Assembly: GCF_014195485.1 (NCBI RefSeq)
Contig: NZ_JACIBU010000002.1
Location: 248,001 to 312,000, forward strand
DNA length: 64,000 bases
Reading direction: 5' to 3'
Source of the DNA: Modestobacter versicolor
GTDB taxonomy: Bacteria; Actinomycetota; Actinomycetes; Mycobacteriales; Geodermatophilaceae
Shown: one piece after another, positions 1 to 64,000 of the stretch
How the letters are laid out: every line of letters starts with the position of its first letter
Numbering within the stretch: the first letter of the stretch is position 1
Notes under the pieces: model-generated
Database searches by the model: none
Seen by the model: the letters and a program-made list of their open reading frames with translations, nothing else
What the model was told of the DNA's origin: nothing
Position numbers and translations under genes: made by a program

Positions 1-710
1 GGCGCCGGCGGGGCGGCGCTGCCCGGCAGCGCCATGCCCAGCGCCTCGGCCACGCTGGCCATGGTGTTGGCGGTGTACATGCCGCCGCAGGAGCCCATGC
101 CCGGGCAGGCGGCCTTCTCGATGGCGGTCAGCTCGTCGCGGGTGATCTTCCCGGCGGCGCAGGCGCCGACGCCCTCGAAGACGTCGATCAGCGTCAGGTC
201 CCGGTCGCCGAGCTTCCCGGGGAGGGTGGAGCCGGAGTAGACGAAGACGCTGGCCAGGTCGAGCCGGGCGGCGGCCATCAGCATGCCGGGCAGCGACTTG
301 TCGCAGCCGGCCAGCAGCACCGAGCCGTCGAGCCGCTCGGCGAACATGACGGTCTCGACCGAGTCGGCGATGACCTCGCGGGAGACCAGCGAGGCGCGCA
401 TCCCCTCGTGGCCCATCGAGATGCCGTCGGAGACCGAGATGGTGCCGAACTCCAGCGGGTAGCCGCCGGCGGCGTGCACGCCCTCCTTGGCCCGCTTGGC
501 CAGCCGGTCCAGCGAGAGGTTGCAGGGGGTGATCTCGTTCCAGGACGACGCCACCCCGATCTGCGGCTTCACCCAGTCGTCGTCGCCCATGCCCACGGCG
601 CGCAGCATCGCCCGGGCGGGCGCCTTGGCGTCGCCGTCGGTCACCTCGCGGCTGCGGGGCTTGACGTCGACGGTGCTGTCAGCGGTGGGGCGGTCCTCGA
701 CGGTCGTCAC
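1..710 (-). CDS. ilvD: Dihydroxy-acid dehydratase, 3' end cut off by the window
   Basis: IlvD dehydrates 2,3-dihydroxy-isovalerate and 2,3-dihydroxy-3-methylvalerate in valine/isoleucine synthesis using an Fe-S cluster. About 236 N-terminal residues are visible. They contain the three cluster cysteines in family context: TPCN (C63), AGCDKS (C136) and GSCGG (C208), plus [12 protein letters not shown] chose the GTG at 710 because it gives the usual N-terminus; no strong ribosome-binding site is visible there. The family is normally 560-620 residues, so well over half lies off the left edge. It is transcribed away from the small membrane-protein gene on its right. The family call is very secure; the exact start is not. 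Confidence 0.95.
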
Positions 711-778
711 GACCGGCGATGGTAGGCCGGTGCCGGCCGGCGGTGACGCGCCTGGTCGTCGCCGTCCCACGGTCTGGG

Positions 779-1153
779 ATGATCCGCGTCGTGGCGGTCG
801 CTCGGTTGCGGATGAGCAGGACAGCGCTGCTCCCCGTCGTCTTCCTGTGCTTCTGCGTGCTGCCGCTGGCCGCCGCGTCGCCGTGGCTGCTCCTGCTGCT
901 GGCCGTGCCCGCCGCGCTGGCCGCGTGGGTGCTGCGGGTCGGCGTCGACGTGGCCGAGGGCGGGATGACCGTGCGGTCCCTGGTCGGGGCGCGCACCGTG
1001 CCGTGGGCCGAGCTGGCTGGCATCCGGGTCGGCGGGCGCGGCGACCTGTGGCTGGTGACGACCGGCGACACCCAGGTGCGGCTGCCGGTGCTGCGGGCCC
1101 GCGACCTGCCCCGGCTCTCCACGCTCTCCGGCGGCCGGATCCCCGCCCCCTAG
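779..1153 (+). CDS. Small membrane-anchored PH-like protein, function unknown
   Basis: About 124 residues. Two hydrophobic stretches near the N-terminus ([12 protein letters not shown], then [16 protein letters not shown]) are followed by a soluble segment with the pattern of a bacterial PH-like domain: [19 protein letters not shown], then [11 protein letters not shown] and a strand-rich end. Many actinobacterial membrane proteins of this shape are annotated PH-domain proteins of unknown role. The start is uncertain: ATG 779, GTG 791 and ATG 812 are all in frame, none with a clear Shine-Dalgarno. ATG 812 would begin just before the first hydrophobic segment. It is divergent from ilvD and convergent with the next gene, with structured element A between them. 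Confidence 0.6.
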
Positions 1154-1154
1154 C

Positions 1155-1225
1155 GACGTGCTGGAACGGCCCCCTCGCAGGGGCCCGCCGCGAGCGTGCG
1201 AGCGGTGGGGGGCGAGGGGGTCCTC
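1155..1225 (-). repeat. Structured 3'-UTR repeat, copy A
   Basis: One of four related intergenic elements (also at 19795, 26821 and 32805). On the plus strand it has an outer stem GGCCCCCTCG / CGAGGGGGTCC, an inner stem CCGCCGC / GCGGTGG and the loop GAGCGTGCGA. It directly abuts the stop codon of the minus-strand dehydrogenase, so it would form the 3' end of that mRNA and may serve both convergent genes. Copies A and B also share a run of about 20 identical bases, GACGTGCTGGAACGGCCCCC. Confidence 0.75.
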
Positions 1226-2185
1226 CTAGTACATGGCCACCACGTTCTGCAGCGGCTCGCCGGCCAGGACGCGCTCGAGCTGCTCCGTGACCGCCGCGGC
1301 CGCCCGGGCGTTGGTGTCGGGCACCGCCCCGGCCACGTGCGGCGTCAGCAGCAGGCCCGGCGCCGACCACAGCGGGTGGCCCTCGGGCAGCGGCTCGGGC
1401 TCGGTGACGTCCACGGCAGCCCGCAGCCGGCCCGACCGGAGCTCGGCCAGCAGCGCGTCGCTGTCGACGACCACCCCGCGGGCGGCGTTGACCAGCAGCG
1501 CGTCGTCCTTCATGGCGGCCAGGAACGCGGCGTCGACCATGCCGGTGGTCTGCGGGGTGACGGGCACCAGGAGCACGACCACGTCGGCGTGCGGCAGCAG
1601 CTCGGGCAGCTCCTCGAACGCGTGCACGCCGTCCCGCGCGGTGCGGGCCACCCAGGTGAGGTCGACGTCGAAGCCGGCCAGCATGTGGCCGACGGTGCGG
1701 CCGATGTCGCCGGCGCCGACCATCAGCACCCGGGCGCCGACGACCGAGTGCTCGGTGCCCGGCGTCCAGCGGCCGGCGTCCTGCTCGCGGGTGAAGTGCG
1801 GGATGCCGCGCTGCGCGGCCAGCAGGGCGGTGACCGTCCACTCGGCGGTCGCCGGCGTGTGGGCCCCGCGGGCGTTGCACAGCGTGACCCGCTCGGGCAG
1901 CCGGCCGACGAACTTCTCCGCCCCGGCGCTGAGCAGCTGGACCAGCCGCAGCTCCGGCAGCGCGTCGAGCACCTCGGGCGCCACGTCGTCGCCGCCCCGC
2001 GGCACCATCACCTGGGCGCGGGTGGCCTCGCCGGTGGGCACGCCCTCGGCCGGGTCGAAGCGGTGCGCGCGGACCCGCGGGGACAGGGCCTCCACCGCCT
2101 CGCCGAGTGCGCGGGAGGGGACGAGGACGTGCAGCGTCTCCTCGGGACCGAGCGGCAGGACGGGTGCGGCGGCGGTGTCTGGCAC
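1226..2185 (-). CDS. D-isomer-specific 2-hydroxyacid dehydrogenase
   Basis: Predicted NAD(P)H-dependent 2-hydroxyacid/2-ketoacid oxidoreductase of about 319 residues, a normal size for the phosphoglycerate/hydroxypyruvate dehydrogenase superfamily. The cofactor Rossmann motif is visible as [12 protein letters not shown]. The catalytic Arg lies in [12 protein letters not shown], the Glu in [16 protein letters not shown] and the His in LLTPHVAG. No ACT or ASB domain is present, so it is not a classical SerA. I chose GTG 2185 (VPDTAAAP); an upstream ATG would add about 35 Gly/Ala/Pro-rich residues running into the divergent promoter. The substrate cannot be told from sequence. Confidence 0.88.
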
Positions 2186-2255
2186 GGGTCCCGACCCTAG
2201 GCCCGGCGCACCGGGGCCCGCAGTGCGGGCGGCGGTGCTCGCCCGCCGTCCGCCG

Positions 2256-2261
2256 TACTGT
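2256..2261 (+). promoter_or_regulatory. -10 hexamer TACTGT, probable leaderless promoter
   Basis: TACTGT ends seven bases before the GTG at 2269, with no Shine-Dalgarno between. This is the actinobacterial TANNNT arrangement in which transcription starts at or next to the initiation codon. Confidence 0.55.
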
Positions 2262-2268
2262 TGCTGGC

Positions 2269-3420
2269 GTGGCACGGCGGACGGCAGCACCCGGCGCGCG
2301 GCGACTGGCTGCGGTGGCCCTCGGCTGCCTGCTGCTGGCCGGCTGCGGTGGCGGCTACGTGCCCTCCGGGCCGTTCCGCGAGGTGCCGCAGGGCCAGCCC
2401 CCGCAGGTCGCCCCGCCCCCGCCGAGCGGCCCGGTGCCCGCGCCGGCCGACCCGTCGACGCCGGGCACCGACGACCAGCAGGACGGCGACCCGAACGTGG
2501 TGGCCACCGGGCTCACCGTGCCGACCGGCCTGGTGGTGCTGCCCGACGGCACCGCGGTGGTCGGCGAGCGCGACTCCGGGCGGTTGCTGCAGGTCTTCCC
2601 GGACCGCTCCCCCGCGCGCGAGCTGATGACGCTCCCGGGCGTCGACGCGGCCGGCGACGGCGGCCTGCTCGGGCTCGCGCTGTCGCCGACGTACGCCGAG
2701 GACGGCCTGGTCTACGCCTACCTCTCCACCGCCACCGACAACCGGGTGGTCCGCTTCCCGCTCGGCGGAACGCCCAACCCGGTGCTCACCGGCATCCCCC
2801 GCGGCGAGGTCGGCAACGGCGGGGGCCTGCTGTTCGGCATCGACGGCACGCTGTACGTGGGCACCGGCGACACCGGCAACGCGGCGCTGGCGGCCGATCC
2901 CGCGTCGCTGGCCGGCAAGGTGCTCGCGGTCGACGTCTTCGGCCAGCCGGTGGCCCCCGGTGGTCCGGTGTTCAGCCGGGGGCACCGCAACGTGACCGCG
3001 CTCTGCCAGGGCGCCGAGCAGCTCTACGCCACCGACGAGGGGCAGACCGGTGCCGATGCCCTGGACGCCCTGACGGCGGGCGGGGACGTCGGGCTCGGCG
3101 GGGCCGACCCGGTGCTCGAGGTGCCGGCCGCCGACGGCGGGCTGGGTGGCTGCGCCGTCACCGGCCCGTACGTGTTCCTCGGCGCGATGGACGGCCGGGA
3201 GGTGCGGGTCGTCGAGCTCGACGGCACCGGCGCCCCGGTGGGTGAGCCCGAGTCGTTCCTGCCCGACGAGTACGGGCGGCTGCGCACGGTGGTGCTCGAC
3301 CCGCAGGGCGCGCTGTGGATCACCACCTCCAACCGGGACGGCATCGGCACCCCGGAGGCCGACGACGACCGGGTGCTGCGGGTCGTGCCCCCCGCGTCGG
3401 GCTCCGACTCCCCGCTCTGA
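2269..3420 (+). CDS. Lipoprotein, glucose/sorbosone dehydrogenase-like beta-propeller
   Basis: Exported lipoprotein of about 383 residues. The N-terminus has basic residues, a hydrophobic core and the lipobox LLAGC. A Pro/Ala-rich linker leads to a six-bladed propeller typical of the GSDH (PQQ-type sugar dehydrogenase) family: [40 protein letters not shown] and [15 protein letters not shown]. Such proteins oxidise sugars or aldose-like compounds outside the membrane, but many homologues have no proven activity and PQQ use is not shown here. The start is the GTG at 2269 because it gives the lipoprotein signal and follows a leaderless-type -10. A terminator-like hairpin lies just downstream. 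Confidence 0.85.
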
Positions 3421-3423
3421 GAA

Positions 3424-3459
3424 CGACCCTCCGGCCCCCCGCCCCTGCAGGAGGGCCGT
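3424..3459. terminator. Hairpin between convergent genes
   Basis: CG-a-CCCTCC and GGAGGG-c-CG can pair across a C-rich loop between the GSDH lipoprotein and the convergent GNAT gene. There is no T-run, as is usual in very GC-rich actinobacteria. Confidence 0.5.
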
Positions 3460-4001
3460 CACCGCACGAAGCGGTGGACGACGTGGTCCGGCGGGTCGAC
3501 CGGGTTGTCCGGCTCCAGCTCGCCCTCGGCGTACCAGGTGGCACCGGCCCGGAGCAGCGCCCGCCAGGACGCCGTGTTGCCCACCGCCACCGGCACCAGC
3601 ACGTCGGAGGCGTCCGGGTGGTCGGCGAAGCCGCGGGCCACGGCGGCCGCGATCATCCCCGCGCCCAGCCCCCGGCCGCGGGCCTCCGGCTCCCCGACCA
3701 GGTAGTCGATGCTCAGCGACCCCGGCGGCACCGGGCACACCGGCGCCAGCTCGGCGACGTACTCCGGGTAGGCCTCGATCGGGTAGACCTGGACCAGGCC
3801 GAACGGCTCGCCGTCGTGCATGCCCAGGTACAGCGCGGTGACGTCGTCCCCGTCGATGCTGGGGCCGAAGTCCCGCTCGACCGCCTCGGGTGAGCTGTCG
3901 TGGTGCCACCAGCGGGCGACCAGCGGCTCGGCCAGCCACCGGCACACCAGCGGGAGGTCCGCCCGCCGCAGCGGGCGGAGCTCGACCGGCGGCAGCCCCA
4001 C
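3459..4001 (-). CDS. GNAT acetyltransferase, AAC(6')/RimJ-like
   Basis: N-acetyltransferase of about 180 residues. The acetyl-CoA pyrophosphate loop is visible as EARGRGLGAGMIAAAV near residue 110. The N-terminal RPLRRADLPLVCRWLAEPLVARWW and the segment GLVQVYPIEAYPEY resemble aminoglycoside 6'-N-acetyltransferase-like and siderophore-type GNAT enzymes. The real acceptor (small amine, hydroxamate or protein) is unknown, and resistance activity should not be assumed. It lies immediately downstream of gatB on the same strand, 10 bases apart, so it may be read through from the gat operon. Confidence 0.85.
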   Translation of the reverse strand: MGLPPVELRPLRRADLPLVCRWLAEPLVARWWHHDSSPEAVERDFGPSIDGDDVTALYLGMHDGEPFGLVQVYPIEAYPEYVAELAPVCPVPPGSLSIDYLVGEPEARGRGLGAGMIAAAVARGFADHPDASDVLVPVAVGNTASWRALLRAGATWYAEGELEPDNPVDPPDHVVHRFVR

Positions 4002-4011
4002 CCGGGACAGG

Positions 4012-5529
4012 CTAGGAGCTGAGGACCCGCTCCTCGAGCATCCGCTTCACGGTGGCGGCGTCGGCCTTGCCACGGGTGGTCTTCATGACCGCCCCGACCA
4101 GCGCGCCGAGCGCCTGGACCTTGCCCGACTGCACCTTGGCCACCACGTCGGGTGCCCCGGCGATCGCGGCGTCGACGGCGGCGACGAGCTCGTCGCTCTC
4201 CCCCATCACCGCCAGGCCCTGGGCCTCGACGACCTCCGCCGGGCTGCCCTGGCCGGCCAGCACGCCGTCGAGCACCTGCCGGGCGAGCTTGTCGTTGATG
4301 GTGCCGGCGGTGATCAGGCCGGCCAGCTCGGCGACCTGGGCCGGGGTCACGCCCAGCTCGCCCAGCTCGGTGCCGGCCTCGTTGGCCCGGCGCGCGAGGT
4401 CGCCGAGCCACCACTTGCGAGCCTCGGCCGGGCTGGCACCGGCGGCGACGGTCTCCTCGACCAGGCCGAGGGCGCCGGCGTTGGCCAGCCAGGTCATCTC
4501 GGTGCCCGAGATCCCCCACTCGCCCTGCAGCCGGGTGCGGCGGGCCGCCGGGAGCTCGGGCAGCTGGGCCCGCAGCTCCTCGATCCAGGCGGCGTCCGGG
4601 GCCAGCGGCACCAGGTCGGGCTCGGGGAAGTACCGGTAGTCGGTCGCCTCCTCCTTGCTCCGGCCGGAGGAGGTGCTGCCGGTGTCCTCGTGGAAGTGCC
4701 GGGTCTCCTGCACCACCCGGGCACCGTCGTCCAGGACGGCGGCCTGGCGGCGCATCTCGAAGCGGACGGCGCGCTCCACCGACCGCAGCGAGTTCACGTT
4801 CTTGGTCTCGGTGCGGGTGCCCCACTCCGGGGCGCCGACCGGGTTGAGCGAGATGTTGACGTCGCAGCGCAGGCTGCCCTGCTCCATCCGGACGTCGGAG
4901 ACGCCGAGGGCCTGGACGATCTCGCGCAGCTCGGTGACGTAGGCGCGGGCGACCTCGGGGGCGAGCACCCCGGCGCCGGGCACCGGCCGGGTGACGATCT
5001 CGACCAGCGGGATGCCGGCCCGGTTGAAGTCGATGAGCGAGTGGTCGGCGCCGTGGATGCGGCCGGTGGCGCCACCGACGTGCAGGTTCTTGCCGGTGTC
5101 CTCCTCCAGGTGCACGCGCTCGATCTCCACCCGGTACGTGCGCCCGTCGACCTCGACGTCGAGGTGGCCGTCGACGCACAGCGGCTCGTCGTACTGGCTG
5201 GTCTGGAAGCCCTTGGGGATGTCCGGGTAGAAGTAGTTCTTCCGGGCGAACCGCGACCAGGGGGCGATGCGGCAGCCCAGCGCGAGGCCGATCTTGATGG
5301 TCGCCTCGACCGCGGCGGCGTTGGCCACCGGGAGCGAGCCGGGCATGCCCAGGCACACCGGGCAGGTGTGGGTGTTGGGCTCCGCGCCGAAGGTGGTGGC
5401 GCAGCCGCAGAACATCTTCGACGCGGTGCCGAGCTCGACGTGGGTCTCCAGGCCGATGACCGGCTCGTAGCGGGTCAGCAGCTCGTCGTAGTCGACCAGT
5501 CGGTCACCGGCGGTCACAGCGGTGGTCAC
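4012..5529 (-). CDS. gatB: Asp-tRNA(Asn)/Glu-tRNA(Gln) amidotransferase subunit B
   Basis: The tRNA-binding kinase subunit of GatCAB, which phosphorylates the side chain of misacylated Glu-tRNA(Gln)/Asp-tRNA(Asn) so it can be amidated. About 505 residues, a normal length. The core opens with [14 protein letters not shown]; the zinc-site cysteines appear as FCGCATTF and [20 protein letters not shown] and the C-terminal YqeY-like helical domain follow. The start is GTG 5529: GAGGAG lies five bases upstream and the codon overlaps the previous stop in a GTGA junction. It is the last gene of gatC-gatA-(small membrane protein)-gatB. Confidence 0.97.
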
Positions 5530-5729
5530 TTGCTCTCCTCGGGAGAGGACGGGGTGGGCCGGCCGGTGGCCGGCGGGGTGCGGAAGGCGAACAGCGCGGC
5601 CAGGCCGGTCAGCACCCCGAGCGCGATGAAGACGGCGAAGACCGGGCGCCCGCTGGTGGCCCAGCCGATGATGCCGGCGAGGACGACGAAGACGGTCAGC
5701 GCCCAGGCGGCCTTGAGGGCGCCGTTCAC
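5526..5729 (-). CDS. Small two-helix membrane protein inside the gat operon
   Basis: 67 residues with two clear hydrophobic segments ([19 protein letters not shown] and [20 protein letters not shown]) and a Pro/Ser-rich tail. I do not recognise a named family. Its GTG start overlaps the gatA stop (GTGA) and its stop overlaps the gatB start the same way, so translation is probably coupled across all three genes. That placement makes it a real gene despite its size. Function is unknown. Confidence 0.75.
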
Positions 5730-7258
5730 GAGGCACCCGCCAGTGCGGGGAGCTCGTCGAGCAGCCGGTGGCCGCGGGTGGCGTCCTGGGCGGCCTCCAG
5801 CGCGGCGGCGACCCGGTAGCAGCGGTCGTCGGCGAGCGCCGGCGCCATGATCTGCAGACCGACCGGCAGCCCCTCGGACAGCCCGCTGGGGACCGAGATC
5901 GCCGGCAGGCCGGCCAGGCTGGCCGGCAGCGTGCACAGGTCGGCGGCGTACATCGCGATCGGGTCGTCGACCCGGGCGCCGAGCGGGAAGGCCACGGTCG
6001 GCATGGTGGGGCTGACCAGGACGTCGACGTCGGCGAAGGCAGCGGTGAACTCGCGGGTGATCAGCGTGCGGACCTTCTGCGCCTGCCCGTAGTAGGCCTC
6101 GTAGTAGCCGCTGGACAGCGCGTAGGTGCCCAGGATGATCCGCCGCTTGACCTCGGGCCCGAACCCCTGCTCGCGGGTGAGCGCCATGACCTCGTCCAGG
6201 TCGTGGTCGCCGTCGTCGCCGACCCGCAGGCCGAAGCGGACGCCCTCGTAGCGGGCCAGGTTCGACGAGGCCTCGCTGGGCGCGATCAGGTAGTACGCCG
6301 GCAGCGCCAGGTCGAAGGACGGGCAGGAGACCTCGACGACCTCGGCACCCAGACCGGCGAGCACCTCGACGGCCTCCCGGGTGCGGGCGAGCACGCCGGG
6401 GTCGTAGCCGTCGGTGTGGCCGTCGCCGCCGAGCTCGCGGACCACGCCGACCCGGACGCCGCGCAGGTCACCGGCGGCACCGGCGCGGGCGGCGGCGGCC
6501 AGGCCCGTGAGCGGCTGCTCGATGCTGGTGGAGTCGCGCGGGTCGTGGCCGCCGATGACCTCGTGCATCAGCGCGGCGTCCAGCACGGTGCGGGCCATCG
6601 GGCCGGCCTGGTCGAGGCTGGAGGAGAACGCGATCAGGCCGTAGCGGGAGACCGAGCCGTACGTGGGCTTGTGCCCGACCAGGCCGGTGACCGCCGCGGG
6701 CTGGCGGATCGAGCCGCCGGTGTCGGTGCCGATCGCCCAGGGGGCGAGGTGGCCGGCGACCGCGGCGCTGGAGCCGCCCGAGGAGCCGCCGGGGATCCGG
6801 CTGAGGTCCCAGGGGTTGCGGCTCACCTGGTAGGCGGAGTTCTCGGTGGAGGAGCCCATCGCGAACTCGTCCATGTTGGTCTTGCCCAGCATCACCGTGC
6901 CGGCGTCGGCCAGCCGGGTGGCGATGGTGGCGCTGTAGGGCGGGCGCCAGCCCTGGAGGATCTTCGAGCCGCTGGTGGTGGGCACGCCCTCGGTGACGAC
7001 GAGGTCCTTGAGCGCGACCGGCACACCGGCGAGCGGGCCGAGCGCGGCGCCGCTGGAGCGGGCCTCGTCGACCGCCGTCGCGGCGGCCAGCGCGGAGTCG
7101 TGCTCGACGTGCAGGTAGGCGCCGAGCTGGTCGTCCTCGGCGGCGATCCGGTCCAGGTGGGCGCGGGTCACCTCGACGGCGCTCACCTCACCGGCGGCCA
7201 GCAGCCGGGACAGCTCGGCGACGTCGACCGTCGTCAGCTCGGTGCTCGGCGTGGTCAC
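5726..7258 (-). CDS. gatA: Asp-tRNA(Asn)/Glu-tRNA(Gln) amidotransferase subunit A
   Basis: The glutaminase subunit of GatCAB; it frees ammonia from glutamine for transfer to the tRNA-bound acid. About 510 residues of the amidase-signature family. The Ser-cisSer-Lys triad is present: K84 in VALKDLV, S159 in [11 protein letters not shown] and S183 in [11 protein letters not shown], the same spacing as characterised GatA proteins. The GTG start overlaps the gatC stop and the stop overlaps the next start. The amide-transfer pathway implies this organism lacks a dedicated GlnRS and/or AsnRS, as is common in actinobacteria. Confidence 0.97.
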
Positions 7259-7554
7259 TCCTCCTCCTGCAGGATGCGGGGCACGCGGAAGCGGTCGTCC
7301 TCGGCGGCGGGTGCGCCGGCGAGGACCGCGTCGCGCGGCAGGCTCGGGGTGACCACGTCGGGGCGCAGCACGTTGGTCAGCGGCACGGCGTGCGACATCG
7401 GCGGGACGTCGGCGACGGCGGCCTCCCCGACCCGCGCGACGGCGGCGAGCACCTGCTCGAGCTGGCCGGCGAACCGGTCCAGCTCCTCGTCGGTCACCGC
7501 GAGGCGCGACAGCCGCGCGAGGTGCGCGACGTCGTCCCGGGAGATGGTGCTCAT
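7255..7554 (-). CDS. gatC: Asp-tRNA(Asn)/Glu-tRNA(Gln) amidotransferase subunit C
   Basis: 99-residue GatC, the belt-like subunit that holds GatA to GatB. The family pattern is clear: [22 protein letters not shown] at the N-terminus, [12 protein letters not shown] in the middle, and [11 protein letters not shown] with [10 protein letters not shown] near the end. ATG 7554 is the natural start. It is the first gene of the gat operon; the roughly 180 bases between it and the divergent ACT-domain gene must contain both promoters. Confidence 0.96.
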
Positions 7555-7737
7555 GCTGTGCCGTCCATGCTGGGTCAGGACCCTCTTCCGTATCGCTCCA
7601 GGACCCTGCCACTGTACGTGGGGGCCCGATCTCCCCCGATCGCGAGCCGGGCTGGATACCGGGGCCCGGATGCGGGAGGCTGGCGGTCGTTCACGATCGA
7701 CGACGATCGGCCGCGCAGCACGGCACCGGAGGGATCC

Positions 7738-8400
7738 GTGTCCTACCTCTTGCGGCTGGTCGTCCCCGACCGGCCCGGCATCCTCGGCGCGGTCGCGACC
7801 GCGCTGGGCGCCGCCGGGATCGACATCGTCTCCGTCGACGTCCTCGAGCGCGGCAACGGCGTGGCCGTCGACGACATCGTCGTGGAGCTGCCCGCCGACC
7901 GGGTCGCCGACAGCCTGATCACCGCCGCCACCGCCGTGCCGGGGGTGCAGGTGGAGTCGCTGCGCCCGTTCGCCGGCCCGCTGGACACCCACCGGGAGCT
8001 CGACCTGCTCGAGGCCCTGGCCCCGGCCGGGGAGGGCACCGCCAAGGTGCTCGCCGCCGAGCTGCCCCGGGTGTTCCGCAGCGGCTGGGCGGTCGTGCTC
8101 AGCGGGTCCGGCTCCGACGTCACCCTGCTCGCCGCGTCCGACGCCGCCCCCTCGCTGGACGGCCTGACGCTGCCGTGGCTGCCCCTGCGCTCGCCGTTGC
8201 TGCTGCCCAGCGACGCGGACTGGGTGCCGCAACGCTGGCAGGAGATGGCGGTGGAGATGATGGCCGCGCCGCTGGACCCGGAGGGCACCGCGGTGCTGCT
8301 CGGCCGCTCCGGCGGGCCGGCCTTCCGCCGCTCGGAGCTGCTGCGGCTGGCGCACCTCACCGGGCTGGCGGCCACCGTCGCCCGGCTGCCACCGGCCTAG
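7738..8400 (+). CDS. ACT-domain protein, unknown ligand
   Basis: 220 residues. The first 75 form an ACT domain (SYLLRLVVPDRPGILGAVATAL, IDIVSVDVLERGNGVAVDDIVVELP), the fold that usually binds an amino acid to control an enzyme. The rest (LDLLEALAPAGEGTAKVLAAELPRVF...) is conserved in actinobacterial ACT proteins but has no catalytic motif I recognise. GTG 7738 is chosen because GGAGGGA lies just upstream and the ACT domain begins at once. It is divergent from gatCAB; a regulatory role is plausible but not shown. Confidence 0.8.
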   Translation: MSYLLRLVVPDRPGILGAVATALGAAGIDIVSVDVLERGNGVAVDDIVVELPADRVADSLITAATAVPGVQVESLRPFAGPLDTHRELDLLEALAPAGEGTAKVLAAELPRVFRSGWAVVLSGSGSDVTLLAASDAAPSLDGLTLPWLPLRSPLLLPSDADWVPQRWQEMAVEMMAAPLDPEGTAVLLGRSGGPAFRRSELLRLAHLTGLAATVARLPPA

Positions 8401-8408
8401 TCGCAGGA

Positions 8409-8437
8409 CCCCGCTGCCCCCATCCTGGGGCGGGGCC
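8409..8437. terminator. Hairpin between the ACT gene and ligA
   Basis: CCCCgctgCCCC and GGGGcGGGG face each other around a short loop, between two convergent stop codons. It probably terminates both. Confidence 0.55.
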
Positions 8438-8439
8438 GA

Positions 8440-11906
<3,467 letters not shown>

Positions 11907-11923
11907 GACACCTCCCGACCGAC

Positions 11924-11939
11924 TCGAACACGTGTACGA
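11924..11939. promoter_or_regulatory. LexA (SOS) box upstream of the HNH gene
   Basis: TCGAACACGTGTACGA departs by one base from the symmetric actinobacterial SOS box TCGAAC-N4-GTTCGA. It lies directly downstream of a TAGACT -10 hexamer and about 17 bases before the GTG, where LexA would block transcription. Confidence 0.75.
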
Positions 11940-11945
11940 AGTCTA
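11940..11945 (-). promoter_or_regulatory. -10 hexamer TAGACT of the HNH-ligA transcript
   Basis: TAGACT on the minus strand, immediately followed by the LexA-like box and then GGGAGG and the GTG. No convincing -35 is visible. Confidence 0.45.
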
Positions 11946-12068
11946 GCCGAACAGGTGAGCCGCGACCACCCGTATCCCCAGGTCAGAAGCCCGTCCACAG
12001 ATGCACAACGCCCGTTGACACCGCGCCGAGGGAGCCAACTCGGTTGCGGTCACCTGCAGGCTCGTCGG

Positions 12069-12452
12069 GTGGACCCGCAGCTGGAGACAGCTCTCGTGCC
12101 GGTGCTGCGCGACCTCCGCCGCACCGGGGCACCGCTGCCCGCCCGGCTCGAGGACAGCGACTGGGACCAGAGCACCGACTCCGCCACGGCGATGCTCTGG
12201 AGCGCGGGCGGCAGCGGCGTCGGGATCCGGGTGTTCCGCGATGCCTCCCTCGTCGACCAGGTCGTCGACGTGACCGACCAGGTGCAGGAGTGGGCGGTCG
12301 AGGAGCTGGCCGTCAGCGGGCGGACCGACTGGCCACCCTGCCCGAAGCACCCGGGCACGCACCCGCTCCGGGCCGAGCGGCACGACGGCGCAGCGTGGTG
12401 GGCGTGCCCGCGCGACGGGACGCCCGTCGCCGAGGTCGGCACCGTCGGCTGA
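12069..12452 (+). CDS. Small hypothetical protein with a Cys/His C-terminus
   Basis: 127 residues, no named family recognised. The N-terminal part is acidic and mixed (RLEDSDWDQSTDSATAMLW); the C-terminus has CPKHPGTHPLRAE and then WWACPRDG, which looks like a small metal-binding ribbon (C-P-x-H plus C-P). Proteins ending this way occur in actinobacteria as uncharacterised short ORFs. GTG 12069 was chosen because it starts the conserved part and CAGGCT, a weak -10, lies six bases upstream. It is convergent with the MetE-like gene, four bases from its stop. Confidence 0.65.
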   Translation: MDPQLETALVPVLRDLRRTGAPLPARLEDSDWDQSTDSATAMLWSAGGSGVGIRVFRDASLVDQVVDVTDQVQEWAVEELAVSGRTDWPPCPKHPGTHPLRAERHDGAAWWACPRDGTPVAEVGTVG

Positions 12453-12455
12453 GGG

Positions 12456-13517
12456 TCACTCCGGCAGCAGGTACCTCGCCGCCTCGCGCACGTGCGCCAT
12501 GGCCGCCCGGGCGTGCGCCGGGCTCGCGCCGGCCAGACCGCAGGCCGGGGTCAGGGTGACGGCGGTGTGCAGCTGCTCGGCCGGGAAGCCCAGCTCTCGC
12601 CACCAGCCGCCCAGCCGGCTGGCGGTCGCCTTGGGGCTCGGCAGCGTGGCGTCGGTGCCCGGGACGACGCCCACGAGCAGGTGCGTGCCGGCCTCCACGG
12701 CGGTGCCGACGGCGTCCAGGTCCTGCACCGTGCCCAGGTCGAAGGAGAGCCCGGCGGCGCCCGCGGCCCGGAACAGGTCCAGCGGCGCGCGCTGGGCGCA
12801 GCAGTGCACGACCACCGGCGCGGGCACCCGGTCGACCAGCGCGGTGAGCTGCTCCTCGACGACGTGCGACTCGACCGCCGGCAGCTTGCCGAAGCCGCTG
12901 GCCGTCGGCAGTCCGCCGATCAGCACGGCCGGCACCGACGGCTCGTCGAGCTGGACGACGACCTGCGCGCCGGGCACCCGGGCGGACACGTCGGCGACGT
13001 GCGCGGCGATGCCCTCGACGAGCGACTGCGCCAGGTCGCGACGGGCGCCGGGGTCGACGACCGCCCGGTCGCCGCGGGTGCGCTCCAGCCCGGCGGCGAG
13101 CGTCCACGGGCCGGCCACCTGCAGCTTCAGCGGGCCGGTGTACCGCTCGGCGACCTCGAACAGCGCGTCGACGTCACGGGCCAGCATCTCGCGGGCCCGG
13201 CGCAGGTCGGCGCCCGGCCGGGAGACCAGCCGCCAGCCGGCCGGGGTCAGGTCGACGTAGAGGTCGACCAGCAGCGCGGCGGTGCGGCCGATCATGTCGG
13301 CCCCGGCACCGCGCCCCGGCAGCTCGGGCAGGTGCGGGAAGTCCGGCAGCTCGCCGGCCACCAGCCGCATCGCCTCGACGGGGTCGGTGCCGGGGAGCGA
13401 ACCGACGCCGGAGGCCGGCCCCCAGCTGAGGGGGACTGGCCTCCGGTCGTTCTCGTCGAGCTCGCTGCCCGGCGCGCTGCGGTCGTCGGGGAGGTCGGTC
13501 GGCGGGGTCACGGTCAC
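12456..13517 (-). CDS. MetE-like (cobalamin-independent methionine synthase C-terminal domain) protein
   Basis: 353 residues, equal to one MetE/UROD-type barrel rather than the double-barrel 750-residue MetE. The start is ASGVGSLPGTDPVEAMRLV; substrate-loop features include VQLDEPSVPAVL. Zinc-ligand candidates are VVHCCAQ (His-x-Cys) and TPACGLAG (Cys), in the positions of the MetE zinc site. Short actinobacterial and archaeal forms are usually annotated methionine synthase, and some take methyl groups from a corrinoid protein rather than from methyl-folate. The methyl donor here is unknown. No other methionine gene is adjacent. Confidence 0.78.
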   Translation of the reverse strand: MTVTPPTDLPDDRSAPGSELDENDRRPVPLSWGPASGVGSLPGTDPVEAMRLVAGELPDFPHLPELPGRGAGADMIGRTAALLVDLYVDLTPAGWRLVSRPGADLRRAREMLARDVDALFEVAERYTGPLKLQVAGPWTLAAGLERTRGDRAVVDPGARRDLAQSLVEGIAAHVADVSARVPGAQVVVQLDEPSVPAVLIGGLPTASGFGKLPAVESHVVEEQLTALVDRVPAPVVVHCCAQRAPLDLFRAAGAAGLSFDLGTVQDLDAVGTAVEAGTHLLVGVVPGTDATLPSPKATASRLGGWWRELGFPAEQLHTAVTLTPACGLAGASPAHARAAMAHVREAARYLLPE

Positions 13518-13579
13518 GACCGTAGCCCGCTCGACCGACGCTCCCCGAGACGGTCAGCGTCCCCGGCAGCGGGTGGGGC

Positions 13580-15868
13580 TCAGCGGCCGAGCAGCTCGGC
13601 CAGCCGCTTCAGCAGCTCCCGCCACACCGGGTCGAGGGTGAACGTGTCGCTCGCCGTCTCCCCCGTGGCGGAGCCGGTCAGCGTCACCGTGTACGTGCCG
13701 GCCGGCAGGACCACCGGCACGCGCTTGGTGACGACGACCGTGCCGTCGGCGCGGACGGTGGCCGTGCCGAGCACCGCGCCGGTGTTCAGCGTCGCGGTGA
13801 CCTTCTCCCCCGGGGCGAACGCCGTCCCGGTGACCGTCAGCTTGTCGCCGCGGAACGGGGTGTCGTCGCTGATGACGGCGGCGGCGTCGCAGTTCGGGCC
13901 GACGCCCTCCGGGCCGGTGAGCCCGCTGGTGCCCGCGACCGTGCCCACCTCGGCCGGCGGCGCCGTCGTGCCGCCCAGACCGGTGGCCGGGGCCGGCGCG
14001 GTGGTGAAGGTGACCGCCGTGCCGTGGTCGGGCGCCGGCGGCGACACCGGCGAGTTCGCCTCGAAGTAGGCGACCGCGGTGTCGACGTCGACCGGGCCGG
14101 TCGCCGGGTCGGTGCCCCGGGTGAAGGCGGTGAAGCTGTCGCCGCCGCCGATCAGGAAGGAGTTCGCCGCGACCCGGTACTCGGCGGCCGGGTCGATGAC
14201 CACCTCGTCCAGGGTGATCGTGGCCGGGTCGACCCGCTGCCCGTAGGGCTGGCTGAGGTCGTACTCGTAGGCGAAGCCCTGCGAGGTGCCCAGCTGCAGC
14301 CGGCTGCCCCGCGGCCCCCCGGCCTGGAACTGCTGCTCCAGCACGGCGCGGATGTCGGCACCGGTCAGCGTGACGACGTTGACGGTGTTGCCGAACGGCT
14401 GCACGTTGAACAGCTCGCTGTAGGTGACCTCACCGGCGAGGACGTCGGTCCGCAGCCCGCCCGGGTTCATGAAGGCGATGGCCGGGTCACCGAAGCTCGG
14501 GTCCTGCCGGAGCGCCTGCAGCTGCATCTCCGCGACCAGGTTGCCCAGGCTGGACTCGCCGTCCCGGACCGCCGTGAACGTTCCGTCGGGGTTGAAGAAG
14601 CCGGCCCGGCGGATGTCCGCGGTGGCCTCGCCGACCACCCGGTTGCCCGCCTCCGCGGCCTGCGCGGTCCAGAAGCCGACGATCCCGGCGATGCCGGCGT
14701 CCTCGCCGTCCCGGACCACCAGGGTGTTCGCCGCCCGGTAGTCGGCGCAGTACCGCTCGACGTCACCGGTGGTGCCGTCGATGGTGAGCCGGATGTCGGT
14801 GAACATGCGGCCGTAGTACTCGGCCTGGGTCACCAGCCGGGGCTGACCGGCCGGGTCCTCGAGCAGGCAGTTGTAGGCCTGGTGGCTGTGCGCGGTGACG
14901 ATGAGGTCGACGGCCGCGGACGCGTCCTCGTTGATGCCCACCACGTCGCCGCTGAGCTGGTCGCAGCCGTTCGGGTCGGCACCGTTGGCGCCGGTGTTGT
15001 CCCCGCCCTCGTGCACCAGGGCCACGATCGCCTCGACGCCCTCGGCCTGCAGCTCGGGCACGTACCGGTTGATCGCCTCGGCCTCGTCGAGGAAGTCGAC
15101 GTCGGCGATCCCACCCGGGGAGACGATGGTCGGCGTCGTGTCGGTCACGACACCGATGAAGCCGATGCGCTGGCCGCCGCCGACCTCGATGACCTCGTAC
15201 GCGGGGAGCATCGGCTCCCCGGTCTCCTTCGAGACCACGTTGGCCGCGAGGTACGGGAAGTCGGTGCCGCCGAACTGCTCGCCGGTGCTGTCGGTGAAGC
15301 ACCCGGTCACGCCGGGGTCCACGCCCTCGCAGGCGGTGACGTCGTCGGTCGCCTGGCCGTCGGTCGCCCCGGAGATGCGGCGCAGTTCCTCGGTGCCGCG
15401 GTCGAACTCGTGGTTGCCGACGACCGACACGTCCATGCCCATCGCGTTCACGACCTCGAGCGTGGACTCGTCGCGGAAGACGCTGGACTCGAACGGCGAG
15501 GCACCGACCACGTCGCCGAGCCCGACCAGCAGGGACGAGCTCTCGGTGCCGCCGGCGGCGACGAACGCTGCCGTCGCCTCGTCGACGGTGGCCGCGAGGG
15601 TGGCCGCGCCGCCGACCGGGACGGCGACGTCGTCGGCGGTGCCGTAGGCGCCGTCCACACCGGGCTGGATGCCCTGGCCGTCGGCACCGGTGGGCTGGTT
15701 GATCCGGCCGTGGAAGTCGTTCACGGTCATCAGCTGGACCGGGACGTCGGCGGCCGGCGCCGCCGGCTTGCCGGGACCGGCGGGGCTGGCAGAGGCCACC
15801 GCGGGCAGGCCCACGACGGCGGCTGCGGCCACCGTCAGGGCCGCCACGGAGAGGCGCGTTCGGCGCAA
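13580..15868 (-). CDS. Secreted 5'-nucleotidase / metallophosphoesterase
   Basis: About 762 residues. A signal peptide (RRTRLSVAALTVAAAAVVGLP, cut near ASAS) leads to a UshA-type metallophosphoesterase domain with the metal motifs NDFHGR, GDVVGASPFESS, GNHEFD and TAHSHQ. The 5'-nucleotidase C-terminal substrate domain follows (FMNPGGLRTDVLAGEVTYSELFNVQPFGN), then a Gly/Thr-rich linker and an Ig-like domain (DKLTVTGTAFAPGEKVTATL). The Ig-like end may tether it to the envelope. The best start is TTG 15868, with GGAGGA four bases upstream; GTG 15880 lies inside that ribosome-binding site. It probably releases phosphate and nucleosides from extracellular nucleotides. Confidence 0.9.
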   Translation of the reverse strand: MRRTRLSVAALTVAAAAVVGLPAVASASPAGPGKPAAPAADVPVQLMTVNDFHGRINQPTGADGQGIQPGVDGAYGTADDVAVPVGGAATLAATVDEATAAFVAAGGTESSSLLVGLGDVVGASPFESSVFRDESTLEVVNAMGMDVSVVGNHEFDRGTEELRRISGATDGQATDDVTACEGVDPGVTGCFTDSTGEQFGGTDFPYLAANVVSKETGEPMLPAYEVIEVGGGQRIGFIGVVTDTTPTIVSPGGIADVDFLDEAEAINRYVPELQAEGVEAIVALVHEGGDNTGANGADPNGCDQLSGDVVGINEDASAAVDLIVTAHSHQAYNCLLEDPAGQPRLVTQAEYYGRMFTDIRLTIDGTTGDVERYCADYRAANTLVVRDGEDAGIAGIVGFWTAQAAEAGNRVVGEATADIRRAGFFNPDGTFTAVRDGESSLGNLVAEMQLQALRQDPSFGDPAIAFMNPGGLRTDVLAGEVTYSELFNVQPFGNTVNVVTLTGADIRAVLEQQFQAGGPRGSRLQLGTSQGFAYEYDLSQPYGQRVDPATITLDEVVIDPAAEYRVAANSFLIGGGDSFTAFTRGTDPATGPVDVDTAVAYFEANSPVSPPAPDHGTAVTFTTAPAPATGLGGTTAPPAEVGTVAGTSGLTGPEGVGPNCDAAAVISDDTPFRGDKLTVTGTAFAPGEKVTATLNTGAVLGTATVRADGTVVVTKRVPVVLPAGTYTVTLTGSATGETASDTFTLDPVWRELLKRLAELLGR

Positions 15869-16002
15869 GGAGTCCTCCACTGGACAGGCAGGACAGACCA
15901 CCCGACGGGCGGCCTGGGCATGCGGGTTCGCTAGGACAGCTCAGTAGCGGGGCGAACGACCACGGCCGTTTCGCGCTGCACAGCGAAGCTAGCTGCTGGC
16001 TG

Positions 16003-17115
16003 TCAGTCAGCCAAGAGCGAGCCGGAACTCGCCCGGCGCCGTTCACCTGCGCGCAACACGGCGCCCTGGCCCAGCACCCGGTCGCCCCGCTCGGCGTCCG
16101 GCGCGTAGAGCACCGCGGACTGCCCCGGGGCCACCCCGCGCTGCCGCGAGCCGAGGGCGATCCGCAGCCCGCCGTCCTCGGCCGCCGACACCTCGCACGG
16201 CACCGGGGCGCCGTGCGCGCGCAGCTGCACGGAGGCACGGAACGGCAGGTCGGGCACCGGGCCGGTCCAGCTCGGCGTGCCGGTGAGCACCTCGTCGACC
16301 TCGGCCTGCTCGGCGGTGCCGATGGTGACCGTGCGGCTGACCGGCTCGATGCCCAGCACGTACCGGGGCCGCTGGTCACCGGCGCTGACGCCCAGCCCGC
16401 GGCGCTGCCCGATCGTGAAGCCGTAGGCGCCGGCGTGCGTGCCCACGGTCGCCCCGGTGGCGGCGTCGACCACCGGCCCGGGCTGCTCGCCCAGCCGGCG
16501 GGCCAGGAAGCCGCGGGTGTCGCCGTCGGAGATGAAGCAGATGTCGTGCGAGTCGGGCTTGGTGGCCACCGCGTAGCCGCGCTCGGCGGCCAGCTCGCGC
16601 ACCCGCTCCTTGGTCATCGAGCCCAGCGGGAAGACAGCGCCGGCGAGCTGGTCGGCGGTCAGCACGCCCAGCACGTAGGACTGGTCCTTGGCGGCGTCGA
16701 CCGAGCGGCGCAGCTCGCCGTCGGCCAGCCGGGCGTGGTGGCCGGTGACGACGGCGTCGAAGCCGAGCGCCCGGGCCCGGTCCAGCACCGCGGAGAACTT
16801 GATCTTCTCGTTGCAGCGCAGGCACGGGTTGGGCGTGCGGCCGGCGGCGTACTCGGCCACGAAGTCCTCGACGACGTCCTCGCGGAACCGGTCGGCGAGG
16901 TCCCAGACGTAGAACGGGATGCCCAGCTCGTCGGCGACCCGGCGGGCGTCGTGCGCGTCCTCGACGCTGCAGCAGCCCCGGGCGCCGCTGCGCAGCGTCT
17001 GCCGGTCCGGCGACAGCGCCAGGTGGACGCCGGTGACGTCGTGCCCGGCCTCCACGGCCAGCGCGGCGGCGACCGCGGAGTCCACTCCCCCGCTCATCGC
17101 GGCGATCAGGCGCAC
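16003..17115 (-). CDS. mnmA: tRNA 2-thiouridine synthase MnmA
   Basis: Makes 2-thiouridine at wobble position U34 of tRNAs for Lys, Glu and Gln. 370 residues. The ATP-binding PP-loop is [14 protein letters not shown]; catalytic cysteines lie in [13 protein letters not shown] and [22 protein letters not shown] is the usual signature. GTG 17115 is the natural start. It sits two bases downstream of the cysteine desulfurase stop, so sulfur donor and acceptor enzymes are probably co-expressed. Confidence 0.97.
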
Positions 17116-17117
17116 GG

Positions 17118-18308
17118 TCAGTGCCCGCCCATGCCGGCGCGGCGGGCGCGCTCGACGACCGGGGCGATGACCTCCAGGACGGCGTCGACGTCGGCGCCGG
17201 TGGAGGTGTGGCCGAGGCTGAACCGCAGCGAGCTGCGCGCCCGGGCCGGGTCGGCGCCGGCGGCGAGCAGCACGTGGCTGGGCCGCGCCACGCCGGCGCT
17301 GCAGGCCGAGCCGGTGGAGCACTCGATGCCGCGGGCGTCGAGCAGCATCAGCAGCGCGTCGCCCTCGGCGCCGGGGAAGGACAGGTGGGCGTTGCCGGGC
17401 AGTCGCCCCGGGCCGCCGGCGACGACGTCGTCCAGGGCGGGGCCGTTGAGCTGGGCGTCGGGCACCTGCGCCACCACACCGGCCACCAGCCGGTCGCGCA
17501 GCGCGCTGACCCGCGCGGCCCGCTCGACGCGGTCGTCGACGGCGCTCCGGGTGGCGGCGGCGAGCCCGACGATCGCGGCGACGTCCAGCGTGCCCGAGCG
17601 GACGTCGCGCTCCTGGCCACCCCCGTGCAGCAGCGGGGTGCACTCGGCGTCGCGGCGCAGCAGCAGCGCGCCGGCGCCCATCGGGCCGCCGAGCTTGTGC
17701 CCGGTCATCGTCAGCGCGTCGACGCCGCTCGCGGCGAAGTCGACCGGCAGTTGGCCGATGGCCTGGACGGCGTCGGTGTGCAGCGGCACCCCGACCTCGT
17801 GGGCGACCGCCGCGAGCGCGGCCAGGTCGCTGACCGCACCGATCTCGTTGTTGGCCCACATGACGCTGGCCACCGCGACGTCGCGGCCGTCGCCGAGGGC
17901 GTCGGCGAGCGCCGCGGGGGTTATCCGGCCGCTGGGCTCGACGTGCAGCCAGGTGACCTCGGCGCCGTCGTGCTTCTCCAGCCACTCGACGCTGTCGAGC
18001 ACCGCGTGGTGCTCGGCCGGGCTGGCCACGATCCGCCGGCGCCCCTGGTCGGCGGCCCGCCGGGCCCAGTACAGGCCCTTGACCGCCAGGTTGTCGCCCT
18101 CGGTGCCGCCGCCGGTGAACAGCACCTCCGAGGGCCGCGCGCCCAGGGCGGCGGCCAGCCGCTCGCGGGACTGCTCGGCCACCCGGCGGGCCTCCCGGCC
18201 GCTCGCGTGCAGCGAGGAGGCGTTGCCCACCCGGGCCAGCTGCTCGGTCATCGCCGCCAGGGCCGACGGCAGCATCGGCGTCGTCGCGGCGTGGTCCAGG
18301 TAGGTCAT
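17118..18308 (-). CDS. iscS: Cysteine desulfurase (IscS/NifS class)
   Basis: PLP enzyme that takes sulfur from cysteine, here most likely feeding MnmA directly downstream. 396 residues. It begins [10 protein letters not shown]; the cofactor His is in AEHHAVLDS, the PLP lysine in [14 protein letters not shown], and the catalytic cysteine loop is [20 protein letters not shown]. No scaffold or other suf/isc gene is adjacent, so tRNA thiolation is the likelier main role. ATG 18308 overlaps the stop of the MFS gene (ATGA). Confidence 0.95.
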
Positions 18309-19717
18309 GGCCCCGCCAGGGTAGTCGCGTCGGCTGCGGGGCCCGGCGCCCCGACCGGTGCCGCCGCCCGGGACGCGACCAGCGCCCCGGTGACGGCGAG
18401 CGCGGTGAAGACGCCCGCCACCGCCAGCACCACGCCGCGCAGCGGCAGCAGCCCGGCGGTCGCCGCGGCCACCAGCACGCCGCTGAGCCCGATGCACAGC
18501 GCCGAGGCGGTGACGTCGGCGATGTTGAGCGCTGCGGAGTCCGCGCCCCGGCGGTGCTCGGGCGACTGCGCCAGCAGCAGCACCCCCACGCTCGGCATGC
18601 CCAGTCCCATGCCCAGTCCGGCCAGCGCCCATGTCAGGTAGGCCGGCCAACCGCCGACGCCGGGCACGGCGGTCACCGCGGTGCCGGCCAGCCCGACCGC
18701 CAGCAGCAGGAAGCCCAGCCGGAGCAGCCGCACGCGCGAGGCACCCGGGTGCCGGCCCTGCAGCTGGGAGGCGGCCGCCCAGCCCACCGCGCCGGTGGTC
18801 AGCGGGATGCCGGCCGCCGTCGGGCTGTAGCCGTGCACCGCGCCCAGGGTGAGCGGCAGCAGGGCGTCCATGCCGAAGAACGAGCCCGCCAGCAGGCCGC
18901 GGGCGGCGACGACGGTGGCCAGCCCCCGCCGGGCCCGGACCGTGCCGGCCGGCAGCAGCGGGCGGAGCCCGGCCACCAGCGCCAGCAGCCCCGCGACGGC
19001 GACCACCGCGCCGACGGGGTCCAGCCGCTGGCCGGCGACCTGCAGGGCGCCCACCCCGAGGCCGGCGAGCGCCGCCCACCAGCGCCGGGCCACCCGCGCC
19101 GGCGGCGGGTCGGCGGGGACGGCGAGACCGCGCAGCGTGGGCAGCACCAGGGCCAGCCCGGCCAGGACCAGCGGCAGCAGCCCGGTGAACACCCAGCGCC
19201 ACCCCACCGACGTGGTCAGCGCGCCGGCCACCAGGGGGCCGACCAGGGCGGGCAGCACCCAGGCGGCCGCCGTCGCGCCGAACAACCGGGGCCGCAGCCC
19301 CGCCTCGTAGGCCTGCCCGATGACGACGTACAGCGCGACCGAGATCAGCCCGCCGCCGAAGCCCTGCACCGCGCGGCCGACGACGAACAGCGCCATGTCG
19401 GCCGCCACCCCGCAGGCGAGCAGGCCAGCGGCGAACACCGCCACGCCCCACAGCAGACCGGCGCGGGCACCCTGCCGGTCACCGACGTCACCGCCGACCA
19501 CCATCCCGACGACCTGGGCGACCAGGAAGGCGGTGAACGGCCACCCGAACCAGGCCAGCCCGTCGAGCTCGGTGACCGCGGTGGGCATCGCCGTCGACAC
19601 CGCCATCGACTCGAAGGCCACCAGGGTGACCAGCAGGAGCAGGCCGACCGTGGTCAGCCGGTGGCGGGCGTCCAGCAGCCCCGGTGCTCCGTCGTCCACA
19701 CCGGCCGCAACCCGCAC
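18305..19717 (-). CDS. MFS transporter, probable drug/metabolite exporter
   Basis: About 470 residues with a dozen or more hydrophobic segments. The loop [20 protein letters not shown] after helix 2 is a typical major-facilitator motif A, and [19 protein letters not shown] is the family signature in helix 4-5. It resembles DHA-type proton antiporters, but the substrate is unknown. GTG 19717 or 19699 could be the start. It overlaps the cysteine desulfurase start, so the tRNA-thiolation pair may be cotranscribed with it, which is functionally odd. Confidence 0.88.
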
Positions 19718-19748
19718 CCCGCGCCGTCCCTTCCCCCGTGACGCGACG

Positions 19749-19776
19749 AGCGCCGGCCCCCACGGGGACCGGCGCT
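19749..19776 (-). terminator. Strong hairpin, probable etfBA terminator
   Basis: AGCGCCGG-CCCC, a three-base loop, then GGGG-a-CCGGCGCT: 12 pairs with one bulged base. It lies between etfA (ending 19850) and the MFS gene, both minus-strand. Confidence 0.7.
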
Positions 19777-19794
19777 CGCCGCAACCGTCTCCAC

Positions 19795-19849
19795 GGCCTC
19801 GCTCAGAGGCTCACCCCGAGCCTGCGAGGGGTGAGGAGAGCGAGGTCCT
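19795..19849 (-). repeat. Structured 3'-UTR repeat, copy C
   Basis: Plus-strand outer arms CCTCGCTC / GAGCGAGG, inner perfect stem CTCACCCC / GGGGTGAG and loop GAGCCTGCGA. It begins one base after the etfA stop; on the transcript the stop is followed by AGGACCTCG. It is the same family as copies A, B and D with different, still complementary, arms. Confidence 0.75.
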
Positions 19850-20812
19850 TCACTTGCGGGCGGTGATCTGCTCGGTCGCGGCCGGGACGACGGTGTTCAG
19901 GTCGCCCACCACACCGAAGTCGGCGAGCTCGAAGATCGGCGCCTCCGGGTCCTTGTTGATCGCCACGATCGTCTTCGAGGTCTGCATGCCGGCCCGGTGC
20001 TGGATCGCCCCGGAGATGCCCACCGCGATGTAGAGCTGCGGGGACACCGTCTTGCCGGTCTGGCCGACCTGGAAGGAGTGCGGGTAGAAGCCGGAGTCGA
20101 CGGCGGCGCGCGAGGCGCCGACGGCGGCGCCGAGGGAGTCGGCGAGCCCCTCGATGATCGAGAAGTTCTCCGCGCTGGCCACGCCGCGACCGCCGGAGAC
20201 GACGATCGAGGCCTCGGTCAGCTCGGGCCGGTTGCTCTTCTGCTCGACCACGCGGTCGACCACGCGGGTGGCCTTGGCGGCGTCGGAGACGGTGACCTGC
20301 ACCGTCTCCTCGGTCGCGGCGGCCGGGGCCGGCTCGGGGGTGACCGAGTTGCCGCGGAGCGTGTAGATCGGCGTCCCGACGGTGACCTGCGAGTGCACGA
20401 TGGTCGCGCCGGCGAACGCCACCTGGGTGGCGGTGCCGTCGGGGGCGATCTCGGTGACGTCGGTGAGGAAGCCGCTGCCGGTCTTGATGGCCAGCCGGCC
20501 GGCGATCTCCTTGCCCTCGGGCGACGACGGGATGACGACCGCGGCCGGCTGCTTCTCGGCGACCAGCTGCGCCAGGACCTCCGCCTTCGGCGCGACCAGG
20601 TACTCGTCGACCTCGGGCGACTCGGCCACGTAGACCTTCGTCGCGCCGTACTCGGCGAGCGCGTCCTTCAGCGACGCCGCGGTGCCGGGCGCGCCGATGA
20701 CGACGGCGGCGGGCTCACCGAGGGCGCGGGCGGCGGTCAGCGCCTCCAGCGTCGTCTTGCGCGGCCCACCCGCGGCGGGGTTGAGCTCGACCAGGACCAG
20801 GACCTCTGCCAT
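19850..20812 (-). CDS. etfA: Electron transfer flavoprotein alpha subunit
   Basis: 320 residues. Carries FAD and takes electrons from acyl-CoA dehydrogenases to ETF:quinone oxidoreductase. The N-terminal domain starts [25 protein letters not shown]. The C-terminal FAD-binding part has [56 protein letters not shown] and [24 protein letters not shown], the family signature. It follows etfB by about 30 bases and is the last gene of the pair, which shares an upstream operator-like motif. Confidence 0.97.
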
Positions 20813-20843
20813 GACTGCTCTGTCTCCTCTTCGCTTCGGCCGG

Positions 20844-21623
20844 TCAGACGATCTTCTGGGCGGCGAGGTAGCCGACGAGCTTCTCGGCGCCGTCGCCCTC
20901 GTCGGGCACCTTGACGCCCTCGCCCTTGGGCGGGCGGCCGGCGAAGTCGACGACCTTGCTGGTGGCGGTGGCCAGGCCCACGGTCGCCGGGTCGATGCCC
21001 AGGTCGGCCAGCGTCAGGGTCTGCACCGGCTTCTTCTTGGCGGCCATGATCCCCTTGAAGGAGGGGTAGCGCGGCTCGTTGATCGTGTCCCAGGTGGAGA
21101 CGATCGCCGGCAGCGGCGCCTCGAGCTGCCAGTAGCCGCCGTCGGTCTGCCGCTCGACCTTCGCGACCCCGCCCTCGACGGTGAGCTTGCGCGCACCGGA
21201 CAGCTGCGGGATGCCCAGCCGCTCGGCCACCAGCGCCGGCATCACCGACAGCTGCGCGTCGGTGGCCTCGGCGCCGCACAGCACCAGGTCGTACTCCAGC
21301 TGCGACAGCGCCGCGGCGATCACCGCCGAGGTCTGCACGGCGCACGAGCCGTGGATGGCCGGGTCGGAGACGTGCACGGCCTTGTCCGCGCCCATCGACA
21401 GGGCCTTGCGGATGGCGTCGGTGGCGGAGTCGGGGCCGACGGTCAGCACCGTGACCTCGCCGCCCTGCGCCTCCTTGACGGTGAGCGCCTCCTCGATGGC
21501 GTACTCGTCCATCTCGTTGATCACGTTGTCGGCGGTGGCCCGCGCGACGGTGTTGTCCGACGGGTCCAGCTTCCGCTCGCTGCCGGAGTCGGGGACCTGC
21601 TTGACCAGAACGACGATGTTCAT
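20844..21623 (-). CDS. etfB: Electron transfer flavoprotein beta subunit
   Basis: 259 residues, the AMP-binding partner of EtfA. It begins MNIVVLVKQVPDSGSERKLD; NEMDEYAIEEAL, YDLVLCGAEATDAQ and the recognition-loop region near AAKKKPVQTLTLADLGI are typical. ATG 21623 is preferred over an upstream ATG because homologues begin there and GGAGGTTGG lies upstream. The motif GTTACCCGGAAGTAAC lies 65 bases before the start and overlaps a TAACCT hexamer. Confidence 0.97.
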   Translation of the reverse strand: MNIVVLVKQVPDSGSERKLDPSDNTVARATADNVINEMDEYAIEEALTVKEAQGGEVTVLTVGPDSATDAIRKALSMGADKAVHVSDPAIHGSCAVQTSAVIAAALSQLEYDLVLCGAEATDAQLSVMPALVAERLGIPQLSGARKLTVEGGVAKVERQTDGGYWQLEAPLPAIVSTWDTINEPRYPSFKGIMAAKKKPVQTLTLADLGIDPATVGLATATSKVVDFAGRPPKGEGVKVPDEGDGAEKLVGYLAAQKIV

Positions 21624-21688
21624 CGTCAGACCAACCTCCGTGTCGTCTCGTGGCACGGGCGGCGCCCGCCTCGCTGCCGATCATCGAG

Positions 21689-21704
21689 GTTACTTCCGGG
21701 TAAC
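21689..21704 (-). promoter_or_regulatory. Shared acyl-CoA-gene motif, etfB copy
   Basis: In the sense of etfB it reads GTTACCCGGAAGTAAC, an imperfect TTAC-N6-GTAA palindrome. The right arm runs into TAACCT, a possible -10. Nearly the same 16 bases precede ccrA and the double 3-hydroxyacyl-CoA dehydrogenase in the same orientation. Confidence 0.65.
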
Positions 21705-21738
21705 ACCCGGTGGGCAGGGCGGGTCCCGGTGACCCCCG

Positions 21739-22845
21739 TCACCCGGCTGCCGGCCACTCGCCGGTGCGGGTGAAGTGCTCGAGCGTGGCGGTGTGCGGGG
21801 CCAGGTCGAGCCCCTGCGCGGCCACCCACCCGTCGTCGTAGTACGTGCAGGCGTAGCGCTCGCCGCCGTCGCACAGGAGGGTCACCACGCTGCCGGTGCG
21901 CCCGGCGGCGAGCATCTCCGCGATGAGGGCGAAGGCACCCCACAGGTTGGTGCCGGTCGAGCCGCCGGCCCGCCGCCCGGTCACCCGCTCCAGGTGCCGC
22001 ATCGCCGCGAGCGAGGCGGCGTCGGGCACGCACACCATCCGATCGACGATCGTCGGCACGAACGACGGCTCGACCCGGGGCCGGCCGATGCCCTCGATCC
22101 GGGAGCCGCGGCCGGTGGTCGCCGGGTCCGCGTCACGCCAGCCGGGGAAGAACGCCGAGCCCTCCGGGTCGACGACCGCCAGCCGGGTGGGCAGCCGGCG
22201 GTAGCGCAGGTACCGGCCGATGGTCGCGCTGGTGCCGCCGGTGCCGGCGCCGACGACGACCCACTCCGGCACCGGGTGCCGCTCGCGGGCCAGCTGGTCG
22301 AACACCGACTCGGCGATGTTGTTGTTGCCGCGCCAGTCGGTGGCCCGCTCGGCGTTGGTGAACTGGTCCAGGTAGTGCCCGCCGGTCTCGGCGGCGATCC
22401 GCCGGGCCTCGTCGTAGACGCTGCCGGCATCGGCGACCAGGTGGCAGCGCCCGCCGTGGAACTCGATCAGCGCGACCTTCTCCGCGCTGGTCGTGGCCGG
22501 CATCACCGCCACGAACGGCAGCCCGAGCATCCGGGCGAAGTAGGCCTCACTCACCGCGGTCGACCCGCTGGAGGCCTCGACCACGGTGCTGCCCTCGTGC
22601 AGCTGGCCCGAGCACAGCGCGTAGAGGAACAGCGAGCGGGCCAGCCGGTGCTTGAGGCTGCCGGTCGGGTGGGTCGACTCGTCCTTGAGGTAGAGGTCGA
22701 TGCCCCACTCGGCGGGCAGCGGGTGCACGAGCAGGTGGGTGTCGGCGGAGCGGTGGGCGTCGGCCTCGACCAGCGCGACCGCGCGCTCGAGCCACGCCCG
22801 GCCGGCGAGGTCGGAACGGTCGATGTCGGAGGGGGCGGCGATCAC
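21739..22845 (-). CDS. PLP-dependent cysteine synthase-family protein, Cds1-like
   Basis: About 368 residues, fold type II PLP enzyme. The cofactor lysine is in [11 protein letters not shown], the substrate loop is [15 protein letters not shown] and the phosphate loop is [27 protein letters not shown] follows. The length and these blocks match the mycobacterial Cds1 (L-cysteine desulfhydrase) branch rather than CysK/CysM, so cysteine breakdown to H2S, pyruvate and ammonia is the best guess. A synthase role is not excluded. GTG 22845 is preferred to a longer frame because it begins the conserved region. Confidence 0.82.
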
Positions 22846-22894
22846 CGGGGCATGATCCCCCACCGCCCGCGCCACCCGTGGGCCACGGCAGCCC

Positions 22895-23680
22895 TCAGCG
22901 ACCGGAGAAGGTCGCCTTGCCCGGGCCGCTCTCCAGGAACGAGGCCATCCCGGTCTTCTGGTCCTCGGTGTCGAACAGCTCGGCGAACAGCCGGCTCTCC
23001 AGCTCCAGCCCGGCGGCCAGCGGCCCGTCCAGGCCCTCGTCGATCGCCCGCTTGGCCGCGGCCAGCGCCAGCGGCGGGCCGGCGGCGAACTTGCGGGCCA
23101 TCGCGACGGCGGTCGGGTACACCTCGTCGTCCGGGACGACGGCGTCGGCGAGCCCCATCTCCAGCGCCTCCTCCGCGGCCACGTGCCGGCCGGTGAAGAC
23201 CAGGTCCTTGGCCTTCGCGGGGCCGACCAGCCGGGCCAGCCGCTGGGTGCCGCCGGCGCCGGGGATGACGCCGAGCTGGATCTCCGGCTGGCCGATCCGG
23301 GCGTTGGTGCCCAGCACCCGGAAGTCCGCGCACAGCGCCAGCTCGTACCCGCCGCCCAGCGCGTAGCCGGTGACCGCGGCGATGACCGGCTTGGGGATGC
23401 GGGCGACCGCGGTGAACGACGCGGTGAGCTCGCGGCCCCAGGCGACCATGCTCGCCCCGGTCAGCTGGGACATCGCCTTGATGTCGGCGCCGGCGGCGAA
23501 CACCCGCTCACCGCCGTACAGCACGACGGCGCGCACCGCGGCGTCCTCGGTGGCCTGCAGGGCGGCGGCCCGCACCTCGCGGTGCAGCTGCTCGTCGATC
23601 GCGTTCATCTTCGGGCGGTCCAGCCGGATCGTGCCGACCCCGTCCTCGACCTGCAGGGTGACGAACTCGGGCGCTGCCAT
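22895..23680 (-). CDS. Enoyl-CoA hydratase
   Basis: 261 residues of the crotonase family, hydrating trans-2-enoyl-CoA in beta-oxidation. Oxyanion-hole segments are [11 protein letters not shown] and [16 protein letters not shown]. Both catalytic glutamates are present, E113 (GGGYELAL) and E133 ([19 protein letters not shown]), so true hydratase activity is likely. It lies next to etfBA and the PLP gene on the same strand. Chain-length preference cannot be told. Confidence 0.93.
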
Positions 23681-23729
23681 GCCGGGCCTCCGTGAACTCG
23701 GGTGGGACGTCGGTGTCCGGCTGCTGACC

Positions 23730-24530
23730 TTAGGCGGCGCGCCGGGCGCTGAACCGGCCGCGCTCGCGCTGGACCTCCAGCGGGACGCCGAAGGCGTCGG
23801 AGAGCAGCGGTGCGGTCAGCACCTCGTCGGCCGGCCCCGCGGCCACCACCTCACCGCCGCGCAGCAGCAGCGCGTGGGTGTAGGCCGGGGGGATCTCCTC
23901 GACGTGGTGGGTGACCAGCACCTGGGCCGGGGCGTAGCGGTCGCGGGCCAGGTCGGACAGCCGGGTGACCAGGTCCTCGCGGCCGCCGAGGTCCAGCCCG
24001 GCGCCGGGCTCGTCGAGCAGCAGCAGCTCCGGGTCGGTCATCAGCGCGCGGGCGATCTGGGTGCGCTTGCGCTCGCCCTCCGACAGCGTGCCGAACGGGC
24101 GGTGGGCCATCCGGGCCACGCCCCACTGCTGCATGAGCACCGCCGCGCGGGTGAGGTCGTGGACGTCGTAGCGCTCCCGCCACCGGCCGACGACGGCGTA
24201 CCCGGCGCTGACCACGATGTCGCCGACCCGCTCGCTGGGGTTGATCCGCTGGGCGAGCGCGGCGCTGGTCAGCCCGATCCGCGGGCGCAGCTCGAACACG
24301 TCGACCGCGCCGAGGGTCTCCCCCAGGATCCGGACCTCGCCCCGGGTGGGGTGCATCTGCGCCGACGCCAGCTGCAGCAGCGTCGTCTTGCCCGCGCCGT
24401 TGGGACCGAGCAGCACCCACCGCTCGTCGGGCCGGACCGTCCAGTCGACGCCGCGCAGCAGGTGCGCCTCGCCCCGGACGACGTCCACACCGCGGATCTC
24501 GACGACCGGCTCTGTCCACACGCCGCCCAT
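23730..24530 (-). CDS. Stand-alone ABC transporter ATPase
   Basis: About 266 residues. Walker A GPNGAGKTTLL, Q-loop region near LTSAALAQRIN, signature LSEGERKRTQIARAL, Walker B LLLLDEP, and H-loop VTHHVEEIPPAYTHALLL are all intact. No membrane or binding-protein gene is adjacent. The sequence around the switch (THHVEEIPPAYTHALLLRGG) resembles ModF/YlmA-like ATPases, which act without an obvious permease. ATG 24530 is the chosen start; GTG 24521 is possible. The exact role is unknown. Confidence 0.88.
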   Translation of the reverse strand: MGGVWTEPVVEIRGVDVVRGEAHLLRGVDWTVRPDERWVLLGPNGAGKTTLLQLASAQMHPTRGEVRILGETLGAVDVFELRPRIGLTSAALAQRINPSERVGDIVVSAGYAVVGRWRERYDVHDLTRAAVLMQQWGVARMAHRPFGTLSEGERKRTQIARALMTDPELLLLDEPGAGLDLGGREDLVTRLSDLARDRYAPAQVLVTHHVEEIPPAYTHALLLRGGEVVAAGPADEVLTAPLLSDAFGVPLEVQRERGRFSARRAA

Positions 24531-24602
24531 CCAACCAACCCGCCGGGCGTCACGGGCGGCGGGCTGCAGGACGGCGCGCCGCCGGTCGGGCACGATGCCC
24601 GG

Positions 24603-26777
<2,175 letters not shown>

Positions 26778-26783
26778 GACGAC

Positions 26784-26814
26784 GCGACCCCCGTGCCGTC
26801 GGCACGGGGGTCGC
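26784..26814 (+). terminator. Perfect 14-bp hairpin after glgX
   Basis: GCGACCCCCGTGCC, loop GTC, GGCACGGGGGTCGC: a perfect stem five bases past the stop codon, without a T-run. Confidence 0.8.
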
Positions 26815-26820
26815 TCAGGT

Positions 26821-26892
26821 GACGTGCTGGAACGGCCCCCTCTCAGGGACCCACCCCGAGCTCGCGAGGGGTGGGGGGAGAGGGGGTCCTTC
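26821..26892 (-). repeat. Structured 3'-UTR repeat, copy B
   Basis: Outer arms GGCCCCCTCTC / GAGAGGGGGTCC, inner stem CCACCCC / GGGGTGG and loop GAGCTCGCGA on the plus strand. It begins three bases past the stop codon of the minus-strand FHA gene and shares about 20 identical bases with copy A at its far end. Confidence 0.78.
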
Positions 26893-26895
26893 TCG

Positions 26896-27867
26896 TTACT
26901 CGGGCGTCTGCTCGAAGGTGATGACGGTCCAGCCCAGCAGCAGGCGGTCGCCGTCGGCGAGCGGGTGCGGGACACCCGGCTCGAGCTGGGTCCACTCGGT
27001 GGCCTCCGGGCCGGCGACGTGGGTGCCGTTGAGCGAGCCGAGGTCGGTCAGCGAGACCTCCCGGCCGGCGCGCTGGATCGCGGCGTGGGCCGACGACAGC
27101 ACGTTCTGGGTGTCGGCGATCGGGACCGGGCGCGCGTTGCCGCTGGTCACCAGGTCGTGGCCGTCGGGACGGCGGCCGAGCACCAGGTCCTCGTCGACGG
27201 TGACGACCATGCCGTCGTCGAAGCGCAGCACCGGCGCGGCCGGCGGCTCGGGCCGCCAGAACGCGGTCTGCTCGCCACCCTGGCCGACCGGCTGGTCGGA
27301 GATCCGCCCGGAGTTGCCGAAGCCCGCGTCGGAACCGGCGGTGAAGGACTCACCGCTGGGCAGCGAGGTGGCCGGCGGGACGGCGACGGACGGGGAGGCG
27401 GCCGCGGCAGCCAGCTGGAGCAGCGCGCCCGAGCCGGGCACGGTGCCCTCGACGAGGTCGAGGGCGACGCCCGGCGGCATCGCGGCAGCGGGCTGGCCGG
27501 GGCCGACGTAGAGGGTCTGGCCGAGGGAGAAGCCGGAGGCGAGCGTGCAGCCGTCGACCGCCGAGCCGGACACCGGGACGCCGTCGACGGCGGGCTGGCC
27601 CTTGCCGGACCACAGCGCGACACCGGCTCCGGTGCCCCCCGCGGTGTCGGCGAGCACCAGCGCGAAGGACGCCGGGCCGTCGGCGAGCCGGGTCACCGAG
27701 CCGGCGACAGCGGCCAGCACGCGGTCGGCGCCGGGGCCGGTGACGCCCAGGCAGGCGTGCAGGGCCGCCACCAGCGCCGGCGACCCGGGGGCGTCGACCC
27801 ACAGCAGGCCGCCGCCACGTCGGGCGACGACAGAGTCTCCGGGGAGCACCTCACAGCGGTCGGGCAT
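26896..27867 (-). CDS. FHA-domain protein
   Basis: 323 residues. The C-terminal ~100 residues form a forkhead-associated phosphothreonine-binding domain: LVLGRRPDGHDLV, then VLSSAHAAIQ (Ser-x-x-His) and LTDLGSLNGTHV. The N-terminal ~190 residues (PGDSVVARRGGGLLWVDA..., VALDLVEGTVPGSGALLQL) are not a named domain to me and end in an Ala/Ser-rich linker. It may read Ser/Thr-kinase signals, but no kinase or phosphatase gene is adjacent. ATG 27867 is supported by a leaderless-type TAGGCT seven bases upstream. Confidence 0.82.
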   Translation of the reverse strand: MPDRCEVLPGDSVVARRGGGLLWVDAPGSPALVAALHACLGVTGPGADRVLAAVAGSVTRLADGPASFALVLADTAGGTGAGVALWSGKGQPAVDGVPVSGSAVDGCTLASGFSLGQTLYVGPGQPAAAMPPGVALDLVEGTVPGSGALLQLAAAAASPSVAVPPATSLPSGESFTAGSDAGFGNSGRISDQPVGQGGEQTAFWRPEPPAAPVLRFDDGMVVTVDEDLVLGRRPDGHDLVTSGNARPVPIADTQNVLSSAHAAIQRAGREVSLTDLGSLNGTHVAGPEATEWTQLEPGVPHPLADGDRLLLGWTVITFEQTPE

Positions 27868-27874
27868 GACGGCC

Positions 27875-27880
27875 AGCCTA
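27875..27880 (-). promoter_or_regulatory. -10 hexamer TAGGCT, leaderless-type, FHA gene
   Basis: TAGGCT on the minus strand, separated by seven bases from ATG 27867, with no Shine-Dalgarno. The remaining ~190 bases up to glgP show nothing else I can support. Confidence 0.55.
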
Positions 27881-28071
27881 ATGACGTGCAGGCACATCCG
27901 GTGCCCTGCGGACGGCGTGGCACGCCACGACATCAGCCTGTTGCGCACGACCTGTACCAGCCGTCACACCCGACGCAGCCGTTCCGCGACCGACGGGCGT
28001 CGTCCGTGCGCGGAGCGTCACCGGCCGGCACACTCGCCTCATCCGTCCCAGAGGGCTGGACGGCTCCTCCA

Positions 28072-30621
28072 TCAGGCGTTGACGACGACCCCCAGCTCGG
28101 CCGGCACTGCCGCGTTCGCCGAGTGCGGCAGCACCCGGACGGTGTAGCCGAAGGCCCCGGTGCGGGTCAGCGGCACGGTGGCGGTGAACCAGTGGCGGGA
28201 GCCCTCGGTGCCGTCGTGCTGCATCGGCACGGTGGTCACCTGGTGCAGCCCGTCGGCGTCGTCCACCCGGCCGAAGGCGGCCTCGACGAGGACGTCGGCC
28301 GGCGACAGCCCGGGCAGTTCCACCTCCGCCCGCAGGTCGATGCCGCCACCGATCTCCGGGGTCTCGCCCACCCCGGTCGCCTCGACGTGCGCCACCCGCA
28401 CCCCGTGCCAGTGGTCGAGCAGGTGCGCGCGCCAGGTCGCCTCGTGGCACGCCGCCTCGTACCCGCCGGCGGCCATGGTGCGGGCCGAGCCGGCCGCGGG
28501 GACGTAGAGCTGCTCCACGTAGTCGCGCACCATCCGGGTGGCGAGCACCTTGGGGCCGGTCTCGCGCAGGGTGTCCCGGACCATCTCCACCCAGCGGGTG
28601 GGTATGCCGTCGTGGTCGACCTCGTAGAAGCGCGGCAGCACCTGGCGGTCCAGCAGCTCGTAGATCGCCTGGGCCTCGACCTCGTCCCGCCGGTCGGGGT
28701 CGGCCACGCCGTCGGCGGTCGGGATCGCCCAGCCGTTCTGGCCGTCGAACCACTCGTCCCACCAGCCGTCGCGGATGGAGAGGTTCAGCCCGCCGTTGAG
28801 CGCGGACTTCATCCCCGACGTGCCGCACGCCTCCAGCGGCCGCAGCGGGTTGTTCAGCCACACGTCGCAGCCCCAGTACAGGTAGCGCGCCATGCCGATG
28901 TCGTAGTTGGGCAGGAACGCGATGCGGTGCCGGATCGCCGGGTCGTCGGCAAACTTCACCATCTGCTGGATCAGCTGCTTGCCGCCGTCGTCGGCCGGGT
29001 GGCTCTTGCCGGCGATGACCAGCTGGATCGGCCGCTCGTCGTCCAGCAGCAGCGCCCTGAGCCGGTCGGGGTCGCGGAGCATCAGCGTCAGCCGCTTGTA
29101 GGACGGCACCCGCCGGGCGAACCCGATGGTGAGGACGTCGGGGTCGAACGCGCTCTCGGTCCAGCCCAGCTCGGCCTCGGCCGCGCCGCGGGACAGCGCC
29201 GTGGCCCGCACCCGGCGCCGGACCTCCTCGACCAGCCGGCCGCGCAGCAGCCGGCGGGTGCGCCACAGCTCGCCGGCGTCGATCCGGTCGACGCCGTCGA
29301 AGTGGACGTCGCCCTGCACGGTGGCCGGGTCGCCCTGGCTGGTGGTCTGGGTGCCCAGCTCGACCAGCTCGCGCGCCGTCCAGGTCGGGGCGTGCACACC
29401 GTTGGTGATCGAGCCGATCGGGACGTCGTCGGGGTCGAAGCCCGGCCACAGGGCGCCGAACATGTCGCGGCTGACGTGGCCGTGCAGCTGGCTCACGCCG
29501 TTGGCCCGCTGCCCCAGCCGCAGGCCCATGTGCGCCATGTTGAACTTGCTCGGGTCCTCCTCGGCGCCCAGCGGCAGCAGCTGGTCGACCGGGACGCCGA
29601 ACCCGGCGAAGTAGCGCTCGATGAGGGCCCGGGGGAACCGGTCGATGCCGGCCGGCACCGGCGTGTGGGTGGTGAACACCGTGCCACCGCGCACCGCCTG
29701 CAGCGCCTCGGCGAAGGACAGCCCGTGCGACTCGGTGAGCTCGCGGATCCGCTCCACGCCCTGGAACCCGGCGTGCCCCTCGTTGGCGTGGAAGACCTCC
29801 GGCTGCGGGGTGCCGGTGAGCGAGCAGTACGCCCGCAGCGCCCGCACGCCGCCGATGCCCAGCAGCATCTCCTGGCGGAGCCGGTGGTCCTCGCCGCCGC
29901 CGTAGAGCCGGTCGGTGACCAGCCGCTCGGCGGGGGCGTTCTCCTCGATGTCGCTGTCGAGCAGCAGCAGCTGCACCCGGCCGACCTGGGCGCGGTAGAC
30001 GTGCGCGGAGAGGGTGCGGCCCTCGGGCAGCGGGACGGTGATCACCACGGCGTTGCGGTCGGCGTCGCGCAGCAGCTTCAGCGGCAGGCCGTGCGGGTCG
30101 AGCGCCGGGTAGTGCTCGAGCTGCCAGCCGTCGGGCGACAGGCTCTGGGAGAAGTAGCCCGCGCGGTAGAGCAGCCCGACCCCCACCAGCGGGACGCCGA
30201 GGTCGGAGGCGGCCTTGAGGTGGTCGCCGGCCAGGATGCCCAGCCCGCCCGAGTACTGCGGGAGCACCTCGGTGATGCCGAACTCGGCGGAGAAGTAGGC
30301 GATCGTGGCCGGCGCCTCCTCCCCCAGCGACTGGTACCAGTGCGGGGCGTCGAGGTAGGTGTTCAGGTCGTCGGCGACCGCCTGGAGCCGCTGCAGGAAG
30401 GCCGGGTCGTCGGCCAGCATGGCCAGCCGCTCGGCGGACACCTCCCCCAGCACCGTCACCGGGTCGCCGCCGCAGCTGTCCCACAGCTCGGGGTCCAGCG
30501 CCTCGAAGAGGTCACGGGTCTCCGGGTGCCACGACCAGCGCAGGTTGGTGACCAGCTGCGACAGCGGCCGCAGGGCCTCGGGGAGGGACGCTCGGACGGT
30601 GAGTCTGCGGAGGGCTCGCAC
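28072..30621 (-). CDS. glgP: Alpha-glucan (maltodextrin/glycogen) phosphorylase
   Basis: GT35 phosphorylase that releases glucose-1-phosphate from alpha-1,4-glucans with PLP. About 849 residues. Visible landmarks are NLRWSWHPETRDLFEALDP at the N-terminus, YFSAEFGITEVLPQYSGGLG, FHANEGHAGF, and the PLP-lysine segment GTSGMKSALNGGLNLSIRDG. Actinobacterial homologues start with (M)xALRRxTVRA, which selects GTG 30621 (VRALRRLTVRAS) over the upstream GTG 30651. TAGGGT lies exactly seven bases before it, a leaderless arrangement. It is divergent from glgE. Confidence 0.95.
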   Translation of the reverse strand: MRALRRLTVRASLPEALRPLSQLVTNLRWSWHPETRDLFEALDPELWDSCGGDPVTVLGEVSAERLAMLADDPAFLQRLQAVADDLNTYLDAPHWYQSLGEEAPATIAYFSAEFGITEVLPQYSGGLGILAGDHLKAASDLGVPLVGVGLLYRAGYFSQSLSPDGWQLEHYPALDPHGLPLKLLRDADRNAVVITVPLPEGRTLSAHVYRAQVGRVQLLLLDSDIEENAPAERLVTDRLYGGGEDHRLRQEMLLGIGGVRALRAYCSLTGTPQPEVFHANEGHAGFQGVERIRELTESHGLSFAEALQAVRGGTVFTTHTPVPAGIDRFPRALIERYFAGFGVPVDQLLPLGAEEDPSKFNMAHMGLRLGQRANGVSQLHGHVSRDMFGALWPGFDPDDVPIGSITNGVHAPTWTARELVELGTQTTSQGDPATVQGDVHFDGVDRIDAGELWRTRRLLRGRLVEEVRRRVRATALSRGAAEAELGWTESAFDPDVLTIGFARRVPSYKRLTLMLRDPDRLRALLLDDERPIQLVIAGKSHPADDGGKQLIQQMVKFADDPAIRHRIAFLPNYDIGMARYLYWGCDVWLNNPLRPLEACGTSGMKSALNGGLNLSIRDGWWDEWFDGQNGWAIPTADGVADPDRRDEVEAQAIYELLDRQVLPRFYEVDHDGIPTRWVEMVRDTLRETGPKVLATRMVRDYVEQLYVPAAGSARTMAAGGYEAACHEATWRAHLLDHWHGVRVAHVEATGVGETPEIGGGIDLRAEVELPGLSPADVLVEAAFGRVDDADGLHQVTTVPMQHDGTEGSRHWFTATVPLTRTGAFGYTVRVLPHSANAAVPAELGVVVNA

Positions 30622-30628
30622 CTCCCGG

Positions 30629-30634
30629 ACCCTA
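30629..30634 (-). promoter_or_regulatory. -10 hexamer TAGGGT, leaderless-type, glgP
   Basis: TAGGGT on the minus strand, seven bases from GTG 30621, supporting the shorter glgP start. It faces the glgE promoter, with about 135 bases between the two -10 elements for shared control. Confidence 0.55.
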
Positions 30635-30769
30635 TCCGTGACCGCGCTCACGTCCAGGGCCGGCGGAGGGCTCCTGTGGACCCACGCCGGGTCCCTCCCG
30701 CCCCAGCCGCCACTCCCCCTCCCGGTTGAGCGCTTCCCCCGCCGACGTGTGCGCAGCTGGCGATCTGGA

Positions 30770-30775
30770 TAGCGT
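30770..30775 (+). promoter_or_regulatory. -10 hexamer TAGCGT, leaderless-type, glgE operon
   Basis: TAGCGT on the plus strand, seven bases from ATG 30783, with no Shine-Dalgarno. Confidence 0.55.
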
Positions 30776-30782
30776 TGCCGCG

Positions 30783-32801
<2,019 letters not shown>

Positions 32802-32804
32802 ACG

Positions 32805-32862
32805 AAGGGCCTGCCTGCCCCCCACCACTCGCACGCTCGCGGCGGGGCCCTGCAGGCAGGCC
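32805..32862 (+). repeat. Structured 3'-UTR repeat, copy D
   Basis: Transcript-sense outer arms GGCCTGCCTGC / GCAGGCAGGCC, inner stem CCCACCAC / GCGGCGGG and loop TCGCACGCTC (complement of copy A's loop). It starts three bases after the glgE stop with GAAGGGCC. Sitting inside the operon, it might partly terminate transcription or stabilise the upstream mRNA. Confidence 0.75.
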
Positions 32863-32905
32863 GCGGGACACACCACCCAAGCCCAGTGAGCGAGGACCCT
32901 TCCCC

Positions 32906-34779
<1,874 letters not shown>

Positions 34780-34780
<1 letters not shown>

Positions 34781-36150
34781 TGACTGCCTTGACCGACATG
34801 CTCGCCGACTGGATGCCCGGTCAGCGGTGGTTCGGCGGGAAGGGCCGCGAGTGGGCCGGGGTGGCCGAGGAGGGCTTCTTCCTGGACCAGTCCGACCCCG
34901 CGCTGTCGGTGCACCGGGTCCGGGTCAGCTACGCCGACGGCGCGACCGAGACCTACCTGGTGCCGCTGTCCTGGCGGAACGCCCCGGCCGAGGAGCTCTC
35001 CTCGGCGTTCGTCGGCGCGGTGCCCGGCACCCACGGTGAGAACTACGCCTACGACGCGATGCGCGACCGGGACGCGACCGTCCCGTGGCTCACCCACCTG
35101 GTCGCCGCCTCCACCGTCGGCCCGATGCACTTCCACCCGGCCGGGGTCGCCTACATCCCCGAGGGGCTGCCCGGCGACGTCATCTCGACCGAGCAGAGCA
35201 ACACCTCGCTGGTCTACGGCGAGACCGCGATCATGAAGCTCTTCCGCCGGCTCGAGCCCGGGCTGAACCCGGACGTCGAGATCCACGACGCGCTGCGGCG
35301 CACCGAGAACAAGCACATCGCGCCGCTGCTCGGGCACATCGAGATCGACGACCCGGCCGGCGGCGAGCCGGCCACCGTCGCGATGCTGCAGACCTTCGTG
35401 CCCAACGCCAGCGACGGCTGGCGGCTGGCCACCTCCAGCGTGCGCGACCTCTACGCCGAGGCCGACCTGCACGCCGACGAGGTGGGCGGCGACTTCGCCG
35501 GGGAGAGCGAGCGGCTGGGCGAGGCCACCGCCTCGGTGCACGCCGACCTCGCCCAGGTGCTGCCCACCGAGACCGCCGACCGCGACTGGTACGCCGCGCT
35601 GGCCGGGCAGATGACCGAGCGGCTGGAGGCGGCGCTCGCCGTCGTCCCCGACCTGGCCGAGCACGCCGACGCCCTGCGGGCGCTCTACGCCGCGGTGGCC
35701 GGCACCGACGAGCCGGTGGTCCGCCAGCGGGTGCACGGCGACCTGCACCTGGGCCAGGTGCTGCGCACCACGACCGGCTGGATCGTGCTGGACTTCGAGG
35801 GTGAGCCGGCCCGGCCGCTGGCCGCGCGCCGCGAGCTGGACACCCCGCTGCGCGACGTCGCCGGGATGCTGCGGTCCTTCGACTACGCCGCCCGGCACAT
35901 GCTCGTCGAGCAGCCCGGCGACCCGCAGCGCGCCTACCGCGCGCAGGAGTGGGCCGAGCGCAACCGGACGGCGTTCTGCGAGGGCTACTCGGCCGCCGCC
36001 GGAGGCGTCACACTGTCGAGCGAATCCGCGCTGCTGCGGGCCTTCGAGGCCGACAAGGCGGTGTACGAGTGCGTCTACGAGGCGCGCAATCGCCCGCACT
36101 GGCTGATGATCCCGCTGAGCTCGTTGTCCCGGTTGACCTCCGGCGACTGA
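34780..36150 (+). CDS. pep2: Maltokinase
   Basis: Phosphorylates maltose to alpha-maltose-1-phosphate, the GlgE substrate (also named mak). 456 residues, a normal length. The N-terminal cap has [15 protein letters not shown]; the phosphotransferase core has [38 protein letters not shown] (catalytic Asp) and [17 protein letters not shown] (metal site). Its ATG overlaps the treS stop by one base. After its stop the bases AGAAGGACCC resemble the start of the 3'-UTR repeats, but no hairpin of that family follows. Confidence 0.96.
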
Positions 36151-36223
36151 AGAAGGACCCGGTGCCCCCACCCCGCACCGCGGCCCGACCGACCCGGACG
36201 ACCGAAGTACCTGGAGGGACCCC

Positions 36224-39200
36224 ATGACGATCGACGACACCCAGCCGCCGGGCACCGACACCCCCGAGCAGCCGGCCGACAAGGCCGAGCTCACCCGCCG
36301 CGTCGAGGAGAAGACCGCCGCGGTGCAGGCCGCGGCCGACGGCGACGCGGCGCCCCCCATGAAGGCGACCCGCAAGGCAGCTGCCAGGAAGGCCCCGGCG
36401 AAGAAGGCCGCCGCAGCACCGGGCGAGGCGGCGACCACGGCCGACGCCCCCGCGCCGGCCAAGCGCACCCGCAAGGCCGCGGCTGCGAAGGCCGCCCCGC
36501 CGCAGGGCGACGCGGTCGTCGAGGCGGCCACCGAGGCGCCGGCCAAGCGCACCCGCAAGGCCGCCGCGAAGAAGGCAGCCCCGGCCGCCACCGACGCGAC
36601 GGCAGAGGCACCGGCTCCCCCCGCCAAGCGCACCCGCAAGGCGGCCAAGAAGGTGACCGCCACCCCGGTGGTGGCGCCCGCGCCGATCGCCGAGCCCGGC
36701 AACCCGTCGGCCCCCTCGGCGCCGCAGCCCGAGCCGCCGAGCCCCGACCCGGCCGAGCCGAACACCCCGCAGGTCCCGGCCGACGGCCAGCACGCCGGCA
36801 CCGGCGGCAGCTCCCCCGCCGAGACCGCCTCCAACCCCGGTGACGAGCTGGCGCCCGACACGGTGCCGGTCGACGTGCCGTCGGAGGACGCCGCCCCGGC
36901 CGCGGACACCGCTCCGGCTGAGGACACCAGCCCGGCCGCGGACACCGCCCCCGGCGAGGTCTCCGGCGAGGTCTCCGGCGCGGCCACCGGTGCCGCGGTC
37001 ACCACCGCCGACCTGGTCACCAGCGAGGTCACCGACCTGCCGCCGGCACCGGAGCAGGCTCCCGAGCCGGCCGCGACCGAACTCGTCGAGGCGCTCCCCG
37101 AGGGCGAGACCCCGGTGAGCACCTCGGTGCCGGCCGAGGCCACCCCGGCCGGCCAGGAGGTCGACCACGAGGCGCTGGCCGCCGTCGTCGACGGGTGGTC
37201 CTTCGACCCGCACGGCGTGCTCGGCGCCCACCGGCTGCCCGAGGGCTGGGCCGTGCGCACGCTGCGGCCCGACGCCGTCGCGGTCGCCGTCGTCGACCAG
37301 GACGGCACCCGCTACGAGGCCCGGCAGGTGTTCCGCGGCGGGGTGTACGAGGCCCGGCTCCCGCAGCAGCCCGGCGACTACCGGATCGAGGTCGTCTACC
37401 CCGACGGTGCCGGCGGCACCGACACCTACCTGGTCGACGACCCCTACCGCTGGCTGCCCACCCTCGGCCAGCTCGACCAGCACCTCCTCCGCGAGGGCCG
37501 GCACGAGAAGCTCTGGACCGTGCTGGGCGCGCACGTGCGCGGCTACGACACCCCGGGCGGCCGCGTGGACGGCGTCTCCTTCGCCGTCTGGGCGCCCAAC
37601 GCGCGCGGCGTGAAGGTCACCGGCGACTTCGACTACTGGGAGGCCCGCGCCTACCCGATGCGGTCGCTGGGCTCCTCCGGCGTCTGGGAGATCTTCGTGC
37701 CCGGCGCCCAGGTGGGCACCCGGTACCGCTTCCACGTGCTCGGCGCCGACGGTCAGTGGCGGGTGAAGAGCGACCCGCTGGCGTTCGCCACCGAGGTGCC
37801 GCCGTCCAACGCGTCGGTGGTCACCGCCTCCACCCACGAGTGGGGCGACGACGAGTGGCTCGCCGGCCGCGCCCAGGGCAGCTGGCACGAGCGCCCGATG
37901 AGCGTCTACGAGGTGCACGCCGGCTCGTGGCGGCAGGGTCTGTCCTACCGCGAGATGGCTGACGAGCTCGTCGCCTACGTCAAGGACGCCGGGTTCACCC
38001 ACCTGGAGTTCATGCCGCTGGCCGAGCACCCGTTCGGCGGCTCGTGGGGCTACCAGGTGACCTCCTACTACGCCCCGACCTCGCGCTTCGGCTCGCCCGA
38101 CGACCTGCGCTACCTCATCGACACCGCCCACCAGGCCGGCATCGGCGTCATCGTCGACTGGGTGCCGGCGCACTTCCCCAAGGACGAGTGGGCGCTGGCC
38201 CGCTTCGACGGCACCCCGCTGTACGAGCACCCGGACCCGCGCCGCGGCGAGCAGCCCGACTGGGGCACCTACGTGTTCGACTTCGGCCGCCCCGAGGTGC
38301 GCAACTTCCTGGTCGCGAACGCGCTGTTCTGGGCCCAGGAGTTCCACGTCGACGGCATCCGGGTCGACGCGGTCGCCTCGATGCTCTACCTGGACTACTC
38401 CCGCAACGACGGGGAGTGGACGCCGAACCAGTACGGCGGCCGGGAGAACCTGGAGGCCGTCGCGTTCCTGCAGGAGATGAACGCCACGCTCTACCGCGAG
38501 GTGCCCGGCGTGGTCTCCATCGCCGAGGAGTCGACCGCCTGGCCGGGCGTCACCCGGCCCACGTACCTGGGCGGGCTGGGCTTCGGCTTCAAGTGGAACA
38601 TGGGCTGGATGCACGACTCGCTGGGCTACATGGCCAAGCAGCCGGTGTACCGCAGCTTCCACCACAGCCAGCTCACGTTCTCCCTGGTCTACGCCTTCTC
38701 CGAGAACTACGTGCTGCCGATCAGCCACGACGAGGTCGTCTACGGCAAGGGCTCGCTGATCCGGAAGATGCCCGGTGACCGCTGGCAGCAGCTGGCGAAC
38801 CTGCGCGCCTACCTGGCCTACATGTGGGCGCACCCGGGCAAGCAGCTGCTGTTCATGGGCTCGGAGTTCGGCCAGCTGTCGGAGTGGGCGGAGAGCCGCT
38901 CGCTGGACTGGTGGCACCTCGACGACCCGGCGCACCGCGGGGTCCTGGACCTGGTCCGCGACCTGAACACGGTCTACAAGGACACCGAGGCGCTGTGGAG
39001 CCAGGACGTCGACCCGGCCGGCTTCCAGTGGATCGACGCCAACGACGCCGGCGGGAACACGCTGACCTTCCTGCGCTACGGCAAGGGCGGTCAGGTGCTG
39101 GCGTGCGTCGCCAACTTCTCCGGGCAGCCGCACGTCGACTACCGGATCGGGCTGCCCCGCGGCGGCCGGTGGCGTGAGCTGGTCAACACCGACTTCCAGG

Positions 39201-39463
39201 GCTACGGCGGCTCGGGGGTGGGCAACCTGGGCGGCGTCGACGCCGTCGCGGAGAGCTGGCACGGCCAGCCGTGGTCGGCGACGCTGACCGCGCCGCCGCT
39301 GGCGACCGTGTGGTTCGTGCACGAGGGCCCCGAGCCCGAGCTGCCCGACGACGGGGAGCCCAGCGACCCCGCGCACACCGCGGCGGCCGAGGCCTCCGGG
39401 CTCGCCGAGGGCCCGGGCTCCGGGCTCCAGCCCGCCGAGGTCGACACCTCCACCGAGCACTGA
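36224..39463 (+). CDS. glgB: 1,4-alpha-glucan branching enzyme with a long histone-like N-terminal tail
   Basis: Introduces alpha-1,6 branches into the glucan made by GlgE. 1079 residues, against about 730 for usual GlgB. Residues ~315-1079 are a complete enzyme: N1 domain ([14 protein letters not shown]), CBM48 ([19 protein letters not shown]), GH13_9 barrel with nucleophile D715 ([12 protein letters not shown]), acid/base E768 ([10 protein letters not shown]) and third Asp ([12 protein letters not shown]). Residues 1-~145 are Ala/Lys-rich with three KRTRKAA repeats at about 80, 108 and 135, plus [17 protein letters not shown]. Residues ~150-310 are Pro/Ala/Glu-rich and acidic. Both parts look disordered. 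The ATG has GGAGGG upstream, and the tail is in frame with normal codon use, so it is probably real. Confidence 0.96.
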
Positions 39464-39467
39464 CCGC

Positions 39468-39503
39468 CGAACGGGGCGGGGCCCACCGGCCCCGCCCCGT
39501 TCG
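39468..39503 (+). terminator. Perfect 16-bp hairpin ending the glgE operon
   Basis: CGAACGGGGCGGGGCC, a four-base loop, then GGCCCCGCCCCGTTCG, four bases past the glgB stop. A perfect stem without a T-run. Confidence 0.85.
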
Positions 39504-39620
39504 CCGTCCTCCCCGGCCGGGGCTCCGCTGCCCCGGGCCGGACCCGTCGCCGGTCCGCCCCGGGTCCGGCAGGATGGAGACCCTGCCGCCGGGAACGGCG
39601 GCCCGACCGATCGGGAGCCC

Positions 39621-41054
39621 ATGTCCGCCTCGCCCCGCCGGGCCCTGCTGCGTGCCGCCGTGGGCGTCGTCGTCGGCTCCACCCTGCTCACCGGGTGCGC
39701 GGTCACGCTCATCGACGGCGACGGGAGCCCGGCGTCCGGCATCGCCGGCGACGTCACGCCCGAGGAGTTCCCGATCGCCGGTGCGTCCGACGGCGACGTC
39801 GACCGGATCGCCCGCAACGCCCTCGCCGACCTGAACACCTACTGGGACGAGCAGTTCCCGCCGACGTTCGACCAGGACTTCACCCCGCTGGCCGGCGGCT
39901 ACTACTCCGTCGACCCGGCCGACGTCGACCCCGCGCAGTACCCCAACGGGCAGATCGGCTGCGGCGAGCCACCGGAGTCGGTGGAGGACAACGCCTTCTA
40001 CTGCAGCGCCAGCGGCGACTACCCCAACGGCGACGCCATCCAGTACGACCGGGCCTTCCTCGACGAGCTGGCCTTCGGCGACGGGAGCAGCGAGGGCTAC
40101 GGCCGGTTCATCCCGGCGCTGGTGATGGCCCACGAGTTCGGGCACGCCGTGCAGGGCCGGGTCGGCTACCCGTTCCAGGCGTCGATCGCCATCGAGACCC
40201 AGGCGGACTGCTTCGCCGGCACCTGGACCCGGTGGGTCGCCGACGGCAACGCCCCGCACAACACCATCCGCCCGGCCGAGCTGGACGACGTGCTGCGCGG
40301 CTACCTGCTGCTCCGCGACCCGGTCGGCACCGGGCTCAACGAGGGCGAGGCGCACGGCTCGTACTTCGACCGCGTGTCGGCCTTCCAGCAGGGCTTCGAC
40401 GACGGCCCGACGGCGTGCCGCGACGAGTTCGGCCAGGACCGCCCCTACACCCAGGGCGAGTTCAGCGACGCCGACATCGCCACCGGCGGCAACGCGCCCT
40501 ACGAGCAGACGGTCGACCTGTTCGCCCCGGACGGGTTCGCGGAGTTCTTCCAGGCCGCGCTCGACCAGCTCGGCGAGGAGTTCCAGGCCCCGACGCTGGA
40601 GCCGTTCGAGGGCGAGGCCCCGGAGTGCGGTGGCGAGCAGCCCGAGACCGACCTCGTGTACTGCCCCGACGACCGCACGGTCGCCTTCGACCAGACCGAC
40701 CTGACCGAGCCGGTGTACGCCAGCGAGGCCGGCGGTGACTACGCGGTCATGACGGCGATCGGCATCCCCTACGGGCTGGCCGTCCGCGACCAGCTCGGGC
40801 TGTCGACCGACGACGAGGACGCCATCCGCTCCGCCGTCTGCCTGGTCGGCGCGTTCACCGCCGGGGTGCTCAACGGGCAGAGCACGGTGCTGAGCATCTC
40901 CCCCGGCGACGCCGACGAGAGCGTGTCGTTCCTGCTGGAGTACAGCGACGACCCCGAGGTCCTCGCCGACAGCGGGCTCACCGGCTTCCAGCTGGTCGAC
41001 GTGTTCCGCAGCGGCGTGTTCGAAGGCCTCGCCGCCTGCGACATCGGGGCCTGA
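39621..41054 (+). CDS. Zinc metallopeptidase-like lipoprotein
   Basis: 477 residues. The N-terminus (RRALLRAAVGVVVGSTLLTGC) is a lipoprotein signal with lipobox LLTGC. The zinc motif is VMAHEFGHAVQGRVGYP near residue 175, followed by the third-ligand region IETQADCFAGTWTRWV. This matches the neutral zinc metallopeptidase / YpfJ-like group, membrane-tethered outside the cell. Several cysteines (IGCGEPP, FYCSAS, TACRDEF, APECGGEQ, VYCPDD) could form disulfides. The substrate is unknown. It is separated from glgB by a terminator, so it is a separate unit. Confidence 0.87.
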   Translation: MSASPRRALLRAAVGVVVGSTLLTGCAVTLIDGDGSPASGIAGDVTPEEFPIAGASDGDVDRIARNALADLNTYWDEQFPPTFDQDFTPLAGGYYSVDPADVDPAQYPNGQIGCGEPPESVEDNAFYCSASGDYPNGDAIQYDRAFLDELAFGDGSSEGYGRFIPALVMAHEFGHAVQGRVGYPFQASIAIETQADCFAGTWTRWVADGNAPHNTIRPAELDDVLRGYLLLRDPVGTGLNEGEAHGSYFDRVSAFQQGFDDGPTACRDEFGQDRPYTQGEFSDADIATGGNAPYEQTVDLFAPDGFAEFFQAALDQLGEEFQAPTLEPFEGEAPECGGEQPETDLVYCPDDRTVAFDQTDLTEPVYASEAGGDYAVMTAIGIPYGLAVRDQLGLSTDDEDAIRSAVCLVGAFTAGVLNGQSTVLSISPGDADESVSFLLEYSDDPEVLADSGLTGFQLVDVFRSGVFEGLAACDIGA

Positions 41055-41058
41055 TCCT

Positions 41059-41094
41059 CCGACGGCCGGGCCTCGCAACGGACCCGGCCGTCGG
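41059..41094. terminator. Perfect 12-bp hairpin between convergent genes
   Basis: CCGACGGCCGGG and CCCGGCCGTCGG pair around a 12-base loop, between the metallopeptidase and the thioredoxin-like gene. Confidence 0.75.
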
Positions 41095-41106
41095 TGGACG
41101 GTCCTC

Positions 41107-42081
41107 TCAGAACAGGGCGGTCATCAGGGCGCGGCGGGCGGGGCCGACCCGGGGGTCGTCCTCGCCGACGACGTCGAACAGCTCCACCAGGTGCTTGCGG
41201 GCGGTGTCCCGGTCCTCGCCGGCGGTGCGGCGCACCACGTCGAGCAGGAGCGCGAAGGCACCGTCGACGTCGCCGGTGCCGAGCAGGAAGTCCGCGGCGC
41301 GGGTCTGGGCGGTGACGTCGTCCGGCGCGGCCTGCGCAGCGGCGAGGGCGTCGGGCCCGGCCTCCTCGGCGCGGCGGAACAGCTGCACCTGGCGCAGCGC
41401 CAGGCCGGCGACCGGGTGGTCGGGCTCGGCGTCCAGGATGCCGCGGTAGGCGGCCTCGGCGGCGGCCAGGTCACCGCGGTCCAGCGCGGCCTCCGCCTCG
41501 TCCAGCCGGGGGTCCTCCGCCTCGGCGGCCTCCCCGGCCTCGCCGTCGGCCCCGGGCACGGCACCGCCGGAGGTGGCGGCGACGAGCTCGGTGACGAACT
41601 GGCGGGCCTGCTCCTCGGGGATCGCGCCGGTGAACTCGGCGACCAGCTGCCCCTGCCAGACGGCCTTGACCGCGGGGATGCCCTGCACGCGCAGGCCCTG
41701 GGCCAGCGCCGGGTTGGCGTCGACGTCGACCTTGGCCAGCACCCAGGAGCCGGCGCCCTCGGTGGCCAGCCGCTCGAGCACCGGCGAGAGCTGCTTGCAC
41801 GGGCCGCACCACTCGGCCCACAGGTCGAGCACGACGGGCACCTGGAAGGAGCGGTCGAGCACCTCGGACTGGAAGGTCGCCTCGGTGACGTCGACGACGG
41901 CGCTGCCCGGTGCACCAGCGGGGGCCGCGGCGCTCGGCGGCGGGGCGGCCGCGGCGCGGGCCGCCGCCTCGTTGCGCGCCTGGACCGCGGCGAGGTCGAC
42001 CGCACCGGCCAGCGACGCCGCCATCCGGGCCTGCTGGGCAGCGGCGCGGGGATCGGTACGAGCGGGTCGGTTGGGCTGCAT
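41107..42081 (-). CDS. Thioredoxin/TPR co-chaperone-like protein (YbbN/CnoX type)
   Basis: 324 residues: Ala/Pro-rich N-terminal tail of about 55, then a thioredoxin domain with an intact redox motif AEWCGPCKQLSPVL and cis-Pro region QGIPAVKAV, then a TPR-like helical C-terminal half (LDEAEAALDRGDLAAAEAAYRGILDAEPDHPVAGLALRQ). This is the layout of YbbN/CnoX, which links oxidative stress to chaperones. E. coli CnoX lacks the second cysteine, while this protein keeps CGPC, as other actinobacterial forms do. ATG 42081 or ATG 42093 may be the start. Confidence 0.9.
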   Translation of the reverse strand: MQPNRPARTDPRAAAQQARMAASLAGAVDLAAVQARNEAAARAAAAPPPSAAAPAGAPGSAVVDVTEATFQSEVLDRSFQVPVVLDLWAEWCGPCKQLSPVLERLATEGAGSWVLAKVDVDANPALAQGLRVQGIPAVKAVWQGQLVAEFTGAIPEEQARQFVTELVAATSGGAVPGADGEAGEAAEAEDPRLDEAEAALDRGDLAAAEAAYRGILDAEPDHPVAGLALRQVQLFRRAEEAGPDALAAAQAAPDDVTAQTRAADFLLGTGDVDGAFALLLDVVRRTAGEDRDTARKHLVELFDVVGEDDPRVGPARRALMTALF

Positions 42082-42136
42082 GACCTCGATCATCCCACCG
42101 CCCGTCCGGGCGCGTCGCCGGGCCGCCCGAGCGGCC

Positions 42137-42505
42137 TCAGGCGGGCGACCAGACCCCCAGCTCGTTGCCGCTCGGGTCGCTGAAGTGGAACCGCCGTCCA
42201 CCCGGGAAGCCGTAGGGCCCCTGGACGACGCGGCCACCGGCGGACTCGACGGCCGCGAGGGTGCGGTCGAGGTCCGCGGACCAGAGCAGCACCAGCGGGC
42301 CGCCCGGGCGCACGTCGGTGCCCAGGGCCAGGCCGCCCACCTCGCCGTCGCCGGACCGGCTGCGGATCCCGGCGTAGGAGTCGCCGTACGCGGTGAACTC
42401 CCAGCCGAAGGCGTCGGCGTAGAACCGCTGGGCCTCGGCGAGGTCGAGCACGGTCAGCTCGACGTAGTCGATGGCGTGGTGCCGCTGGGCGGCGAGGTCG
42501 GTCAT
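42137..42505 (-). CDS. VOC-family (glyoxalase/dioxygenase fold) protein
   Basis: 122 residues, a single vicinal-oxygen-chelate module pair: HAIDYVELTVLDLAEAQRFYADAFGWEF at the start and VVQGPYGFPGGRRFHFSDPSGNELGVWSP at the end, where the Glu is a typical metal ligand. The substrate is unknown. It lies 26 bases downstream of the mutase gene on the same strand, so it may belong to that transcript, though it is unlike methylmalonyl-CoA epimerase, which is at 49866. Confidence 0.82.
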   Translation of the reverse strand: MTDLAAQRHHAIDYVELTVLDLAEAQRFYADAFGWEFTAYGDSYAGIRSRSGDGEVGGLALGTDVRPGGPLVLLWSADLDRTLAAVESAGGRVVQGPYGFPGGRRFHFSDPSGNELGVWSPA

Positions 42506-42531
42506 GCCGGGCAGGGTGCCCGACGGGTACG

Positions 42532-44217
42532 TCAGAACCGGGCGGGCTCGGTGTAGGTGCCCCACTCCGCGCGCAGGGCGTCGCAGATCTCGCCCAGCGT
42601 CGCCTCGGCCCGGGCGGCGTCCAGCATCGCCGGCACCATGTTCTCCCCGGTCCGGGCGACCTCGACCATCCGGGCCACCGCCGCCCGGGCCGCGTCGTCG
42701 TCCCGCGCCGCCCGCCGGGCGGACAGCTCGGCCCGCTGGTCGGCCTCGACCTGGTGGCTCACCCGGAGGATCTCCAGCTGCCCGTCGACCGAGCCGGTCA
42801 GCGTGTTGACCCCGACGACCTTCTTCTCGCCCTTCTCCACCGCCCGCTGGTAGGTGAACGCGGCCTCGGCGATCTCGCCGGTGAACCAGCCGTCCTCGAT
42901 GCCGCGCAGGATGCCGCCGGTCATGGTGCCGTCGGGCCCCATCTCCCGGATCCGGGTGAAGGTCTCCTCGGCCTGGGCCTCGAGCGCGTCGGTGAGCGCC
43001 TCGACGTACCAGGAGCCCCCGAGCGGGTCTGCGACGTTGGCCACCCCGGTCTCCTCGGCGATCACCTGCTGCGTGCGCAGCGCGATCTGGGCGGCCTTGG
43101 CGCTGGGCAGGGCGAGCACCTCGTCGAGGGCGTTGGTGTGCAGCGAGTTGGTGCCACCCAGCACCGCGGCCAGCGCCTCGACCGTCGTCCGGACGATGTT
43201 GTTGTCCGGCTGCTGGGCGGTCAGCGAGACCCCGGCGGTCTGGGTGTGGAAGCGCAGCTGCTGGGCCTTCTCGGTGCGCGCGCCGTAGACGTCGCGCAGC
43301 CACCGGGCCCAGATCCGCCGGGCGGCGCGGAACTTGGCGATCTCCTCGAAGAAGTCGATGTGCGCGTCGAAGAAGAACGACAGCCCGGGGGCGAAGACGT
43401 CGACGTCCAGGCCGCGGGAGAGCCCCAGCTCGACGTAGGCGAAGCCGTCGGCCAGCGTGTAGGCGAGCTCCTGCGCGGCGGTCGAGCCGGCCTCCCGGAT
43501 GTGGTAGCCGGACACCGAGATCGGCTTGTAGGCCGGGATCTCCGCGGCGCAGTACTCCATCAGGTCACCGATCAGGCGCAGGTGCGGCTCGGGGGCGAAC
43601 AGCCACTCCTTCTGCGCGATGTACTCCTTGAAGATGTCGGTCTGCAGCGTGCCGTTGAGCTCCGACAGGTCCGCCCCCTGGCGCTCGGCGGCGACGAGGT
43701 ACATGCAGAACACCGGGACGGCAGGCCCGCTGATGGTCATCGACGTCGTGGTGTCCTGCAGCGGGATGCCGGCGAACAGCTCGTCCATGTCGGCAGCGGA
43801 GTCGATCGCCACCCCGCAGTGCCCGACCTCGCCCAGCGCCCGCGGGTCGTCGGAGTCGCGGCCCATCAGCGTGGGCATGTCGAAGGCCACCGACAGCCCG
43901 CCGCCGCCCTCGGCCAGCAGCGAGCGGAAGCGCTCGTTGGTCTGCTGGGCGTTGCCGAAGCCGGCGAACTGCCGGATGGTCCAAGCCCGGCCGCGGTAAC
44001 CGGTCGCGTGCAGCCCACGGGTGAACGGGAACTCCCCCGGCCAGCCGATCCGGTCGAAGCCGGGTACGCCCCCCTCGTCGGCCGGCCCGTAGGCGGGCTC
44101 GACCTCCAGCCCGGAGAGGGTGGTGAAGTCGGCGTCGCGCACCCGCCCGGCGGCCAGCGCCGCGTCGTAGCGCTGCTGCCACCGGCTGCGGGCGTCGGTG
44201 CCCGGGGTCTGGGTCAT
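42532..44217 (-). CDS. icmA: Isobutyryl-CoA-mutase-type large subunit (methylmalonyl-CoA mutase family)
   Basis: Adenosylcobalamin mutase catalytic subunit of 561 residues with the TIM barrel only; no C-terminal B12-binding domain, so it needs a separate small subunit not seen here. The blocks TWTIRQ-like AWTIRQFAGFGNAQQTN, GGGGLSVAFDMPTLMGRDSDDP and IFKEYIAQKEWLF fit IcmA. The two residues that separate isobutyryl-CoA mutase from methylmalonyl-CoA mutase (Phe/Gln versus Tyr/Arg) are here F84 and Q202, the IcmA state. So isobutyryl-CoA/n-butyryl-CoA is the likeliest pair, not methylmalonyl-CoA. ATG 44217 is six bases after a TAGTAT -10. A MarR gene lies just upstream. Confidence 0.88.
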   Translation of the reverse strand: MTQTPGTDARSRWQQRYDAALAAGRVRDADFTTLSGLEVEPAYGPADEGGVPGFDRIGWPGEFPFTRGLHATGYRGRAWTIRQFAGFGNAQQTNERFRSLLAEGGGGLSVAFDMPTLMGRDSDDPRALGEVGHCGVAIDSAADMDELFAGIPLQDTTTSMTISGPAVPVFCMYLVAAERQGADLSELNGTLQTDIFKEYIAQKEWLFAPEPHLRLIGDLMEYCAAEIPAYKPISVSGYHIREAGSTAAQELAYTLADGFAYVELGLSRGLDVDVFAPGLSFFFDAHIDFFEEIAKFRAARRIWARWLRDVYGARTEKAQQLRFHTQTAGVSLTAQQPDNNIVRTTVEALAAVLGGTNSLHTNALDEVLALPSAKAAQIALRTQQVIAEETGVANVADPLGGSWYVEALTDALEAQAEETFTRIREMGPDGTMTGGILRGIEDGWFTGEIAEAAFTYQRAVEKGEKKVVGVNTLTGSVDGQLEILRVSHQVEADQRAELSARRAARDDDAARAAVARMVEVARTGENMVPAMLDAARAEATLGEICDALRAEWGTYTEPARF

Positions 44218-44221
44218 GCCC

Positions 44222-44245
44222 AGATACTAGGACGTCCAACTATCT
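44222..44245. promoter_or_regulatory. 24-bp near-palindrome over the icmA promoter
   Basis: The arms AGATACTAGGAC and GTCCAACTATCT meet at a central GGACGTCC; only two of the twelve base-pair positions are unmatched. It covers the TAGTAT hexamer (44224-44229) that lies six bases before the icmA ATG, so binding there would block transcription. The MarR-family gene ends 21 bases upstream and is the obvious candidate binder. Confidence 0.7.
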
Positions 44246-44265
44246 CTGGCCACGACTCCGACGGG

Positions 44266-44775
44266 TCAGTCGTCGGCCACGTCACCGGCGCCCAGCCGGA
44301 CCTTCTTGAGGATGTCGAACAGGGTGTCCAGCTCGCCCTCGCCGACGTCGGCCAGGCCGAAGTCCTGACCGGTGAGCGCCTCGGTGGCCAGCGGGACGAC
44401 GTCCCGGCCGGCGTCGGTGATCGCCGCGAGCACGCCGCGGCCGTCGGCCGGGTTGGGCCGCCGCTCCACGTAGCCGGCGCCCACCAGCCGCTCGATGGCG
44501 TTGGTGACGCTCGTCGGGTGCACCATCAGCCGGCTGCCGATCACCTTCAGCGGCAGCTGCCCGGTGCGGGAGAACGTGAGCAGCACCAGCACCTCGTACC
44601 GGGCGAAGGTCAGCCGGTGCGGCTTGAGCGCCTCGTCGAAGCGGGCGAGCAGGATCTGCTGCACCCGGAACACGCTCGTGGCCGCCCGCATCGAGGCGGC
44701 CGGGCCGAAGCGCTGCTCCCAGGTCCGGGCGGCGCGCTCGATCGGGTCGAAGGGCAGGCCCAGCGGTCGCACCAT
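44266..44775 (-). CDS. MarR-family transcriptional regulator
   Basis: 169 residues with the MarR winged helix: ALKPHRLTFARYEVLVLLTFS, then recognition helix LMVHPTSVTNAIERLVGAGYVERRPNPADGRGVLAAITDAGRDVV (wing). The N-terminal ~35 residues (DPIERAARTWEQRFG) and C-terminal tail form the dimer region. It is immediately upstream of icmA on the same strand, with an operator-like palindrome between, so local control of icmA is the simplest model. The ligand may be an acyl-CoA but this is inference. ATG 44775 lies eight bases after TAGCCT, another leaderless-type start. Confidence 0.9.
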   Translation of the reverse strand: MVRPLGLPFDPIERAARTWEQRFGPAASMRAATSVFRVQQILLARFDEALKPHRLTFARYEVLVLLTFSRTGQLPLKVIGSRLMVHPTSVTNAIERLVGAGYVERRPNPADGRGVLAAITDAGRDVVPLATEALTGQDFGLADVGEGELDTLFDILKKVRLGAGDVADD

Positions 44776-44783
44776 GGCCCCAG

Positions 44784-44789
44784 AGGCTA
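44784..44789 (-). promoter_or_regulatory. -10 hexamer TAGCCT, leaderless-type, marR gene
   Basis: TAGCCT on the minus strand, eight bases before ATG 44775, with no clear Shine-Dalgarno. Confidence 0.45.
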
Positions 44790-44794
44790 GTGGC

Positions 44795-44846
44795 CGCCCG
44801 GTCCCGCCCCCGCCGACCGCCGCCCGGTCCCGCCCCCGCCGACCGC
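44795..44846. repeat. Two tandem copies of a 26-bp unit
   Basis: The unit CGCCCGGTCCCGCCCCCG-CCGACCGC occurs at 44795-44820 and again at 44821-44846, followed by a few bases of a third copy. It lies between the marR promoter and the left flanking hairpin of the DUF559 gene. Probably a recent slippage duplication. Confidence 0.8.
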
Positions 44847-44860
44847 CGCCCGGCGAGATG

Positions 44861-44906
44861 CGCCCGGTCGCGGTGTCCGCCCTCGTGGTCACCGCGATCC
44901 GCCGCG
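44861..44906. repeat. Left inverted-repeat hairpin flanking the DUF559 gene
   Basis: The segment CCGGTCGCGGTGTCCGC, a short spacer, and GTCACCGCGATCCG form an imperfect hairpin. The reverse complement of the right-hand element at 45857 matches most of it (CCGGTCGCGGTGTCCGC and ACCGCGATCCG identical). It stands about 60 bases before the gene. Confidence 0.65.
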
Positions 44907-44968
44907 TCTCGCCGCAGGCCTGTGGACGACGCCCGCGCGCACCCCGGTCGGCGCGGCACGCTGCGCCG

Positions 44969-45844
44969 GTGCCACCGCAGCCCACCCGACCCGCCGCCCT
45001 GCACGGGCGCCTGTTCCGCGGGTCGGCGGCGGTGCGCGACGGCCACCTGACCCAGGCCCAGCTGCGCACCCGTGCCTGGGTGCGGCTCTTCCCCGACGTC
45101 TACGCCTGCGCGTCCCTGCCGGTGACGCACGCACTGCGGGCCACGGCGGCGGCTCGCCTGCTGCTGCCCGGCTCGGTCGTCTCGGGTCGCAGCGCCGCCA
45201 CCTGCTGGAGCGTCGCCGTGGCCGAGCCGGACGACGACGTCGAGCTCCTGGTGCCGACGACGTGCCGCGCCGGTGCGGCGCACGGCCTCCGGGTGCGGCG
45301 GGCTGCGCTGGACCCGGCGGAGGTGCGCAGGCTGCGGGGCACCCCGGTGACGTCACCGGTGCGCACGGCCCTCGACCTGGCGCGGACCCGCCCGCTCGTC
45401 GAGGCGGTGGTGCTCGTCGACCAGCTGACGCAGGGCGGGGTCGCCGACCTGACCGCCGTCCGCAGCGCCGCCACGCTGCTCGCGGGCCGGGACTGCCGCT
45501 GGGTCCGCCGGGTCGTCGCCCTGGCCGACGGCCTCGCCGGGTCGCCCCAGGAGACCCGCCTGCGCCTGCTGATCGGCGACTCGGACCTGCCCGCACCGGT
45601 GGCGCAGCACACCGTGCGCAGCGGAGGGCGCTTCGTCGCCCGTGTCGACCTCGCCTGGCCGGAGCACCGGCTGGGGCTGGAGTACGACGGGCTGTGGCAC
45701 GCCGAGCCGGGCCGGTTCGCCGCTGACCGGCAGCGGCTGAACCGCCTGCTCGCCGCCGGCTGGCGCGTGCTCTTCGTGACCGCGGGCGACCTGCGCCGAC
45801 CTGAGGCGCTGCTCGGCCGCATCGCCGCCGCCCTGGCCGGGTGA
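44969..45844 (+). CDS. DUF559 (VSR/PD-(D/E)XK-like) protein with AbiEi-like N-terminus
   Basis: 291 residues. The N-terminal ~150 residues (HLTQAQLRTRAWVRLFPDVYAC..., VVSGRSAATCW) resemble the AbiEi-type antitoxin/DNA-binding region. The C-terminal ~90 hold a DUF559 nuclease-like fold: GGRFVARVDLAWPEHRLGLEYDGLWHAEP then DRQRLNRLLAAGWRVLFVTAGDL, with D and E-x-D positions typical of the Vsr-like superfamily. Such proteins are abundant in actinobacteria with unknown role. GTG 44969 begins the conserved part. It is unusual in being bracketed by matching inverted repeats, which suggests it arrived as a unit. Confidence 0.78.
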   Translation: MPPQPTRPAALHGRLFRGSAAVRDGHLTQAQLRTRAWVRLFPDVYACASLPVTHALRATAAARLLLPGSVVSGRSAATCWSVAVAEPDDDVELLVPTTCRAGAAHGLRVRRAALDPAEVRRLRGTPVTSPVRTALDLARTRPLVEAVVLVDQLTQGGVADLTAVRSAATLLAGRDCRWVRRVVALADGLAGSPQETRLRLLIGDSDLPAPVAQHTVRSGGRFVARVDLAWPEHRLGLEYDGLWHAEPGRFAADRQRLNRLLAAGWRVLFVTAGDLRRPEALLGRIAAALAG

Positions 45845-45856
45845 CGTCGAGGTACG

Positions 45857-45904
45857 CCGGATCGCGGTGTCGACCTCCGCGGACACCGCGACCGGACGTG
45901 TCTC
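45857..45904. repeat. Right inverted-repeat hairpin flanking the DUF559 gene
   Basis: CCGGATCGCGGTGTCGAC with GCGGACACCGCGACCGG can fold as a hairpin and is the inverted copy of the left element at 44861. It lies 12 bases after the DUF559 stop and before the convergent CrtI-like gene, where it may also act as terminator. Confidence 0.65.
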
Positions 45905-45927
45905 AGCGGGAGACCCCGCCGAGCGGC

Positions 45928-47400
45928 TCAGCTGCGGGGCGCGGGGCGCAGCGGCGGGGCCTTGCGGATGCCGAAGACGTCCCGGAGCGCGACCCGGGCG
46001 GCGTTGTCGCCGCAGTGCCCGTGCACGGCCGGCCCGGGCGGGGTGGCCGCCGAGGCGAGGTAGGTGCCGGTGATCGGCGTCCGGTAGGTGTTCCACCGCG
46101 GCACCGGCCGGGCGAGCATCTGCCGCAGCGACGCCTCCCCGTTGGAGATGTCCCCGCCGACGTCGTTGGGGTTCCAGTGCTCCATCTCCGCGGCGTGCAT
46201 GGTGTGCCGCCCGACGATGGTGTCCCGGAAACCGGGGGCGAACCGCTCGACCTGCGCCTCGATCGCCTCGGTCATGTCGACCGTCGAGCCGTGCGGCACG
46301 TGCACGTACGCCCAGAAGATGTGCCCGCCCGCCGGTGCCCGGGTCGGGTCGACGACGGTCGGCTGGACGGCGAGCACGTAGGGCCTGTCGGCCAGCCGCC
46401 CGTGCGCCGGGGCCGACTCCCCCGCGATCGTCTCCTCGATCGTGCCGGCGACGTGGATCGTGCCGGCCCGGCGCACGTCGGCGTTCGCCCACGGCACCGG
46501 CTCGGAGAGCACCCAGTCGATCTTGAAGACGCCGGGGCCGTGGTGGTAGCGCCGCACCCACCGCCGGTAGCCCTCGGGCAGCTGGTTGCCGGCCATCGCG
46601 ACGAAGGCCCCGGGCGAGGTGTCCAGCAGGACGGCGGGCACCCCGGCGAGCTCGCGCAGGTCGGTCACCTCGTGCCCGGTGACGACCTCCCCGCCCTGCT
46701 GCTCCAGCGCGGTGACCATCGCGTCGGCCAGCTTCTGCGAGCCGCCCTCGATCAGCGGCCAGCCCTGGTGGTGGCTCATCATGCCCAGGAACATGCCCAG
46801 CGCCGCGGTCAGGGGGCGGGTGAGGTCGAGCATCCCGTGCGCGGCGGCGCCGGCGACCAGCGCCTTGCCGGCGTCGGTCTCGAAGTAGCGGTCGGCCAGC
46901 CAGGTGATGTTGGGCAGCCCCTGCAGCCCGAAGCCGGCGATCGCCGGCGCACCGCGCACCGGCAGCCGCCGGAACGCCGAGGTGAGGAAGAAGTCGGTGA
47001 TCTCGTCGGCGTGCCGCAGCAGCGGGGCGAACAGCCGCCGGTAGCCCGCGCCGTCGGCGCCCAGCCCGTCCGCGGTGCGCTCCAGCGAGGGGAACGACAG
47101 CGCCGCCCGGCCGCCGTCCAGCGGGTGGGCGAAGCTGATCTCCGGGTGCACCAGCCGGACCCCGCGCGAGGCCAGGTCGAACTCGCGGAAGAACGGCGCG
47201 GCCGCGGCCATCGGGTGCACCGTCGAGCAGATGTCGTGCCAGTGACCGGGCCGGATGTGCTCCTCGGTGCGCAGACCACCGCCCGCGCGGTCACCCCGCT
47301 CCAGCACCCGCACCGACAGGCCGGCAGCGGCCAGCCGCAGCGCGGCCGCCAGCCCGTTCGGTCCGGCTCCGACGACGACGGCGTCCGGGGTCCCGTTCAC
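45928..47400 (-). CDS. Phytoene-desaturase-like FAD-dependent oxidoreductase
   Basis: 490 residues of the CrtI/FAD amine-oxidoreductase-like group. The dinucleotide motif is AVVVGAGPNGLAAALRLAAAGLSVRVLERGDRAGGGLRTEE; the C-terminal FAD contact is TPPGPAVHGHCGDNAARVAL, with PVPRWNTYRTPITGTYLASAAT before it. It resembles the pyridine-nucleotide-disulphide/retinol-saturase-like branch (PYROXD2-type) more than true carotenoid desaturases, and no carotenoid gene is adjacent. The substrate is unknown. GTG 47400 is the start. It lies 24 bases downstream of meaB. Confidence 0.85.
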   Translation of the reverse strand: MNGTPDAVVVGAGPNGLAAALRLAAAGLSVRVLERGDRAGGGLRTEEHIRPGHWHDICSTVHPMAAAAPFFREFDLASRGVRLVHPEISFAHPLDGGRAALSFPSLERTADGLGADGAGYRRLFAPLLRHADEITDFFLTSAFRRLPVRGAPAIAGFGLQGLPNITWLADRYFETDAGKALVAGAAAHGMLDLTRPLTAALGMFLGMMSHHQGWPLIEGGSQKLADAMVTALEQQGGEVVTGHEVTDLRELAGVPAVLLDTSPGAFVAMAGNQLPEGYRRWVRRYHHGPGVFKIDWVLSEPVPWANADVRRAGTIHVAGTIEETIAGESAPAHGRLADRPYVLAVQPTVVDPTRAPAGGHIFWAYVHVPHGSTVDMTEAIEAQVERFAPGFRDTIVGRHTMHAAEMEHWNPNDVGGDISNGEASLRQMLARPVPRWNTYRTPITGTYLASAATPPGPAVHGHCGDNAARVALRDVFGIRKAPPLRPAPRS

Positions 47401-47424
47401 CCCGTCATCCTGCCCCGCGGAGGG

Positions 47425-48450
47425 TCAGAGCTGCGCGACGAGCTGGTCGGCCGCCCGGTACGGGTCGGTCTCCCCCGCGACCACCTGCTCGGCCAGCGCA
47501 CCGAGGGCGGCCGAGCCGTGCACGTCGCCCAGCCGCTCGCGCAGCCCCGCGACGGCGATCGCCTCGACCTCCCGGGCCGCGCGCTCGACCCGGCGCCGGT
47601 GGCCCTCGCCCGAGGAGGCCAGCCAGTCGGCGTGCTCGGCGATCCGCGCCACCACGTCCTCGACCCCGTTGTCGGCGTCCCGGGAGGCGACGGTCTTCAC
47701 GATCGGCGGGCGCCACGCGCCGGCCTCGGTGTGCCGGCCGCCGAGGGAGAGCATCGCCCGCAGGTCGCGCACGGTCTGGTCGGCGCCGTCCCGGTCGGCC
47801 TTGTTCACCACGAACACGTCGGCCACCTCGAGGATCCCGGCCTTGGCCGCCTGGATGCCGTCGCCCATCCCCGGCGCGAGCAGCACCAGCGTGGTGTCGG
47901 CCAGCGAGGCCACCTCGAGCTCGGACTGCCCGACCCCGACGGTCTCGACCAGCACGACGTCGCAGCCGGCCGCGTCCAGCACCCGCAGCGCCTGCGGGGT
48001 CGCCCAGGCCAGCCCGCCCAGGTGCCCGCGGGAGGCCATCGAGCGGATGTAGACCCCGCTGTCGCCGGCGTGGTCCTGCATCCGCACCCGGTCACCGAGC
48101 AGCGCCCCGCCGGAGAACGGCGACGACGGGTCGACCGCGAGCACGCCGACCCGCTGACCGGCCGCGCGGAAGGCCCGCACCAGCGCGGTCGTCGTCGTCG
48201 ACTTGCCCACCCCGGGCGGGCCGGTCAGGCCGAGCACCCGGGCGCGGCCGGTGTGCGGCGAGAGCGCCGCGGCGACCTCGCGCAGCAGCGGGCTGGCGTC
48301 CTCGACCAGCGAGATCAGCCGGGCCACCGACCGGGCGTCGCCCTCGCGGGCCCGCTCGACCAGGGTGCTGACGTCGGCCGACCGCCGCCCCCGCCGTCCG
48401 GTGGGGACGGCGGCAGCGGCGGTCTGGACGGCGGTGCCGTCCGCGGTCAC
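47425..48450 (-). CDS. meaB: Mutase-associated G-protein chaperone MeaB
   Basis: 341-residue GTPase that guards B12-dependent acyl-CoA mutases, gating cobalamin loading and removal. Walker A is [45 protein letters not shown] and the base-recognition motif [12 protein letters not shown] are typical. In this window its client is most simply the IcmA-type mutase at 42532. The GTG start overlaps the thiolase stop (GTGA), so it is translated with the thiolase. The first ~40 residues are a loose Arg/Ala-rich segment. Confidence 0.96.
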
Positions 48451-49676
48451 GCGCCGACGGGCTGGTCCGCGAGCGCCCGGCCGGGCACGTGCAGGATCAG
48501 CGCGTCGCCCTGGCCGCCACCGCCGCAGAGCGCGGCCGCGCCGACCCCGCCACCGCGGCGGCCGAGCTCGAGGGCGAGGTCCAGCACGATCCGGGCGCCG
48601 CTCATCCCGACCGGGTGGCCCAGCGCGATGGCGCCGCCGTTGGGGTTGACCTTCTCCGGGTCGATGCCGAGCTCGCGGGTGGAGACGATGGCGACGGCGG
48701 CGAAGGCCTCGTTGAACTCGACCAGGTCGAGGTCCTTCGGGTCGATGCCCTCCCGCGCGCAGGCCTTCTGGACGGCGCGCGACGGCTGGGTCTGCAGGGT
48801 CGCGTCCGGGCCGGCGACGACACCGTGGGCGCCGATCTCGGCCAGCACGGTCAGCCCGAGCTCCCCGGCCTTGGCCGCGGACATGACGACCACCGCACAG
48901 GCGCCGTCGGAGATCTGCGAGGCCGAGGCCGCGGTGATGGTGCCGTCGGAGGCGAAGGCCGGCTTGAGCTTGGCCAGGCCCTCCGCGGTGGTGTCCGGCC
49001 GGATGCCCTCGTCCTCGCGGAACTCGATCGGGTCGCCCTTGCGCTGCGGGATGAGCACCGGGGTGATCTCGGCGTCGAAGATCCCGTCCTTGGCCGCCCG
49101 GGCCGCCTTCTGGTGGCTCTCCGCGGCGTAGGCGTCCTGCTCCTCGCGGGTCAGCCCGTAGCGGCTGTTGGACTCCTCGGTGAGCTTGCCCATGGCGACC
49201 TGGTCGAAGGTGTCGGTGAGGCCGTCGTGGGCCATCGAGTCGACCAGCGTGGCGTCGCCGAACTTGGTGCCGGTGCGCGAGCGTGGGAGCAGGTGCGGCG
49301 CCTGGGTCATCGACTCCATGCCACCGGCGACGACGACCTCGAACTCCCCGGCCCGGATCAGCTGGTCGGCCAGCGCGATCGCGTCGAGCCCGGAGAGGCA
49401 GACCTTGTTGAGGGTGAAGGAGGGCACCGACATCGGGATGCCGCCGGCCACGGCCGCGGGTCGGGCGGGGTTCTGGCCGGCGCCGGCCTGGATGACGTGG
49501 CCCATGATCACGTAGTCGACCTGGTCGCCGGTGATGCCGGCCCGCTCGAGGGCGGCCTTGATGGCGATGCCGCCGAGGTCGGCCGCGGAGAAGTCCTTCA
49601 GCGAGCCGAGCAGGCGGCCCATCGGGGTGCGGGCACCGCCGACGATGACGGAACGGTTCTGTGCGGGCTGGCTCAT
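48447..49676 (-). CDS. Acetyl-CoA C-acetyltransferase (thiolase)
   Basis: 409 residues, condensing two acetyl-CoA to acetoacetyl-CoA or cleaving 3-ketoacyl-CoA. Nucleophile C93 in [13 protein letters not shown], covalent-loop region [13 protein letters not shown], His in [12 protein letters not shown], and second Cys in [12 protein letters not shown] are all intact. The biosynthetic-type thiolase signature and its placement next to ccrA suggest a role in making C4 acyl-CoA for the crotonyl-CoA route. It overlaps meaB at its 3' end and is divergent from mce. Confidence 0.94.
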
Positions 49677-49865
49677 CGGGGCTCCAGTGGCTCCGGTCGC
49701 CGCCGTTGGCGACCGCTTTGACAGGGCGCCGCGCAGGCCTGAGCGGCGCCGCGGGCTGCGGCCAGGATAGGGCGAACGGCCGGCGACGACCCCGGTCGGT
49801 GATCCAGGTCACCTGTGCGCCGGAGCGGGTGCCGCGGGCCGGCCGGCGGCGGCAGGATGCCCGCC

Positions 49866-50327
49866 ATGACGAACGCCGTGCCCGACGACGCGCACACCGG
49901 CCTGCCCGCCGACCTGCTCACCACGATCGACCACGTCGGGATCGCCGTGCCCGACCTGCGGGAGGCGATCGCCTTCTACGAGCTGGCCTTCGGCATCACC
50001 TCCGTGCACGAGGAGGTGAACGAGGAGCAGGGCGTCCACGAGGCGATGCTGGCCGTGGGTGACGGCGGCACCCGCATCCAGCTCCTCGCCCCGCTGACCC
50101 CCGAGTCGACGATCGCGAAGTTCATCGGCCGGTCCGGCCCGGGGCTGCAGCAGCTGGCGTTCCGGGTCACCGACGTCGAGGCGGTCAGCGCCACGCTGCG
50201 CGCACGCGGGCTGCGGCTGCTCTACGACGAGCCGCGCCGGGGCACCGCGGGCAGCCGGGTCAACTTCGTGCACCCCAAGGACGCCGGCGGCGTCCTGGTC
50301 GAGCTGGTGGAGCCGGCGGCGCGCTGA
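49866..50327 (+). CDS. mce: Methylmalonyl/ethylmalonyl-CoA epimerase
   Basis: 153-residue VOC protein. TIDHVGIAVPDLREAIAFYELAFG, EEQGVHEAMLAVGDGGTRIQLLAPL and RVNFVHPKDAGGVLVELVEP are the family's metal-binding and substrate blocks (His, Gln, His, Glu ligands). It interconverts the 2R and 2S epimers of methylmalonyl-CoA and, in the ethylmalonyl-CoA pathway, ethylmalonyl-CoA. ATG 49866 is preferred to an upstream ATG because CAGGAT lies seven bases before it. It sits between the meaB-thiolase unit and ccrA. Confidence 0.94.
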   Translation: MTNAVPDDAHTGLPADLLTTIDHVGIAVPDLREAIAFYELAFGITSVHEEVNEEQGVHEAMLAVGDGGTRIQLLAPLTPESTIAKFIGRSGPGLQQLAFRVTDVEAVSATLRARGLRLLYDEPRRGTAGSRVNFVHPKDAGGVLVELVEPAAR

Positions 50328-50361
50328 TCGTCAGCTGGGTCACACGGGCTGGCCAGCGTTG

Positions 50362-50377
50362 GCTACCCGTCAGTAAC
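50362..50377 (+). promoter_or_regulatory. Shared acyl-CoA-gene motif, ccrA copy
   Basis: GCTACCCGTCAGTAAC, 56 bases before the ccrA ATG. The right arm merges with TAACAT, a possible -10. It matches the etfB and 3-hydroxyacyl-CoA dehydrogenase copies in order and orientation. Confidence 0.65.
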
Positions 50378-50433
50378 ATCCCGCAGCACCGCACCTGCAC
50401 CCTCCGAGCCAACGACGACCCGGGAGAGCACGC

Positions 50434-51765
50434 ATGGACGAGATCAGGGACGCCATCCTCGCCGACGACCTCGAGGCGATCGGGGGCCTGCCGACGCCCG
50501 CCTCCTACCGCGCCGTGCTGGTGCGCAAGGACGAGCAGGAGATGTTCGAGGGCCTCCCCACCAGGGAGAAGGACCCGCGCAAGTCGCTGCACGTCGAGGA
50601 GGTGCCCACCCCCGAGCTCGGCCCCGGCGAGGCGCTGGTCGCGGTGATGGCGTCCTCGGTCAACTACAACACCGTCTGGACGTCGATCTTCGAGCCGGTG
50701 TCGACGTTCGGCTTCCTGGCCCGCTACGGCCGGCTGCACGGCCTGGCCAAGCGGCACGACCTGCCCTACCACGTCATCGGGTCGGACCTGTCCGGCGTCG
50801 TCGTCGCGGTCGGCAGCGGGGTGAACCGGTGGAAGCCCGGCGACGAGGTGGTCGCGCACTGCCTGTCGGTGGAGCTCGAGGACCCGGCCGGGCACGACGA
50901 CACGATGATGGACCCGCAGCAGCGGATCTGGGGCTTCGAGACCAACTTCGGCGGGCTGGCCGAGATGTCCCTGGTCAAGAGCAACCAGCTGATGCCCAAG
51001 CCCGCGCACCTCACCTGGGAGGAGGCGGCCGCCCCCGGGCTGGTCAACTCCACGGCCTACCGCCAGCTGGTGAGCCGCAACGGCGCCGACATGAAGCAGG
51101 GCGACGTCGTCCTGGTCTGGGGCGCCTCCGGCGGTCTGGGCTCCTACGCCACCCAGCTGGCCCTCAACGGCGGCGCCATCCCGGTGTGCGTGGTCAGCAG
51201 CCCGGAGAAGGCCGAGATCGTCCGCTCCATGGGTGCTGAGCTGGTCATCGACCGCTCGGCCGAGGGGTACCGGTTCTGGAAGGACGAGGAGACCCAGGAC
51301 CCCAAGGAGTGGCAGCGGCTGGGCGCGCGGATCCGCGAGCTCACCGGCGGCGAGGACCCCGACATCGTCTTCGAGCACCCCGGCCGGGAGACCTTCGGCG
51401 CCAGCGTCTACGTCGCGAAGAAGGGCGGCACGATCGTCACCTGCGCCTCGACCAGCGGCTTCCTGCACCAGTACGACAACCGCTACCTCTGGATGAACCT
51501 CAAGCGGATCGTCGGCTCGCACTTCGCCAACTACAAGGAGGCGTGGGAGGCCAACCGGCTCATCGACCGCGGGCTGGTCCACCCCACGCTGTCCAAGACC
51601 TACGCCATGGACGACGTCGGGCAGGCCGCCTACGACGTCCACCGGAACCTGCACCAGGGCAAGGTCGGCGTGCTCACCCTCTCCCCCGCGGAGGGGCTGG
51701 GGGTCCGGGACACCGCCAAGCGCGAGCAGCACCTGACCGCGATCAACCGCTTCCGCGACGTCTGA
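50434..51765 (+). CDS. ccrA: Crotonyl-CoA carboxylase/reductase
   Basis: Reductively carboxylates crotonyl-CoA to ethylmalonyl-CoA with NADPH and CO2. 443 residues of the MDR superfamily. The four CO2-pocket residues known in the family are all present: N79 (SSVNYNTVW), F168 and E169 (IWGFETNFGG) and H363 (GSHFANYKEA). The nucleotide loop is VLVWGASGGLGSYATQLA. So it should carboxylate and not act as a plain enoyl reductase. The later pathway enzymes (ethylmalonyl-CoA mutase, mesaconyl-CoA hydratase) are not in the window, so it may feed either the ethylmalonyl-CoA pathway or extender-unit supply. Confidence 0.97.
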   Translation: MDEIRDAILADDLEAIGGLPTPASYRAVLVRKDEQEMFEGLPTREKDPRKSLHVEEVPTPELGPGEALVAVMASSVNYNTVWTSIFEPVSTFGFLARYGRLHGLAKRHDLPYHVIGSDLSGVVVAVGSGVNRWKPGDEVVAHCLSVELEDPAGHDDTMMDPQQRIWGFETNFGGLAEMSLVKSNQLMPKPAHLTWEEAAAPGLVNSTAYRQLVSRNGADMKQGDVVLVWGASGGLGSYATQLALNGGAIPVCVVSSPEKAEIVRSMGAELVIDRSAEGYRFWKDEETQDPKEWQRLGARIRELTGGEDPDIVFEHPGRETFGASVYVAKKGGTIVTCASTSGFLHQYDNRYLWMNLKRIVGSHFANYKEAWEANRLIDRGLVHPTLSKTYAMDDVGQAAYDVHRNLHQGKVGVLTLSPAEGLGVRDTAKREQHLTAINRFRDV

Positions 51766-51844
51766 GCGGACGGCGCTGGGAGTTCGCTGGGAGAGGTCCC
51801 GGACACGCTGACTCCTCCCGGGGTTCTCTGCGAGGATGGGGCTC

Positions 51845-53275
51845 ATGACCGACCCCCGCGACGACGTGCTCGCCTACCGCGACGGCGGCCCGACCTTCGA
51901 CGTGGTGCGCAAGGGGTACGACCGGGAACAGGTGGCCGAGACCCTGGCCGGCCTGGACGCCGACCTGCGGGTGGCGCTGGCCGACCGGGACGCCGCGGTG
52001 TCCCGGTCGGCCGACCTCGCCCGCCAGCTGCAGGCCCTGCACGGGGAGGTGGAGGCGCTGCGCCGGCGTGCGGCCAGCGCCAGCGCGCCCACGTTCGAGA
52101 ACATGGGCGAGCGCATCTCCAACATGCTCCAGCTGGCCGAGGACGAGGCCGCCGAGATCCGCCGCTCGGCGCACGAGGAGGCCGCCGCGCTGCAGGCCTC
52201 GGTGGCCGCCGAGGCCGAGGCGATCCGCGAGCGGGTCGCCGGCGAGGAGCGGGCGCTCGGTGAGCGGTCCGCCGCCAGCCAGGCCGAGGCCGAGCGGCTG
52301 GTCGTGGAGGCCCGGCAGCACGCCGAGCAGATCATGGCCGTGGCCCAGGCCCGCGCCGATGAGCTGGTCACCAAGGCCCAGGAGCGGGTGGCCCGGCTGG
52401 ACGCCGACTCGCAGGCCCGCCGGGCCAAGGTCGAGGAGGACTTCGAGATCGCCCAGCGGGCCCGCCGCACCGAGGCCGCCCGGCTGGAGGAGGAGCGCGA
52501 GCGCGCCTCCGTCGCCGCGGCCCAGCACCGGGTCGCCACCGCCGACGAGCAGGCGCACCGCACGGTGGCCGAGGCGGAGGCCTCCGCGGCCGCGATCCGC
52601 GCCGTCCGCGACGACCTGACCCGCCGGCTCACCGAGGTCCGCAGCCTTCTCGGCCAGCTGCCCGACCTCACCGACCGCGAGCCGCAGCGCGGCGGTACCG
52701 CCCGGCAGGAGCAGGTCACCGCGCAGCCCGAGCCGGCTGCCGAGCCCGCCCCGGCGCCGTCCGGTGCCCCGCAGACCGAGCCGGCGCTGGTCGCGCCGGT
52801 GCAGCAGGGCCAGCCGGCACAGGCCCAGCCGGCCGCGCAGCCCGCGGAGCCGAGGACCGAGGTGGCCACCGTCAGCACCGGGGCGACCGCCGCCGCGGCT
52901 GCCCAGCAGCAGACCGCCCAGCCGCAGACCGCCCAGCCGCCGGCAGCTCAGACCCAGGAGGTCCGGGTGCCGGCCGACCCGCGGACCGGCGAGCAGGGCG
53001 CGGTGCAGCCGCCGCGGCAGGCCGCCCGCACGGCCACCCCGGCGCACCCCACCCAGACGCAGCCCGCCCAGGCGCCGGCCACGCAGCAGACGCCCGCCCA
53101 GCAGGCGCCCACCCAGCAGACGGCACCAGCGCAGCAGGCGCCCGCCCAGCGCCCGCAGCCGGGCCCCCGGCAGACCCCGCCGGTCCCGGCCCGGTCGACC
53201 CGCGGGCAGGCCCCCGCCACCCCGCCGGTGCCCGCCGGCCAGGGCGGCGGGCCGGCCACCCCCGGCCGGGGCTGA
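51845..53275 (+). CDS. DivIVA-domain coiled-coil protein with a Gln/Pro-rich tail
   Basis: 476 residues. The N-terminus (GPTFDVVRKGYDREQVAETLAGLDADLRVAL) is a DivIVA-like membrane-curvature-sensing segment. A long Ala/Glu/Arg coiled coil runs to about residue 280 (NMLQLAEDEAAEIRRSAHEEA...), then a low-complexity tail of ~190 residues rich in Ala, Gln, Pro and Thr with short QQTAQPQTAQ-type repeats. This is the layout of actinobacterial polar scaffold proteins such as Scy-like or Wag31-related factors; a scaffolding role in polar growth or division is likely. ATG 51845 is chosen over ATG 51836 because GAGGAT ends seven bases before it. Confidence 0.85.
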   Translation: MTDPRDDVLAYRDGGPTFDVVRKGYDREQVAETLAGLDADLRVALADRDAAVSRSADLARQLQALHGEVEALRRRAASASAPTFENMGERISNMLQLAEDEAAEIRRSAHEEAAALQASVAAEAEAIRERVAGEERALGERSAASQAEAERLVVEARQHAEQIMAVAQARADELVTKAQERVARLDADSQARRAKVEEDFEIAQRARRTEAARLEEERERASVAAAQHRVATADEQAHRTVAEAEASAAAIRAVRDDLTRRLTEVRSLLGQLPDLTDREPQRGGTARQEQVTAQPEPAAEPAPAPSGAPQTEPALVAPVQQGQPAQAQPAAQPAEPRTEVATVSTGATAAAAAQQQTAQPQTAQPPAAQTQEVRVPADPRTGEQGAVQPPRQAARTATPAHPTQTQPAQAPATQQTPAQQAPTQQTAPAQQAPAQRPQPGPRQTPPVPARSTRGQAPATPPVPAGQGGGPATPGRG

Positions 53276-53304
53276 CCGCACCCCGCAGCGCAGCACCGCC
53301 CGTC

Positions 53305-53342
53305 CCGACGGCCCCCCGGCACCGCGCCGGCGGGGCCGTCGG
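53305..53342 (+). terminator. Hairpin after the DivIVA-like gene
   Basis: CCGACGGCCCC and GGGGCCGTCGG form a perfect 11-bp stem with a second small hairpin (CCGGC/GCCGG) in the loop. The remaining ~180 bases to the next gene show only a good ribosome-binding site at the end. Confidence 0.75.
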
Positions 53343-53523
53343 CCTGTCCGGTGGCCGCTGACCGGCGGCCGTGCCAGGGTCGGAGGCACGCCGTCCACGC
53401 CGCCCCCGGGCGACCAGCACCCGTGCCCGGCGCGGACCGGCCGGTGGGTGCTAGGGCCCTCGCAGGACGGCGGCGACGCAGCCGCGACCAGGGAGCACGC
53501 CGAGCGCCGGGAGGAGCAACCCC

Positions 53524-55359
53524 GTGTCCGAGCCGACTCCCCGGGCACCGGCCGAGGGCCCCGCTCCTGCCGCCGGGCCGGCCACCGTCCCGGGCCGGCA
53601 CCGGGCGGGCGCGCAGGCCCCGGCCCGCCGCCTCCGGGCCGGTCTGCTCTGGCCGCTCGCGGCGCTCGTCGTCGTCGGGCTCGTCGCCGCCCGCACGCTC
53701 CGCGGCACGCCGTTGCCCCAGGACGGCGCCCTCGCCGGCCCGGCCTTCGCCGTCCTGCGCGGGGAGAGCGAGCTGGCCCTGCTCTCCCCCGAGGGCCTGG
53801 GCGCCGCGCACACGGCGGTGTACGCCACGGCGACCCGGGCGTTCCAGCGCCACGGGATGCTCGCCGGGGCCGAGCGCGAGCTGCTGCTGGTGCTGCTGCT
53901 GGTCAGCGCCGTCCTGCTGTGGCGCACCGCCCGCCGCCTGGACGTCCCGGACCCCGCGTGCGCCGTCGCGGTGCTGGTGCTCGGCGGGGTCGGCCTGCTG
54001 AGCCCGCTGCACGCCGCCGCCACCCCCGCGGCGTTCGCGGTGTGCTGGCTGCTGCTGGCCGGGTGGCTGGCCACCTGGGTGGTGGGCAGCGCGCGGCCCT
54101 CGGCGGCGGTGGTCGTGCTGGTCGTGCTGGCCGCCGCGCTGGCCGTGCTGCTCGCCCCGGACACGGTGCTGCTGCTGGTGGCGGGGGCCGCCGCCGCGGT
54201 CGCCCTGCGCCGCGCCCCGGTGCGGCACCGGGTCGCCGGCGCGCTGGCCGGTGCCCTGCTGCTCGGGGCGACCCGGCTGCTCGTGCAGCGCTGGGACCCG
54301 CAGCCCGACGCCCCGGGCCGCTGGGGCGGCACCGCCGCGGAGCTGGTGGCGCTGACCGCCGCGCTCGTGGTCGTCGGCGCGCTCGCCGCCTGGCGCCTCC
54401 CCCGCTTCCGGGTGGTCGGGGTGGCGCTCGTCGCGGCGGCGGTGCTGGCGGTCGCCCCGCCCTCGGGACGGCTGCCGGCGCTGCTCCTCTGCCTGCCGGT
54501 GGGTGCGCTGCTGGTCGGCGCGCTGACCGCCGCGGCGACCGAGGGCGCCACCCGGCCGGTCCTGCTCCGGCGCCCGCGGGCGCTGCTCGCCGCGGGGCTG
54601 GCCGCCGCCCTGGTGCTGGTCGGGCTGGGCTCGGCGGCGGCTGCCGGGCTGGCCGGTGACCAGCGGAGCGACTTCGGTGCCGCGGCCGCCGGCGAGCTGG
54701 TCGGCTGGGCCGAGGAGCAGCTGCCCGACGACGCCGTCCTGCTGGCCTCCCCGGTGCTCGCCGCCGAGCTGGCGCACGCGGGCGCCGACCCCGCCCGGCT
54801 GCGCAGCGCCGCCGACGCGCCGGTCCCTGCCGCCACCGGCACCCCCGCTCCGGTGCTGCGGGTCACCAGCGGAGCCCCGCCGGCGGGCTCGGTGGTGGTG
54901 GCCCGGTTCGGTGGGCTGTCCGTGGTCGACCCGGGCCCGGTGCAGCCGACCGCGGACCAGGTGGCCGCGCGGCGCGAGCTGGCCGCGGCGCTGCTGGCCA
55001 ACCCGATGACCGGGCTGCCCGCCGCCGATGCCGAGGTGCTGGCCGCCGGGCAGGTCGACCCGCGGCTGCTGTCCCTGCTGGCCGGGCTCGCGGCCCGGTT
55101 CGGGGTCGGGCTGCAGGCCCTCCCCGCCGTCGCCGGGGAGCCGGCCGGGGCGCTGGTGCGGCAGGCCGTCGTCGGCTCGATCGGGGGGCGGTCGCTCGCC
55201 GAGGACCCGGCCGGGGCGGACCGGCTGCGCAGCTACCTGGCCGCCCAGCAGGAGCCCTACCTGCCGGACCGGGTGACCGACGTCGACGGCGGCCTGCTGC
55301 TGGGCTACGGCCTCGTCCCGGACCCCGACGCGCTGATCGCGACCCCCGGGGGAGGATGA
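53524..55359 (+). CDS. Polytopic membrane protein with a large extracytoplasmic C-terminus
   Basis: 611 residues. A Pro/Ala-rich cytoplasmic N-terminus of ~40 leads to about ten hydrophobic helices ending near residue 375 (LLAAGLAAALVLVGLGSAAAAG), then a soluble domain of ~230 residues (GELVGWAEEQLPDDAVLLASPVLAAELAHAGADPARL, LLANPMTGLPAADAEVLAAGQVDPRLLSLLAGLAARFGV). I recognise no catalytic motif; the shape resembles some GT-C-like or wall-polymer export proteins but no Asp-rich loop is evident. GTG 53524 has GGAGGAG upstream. It is followed by DUF4397 and sortase genes, perhaps a cell-surface unit. Confidence 0.8.
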   Translation: MSEPTPRAPAEGPAPAAGPATVPGRHRAGAQAPARRLRAGLLWPLAALVVVGLVAARTLRGTPLPQDGALAGPAFAVLRGESELALLSPEGLGAAHTAVYATATRAFQRHGMLAGAERELLLVLLLVSAVLLWRTARRLDVPDPACAVAVLVLGGVGLLSPLHAAATPAAFAVCWLLLAGWLATWVVGSARPSAAVVVLVVLAAALAVLLAPDTVLLLVAGAAAAVALRRAPVRHRVAGALAGALLLGATRLLVQRWDPQPDAPGRWGGTAAELVALTAALVVVGALAAWRLPRFRVVGVALVAAAVLAVAPPSGRLPALLLCLPVGALLVGALTAAATEGATRPVLLRRPRALLAAGLAAALVLVGLGSAAAAGLAGDQRSDFGAAAAGELVGWAEEQLPDDAVLLASPVLAAELAHAGADPARLRSAADAPVPAATGTPAPVLRVTSGAPPAGSVVVARFGGLSVVDPGPVQPTADQVAARRELAAALLANPMTGLPAADAEVLAAGQVDPRLLSLLAGLAARFGVGLQALPAVAGEPAGALVRQAVVGSIGGRSLAEDPAGADRLRSYLAAQQEPYLPDRVTDVDGGLLLGYGLVPDPDALIATPGGG

Positions 55360-55433
55360 CCCGGCTCCAGGGTGCGGCCGGCCGCGCAGGCGGGTACACC
55401 CGAGCTGTCGCACACCCGATCCAGGAGGCCCTG

Positions 55434-56303
55434 ATGCACCGGTCGACCCGAGGGGCACTGCTCGCCCTGCTCGTGGCAGGTCTGTGCGCGCTGGGCCTGC
55501 CGGCCGCGGCCGCGGCGCCCGACCCGGCGAGCGGGACGGGGCTGCTGCGGATGATGCACCTGTCCCCGGACACCCCGTCGGTCGACGCCTACATCGACTC
55601 GGTCTCCTCCCCCGGCGTCGGGGTGGTGCTGCCCGCGGTCAGCTACGGCGACGTGTCGCCGTACCAGACCGTGCCGGCCGGCACGTACACCGTGAGCGCC
55701 CGCGGCGCGGGCGCCGACCCGGCGAGCCCGCCGGTGCTCGCCACCACGGTCACGGTCGCCGCCGGCACGGCCACCACCATCGCCGGCGTCGGCTACTTCG
55801 CCGACCTGGGCTTCGCCGTGCTCTCCGACGACCTCACGCTGCCGCCGGCCGGCCAGGCACGCGCCCGGGTCATCAACGCCGCGGCCACCGGCTCGCCGCT
55901 CGACCTGGCCCTCGCCGGGGGCAGCCAGTTGGCCAGCAAGCTCGCCTTCGCCGCCAACACCGAGTACGTCGACGTCCCCGGCGGTGCGGGCACGCTGACC
56001 GTCACCCCCAGCTCGGCCGGCCCGGCCGACCTGCCAGTCCAGCTGGAGGCGGGCTCGGTCTACACCGTCCTGGTGCTCGACCGGAGCGGCGGCGGGCTGA
56101 CCGTCACGACCGCGCTGGACGCCGCGAGCCCCGGCGTCGTGCCGGTGGGCGGGGTCGAGGCCGGCGCCGGCGGCGCGGTGGCCTCCGCCGGGCTGCCCGC
56201 CGGTCCGCTCGCGCTGGCCGGGCTCGCCCTGGCCGGGCTGCTGCTGACCGTCCGCGCCCGGCTGCCCCGCGGGAGGCGGCCGGCGCGGCACGCAGCCCGC
56301 TGA
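55434..56303 (+). CDS. Secreted DUF4397 protein with a C-terminal membrane anchor
   Basis: 289 residues. A signal peptide (GALLALLVAGLCALGLPAAAAA) is followed by two DUF4397-type beta modules (LRMMHLSPDTPSVDAYIDS, ARARVINAAATGSPLDLALAGG) and a hydrophobic C-terminal helix followed by basic residues (RARLPRGRRPARHAAR). DUF4397 proteins are surface proteins of unknown ligand, often beside class E/F sortases. No canonical LPxTG or LAxTG is visible; AGLPAGPLA lies at the expected place. AGGAGG precedes the ATG. The stop overlaps the next frame. Confidence 0.87.
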   Translation: MHRSTRGALLALLVAGLCALGLPAAAAAPDPASGTGLLRMMHLSPDTPSVDAYIDSVSSPGVGVVLPAVSYGDVSPYQTVPAGTYTVSARGAGADPASPPVLATTVTVAAGTATTIAGVGYFADLGFAVLSDDLTLPPAGQARARVINAAATGSPLDLALAGGSQLASKLAFAANTEYVDVPGGAGTLTVTPSSAGPADLPVQLEAGSVYTVLVLDRSGGGLTVTTALDAASPGVVPVGGVEAGAGGAVASAGLPAGPLALAGLALAGLLLTVRARLPRGRRPARHAAR

Positions 56304-56965
56304 GCCCGCTCCTGCCGGCCCGGCGGGCCACCCCCGCCGGGCGGCACCACCGCCCCCGTCGCCGGGCGCTCACCGCGCTGCGGTGGGCGCTGGCCGCGGT
56401 CGCGGTGACGGCGGGCCTGGTCGCGCTGCTGACCCCGGCCCCGGCGCCCGACGTCCCGGTGCGGGAGGTCGTCACGTCGCCGCCGGCGCCGGTGGTCGCC
56501 GGGGTGCTCCCGGCCACCCGCGCGGTCACCGTGCCCGCCCGGGTCGCCATCCCCGCGATCGGCGTCGACACCCCGCTCACCGAGATCGGCGTCGACGGCG
56601 CCGGCGCGCTGGTGCCGCCGGCGGACTACCGCGTCGCGGGCTGGTTCGCCGCCGGTCCGGCGCCCGGCGAGACCGGCCCCGCGGTGCTGGCCGGGCACGT
56701 CGACGACCGCACCGGACCGGCCGTGTTCTTCCGGCTCGAGGAGCTGACCGCCGGCGACGAGGTGCGGGTCACCGGCGCGGACGGGCAGCTGGTCACCTTC
56801 ACCGTCACCCGGGTGGCCAGCTACCCCAAGGACGCCTTCGCGACGGCCGAGGTCTACGGCCCGACGACCGGCGCGGAGCTGCGGCTGATCACCTGCGGCG
56901 GCACGTTCGACCGCTCCCGCCGCAGCTACACCGACAACGTCGTGGTCTTCGCGACCGCGAGGTGA
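56300..56965 (+). CDS. Class F sortase, possible CTG start
   Basis: Transpeptidase-like surface enzyme. The catalytic residues are in place: His in LAGHVDDRTGPAVFF, Cys in LRLITCGGTFD and Arg in RSRRSYTDN. A single N-terminal hydrophobic helix (LRWALAAVAVTAGLVALL) anchors it. The frame has no ATG, GTG or TTG at its upstream end; a CTG at 56300 overlaps the DUF4397 stop (CTGA) and would give ~221 residues with the whole anchor, while GTG 56405 would cut the helix. So either CTG is used or translation is coupled. Its likely substrate is the preceding protein, whose sorting motif is atypical. Confidence 0.82.
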   Translation: MSPLLPARRATPAGRHHRPRRRALTALRWALAAVAVTAGLVALLTPAPAPDVPVREVVTSPPAPVVAGVLPATRAVTVPARVAIPAIGVDTPLTEIGVDGAGALVPPADYRVAGWFAAGPAPGETGPAVLAGHVDDRTGPAVFFRLEELTAGDEVRVTGADGQLVTFTVTRVASYPKDAFATAEVYGPTTGAELRLITCGGTFDRSRRSYTDNVVVFATAR

Positions 56966-56983
56966 GGGAGCGGGGCCCTCCGG

Positions 56984-57304
56984 TCAGCGGCGGCGGTCGC
57001 GGGCCCGCCAGCAGGCGGTGTGCCAGTGCCGGCGCCAGTCCGCTGCCGACTCGGTGTCCCAGGGGTCCAGGTCGGAGTCGCGGGCGTAGGCGGGCCAGGC
57101 GACCACGTGCGGGGTGCCGGGCCGGATCTCCTGGTCGCACCCCGGGCACCGGTAGACCTTGTCGGTGGCCGACCCGGTGAGCGGGCGCACCGCCCAGTCG
57201 CCGTCCGCGGCCTCCTCCACCGGCGTGGCAGGGCCGCCGCGGGAGGGCCCAGCGCCCCCGGTCGGCCCGGTCCTGCCGCGGCGGTTGCCGCCTCGCCGGG
57301 GCAC
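56984..57304 (-). CDS. Small zinc-ribbon-like actinobacterial protein
   Basis: 106 residues. An Arg/Gly/Pro-rich first third is followed by the conserved core KVYRCPGCDQEIRPGTPHVVAWP and RRHWHTACWRARD; the cysteine/histidine pattern (C-x2-C ... H ... H-x3-C) suggests a metal site. Short proteins with this core are widespread in actinobacteria, sometimes annotated 'ATP/GTP-binding protein' without evidence. GTG 57304 lies two bases past the stop of the 3-hydroxyacyl-CoA dehydrogenase gene on the same strand. Confidence 0.75.
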   Translation of the reverse strand: MPRRGGNRRGRTGPTGGAGPSRGGPATPVEEAADGDWAVRPLTGSATDKVYRCPGCDQEIRPGTPHVVAWPAYARDSDLDPWDTESAADWRRHWHTACWRARDRRR

Positions 57305-57306
57305 CG

Positions 57307-59088
57307 CTACCGGTGGGAGTGGTCGCGGAACCCACGGCCGGCCTTGCGGCCGAGGTAGCCGGCGGTGACCAGGTGCTCGAGCAGCGGCGCCGGGGCGAAC
57401 CCGGGCTCGCGGAACTCGGTGTAGAGCTCCCGCTCGATCGCCAGCGAGACGTCGAGCCCGACGACGTCCAGCAGCTCGAAGGGGCCCATCGGGTAGCCGC
57501 AGCCGACCTTCATCGCGGCGTCGATGTCGTCGGCGGTCGCGTAGTGCGCCTCGAGCATCTTCACCGCGTCGTTGAGGTAGGGGAACAGCAGCGCGTTGAC
57601 GATGAACCCGGCCCGGTCGGTGCAGGAGACGGCGTGCTTGCCGATCTGCGCGCAGACCGCGTGCGCGGTGGCCGCGACATCGGGCTCGGTGGCGATCGTC
57701 GAGACCACCTCGACCAGCTTCATCACCGGCGCGGGGTTGAAGAAGTGCAGGCCGACGACGTCGCCGGCCCGGCCGCTGGCGGTGGCGCACTCGATGACCG
57801 GCAGGCTGGACGTCGTGGTGGCCAGCACCGCGCCGGGCTTGACGATCTCGCCGAGCGCGCCGAACAGCGCCTGCTTGACGCCCAGGTGCTCGACCACGGC
57901 CTCGATCACCAGGTCGGCGCCGGCCAGGTCGTCGAGCTGCGCGGAGCCGGTGACCCGGCCGAGCACGGCGTCCCGCTCGGCCTGCTCCAGCCGGCCCCGG
58001 GCCACCTGCTTGTCCAGGCTGCGGGAGAGGGCCTGCTGCACCGCCTCGACCTTGTCCAGCGTGCGGGCGACGAACGTGACGTCGTAGCCGCCCTTGGCGA
58101 CCACCTCGACGATCCCGGTCGCCATCGTCCCGGAGCCGACGACGCCGACGCTGCGCACCGGGCGGGCGCCCTCGGCCGCGCCGGTCGCCGACGGGGTCTG
58201 CGCGTCGGGCACGACCTCGGCGGAGTCGCGGCCGGCGTAGGTGTAGAAGCCGCGGCCGACCTTCCGGCCCAGCAGCCCCGCCGTCATCATCTGCTTGATG
58301 ACCGGGCTCGGGGCGTGCAGCCGGTTGCGCGACTGCTGGTACATCGTCACGAGGATCTCGTAGGCGGTGTCGATGCCGATGAGGTCCATCAGCGCCAGCG
58401 GGCCCATCGGCAGGCCGCAGCCCAGCCGCATCGCCGCGTCGATGTCCTCGCGGCTGGCGTAGCGGTTCTCGTACATCGACACGGCGTGGTTGAGGTAGCC
58501 GAACAGCAGCGCGTTGGCGATGAACCCGGCCTTGTCGCCGATCGTCACGTCGACCTTGCCCAGCCGGGCGGCCAGCGCCTCGACGTCCTCGACGACCGCG
58601 GGCTCGGTGACCACGGTGCGCACGATCTCGACCAGCTTCATCACCGGCGCCGGGTTGAAGAAGTGCATCCCGATGACCTTGCCGGGGCGGCCGGTGGTGA
58701 CCGACAGCTCGGTGACCGACAGGCTCGAGGTGTTGGTGGCCAGGATGGTGTCCGGCGGGCAGATCGCGTCGAGCTTGGCGAAGACCTGGGCCTTGAGCTC
58801 CATCCGCTCCGGGATCGCCTCGACCACGAGCTCGGCGGCCGCGAGGTCCTCCATGGCGGTGGTGAAGCGGATCCGGGACAGGATCTCGTCGCGCTCGCCC
58901 GTCCCGAGCTTGCCGCGGGCGACGGCCTTGCCGGTGGACTGCTCCACGTGCTCCCGGCCGCGCTGCACCGCCTCGCCGGTCACGTCGACGGCGGTGACCG
59001 ACAGCCCGGCCCGGGCGAGCACCTCGGCGATGCCGGCGCCCATGGTGCCCAGCCCGACGACGCCGACCTCGGTCAGTTCTCTGGCCAC
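57307..59088 (-). CDS. Tandem-domain 3-hydroxyacyl-CoA dehydrogenase
   Basis: 593 residues made of two complete HADH units: first GVVGLGTMGAGIAEVLARAG ... MHFFNPAPVMKLVEIV ... LGRKVGRGFYTY, second GVVGSGTMATGIVEVVAKGG ... LHFFNPAPVMKLVEVV ... LGRKAGRGF. Each has the Rossmann motif and the catalytic His in HFFNPAP; the Glu partner is expected nearby. One gene thus encodes an internal dimer that oxidises 3-hydroxyacyl-CoA with NAD+. GTG 59088 has GGAGGTT upstream. The motif GTTACCCGTCGGTAAC lies 71 bases before it. The linker (~310) is Ala/Gly/Pro-rich. Confidence 0.92.
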   Translation of the reverse strand: MARELTEVGVVGLGTMGAGIAEVLARAGLSVTAVDVTGEAVQRGREHVEQSTGKAVARGKLGTGERDEILSRIRFTTAMEDLAAAELVVEAIPERMELKAQVFAKLDAICPPDTILATNTSSLSVTELSVTTGRPGKVIGMHFFNPAPVMKLVEIVRTVVTEPAVVEDVEALAARLGKVDVTIGDKAGFIANALLFGYLNHAVSMYENRYASREDIDAAMRLGCGLPMGPLALMDLIGIDTAYEILVTMYQQSRNRLHAPSPVIKQMMTAGLLGRKVGRGFYTYAGRDSAEVVPDAQTPSATGAAEGARPVRSVGVVGSGTMATGIVEVVAKGGYDVTFVARTLDKVEAVQQALSRSLDKQVARGRLEQAERDAVLGRVTGSAQLDDLAGADLVIEAVVEHLGVKQALFGALGEIVKPGAVLATTTSSLPVIECATASGRAGDVVGLHFFNPAPVMKLVEVVSTIATEPDVAATAHAVCAQIGKHAVSCTDRAGFIVNALLFPYLNDAVKMLEAHYATADDIDAAMKVGCGYPMGPFELLDVVGLDVSLAIERELYTEFREPGFAPAPLLEHLVTAGYLGRKAGRGFRDHSHR

Positions 59089-59159
59089 GCTGCCAACCTC
59101 CTGCGCCTCGGGGGGATCGCCCGAAGTGTCCCACTTGCCGAGCCCGACGTTCTGGCCGG

Positions 59160-59175
59160 GTTACCGACGGGTAAC
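59160..59175 (-). promoter_or_regulatory. Shared acyl-CoA-gene motif, 3-hydroxyacyl-CoA dehydrogenase copy
   Basis: In gene sense GTTACCCGTCGGTAAC, a near-perfect TTAC-N6-GTAA palindrome. It lies between nucS (ending 59181) and the dehydrogenase, so it must serve the latter. It differs by two bases from the ccrA copy. Confidence 0.7.
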
Positions 59176-59180
59176 CGCGG

Positions 59181-59852
59181 TCAGAACAAGCGGGCGGAGG
59201 GGTCGTCGGTGCCCTTGAGCACGGCGTAGTCGACGGTCACGCACTCGATGCCGCGGTCGGCGGCGAGCACCCGCGCCTGCGGTTTGATCTCCTGCGCGGC
59301 GAAGACGCCCTTCACCGGGGCCAGCAGCGGGTCGCGGTTGAGCAGCTCCAGGTACCGGGTCAGCTGCTCGACGCCGTCGATCTCCCCGCGCCGCTTGATC
59401 TCCACCGCCACGGTGGTGCCGCCGGCGTCCCGGCACAGCAGGTCGACCGGGCCGATGGCGGTCGGGTACTCGCGGCGGACCAGCGACCAGCCCTCGCCGA
59501 AGGTCTCCACGTGCAGCGCGAGCAGCCGCTGCAGCTCGGCCTCGACGCCGTCCTTCTGCAGCCCCGGGTCGACGCCCAGCTCGTGCCGGTGGTCGTGCTC
59601 CACGGACTCGATGGTGATGACCAGCTGCTCACCGGCCTTGTTGGTGACCGTCCAGGTGCCGGCCCCGTCGACCAGCTCCTCCTTGAGCGAGCACGGCGGG
59701 CTCATCCAGTTCAGCGGCTTGTAGGCGCGGTCGTCGGCGTGGATCGACACCGAGCCGTCGGCCTTGACCAGCAGCAGCCGGGTGGCGAGCGGGAGATGGG
59801 CGGTGAGCCGTCCGATGTAGTCCACGGAGCAGCGGGCGATGACCAGACGCAC
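59181..59852 (-). CDS. nucS: Mismatch-specific endonuclease NucS (EndoMS)
   Basis: Cuts both strands at mismatches in organisms that lack MutS/MutL, as most actinobacteria do. 223 residues. The N-terminal dimerisation/DNA-binding part starts [21 protein letters not shown]; the RecB-like nuclease core has [41 protein letters not shown] (catalytic Asp, Glu, Lys). The C-terminus is typical (PSARLF). TAGCGT lies eight bases before GTG 59852, a leaderless-type start. Confidence 0.95.
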
Positions 59853-59860
59853 GGACGGCG

Positions 59861-59866
59861 ACGCTA
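59861..59866 (-). promoter_or_regulatory. -10 hexamer TAGCGT, leaderless-type, nucS
   Basis: TAGCGT on the minus strand, eight bases before GTG 59852. No Shine-Dalgarno is visible. Confidence 0.5.
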
Positions 59867-59915
59867 CCGGGTGGAACCAGCCTGCCCACCGGCGCGTCTT
59901 GAGAGCGTGACCCGC

Positions 59916-60809
59916 ATGCACGCCGTCCCGGCGACCGCCCTCGGCCTGGCCCTGCTGCTGTCCGCCTGCGCGGAGCAGGGCGGCGCCGGCGCCGCACCGC
60001 CCACCTCGGCACCGGCCGGCGTGACGCTGCCCGACGACCCCGACGTGCCCGTGCTCCAGGTCGAGTACACCGGCGGGTTCGTCACCCCCGAGACGATCGC
60101 CGGGCGGCTGCCGCTGCTCAGCGTGCACGCCGACGGCCGGGTGTTCAGCCAGGGCCCGGTGCCGGCGATCTACCCGGGGCCGGCGTGGCCCAACGTGCTG
60201 GTGCACCAGGCCGACCCGGCCGACGTGGCCGAGCTGGTCCGGCACGCCCTGGACGCCGGGGTCGCCGGCACCGCCGACCTGGGCATGCCGGGGATCGCCG
60301 ACGCCCCGTCGACCCGGTTCACCGTCACCACGGCCGAGGGCACCACCGTGCGCGAGGTGTACGCGCTGCAGGAGGGCGCCGGGGCCACCGCCGGGCTCAC
60401 CGACGAGCAGCAGGCCGAGCGCGCCGAGCTGGCCGAGCTGTTCGCCGAGCTGACCGACCTGCCGTTCACCCTGGATCCGCAGGGCGGGGCGGCGAGCTCC
60501 TACGAGCCGACCGCGGTGGCCGCGCTCGTCCGCCCGTGGACGGCGCCCGAGGCCGACCCGGTGGTCGACCTGCCGCTGGAGCAGCCCGCGGTGGCGTGGC
60601 CGGGGCCCGCGCTGCCCGGCGAGCCGCTGAACCCGCTGCTGCACTGCGCACTGGCCACCGGGGAGCAGGCGCAGGCGGTCACCGCTGCGGCCCGGGCCGC
60701 CACCGGGCTCACCCCGTGGACCACCGCTGACGGCGCCCGCTGGGCGATCAGCTTCCGGCCGCTGCTGCCGCACGAGACCGGCTGCTCCGACCTCACCGGC
60801 CGGGGCTGA
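59916..60809 (+). CDS. Lipoprotein of unknown function
   Basis: 297 residues. The signal [21 protein letters not shown] ends in lipobox LLSAC. The mature part is Ala/Pro/Asp-rich and strand-like ([66 protein letters not shown]) with two C-terminal cysteines. I recognise no named domain. GTG 59907 is an alternative start; ATG 59916 is preferred because it gives the compact signal. It is divergent from nucS and convergent with the ECHDC3-like gene. Confidence 0.78.
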
Positions 60810-60836
60810 CCGGGCTGACCTGGGCCGGCCGGTCTC

Positions 60837-61610
60837 TCAGTCGGTCCAGACCGCCGGGCGCTTTTCCAGGAAGGACGCCATCCCCTCGCGGGCCCCGGGC
60901 AGCTGGCTGGCCGACGCCATCACCTCGACCGCCACCCCGTAGGCGTCGCGCTCGGGGCGGTCGAGCTGGGCGTACATCGTCGCCTTGCCCCACGCCTTGC
61001 TCGCCCGGGAGCCGCGGGTGGCCCGCGCCATCAGGTCGGCGACCGCGTCGTCCAGCTCGTCGTCGGGCACCACCCGGTTCACCAGCCCCCAGTCCAGCGC
61101 CGTCCGGGCGTCGATGACGTCGCCGGTCAGCGCCAGCTCCATGGCGCGCTTGCGGCCGACGTTCCGGGCGATCGCCACCATCGGCGTGTGGCAGAACCAG
61201 CCGCCCTTGCCGCCCGGCGCCGCGAAGCCGGCCGACTCCGCGGCGACGGCGAGGTCGCAGGAGGCGACCAGCTGGCAGCCGGCCGCCGTGGCCAGGGCGT
61301 GCACCCGGGCGATCACGACCTGGGGCACGGACTGCAGCGTCCCCATCAGCTCGGTGCACAGCGCCAGCAGGCTGCGCACCTCGGTGACCGGGCGGCCGGC
61401 CACGTCGGCGAAGTCGTGCCCGGCGCTGAAGACCGGCCCCTCCCCCGCCAGCACGATGCCGGTGGCGTCGCTCTCCCCGGCCGCGGTGACCGCGGCGAGC
61501 AGCTGGGCCAGGTGCTCGCGGGACAACGCGTTCCGCCTCGCGGGGCGGGTCATCGTGATGCGCACGGTGTCGCCGTCGCGCTCGGTCCGGGGGGCGCCGT
61601 TGCCGTCCAT
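60837..61610 (-). CDS. Crotonase-family protein lacking both catalytic Glu (ECHDC3-like)
   Basis: 257 residues, crotonase fold. Oxyanion-hole segments GPVFSAGHDFADV and HALATAAGCQLVASCDLAVA are present, but the two glutamates of true hydratases are replaced: Gln in GCQLVAS and Gly/Lys in PGGKGGWFCHTPM. That block, WFCHTPMVAIARNVGRKRAMELALTGD, matches the ECHDC3 type, whose reaction is not settled. Unlike the hydratase at 22895, it should not be called a beta-oxidation hydratase. ATG 61610 is clear. Confidence 0.85.
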   Translation of the reverse strand: MDGNGAPRTERDGDTVRITMTRPARRNALSREHLAQLLAAVTAAGESDATGIVLAGEGPVFSAGHDFADVAGRPVTEVRSLLALCTELMGTLQSVPQVVIARVHALATAAGCQLVASCDLAVAAESAGFAAPGGKGGWFCHTPMVAIARNVGRKRAMELALTGDVIDARTALDWGLVNRVVPDDELDDAVADLMARATRGSRASKAWGKATMYAQLDRPERDAYGVAVEVMASASQLPGAREGMASFLEKRPAVWTD

Positions 61611-61749
61611 GCCCGACCCCACCACGCCCGGGCGGCCGACGGCAACGCCCTCCGTACGTCCCCGGGCGTACACGTGGGTGCGCCCTGGGGTGGATGTGCT
61701 GGTCACCCGGGCCGAGCAGGCTCGGGGGCATGCCACCCGGGAGCCGACC

Positions 61750-62400
61750 GTGACCGACGCCGTCCTGCAGTGGGTGCAGGACCTGATGTCCTCCCCGTGG
61801 GTCTACCTGGTCGTGCTCGCGCTGGCCGCGCTGGACGGCTTCCTGCCGGTGGTGCCCAGCGAGAGCGTGGTGATCACCGCCGGCGTCTTCGCCGCGACCG
61901 GGCAGCCCGACCTGGCCGCGGTCGTCGCGGTGGCGGCCCTGGGCGCCTTCGCCGGTGACCACACCTCCTACCTCTTCGGGCACCTGGCCGGCCCGCGGCT
62001 GCGGCACCGGGCCCGGCCGGGCACCCGCCGGCGCCGGGCGCTGGACCGGGCGGAGCTGCTGCTGGACACCCGCGGCGGGGTCCTGCTGGTGACCGCGCGC
62101 TACGTGCCGGGAGCCCGGACGGCGCTGACCCTCACCGCGGGCGCGGTCGGCTGGCCGCTGCGCCGGTTCACCCCCTTCGCCGCGCTGGCCGCGCTCACCT
62201 GGGCCCTCTGGTCGGCGGTCATCGGCTACGTCGGCGGCATGGCGTTCGAGGAGGACCCGCTGCGCGGGCTGCTGCTCGGCCTCGGCCTGGCGCTGGCGCT
62301 GGCCGGGCTGGGCGAGCTCGTCCGCGCGCTGGTGCACCGCCGCCGCGCGGCGCGCGCGCCGGAGCCGGAGCGGGCGCTGGCGGAGGCACCGGTCTGCTGA
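61750..62400 (+). CDS. DedA-family membrane protein
   Basis: 216 residues, about five hydrophobic segments. The DedA (SNARE-associated/VTT) core is visible: ALDGFLPVVPSESVVITAGVFAATG, GAFAGDHTSYLFGHLAGPRLRHR, and the amphipathic VTARYVPGARTALTLTAGAVGWPLRRF with the conserved Arg/Pro. Members flip lipid carriers such as undecaprenyl phosphate or act in membrane homeostasis; which applies here is unknown. GTG 61750 is the likely start, GTG 61690 an alternative; neither has a good ribosome-binding site. Confidence 0.88.
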   Translation: MTDAVLQWVQDLMSSPWVYLVVLALAALDGFLPVVPSESVVITAGVFAATGQPDLAAVVAVAALGAFAGDHTSYLFGHLAGPRLRHRARPGTRRRRALDRAELLLDTRGGVLLVTARYVPGARTALTLTAGAVGWPLRRFTPFAALAALTWALWSAVIGYVGGMAFEEDPLRGLLLGLGLALALAGLGELVRALVHRRRAARAPEPERALAEAPVC

Positions 62401-62432
62401 CCCGTCCGGCGCGGACGGACCACACTGGGCCG

Positions 62433-63212
62433 GTGCCCGCGCCCGAGCCCGTCAGCCCGCTCTCCCCCCGCCCGGTCCGCCGCACGGTCTTCACCCAGGG
62501 GTGGCGGGAGGCGACGTTCCTGCACTGGGCCGTCGACCCGGCGCTCGTCGCGCCGCTGCTGCCGGCCGGTGCCCGGCCCGACGAGCTGGACGGCGCCACC
62601 TACGTCGGGCTGATCCCCTTCCGGATGCGCCGGATCGGCCTGCTCGGCGCCCCGGGGCTGCCCTACCTGGGGTCGTTCGCCGAGACCAACGTCCGGCTGT
62701 ACTCGGTGGACGACGAGGGCCGGCGCGGCGTCGTCTTCCGGTCGCTGGAGGCCGACCGGCTGCTGCCGGTGCTCGCCGCCCGCTGGGTCGCCCACCTGCC
62801 CTACCTGTGGTCCCGGATGCGGATCGAGCGGGACGGCGACCGGATCACCTACCGCGCGTCGCGGCGCTGGCCCGGCCCGCGCGGCGCGGGCGGCACGATC
62901 ACCGTGCGGGTCGGCGAGCGGCTGGCCGAGCCCGGCCCGCTGCCGCTGTTCCTGACCAGCCGCTGGGGGCTGCACCAGACCGCCTTCGGGAAGCTCGCCT
63001 ACTGGCCCAACGAGCACCCCGAGTGGCCGCTGCACAGCGCCGAGCTGCTCGCCCTGGACGACGACCTGGTGGCGCACGCCGGGCTGCCCTCGGTCGGCGG
63101 TGCCCCGGACAGCGTGCTGTTCTCCCCCGGGGTCGACGTCCGGTTCGGCCCCCGGCTGGCGGCACCGGGCAGGATCGCGGGGACGACCGACGACGTGAGG
63201 AGCACGGACTGA
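62433..63212 (+). CDS. DUF2071 (YqjF-like) protein
   Basis: 259 residues. The family pattern is FTQGWREATFLHWAVDPALVAPLLPAGARPDELDG, then YVGLIPFRMRRIGLLG, FAETNVRLYSVDDEGRRGVVFRSLEADRLL and the ending WPLHSAELLALDDDLV. DUF2071 proteins have an acetoacetate-decarboxylase-like fold; no activity is known. GTG 62433 follows CACACT by six bases. The stop codon shares its last base with the next gene's ATG (TGATG), so they are cotranslated. Confidence 0.85.
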   Translation: MPAPEPVSPLSPRPVRRTVFTQGWREATFLHWAVDPALVAPLLPAGARPDELDGATYVGLIPFRMRRIGLLGAPGLPYLGSFAETNVRLYSVDDEGRRGVVFRSLEADRLLPVLAARWVAHLPYLWSRMRIERDGDRITYRASRRWPGPRGAGGTITVRVGERLAEPGPLPLFLTSRWGLHQTAFGKLAYWPNEHPEWPLHSAELLALDDDLVAHAGLPSVGGAPDSVLFSPGVDVRFGPRLAAPGRIAGTTDDVRSTD

Positions 63213-64000
63213 TGGAGCCCGTCCGGTTCGGCCTGGTGGGGTACGGCTTCGGTGGCCGGTACTTCCACGCCCCGCTGCTGGCCGCTGCGCCCGAGTGCGC
63301 GTTCGTGGGCGTGGTGACGACGTCGCCCGACCGCCGCGAGCTGCTCGGCCGGGAGCACCCCGGGGTCGCGGCCTTCGGGTCGCTGCAGGAGCTGGCCGCG
63401 GCCGGCGCCGAGGCGGTGGCGATCTCCACCCCGGCCGACACCCACACCCCGCTCACCGACCAGGCCCTGGACCTCGGCCTGGCGGTCGTCTGCGACAAGC
63501 CGTTCGCGCTGGACGCCCCGACCGCCCGGGCCAGCGTCGAGCGCGCCGAGCGGGCGGGCGTGCTGCTGTCGCCCTACCAGAACCGCCGCTGGGACTCCGA
63601 CTTCCTGACCGTGCGCTCGCTGGTCGACCGCGGCGAGCTGGGCACCGTCACCCGGTTCGAGTCGCGGTTCGAGCGGTTCACCCCCGACCCCGGCCCGGGG
63701 GCCTCCGGCGGCGGCACGCTGCTGGACTTCGGTGCGCACCTGGTCGACCAGGCGCTGGTGCTGCTCGGCCCGGTGGCGACCGTCTACGCCGAGTGGCGGG
63801 TCCGGGAGAGCGGCTTGGACGACGACGTCTTCGTCGCGCTGACCCACACCTCCGGCGCCCGGTCGCACCTGTCCGGCAGCTGGAGCGAGGGCGCGCCGGG
63901 CGACCGGTTCCGGGTGAGCGGCACGACCGGCAGCTACGTGGTCGGCGGCCCGATGGACGGGCAGGAGGCGGCGCTGGTCGCCGGCCAGACCCCAGCGACC
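63212..64000 (+). CDS. Gfo/Idh/MocA-family oxidoreductase, 3' end cut off by the window
   Basis: About 263 N-terminal residues are visible. The NAD(P)-binding loop is FGLVGYGFGGRYFHAPLLA; AEAVAISTPADTH and VVCDKPFALDAPTA (the family Lys in C-D-K-P) follow; the middle domain has SPYQNRRWDSDFLTVRSLVDRGELG and GGGTLLDFGAHLVDQAL with the His of the catalytic region. These enzymes oxidise or reduce sugars, inositols and similar compounds; the substrate is unknown. GAGGAG lies upstream and the ATG overlaps the DUF2071 stop by one base. Confidence 0.92.
   Translation, partial: MEPVRFGLVGYGFGGRYFHAPLLAAAPECAFVGVVTTSPDRRELLGREHPGVAAFGSLQELAAAGAEAVAISTPADTHTPLTDQALDLGLAVVCDKPFALDAPTARASVERAERAGVLLSPYQNRRWDSDFLTVRSLVDRGELGTVTRFESRFERFTPDPGPGASGGGTLLDFGAHLVDQALVLLGPVATVYAEWRVRESGLDDDVFVALTHTSGARSHLSGSWSEGAPGDRFRVSGTTGSYVVGGPMDGQEAALVAGQTPAT

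Follow-up and report, generated by a model that had tools for sequence, protein, structure and literature searches.

Introduction

The described systems that come closest to the locus reported here are RAYT genes and their REPs. In the part of Nunvar et al. (2010; PMC2817692) on which we draw, RAYT genes are flanked by two inverted REPs and co-evolve with them; they evolve faster than their neighbours and are linked to the number of cognate REPs. A second paper (PMC3733652), of which we likewise draw on a part, gives REPs a length of 20–40 bp and there reports no dedicated transposase for CGTC-tagged REPs. In its main text, to the extent covered here, the word 'actinobacteria' is absent.

On the side of the protein, two further groups serve for comparison: I-Bth0305I, a nuclease of the EDxHD type, together with Vsr, and AbiEi, the antitoxin of type IV toxin-antitoxin systems. 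We analyzed a window of 64,000 nucleotides (C2:248001-312000) from the 4.59-Mb genome of Modestobacter versicolor, which consists of two contigs (the window genome, G000). An earlier reading of this DNA (the original prediction) had pointed to a small unit between marR and a CrtI-like gene. We place a probability of roughly 60% on the reading that this unit is a single-gene, palindrome-bracketed actinobacterial chromosomal element working like a REP/RAYT system with an unrelated enzyme, whose protein would bind and cut the palindrome and so cause its spread. A search of the open-access literature for a palindrome-bracketed unit of this kind found nothing.

Results

The unit and its palindromes

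The gene of the unit lies on the + strand at 44969–45844 and was defined by its open reading frame, its family matches and an AlphaFold2 model. It has a GTG start and an intact frame for a protein of 291 amino acids, which consists of an AbiEi-like half (residues ~4–187) and a Vsr-like nuclease domain (residues ~190–291). A left palindrome, designated type A, occupies 44851–44914, and a right palindrome (45845–45910) directly follows the stop codon; both were delimited by folding and by their match to each other. Folded as RNA of the + strand, the left hairpin reaches −51.1 kcal/mol (z −6.7) and the right −44.0 kcal/mol (z −3.1). Aligned as direct repeats the two hairpins are 75% identical across 60 nt, and as inverted arms they show 76% complementarity across 66 nt; they match in both senses because each is a palindrome itself.

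To express the match as a score we used the best local alignment between 250 nt of left flank and 150 nt of right flank. At the window site the score is 39.5 (inverted) or 35.5 (direct). The maximum is 30 among 474 control windows, which were cut with identical geometry from the family loci described below and are mostly coding, a feature that favors the units. The matching hairpins before and after the gene that were originally predicted are thereby confirmed. Between the left palindrome and the gene is a conserved upstream motif, CTGTGGACGACG (44920–44931, + strand), recognized by the enrichment of CTGTGGA across family loci described below. The predicted 26-bp tandem duplication beside the left hairpin (44793–44844) is also present, as two exact copies at 44793–44818 and 44819–44844. 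Because inspection by eye found no equivalent in the same intergenic region of seven relatives, the duplication is probably a local accident outside the unit.

The window palindromes open with CGGCGAGATGCG and CGTCGAGG, and palindromes elsewhere with TGATCA and GTTGATC. The hairpins do not occur genome-wide, an outcome that would have spoken against the original prediction: their core pattern accounts for four palindromes in 4.6 Mb, two at the window site and two isolated ones at C1:511229 and C1:2158410. The window genome therefore holds few dispersed copies of its own palindrome, with two related cores. Both isolated palindromes (L049 and L050) carry the TCGCGGTG core seen in the window hairpins and lie near gene ends, and tblastn at E 0.01 detected no relative of the window gene within 7.5 kb of either. 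Another long, almost perfect palindrome, beginning GATGCGCCCCGTTGCTGGGTCC, is found in the window genome at C1:2497224 (L010). In nine loci Rfam gave no match at the gathering threshold; near the window site there were two sub-threshold matches, neither of them on the hairpins.

The encoded protein

Three Pfam families, AbiEi_1, MTES_1575 and DUF559, matched the window protein, all below their cut-offs, and nothing else was listed at E 5. The AbiEi models of PADLOC matched it at E 1.5e-9. Among 41 aligned relatives at E 0.01, DUF559 was found in 37, MTES_1575 in 33 and AbiEi_1 in 12. The AlphaFold2 model of the protein has a pLDDT of 93.2 and a pTM of 0.87. For residues 190–291 of this model, the nearest solved fold is the catalytic domain of I-Bth0305I (Z 10.4, rmsd 2.7 over 93 residues), followed by a Vsr-like protein of Neisseria (Z 9.9) and by Vsr (Z 8.3, rmsd 2.3 over 96 residues), and the sequence profile of the protein matches 3r3p with E 8.4e-5. 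TnsA of Tn7 was considered as a relative of the nuclease domain; it appears in the fold list at Z 5.7, too low to weigh. The nearest fold to residues 4–187 is AbiEi of Streptococcus agalactiae (6y8q), with Z 8.9 but an rmsd of 6.2 over 176 residues. PADLOC, the DUF559 matches in 37 of 41 relatives and the predicted folds thus agree with the DUF559/AbiEi-like gene of Vsr type that had been proposed.

All 41 aligned proteins share E195, D227, E238, H244 and D253 without exception. Within the nuclease domain the invariant order E-D-H-D presumably fits the name EDxHD, and the predicted fold, Vsr-like with conserved acidic and histidine residues, agrees with membership of the Vsr/EDxHD superfamily. 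The protein resembles I-Bth0305I and Vsr in its C-terminal fold and in the order of its invariant E, D, H and D. Unlike them, the nuclease is fused here to an AbiEi-like half, lies outside any intron or split gene and is flanked by complete palindromes. The full length of the protein is assigned to the AbiEi-like and Vsr-like domains, and relatedness to IS200/IS605 (Y1) is absent. The N-terminal half, similar to AbiEi antitoxins, is probably DNA-binding.

Does the similarity to type IV antitoxin AbiEi, which covers the N-terminal half (6y8q, PADLOC), indicate a defense or toxin-antitoxin unit of AbiEi-like, DUF559 kind in which the palindromes are incidental? AbiEi profiles from a defense library do match at E 1.5e-9, and presence is patchy among relatives. 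However, the gene differs from a type IV system in carrying a nuclease domain and a palindrome on either side, and no AbiEii-type partner adjoins it in the window, where its neighbors are marR and a CrtI-like oxidoreductase. Only four plasmid and two phage records match, those from phages over 44% of the protein, and the palindromes are left unexplained. We give this reading almost no credence, and nothing points to the defense-type unit that the original prediction had offered as an option. Carriage as phage or plasmid cargo was likewise rejected, the plasmid and phage records being distant matches; 17 viral contigs match around the nuclease domain only.

Further copies, gains and losses

A search of the window genome with the window protein returned 10 matches, which represent eight further copies because two of the matches are pieces of one frame-shifted copy. 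Beside the score of the window unit, those of the further copies are 47 (C1:956499), 41 (C1:4036296), 40.5 (C1:1274233 and C1:2321044), 35 (C1:2383493), 33 (C1:3986045), 27 (C1:2213285, marginal) and 21.5 (C1:39119, no match). With the left flank shifted by hand for two units, eight of the nine units exceed 26.5, the 99th percentile of the control, so that seven of the eight further copies are palindrome-matched. The originally suggested search for other DUF559 genes flanked by the same hairpins thus turned up matched pairs, and the palindromes of the nine units differ between copies. The paralogue at C1:2383493-2384331 (L045) is frame-shifted and still keeps its matched palindrome pair.

To follow the window site through the genus we used 23 genomes (own included), 21 of which have the CrtI-like neighbor, and read the palindromes at the site by eye. 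The gene is far from being at this site in all relatives: in 8 of the 21 genomes, own included, marR and crtI enclose it together with a palindrome on either flank. One palindrome type occurs in G000, G006 and G019 and another in G002, G008, G017, G018 and G020, and the gene in G006 has a frame shift. Among the remaining genomes, G021 has a decayed gene and a third palindrome type, G022 retains both palindromes and has lost most of the gene, and G015 has neither gene nor palindromes. In G016, G007 and G010 (L080, L081 and L083) marR is about 40 nt or less from crtI, with no mcm in the stretch read, so that these genomes have a different neighborhood. In G001, G003, G004, G005, G009 and G011, mcm, marR and the unit (window 42137–45910) are missing within 10 kb; a thioredoxin-type gene adjoins crtI in G009, and the beginning of that gene can be recognized in the remaining five. 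The contig of G012 stops at the site. The suggested comparison of the junction between marR and the CrtI-like gene yielded no clean empty site among the 20 relatives with a CrtI-like gene. The unit is patchy at the window site, where losses and larger rearrangements are visible and a clean insertion is not. In the seven relatives that bear the unit, identity is 64–78% for the gene, 82–85% for crtI and 91–93% for marR.

A gain is visible at C1:956499. The left neighbor of this copy is present in 20 genomes and the unit in G000 only. In 17 genomes the neighbors are adjacent, without the gene or a matching palindrome, and some of them contain a different short stretch resembling a stem; the site is occupied by other sequence in G008, and G014 ends there. 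The two palindromes of the copy agree in 48 of the 49 aligned bases, loops included. This copy was gained by the window genome alone, as a whole hairpin-gene-hairpin block.

The same site bears on a further explanation, in which the gene is a free-standing homing endonuclease with a palindromic target and repair copies the unit into palindromes that are still unoccupied. The nearest C-terminal fold is indeed the domain of a homing endonuclease, I-Bth0305I (Z 10.4), and the dispersed palindromes described below could be unoccupied targets. Homing splits its target, whereas the units have a complete palindrome on both flanks, and the 17 empty sites at C1:956499 lack a matching palindrome. We regard homing of this kind as very unlikely, and prefer a palindrome-bracketed element working like REP/RAYT.

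At C1:3986045 the right neighbor was found in 20 genomes, of which 12 have the gene, one (G020) has a truncated gene and seven have none. Both palindromes were detected automatically in 9 of the 12 gene-bearing genomes. Among the gene-less ones, G016 retains a solo palindrome; reading by eye identified the gene end and right palindrome in G001, half a palindrome in G018 and in G019 and a left remnant in G012, and no remnants were seen by eye in G014 and G021. Gene loss that leaves palindromes behind is thus seen in G022 at the window site and in G016 at C1:3986045. A separate hairpin nearer the left neighbor of this site is found in genomes both with and without the unit.

Palindrome matches across the family and class

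We scored 79 Geodermatophilaceae loci, drawn from the best 80 of 184 matches, and compared them with two controls. The first was the 474 mostly coding windows; the second set unit flanks of different sites against one another (4452 cross-pairs) and is free of coding bias. The median score of the family loci is 27, versus 17.5 in the control windows. Measured against these windows, which favor the units, 54, 40 and 33 of the 79 loci exceed the 95th percentile, the 99th percentile and the maximum, respectively, and measured against the cross-pairs 58, 40 and 19 do so; 39 of the 79 fall short of the control 99th percentile. Both flanks are strongly palindromic in 32 of 79 loci versus 1 of the 474 windows. 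An earlier left-right test, with 330-nt flanks and orthologous sites ungrouped, had placed 0 of 79 loci above the 95th percentile of cross-pairs because orthologous neighbors inflated the cross-pairs, and was redone with 250/150-nt flanks and grouping. Beyond the family, 148 genomes of the class were sampled, and 106 of them have a match to the gene at E 1e-15. From these, 29 loci were taken as best matches, with no random draw; two were incomplete, and of the 27 scored 23, 22 and 20 exceed 23.5, 26.5 and 30. Among the 40 loci with scores above 26.5, the pair is direct in 18, inverted in 19 and tied in 3.

One interpretation of such matches is that they reflect selection for a single DNA-binding specificity: the palindromes would be sites for the AbiEi-like half, serving autoregulation and, elsewhere, a regulatory or chromosome-maintenance role, while the nuclease acts on another target. 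AbiEi antitoxins recognize inverted repeats within the promoters of their own genes, and the left palindrome and CTGTGGA sit upstream of the gene. CTGTGGA, in either orientation, is found in the 150 nt upstream of the gene at 76 of the 79 loci, against 20 of 1308 among the control windows and none among the 79 downstream flanks; we take it to resemble an actinobacterial DnaA box. Left-right agreement of aligned positions in 28 loci is 0.87 in stems and 0.66 in loops, a difference expected if a bound site is under selection. The operator model does not itself explain the second palindrome at the stop codon, the block gain at C1:956499 or the loop-matched pair there, nor the tens of dispersed copies of near-constant length described below. 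We consider it an unlikely account of the unit.

The palindromes might instead be ordinary bidirectional terminators or insulators, kept alike by general gene conversion and unrelated to the gene they flank. They are strong GC-rich stems at gene ends, and terminators in high-GC actinobacteria often lack T-runs. A search of 44000–47000, around the window site, for the form of an intrinsic terminator, a stem with a T-run behind it, gave 0 sites (shuffles mean 0.4). The separate hairpin at C1:3986045, found with and without the unit, also counts against terminators, as does the lack of a match between flanks of units from different sites. Equal matching around unrelated genes is disfavored by the mostly coding windows and by the unit cross-pairs. 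Together with the co-variation reported next, these points make terminators highly improbable, and we retain the REP/RAYT-like element as the preferred reading.

Concerted evolution and co-variation

Within a genome, left and right palindromes resemble each other more than either resembles its counterpart in other genomes. At C1:3986045 (n=12) the median left-right score within genomes is 37.3 versus 19.8/16.8 for left-left/right-right pairs between genomes. The corresponding medians are 31.8 versus 15.5/14.8 for the window site in the genus (n=8), 25.0 versus 12.5/12.0 for a third site across genera (n=34), and 20.0 versus 13.0/13.5 for the window site across genera (n=23), a set that overlaps the genus set. 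Across these four data sets from three sites, the within-genome medians are about 1.5–2 times the between-genome medians, and random re-pairing gave p values of 0.0002, 0.0076, 0.0002 and 0.0002, respectively. The own partner tops all other hairpins of the site in just 4/12, 0/8, 9/34 and 2/23 cases, because near relatives share hairpin types.

The palindromes also vary with the protein. Protein identity correlates with palindrome similarity at the third site (r 0.68, n=34) and at the window site across genera (r 0.79, n=23), and with neighbor similarity removed the partial Mantel r is 0.59 and 0.72 (p 0.0005 each). This co-variation, in excess of neighbor similarity, is a further point against terminators that are unrelated to the gene.

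Dispersed palindromes

Half-site searches, allowing up to 3 mismatches on both strands and counting gene-flanking copies, were used to find palindromes away from the gene. G086 and G148 belong to a single distant genus, and the palindrome that brackets the gene there (L253 and L247) gave 66/66 half-site matches per strand in G086 and 69/67 in G148. In G119, of the same genus, the gene is present and the 2/2 matches are those of the gene-flanking pair only. The G086/G148 palindrome had 0 half-site matches in G109 and G000, with 0 for the reversed-pattern control. A different palindrome, that of G109, gave 29/23 matches in its own genome and 1/0 in G166; six further genomes and the control had 0. 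Of the few genomes searched, three distant ones (G086, G148 and G109) thus carry a cognate palindrome dispersed in tens of copies. In the window genus, each genome has between 2 and 22 half-site matches to one palindrome type when up to 3 mismatches are allowed. Many of these matches are single, and reversed controls give 0 to 4; G010 has four extra full palindromes among the matches listed.

When lengths of 68–76 nt were admitted, 20 distinct palindromes were obtained from G086, G148 and G119 (gene-flanking ones included), 17 of 72 nt and 3 of 71 nt. They are preceded by C-rich bases and followed by G-rich ones. Target duplications, a mark of DDE-type insertion sequences that the original prediction suggested looking for, did not appear: all 20 of these palindromes, which come from distant genomes, lack a perfect duplication at lengths of 4, 5, 6, 8 and 9 nt. 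These 71-72-nt palindromes (L272–L301) share a conserved asymmetric inner motif, CATCTATCGG. One solo palindrome is present in G148, is reduced to 11 nt in G086 and is absent in G073, and G139 and G058 have other downstream sequence.

Discussion

The unit is not a RAYT, yet it appears to work like one. Set beside the parts of the REP/RAYT accounts used here (PMC2817692, PMC3733652), the likeness lies in a chromosomal gene between two matching palindromes, in the window unit and most, though not all, relatives; in a gene that evolves faster than its neighbors and palindromes that co-vary with it; and in a cognate palindrome that reaches tens of copies in some genomes (G086, G148 and G109), though not in G119, and with two related cores only in the window genome. 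There are also differences. The enzyme is an AbiEi-like and Vsr-like fusion unrelated to IS200/IS605, the palindromes have no GTAG/GTGG head and measure ~50–72 nt rather than the 20–40 bp of REPs, and nine units with different palindromes share the window genome. Orientation is mixed here, whereas REPs around RAYT genes are described, in the part used, as always inverted. The unrelated enzyme and the mixed orientation are why we do not call the unit a RAYT; the flanking palindromes, co-variation and fast evolution are why we compare it to one. With CGTC-tagged REPs, as far as PMC3733652 is used here, the unit shares short dispersed palindromes, but its palindromes enclose a candidate enzyme.

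On the preferred reading, the protein would recognize the cognate palindrome that flanks its gene, whether in duplex form or extruded as a hairpin, and would nick or cut at that site. Subsequent repair or copying might then keep the left and right palindromes alike. Occasionally a whole hairpin-gene-hairpin block would settle at an intergenic site that had lacked it; in some genomes the palindrome would spread on its own. We know of no Vsr-type domain that joins DNA by itself, so full movement would need host repair. Of the possibilities first raised for this locus, a minimal mobile or REP-associated element is the one that gains support, from widespread matched palindromes, co-variation with the gene, dispersed copies and one block gain.

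A broader and more tentative proposal, which we hold at slightly below even odds, is that this is a second, independently evolved REP-type dispersal system across actinobacteria. The AbiEi-like/Vsr-fold fusion would make, homogenize and spread its own palindromes, alone or with the gene and without an HUH or DDE transposase, and one genome could hold several enzyme-palindrome pairs of different specificity.

Many actinobacterial DUF559/AbiEi-like genes have no known role, and a match to the gene is found in 106 of 148 genomes of the class. If these proteins are the enzymes of their cognate palindromes, the family would gain a function, the class would gain a REP-like system for which a candidate enzyme can be named, and biology of the REP kind would have evolved around an unrelated nuclease. 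Given so many enzyme-palindrome pairs, recognition could be tested directly.
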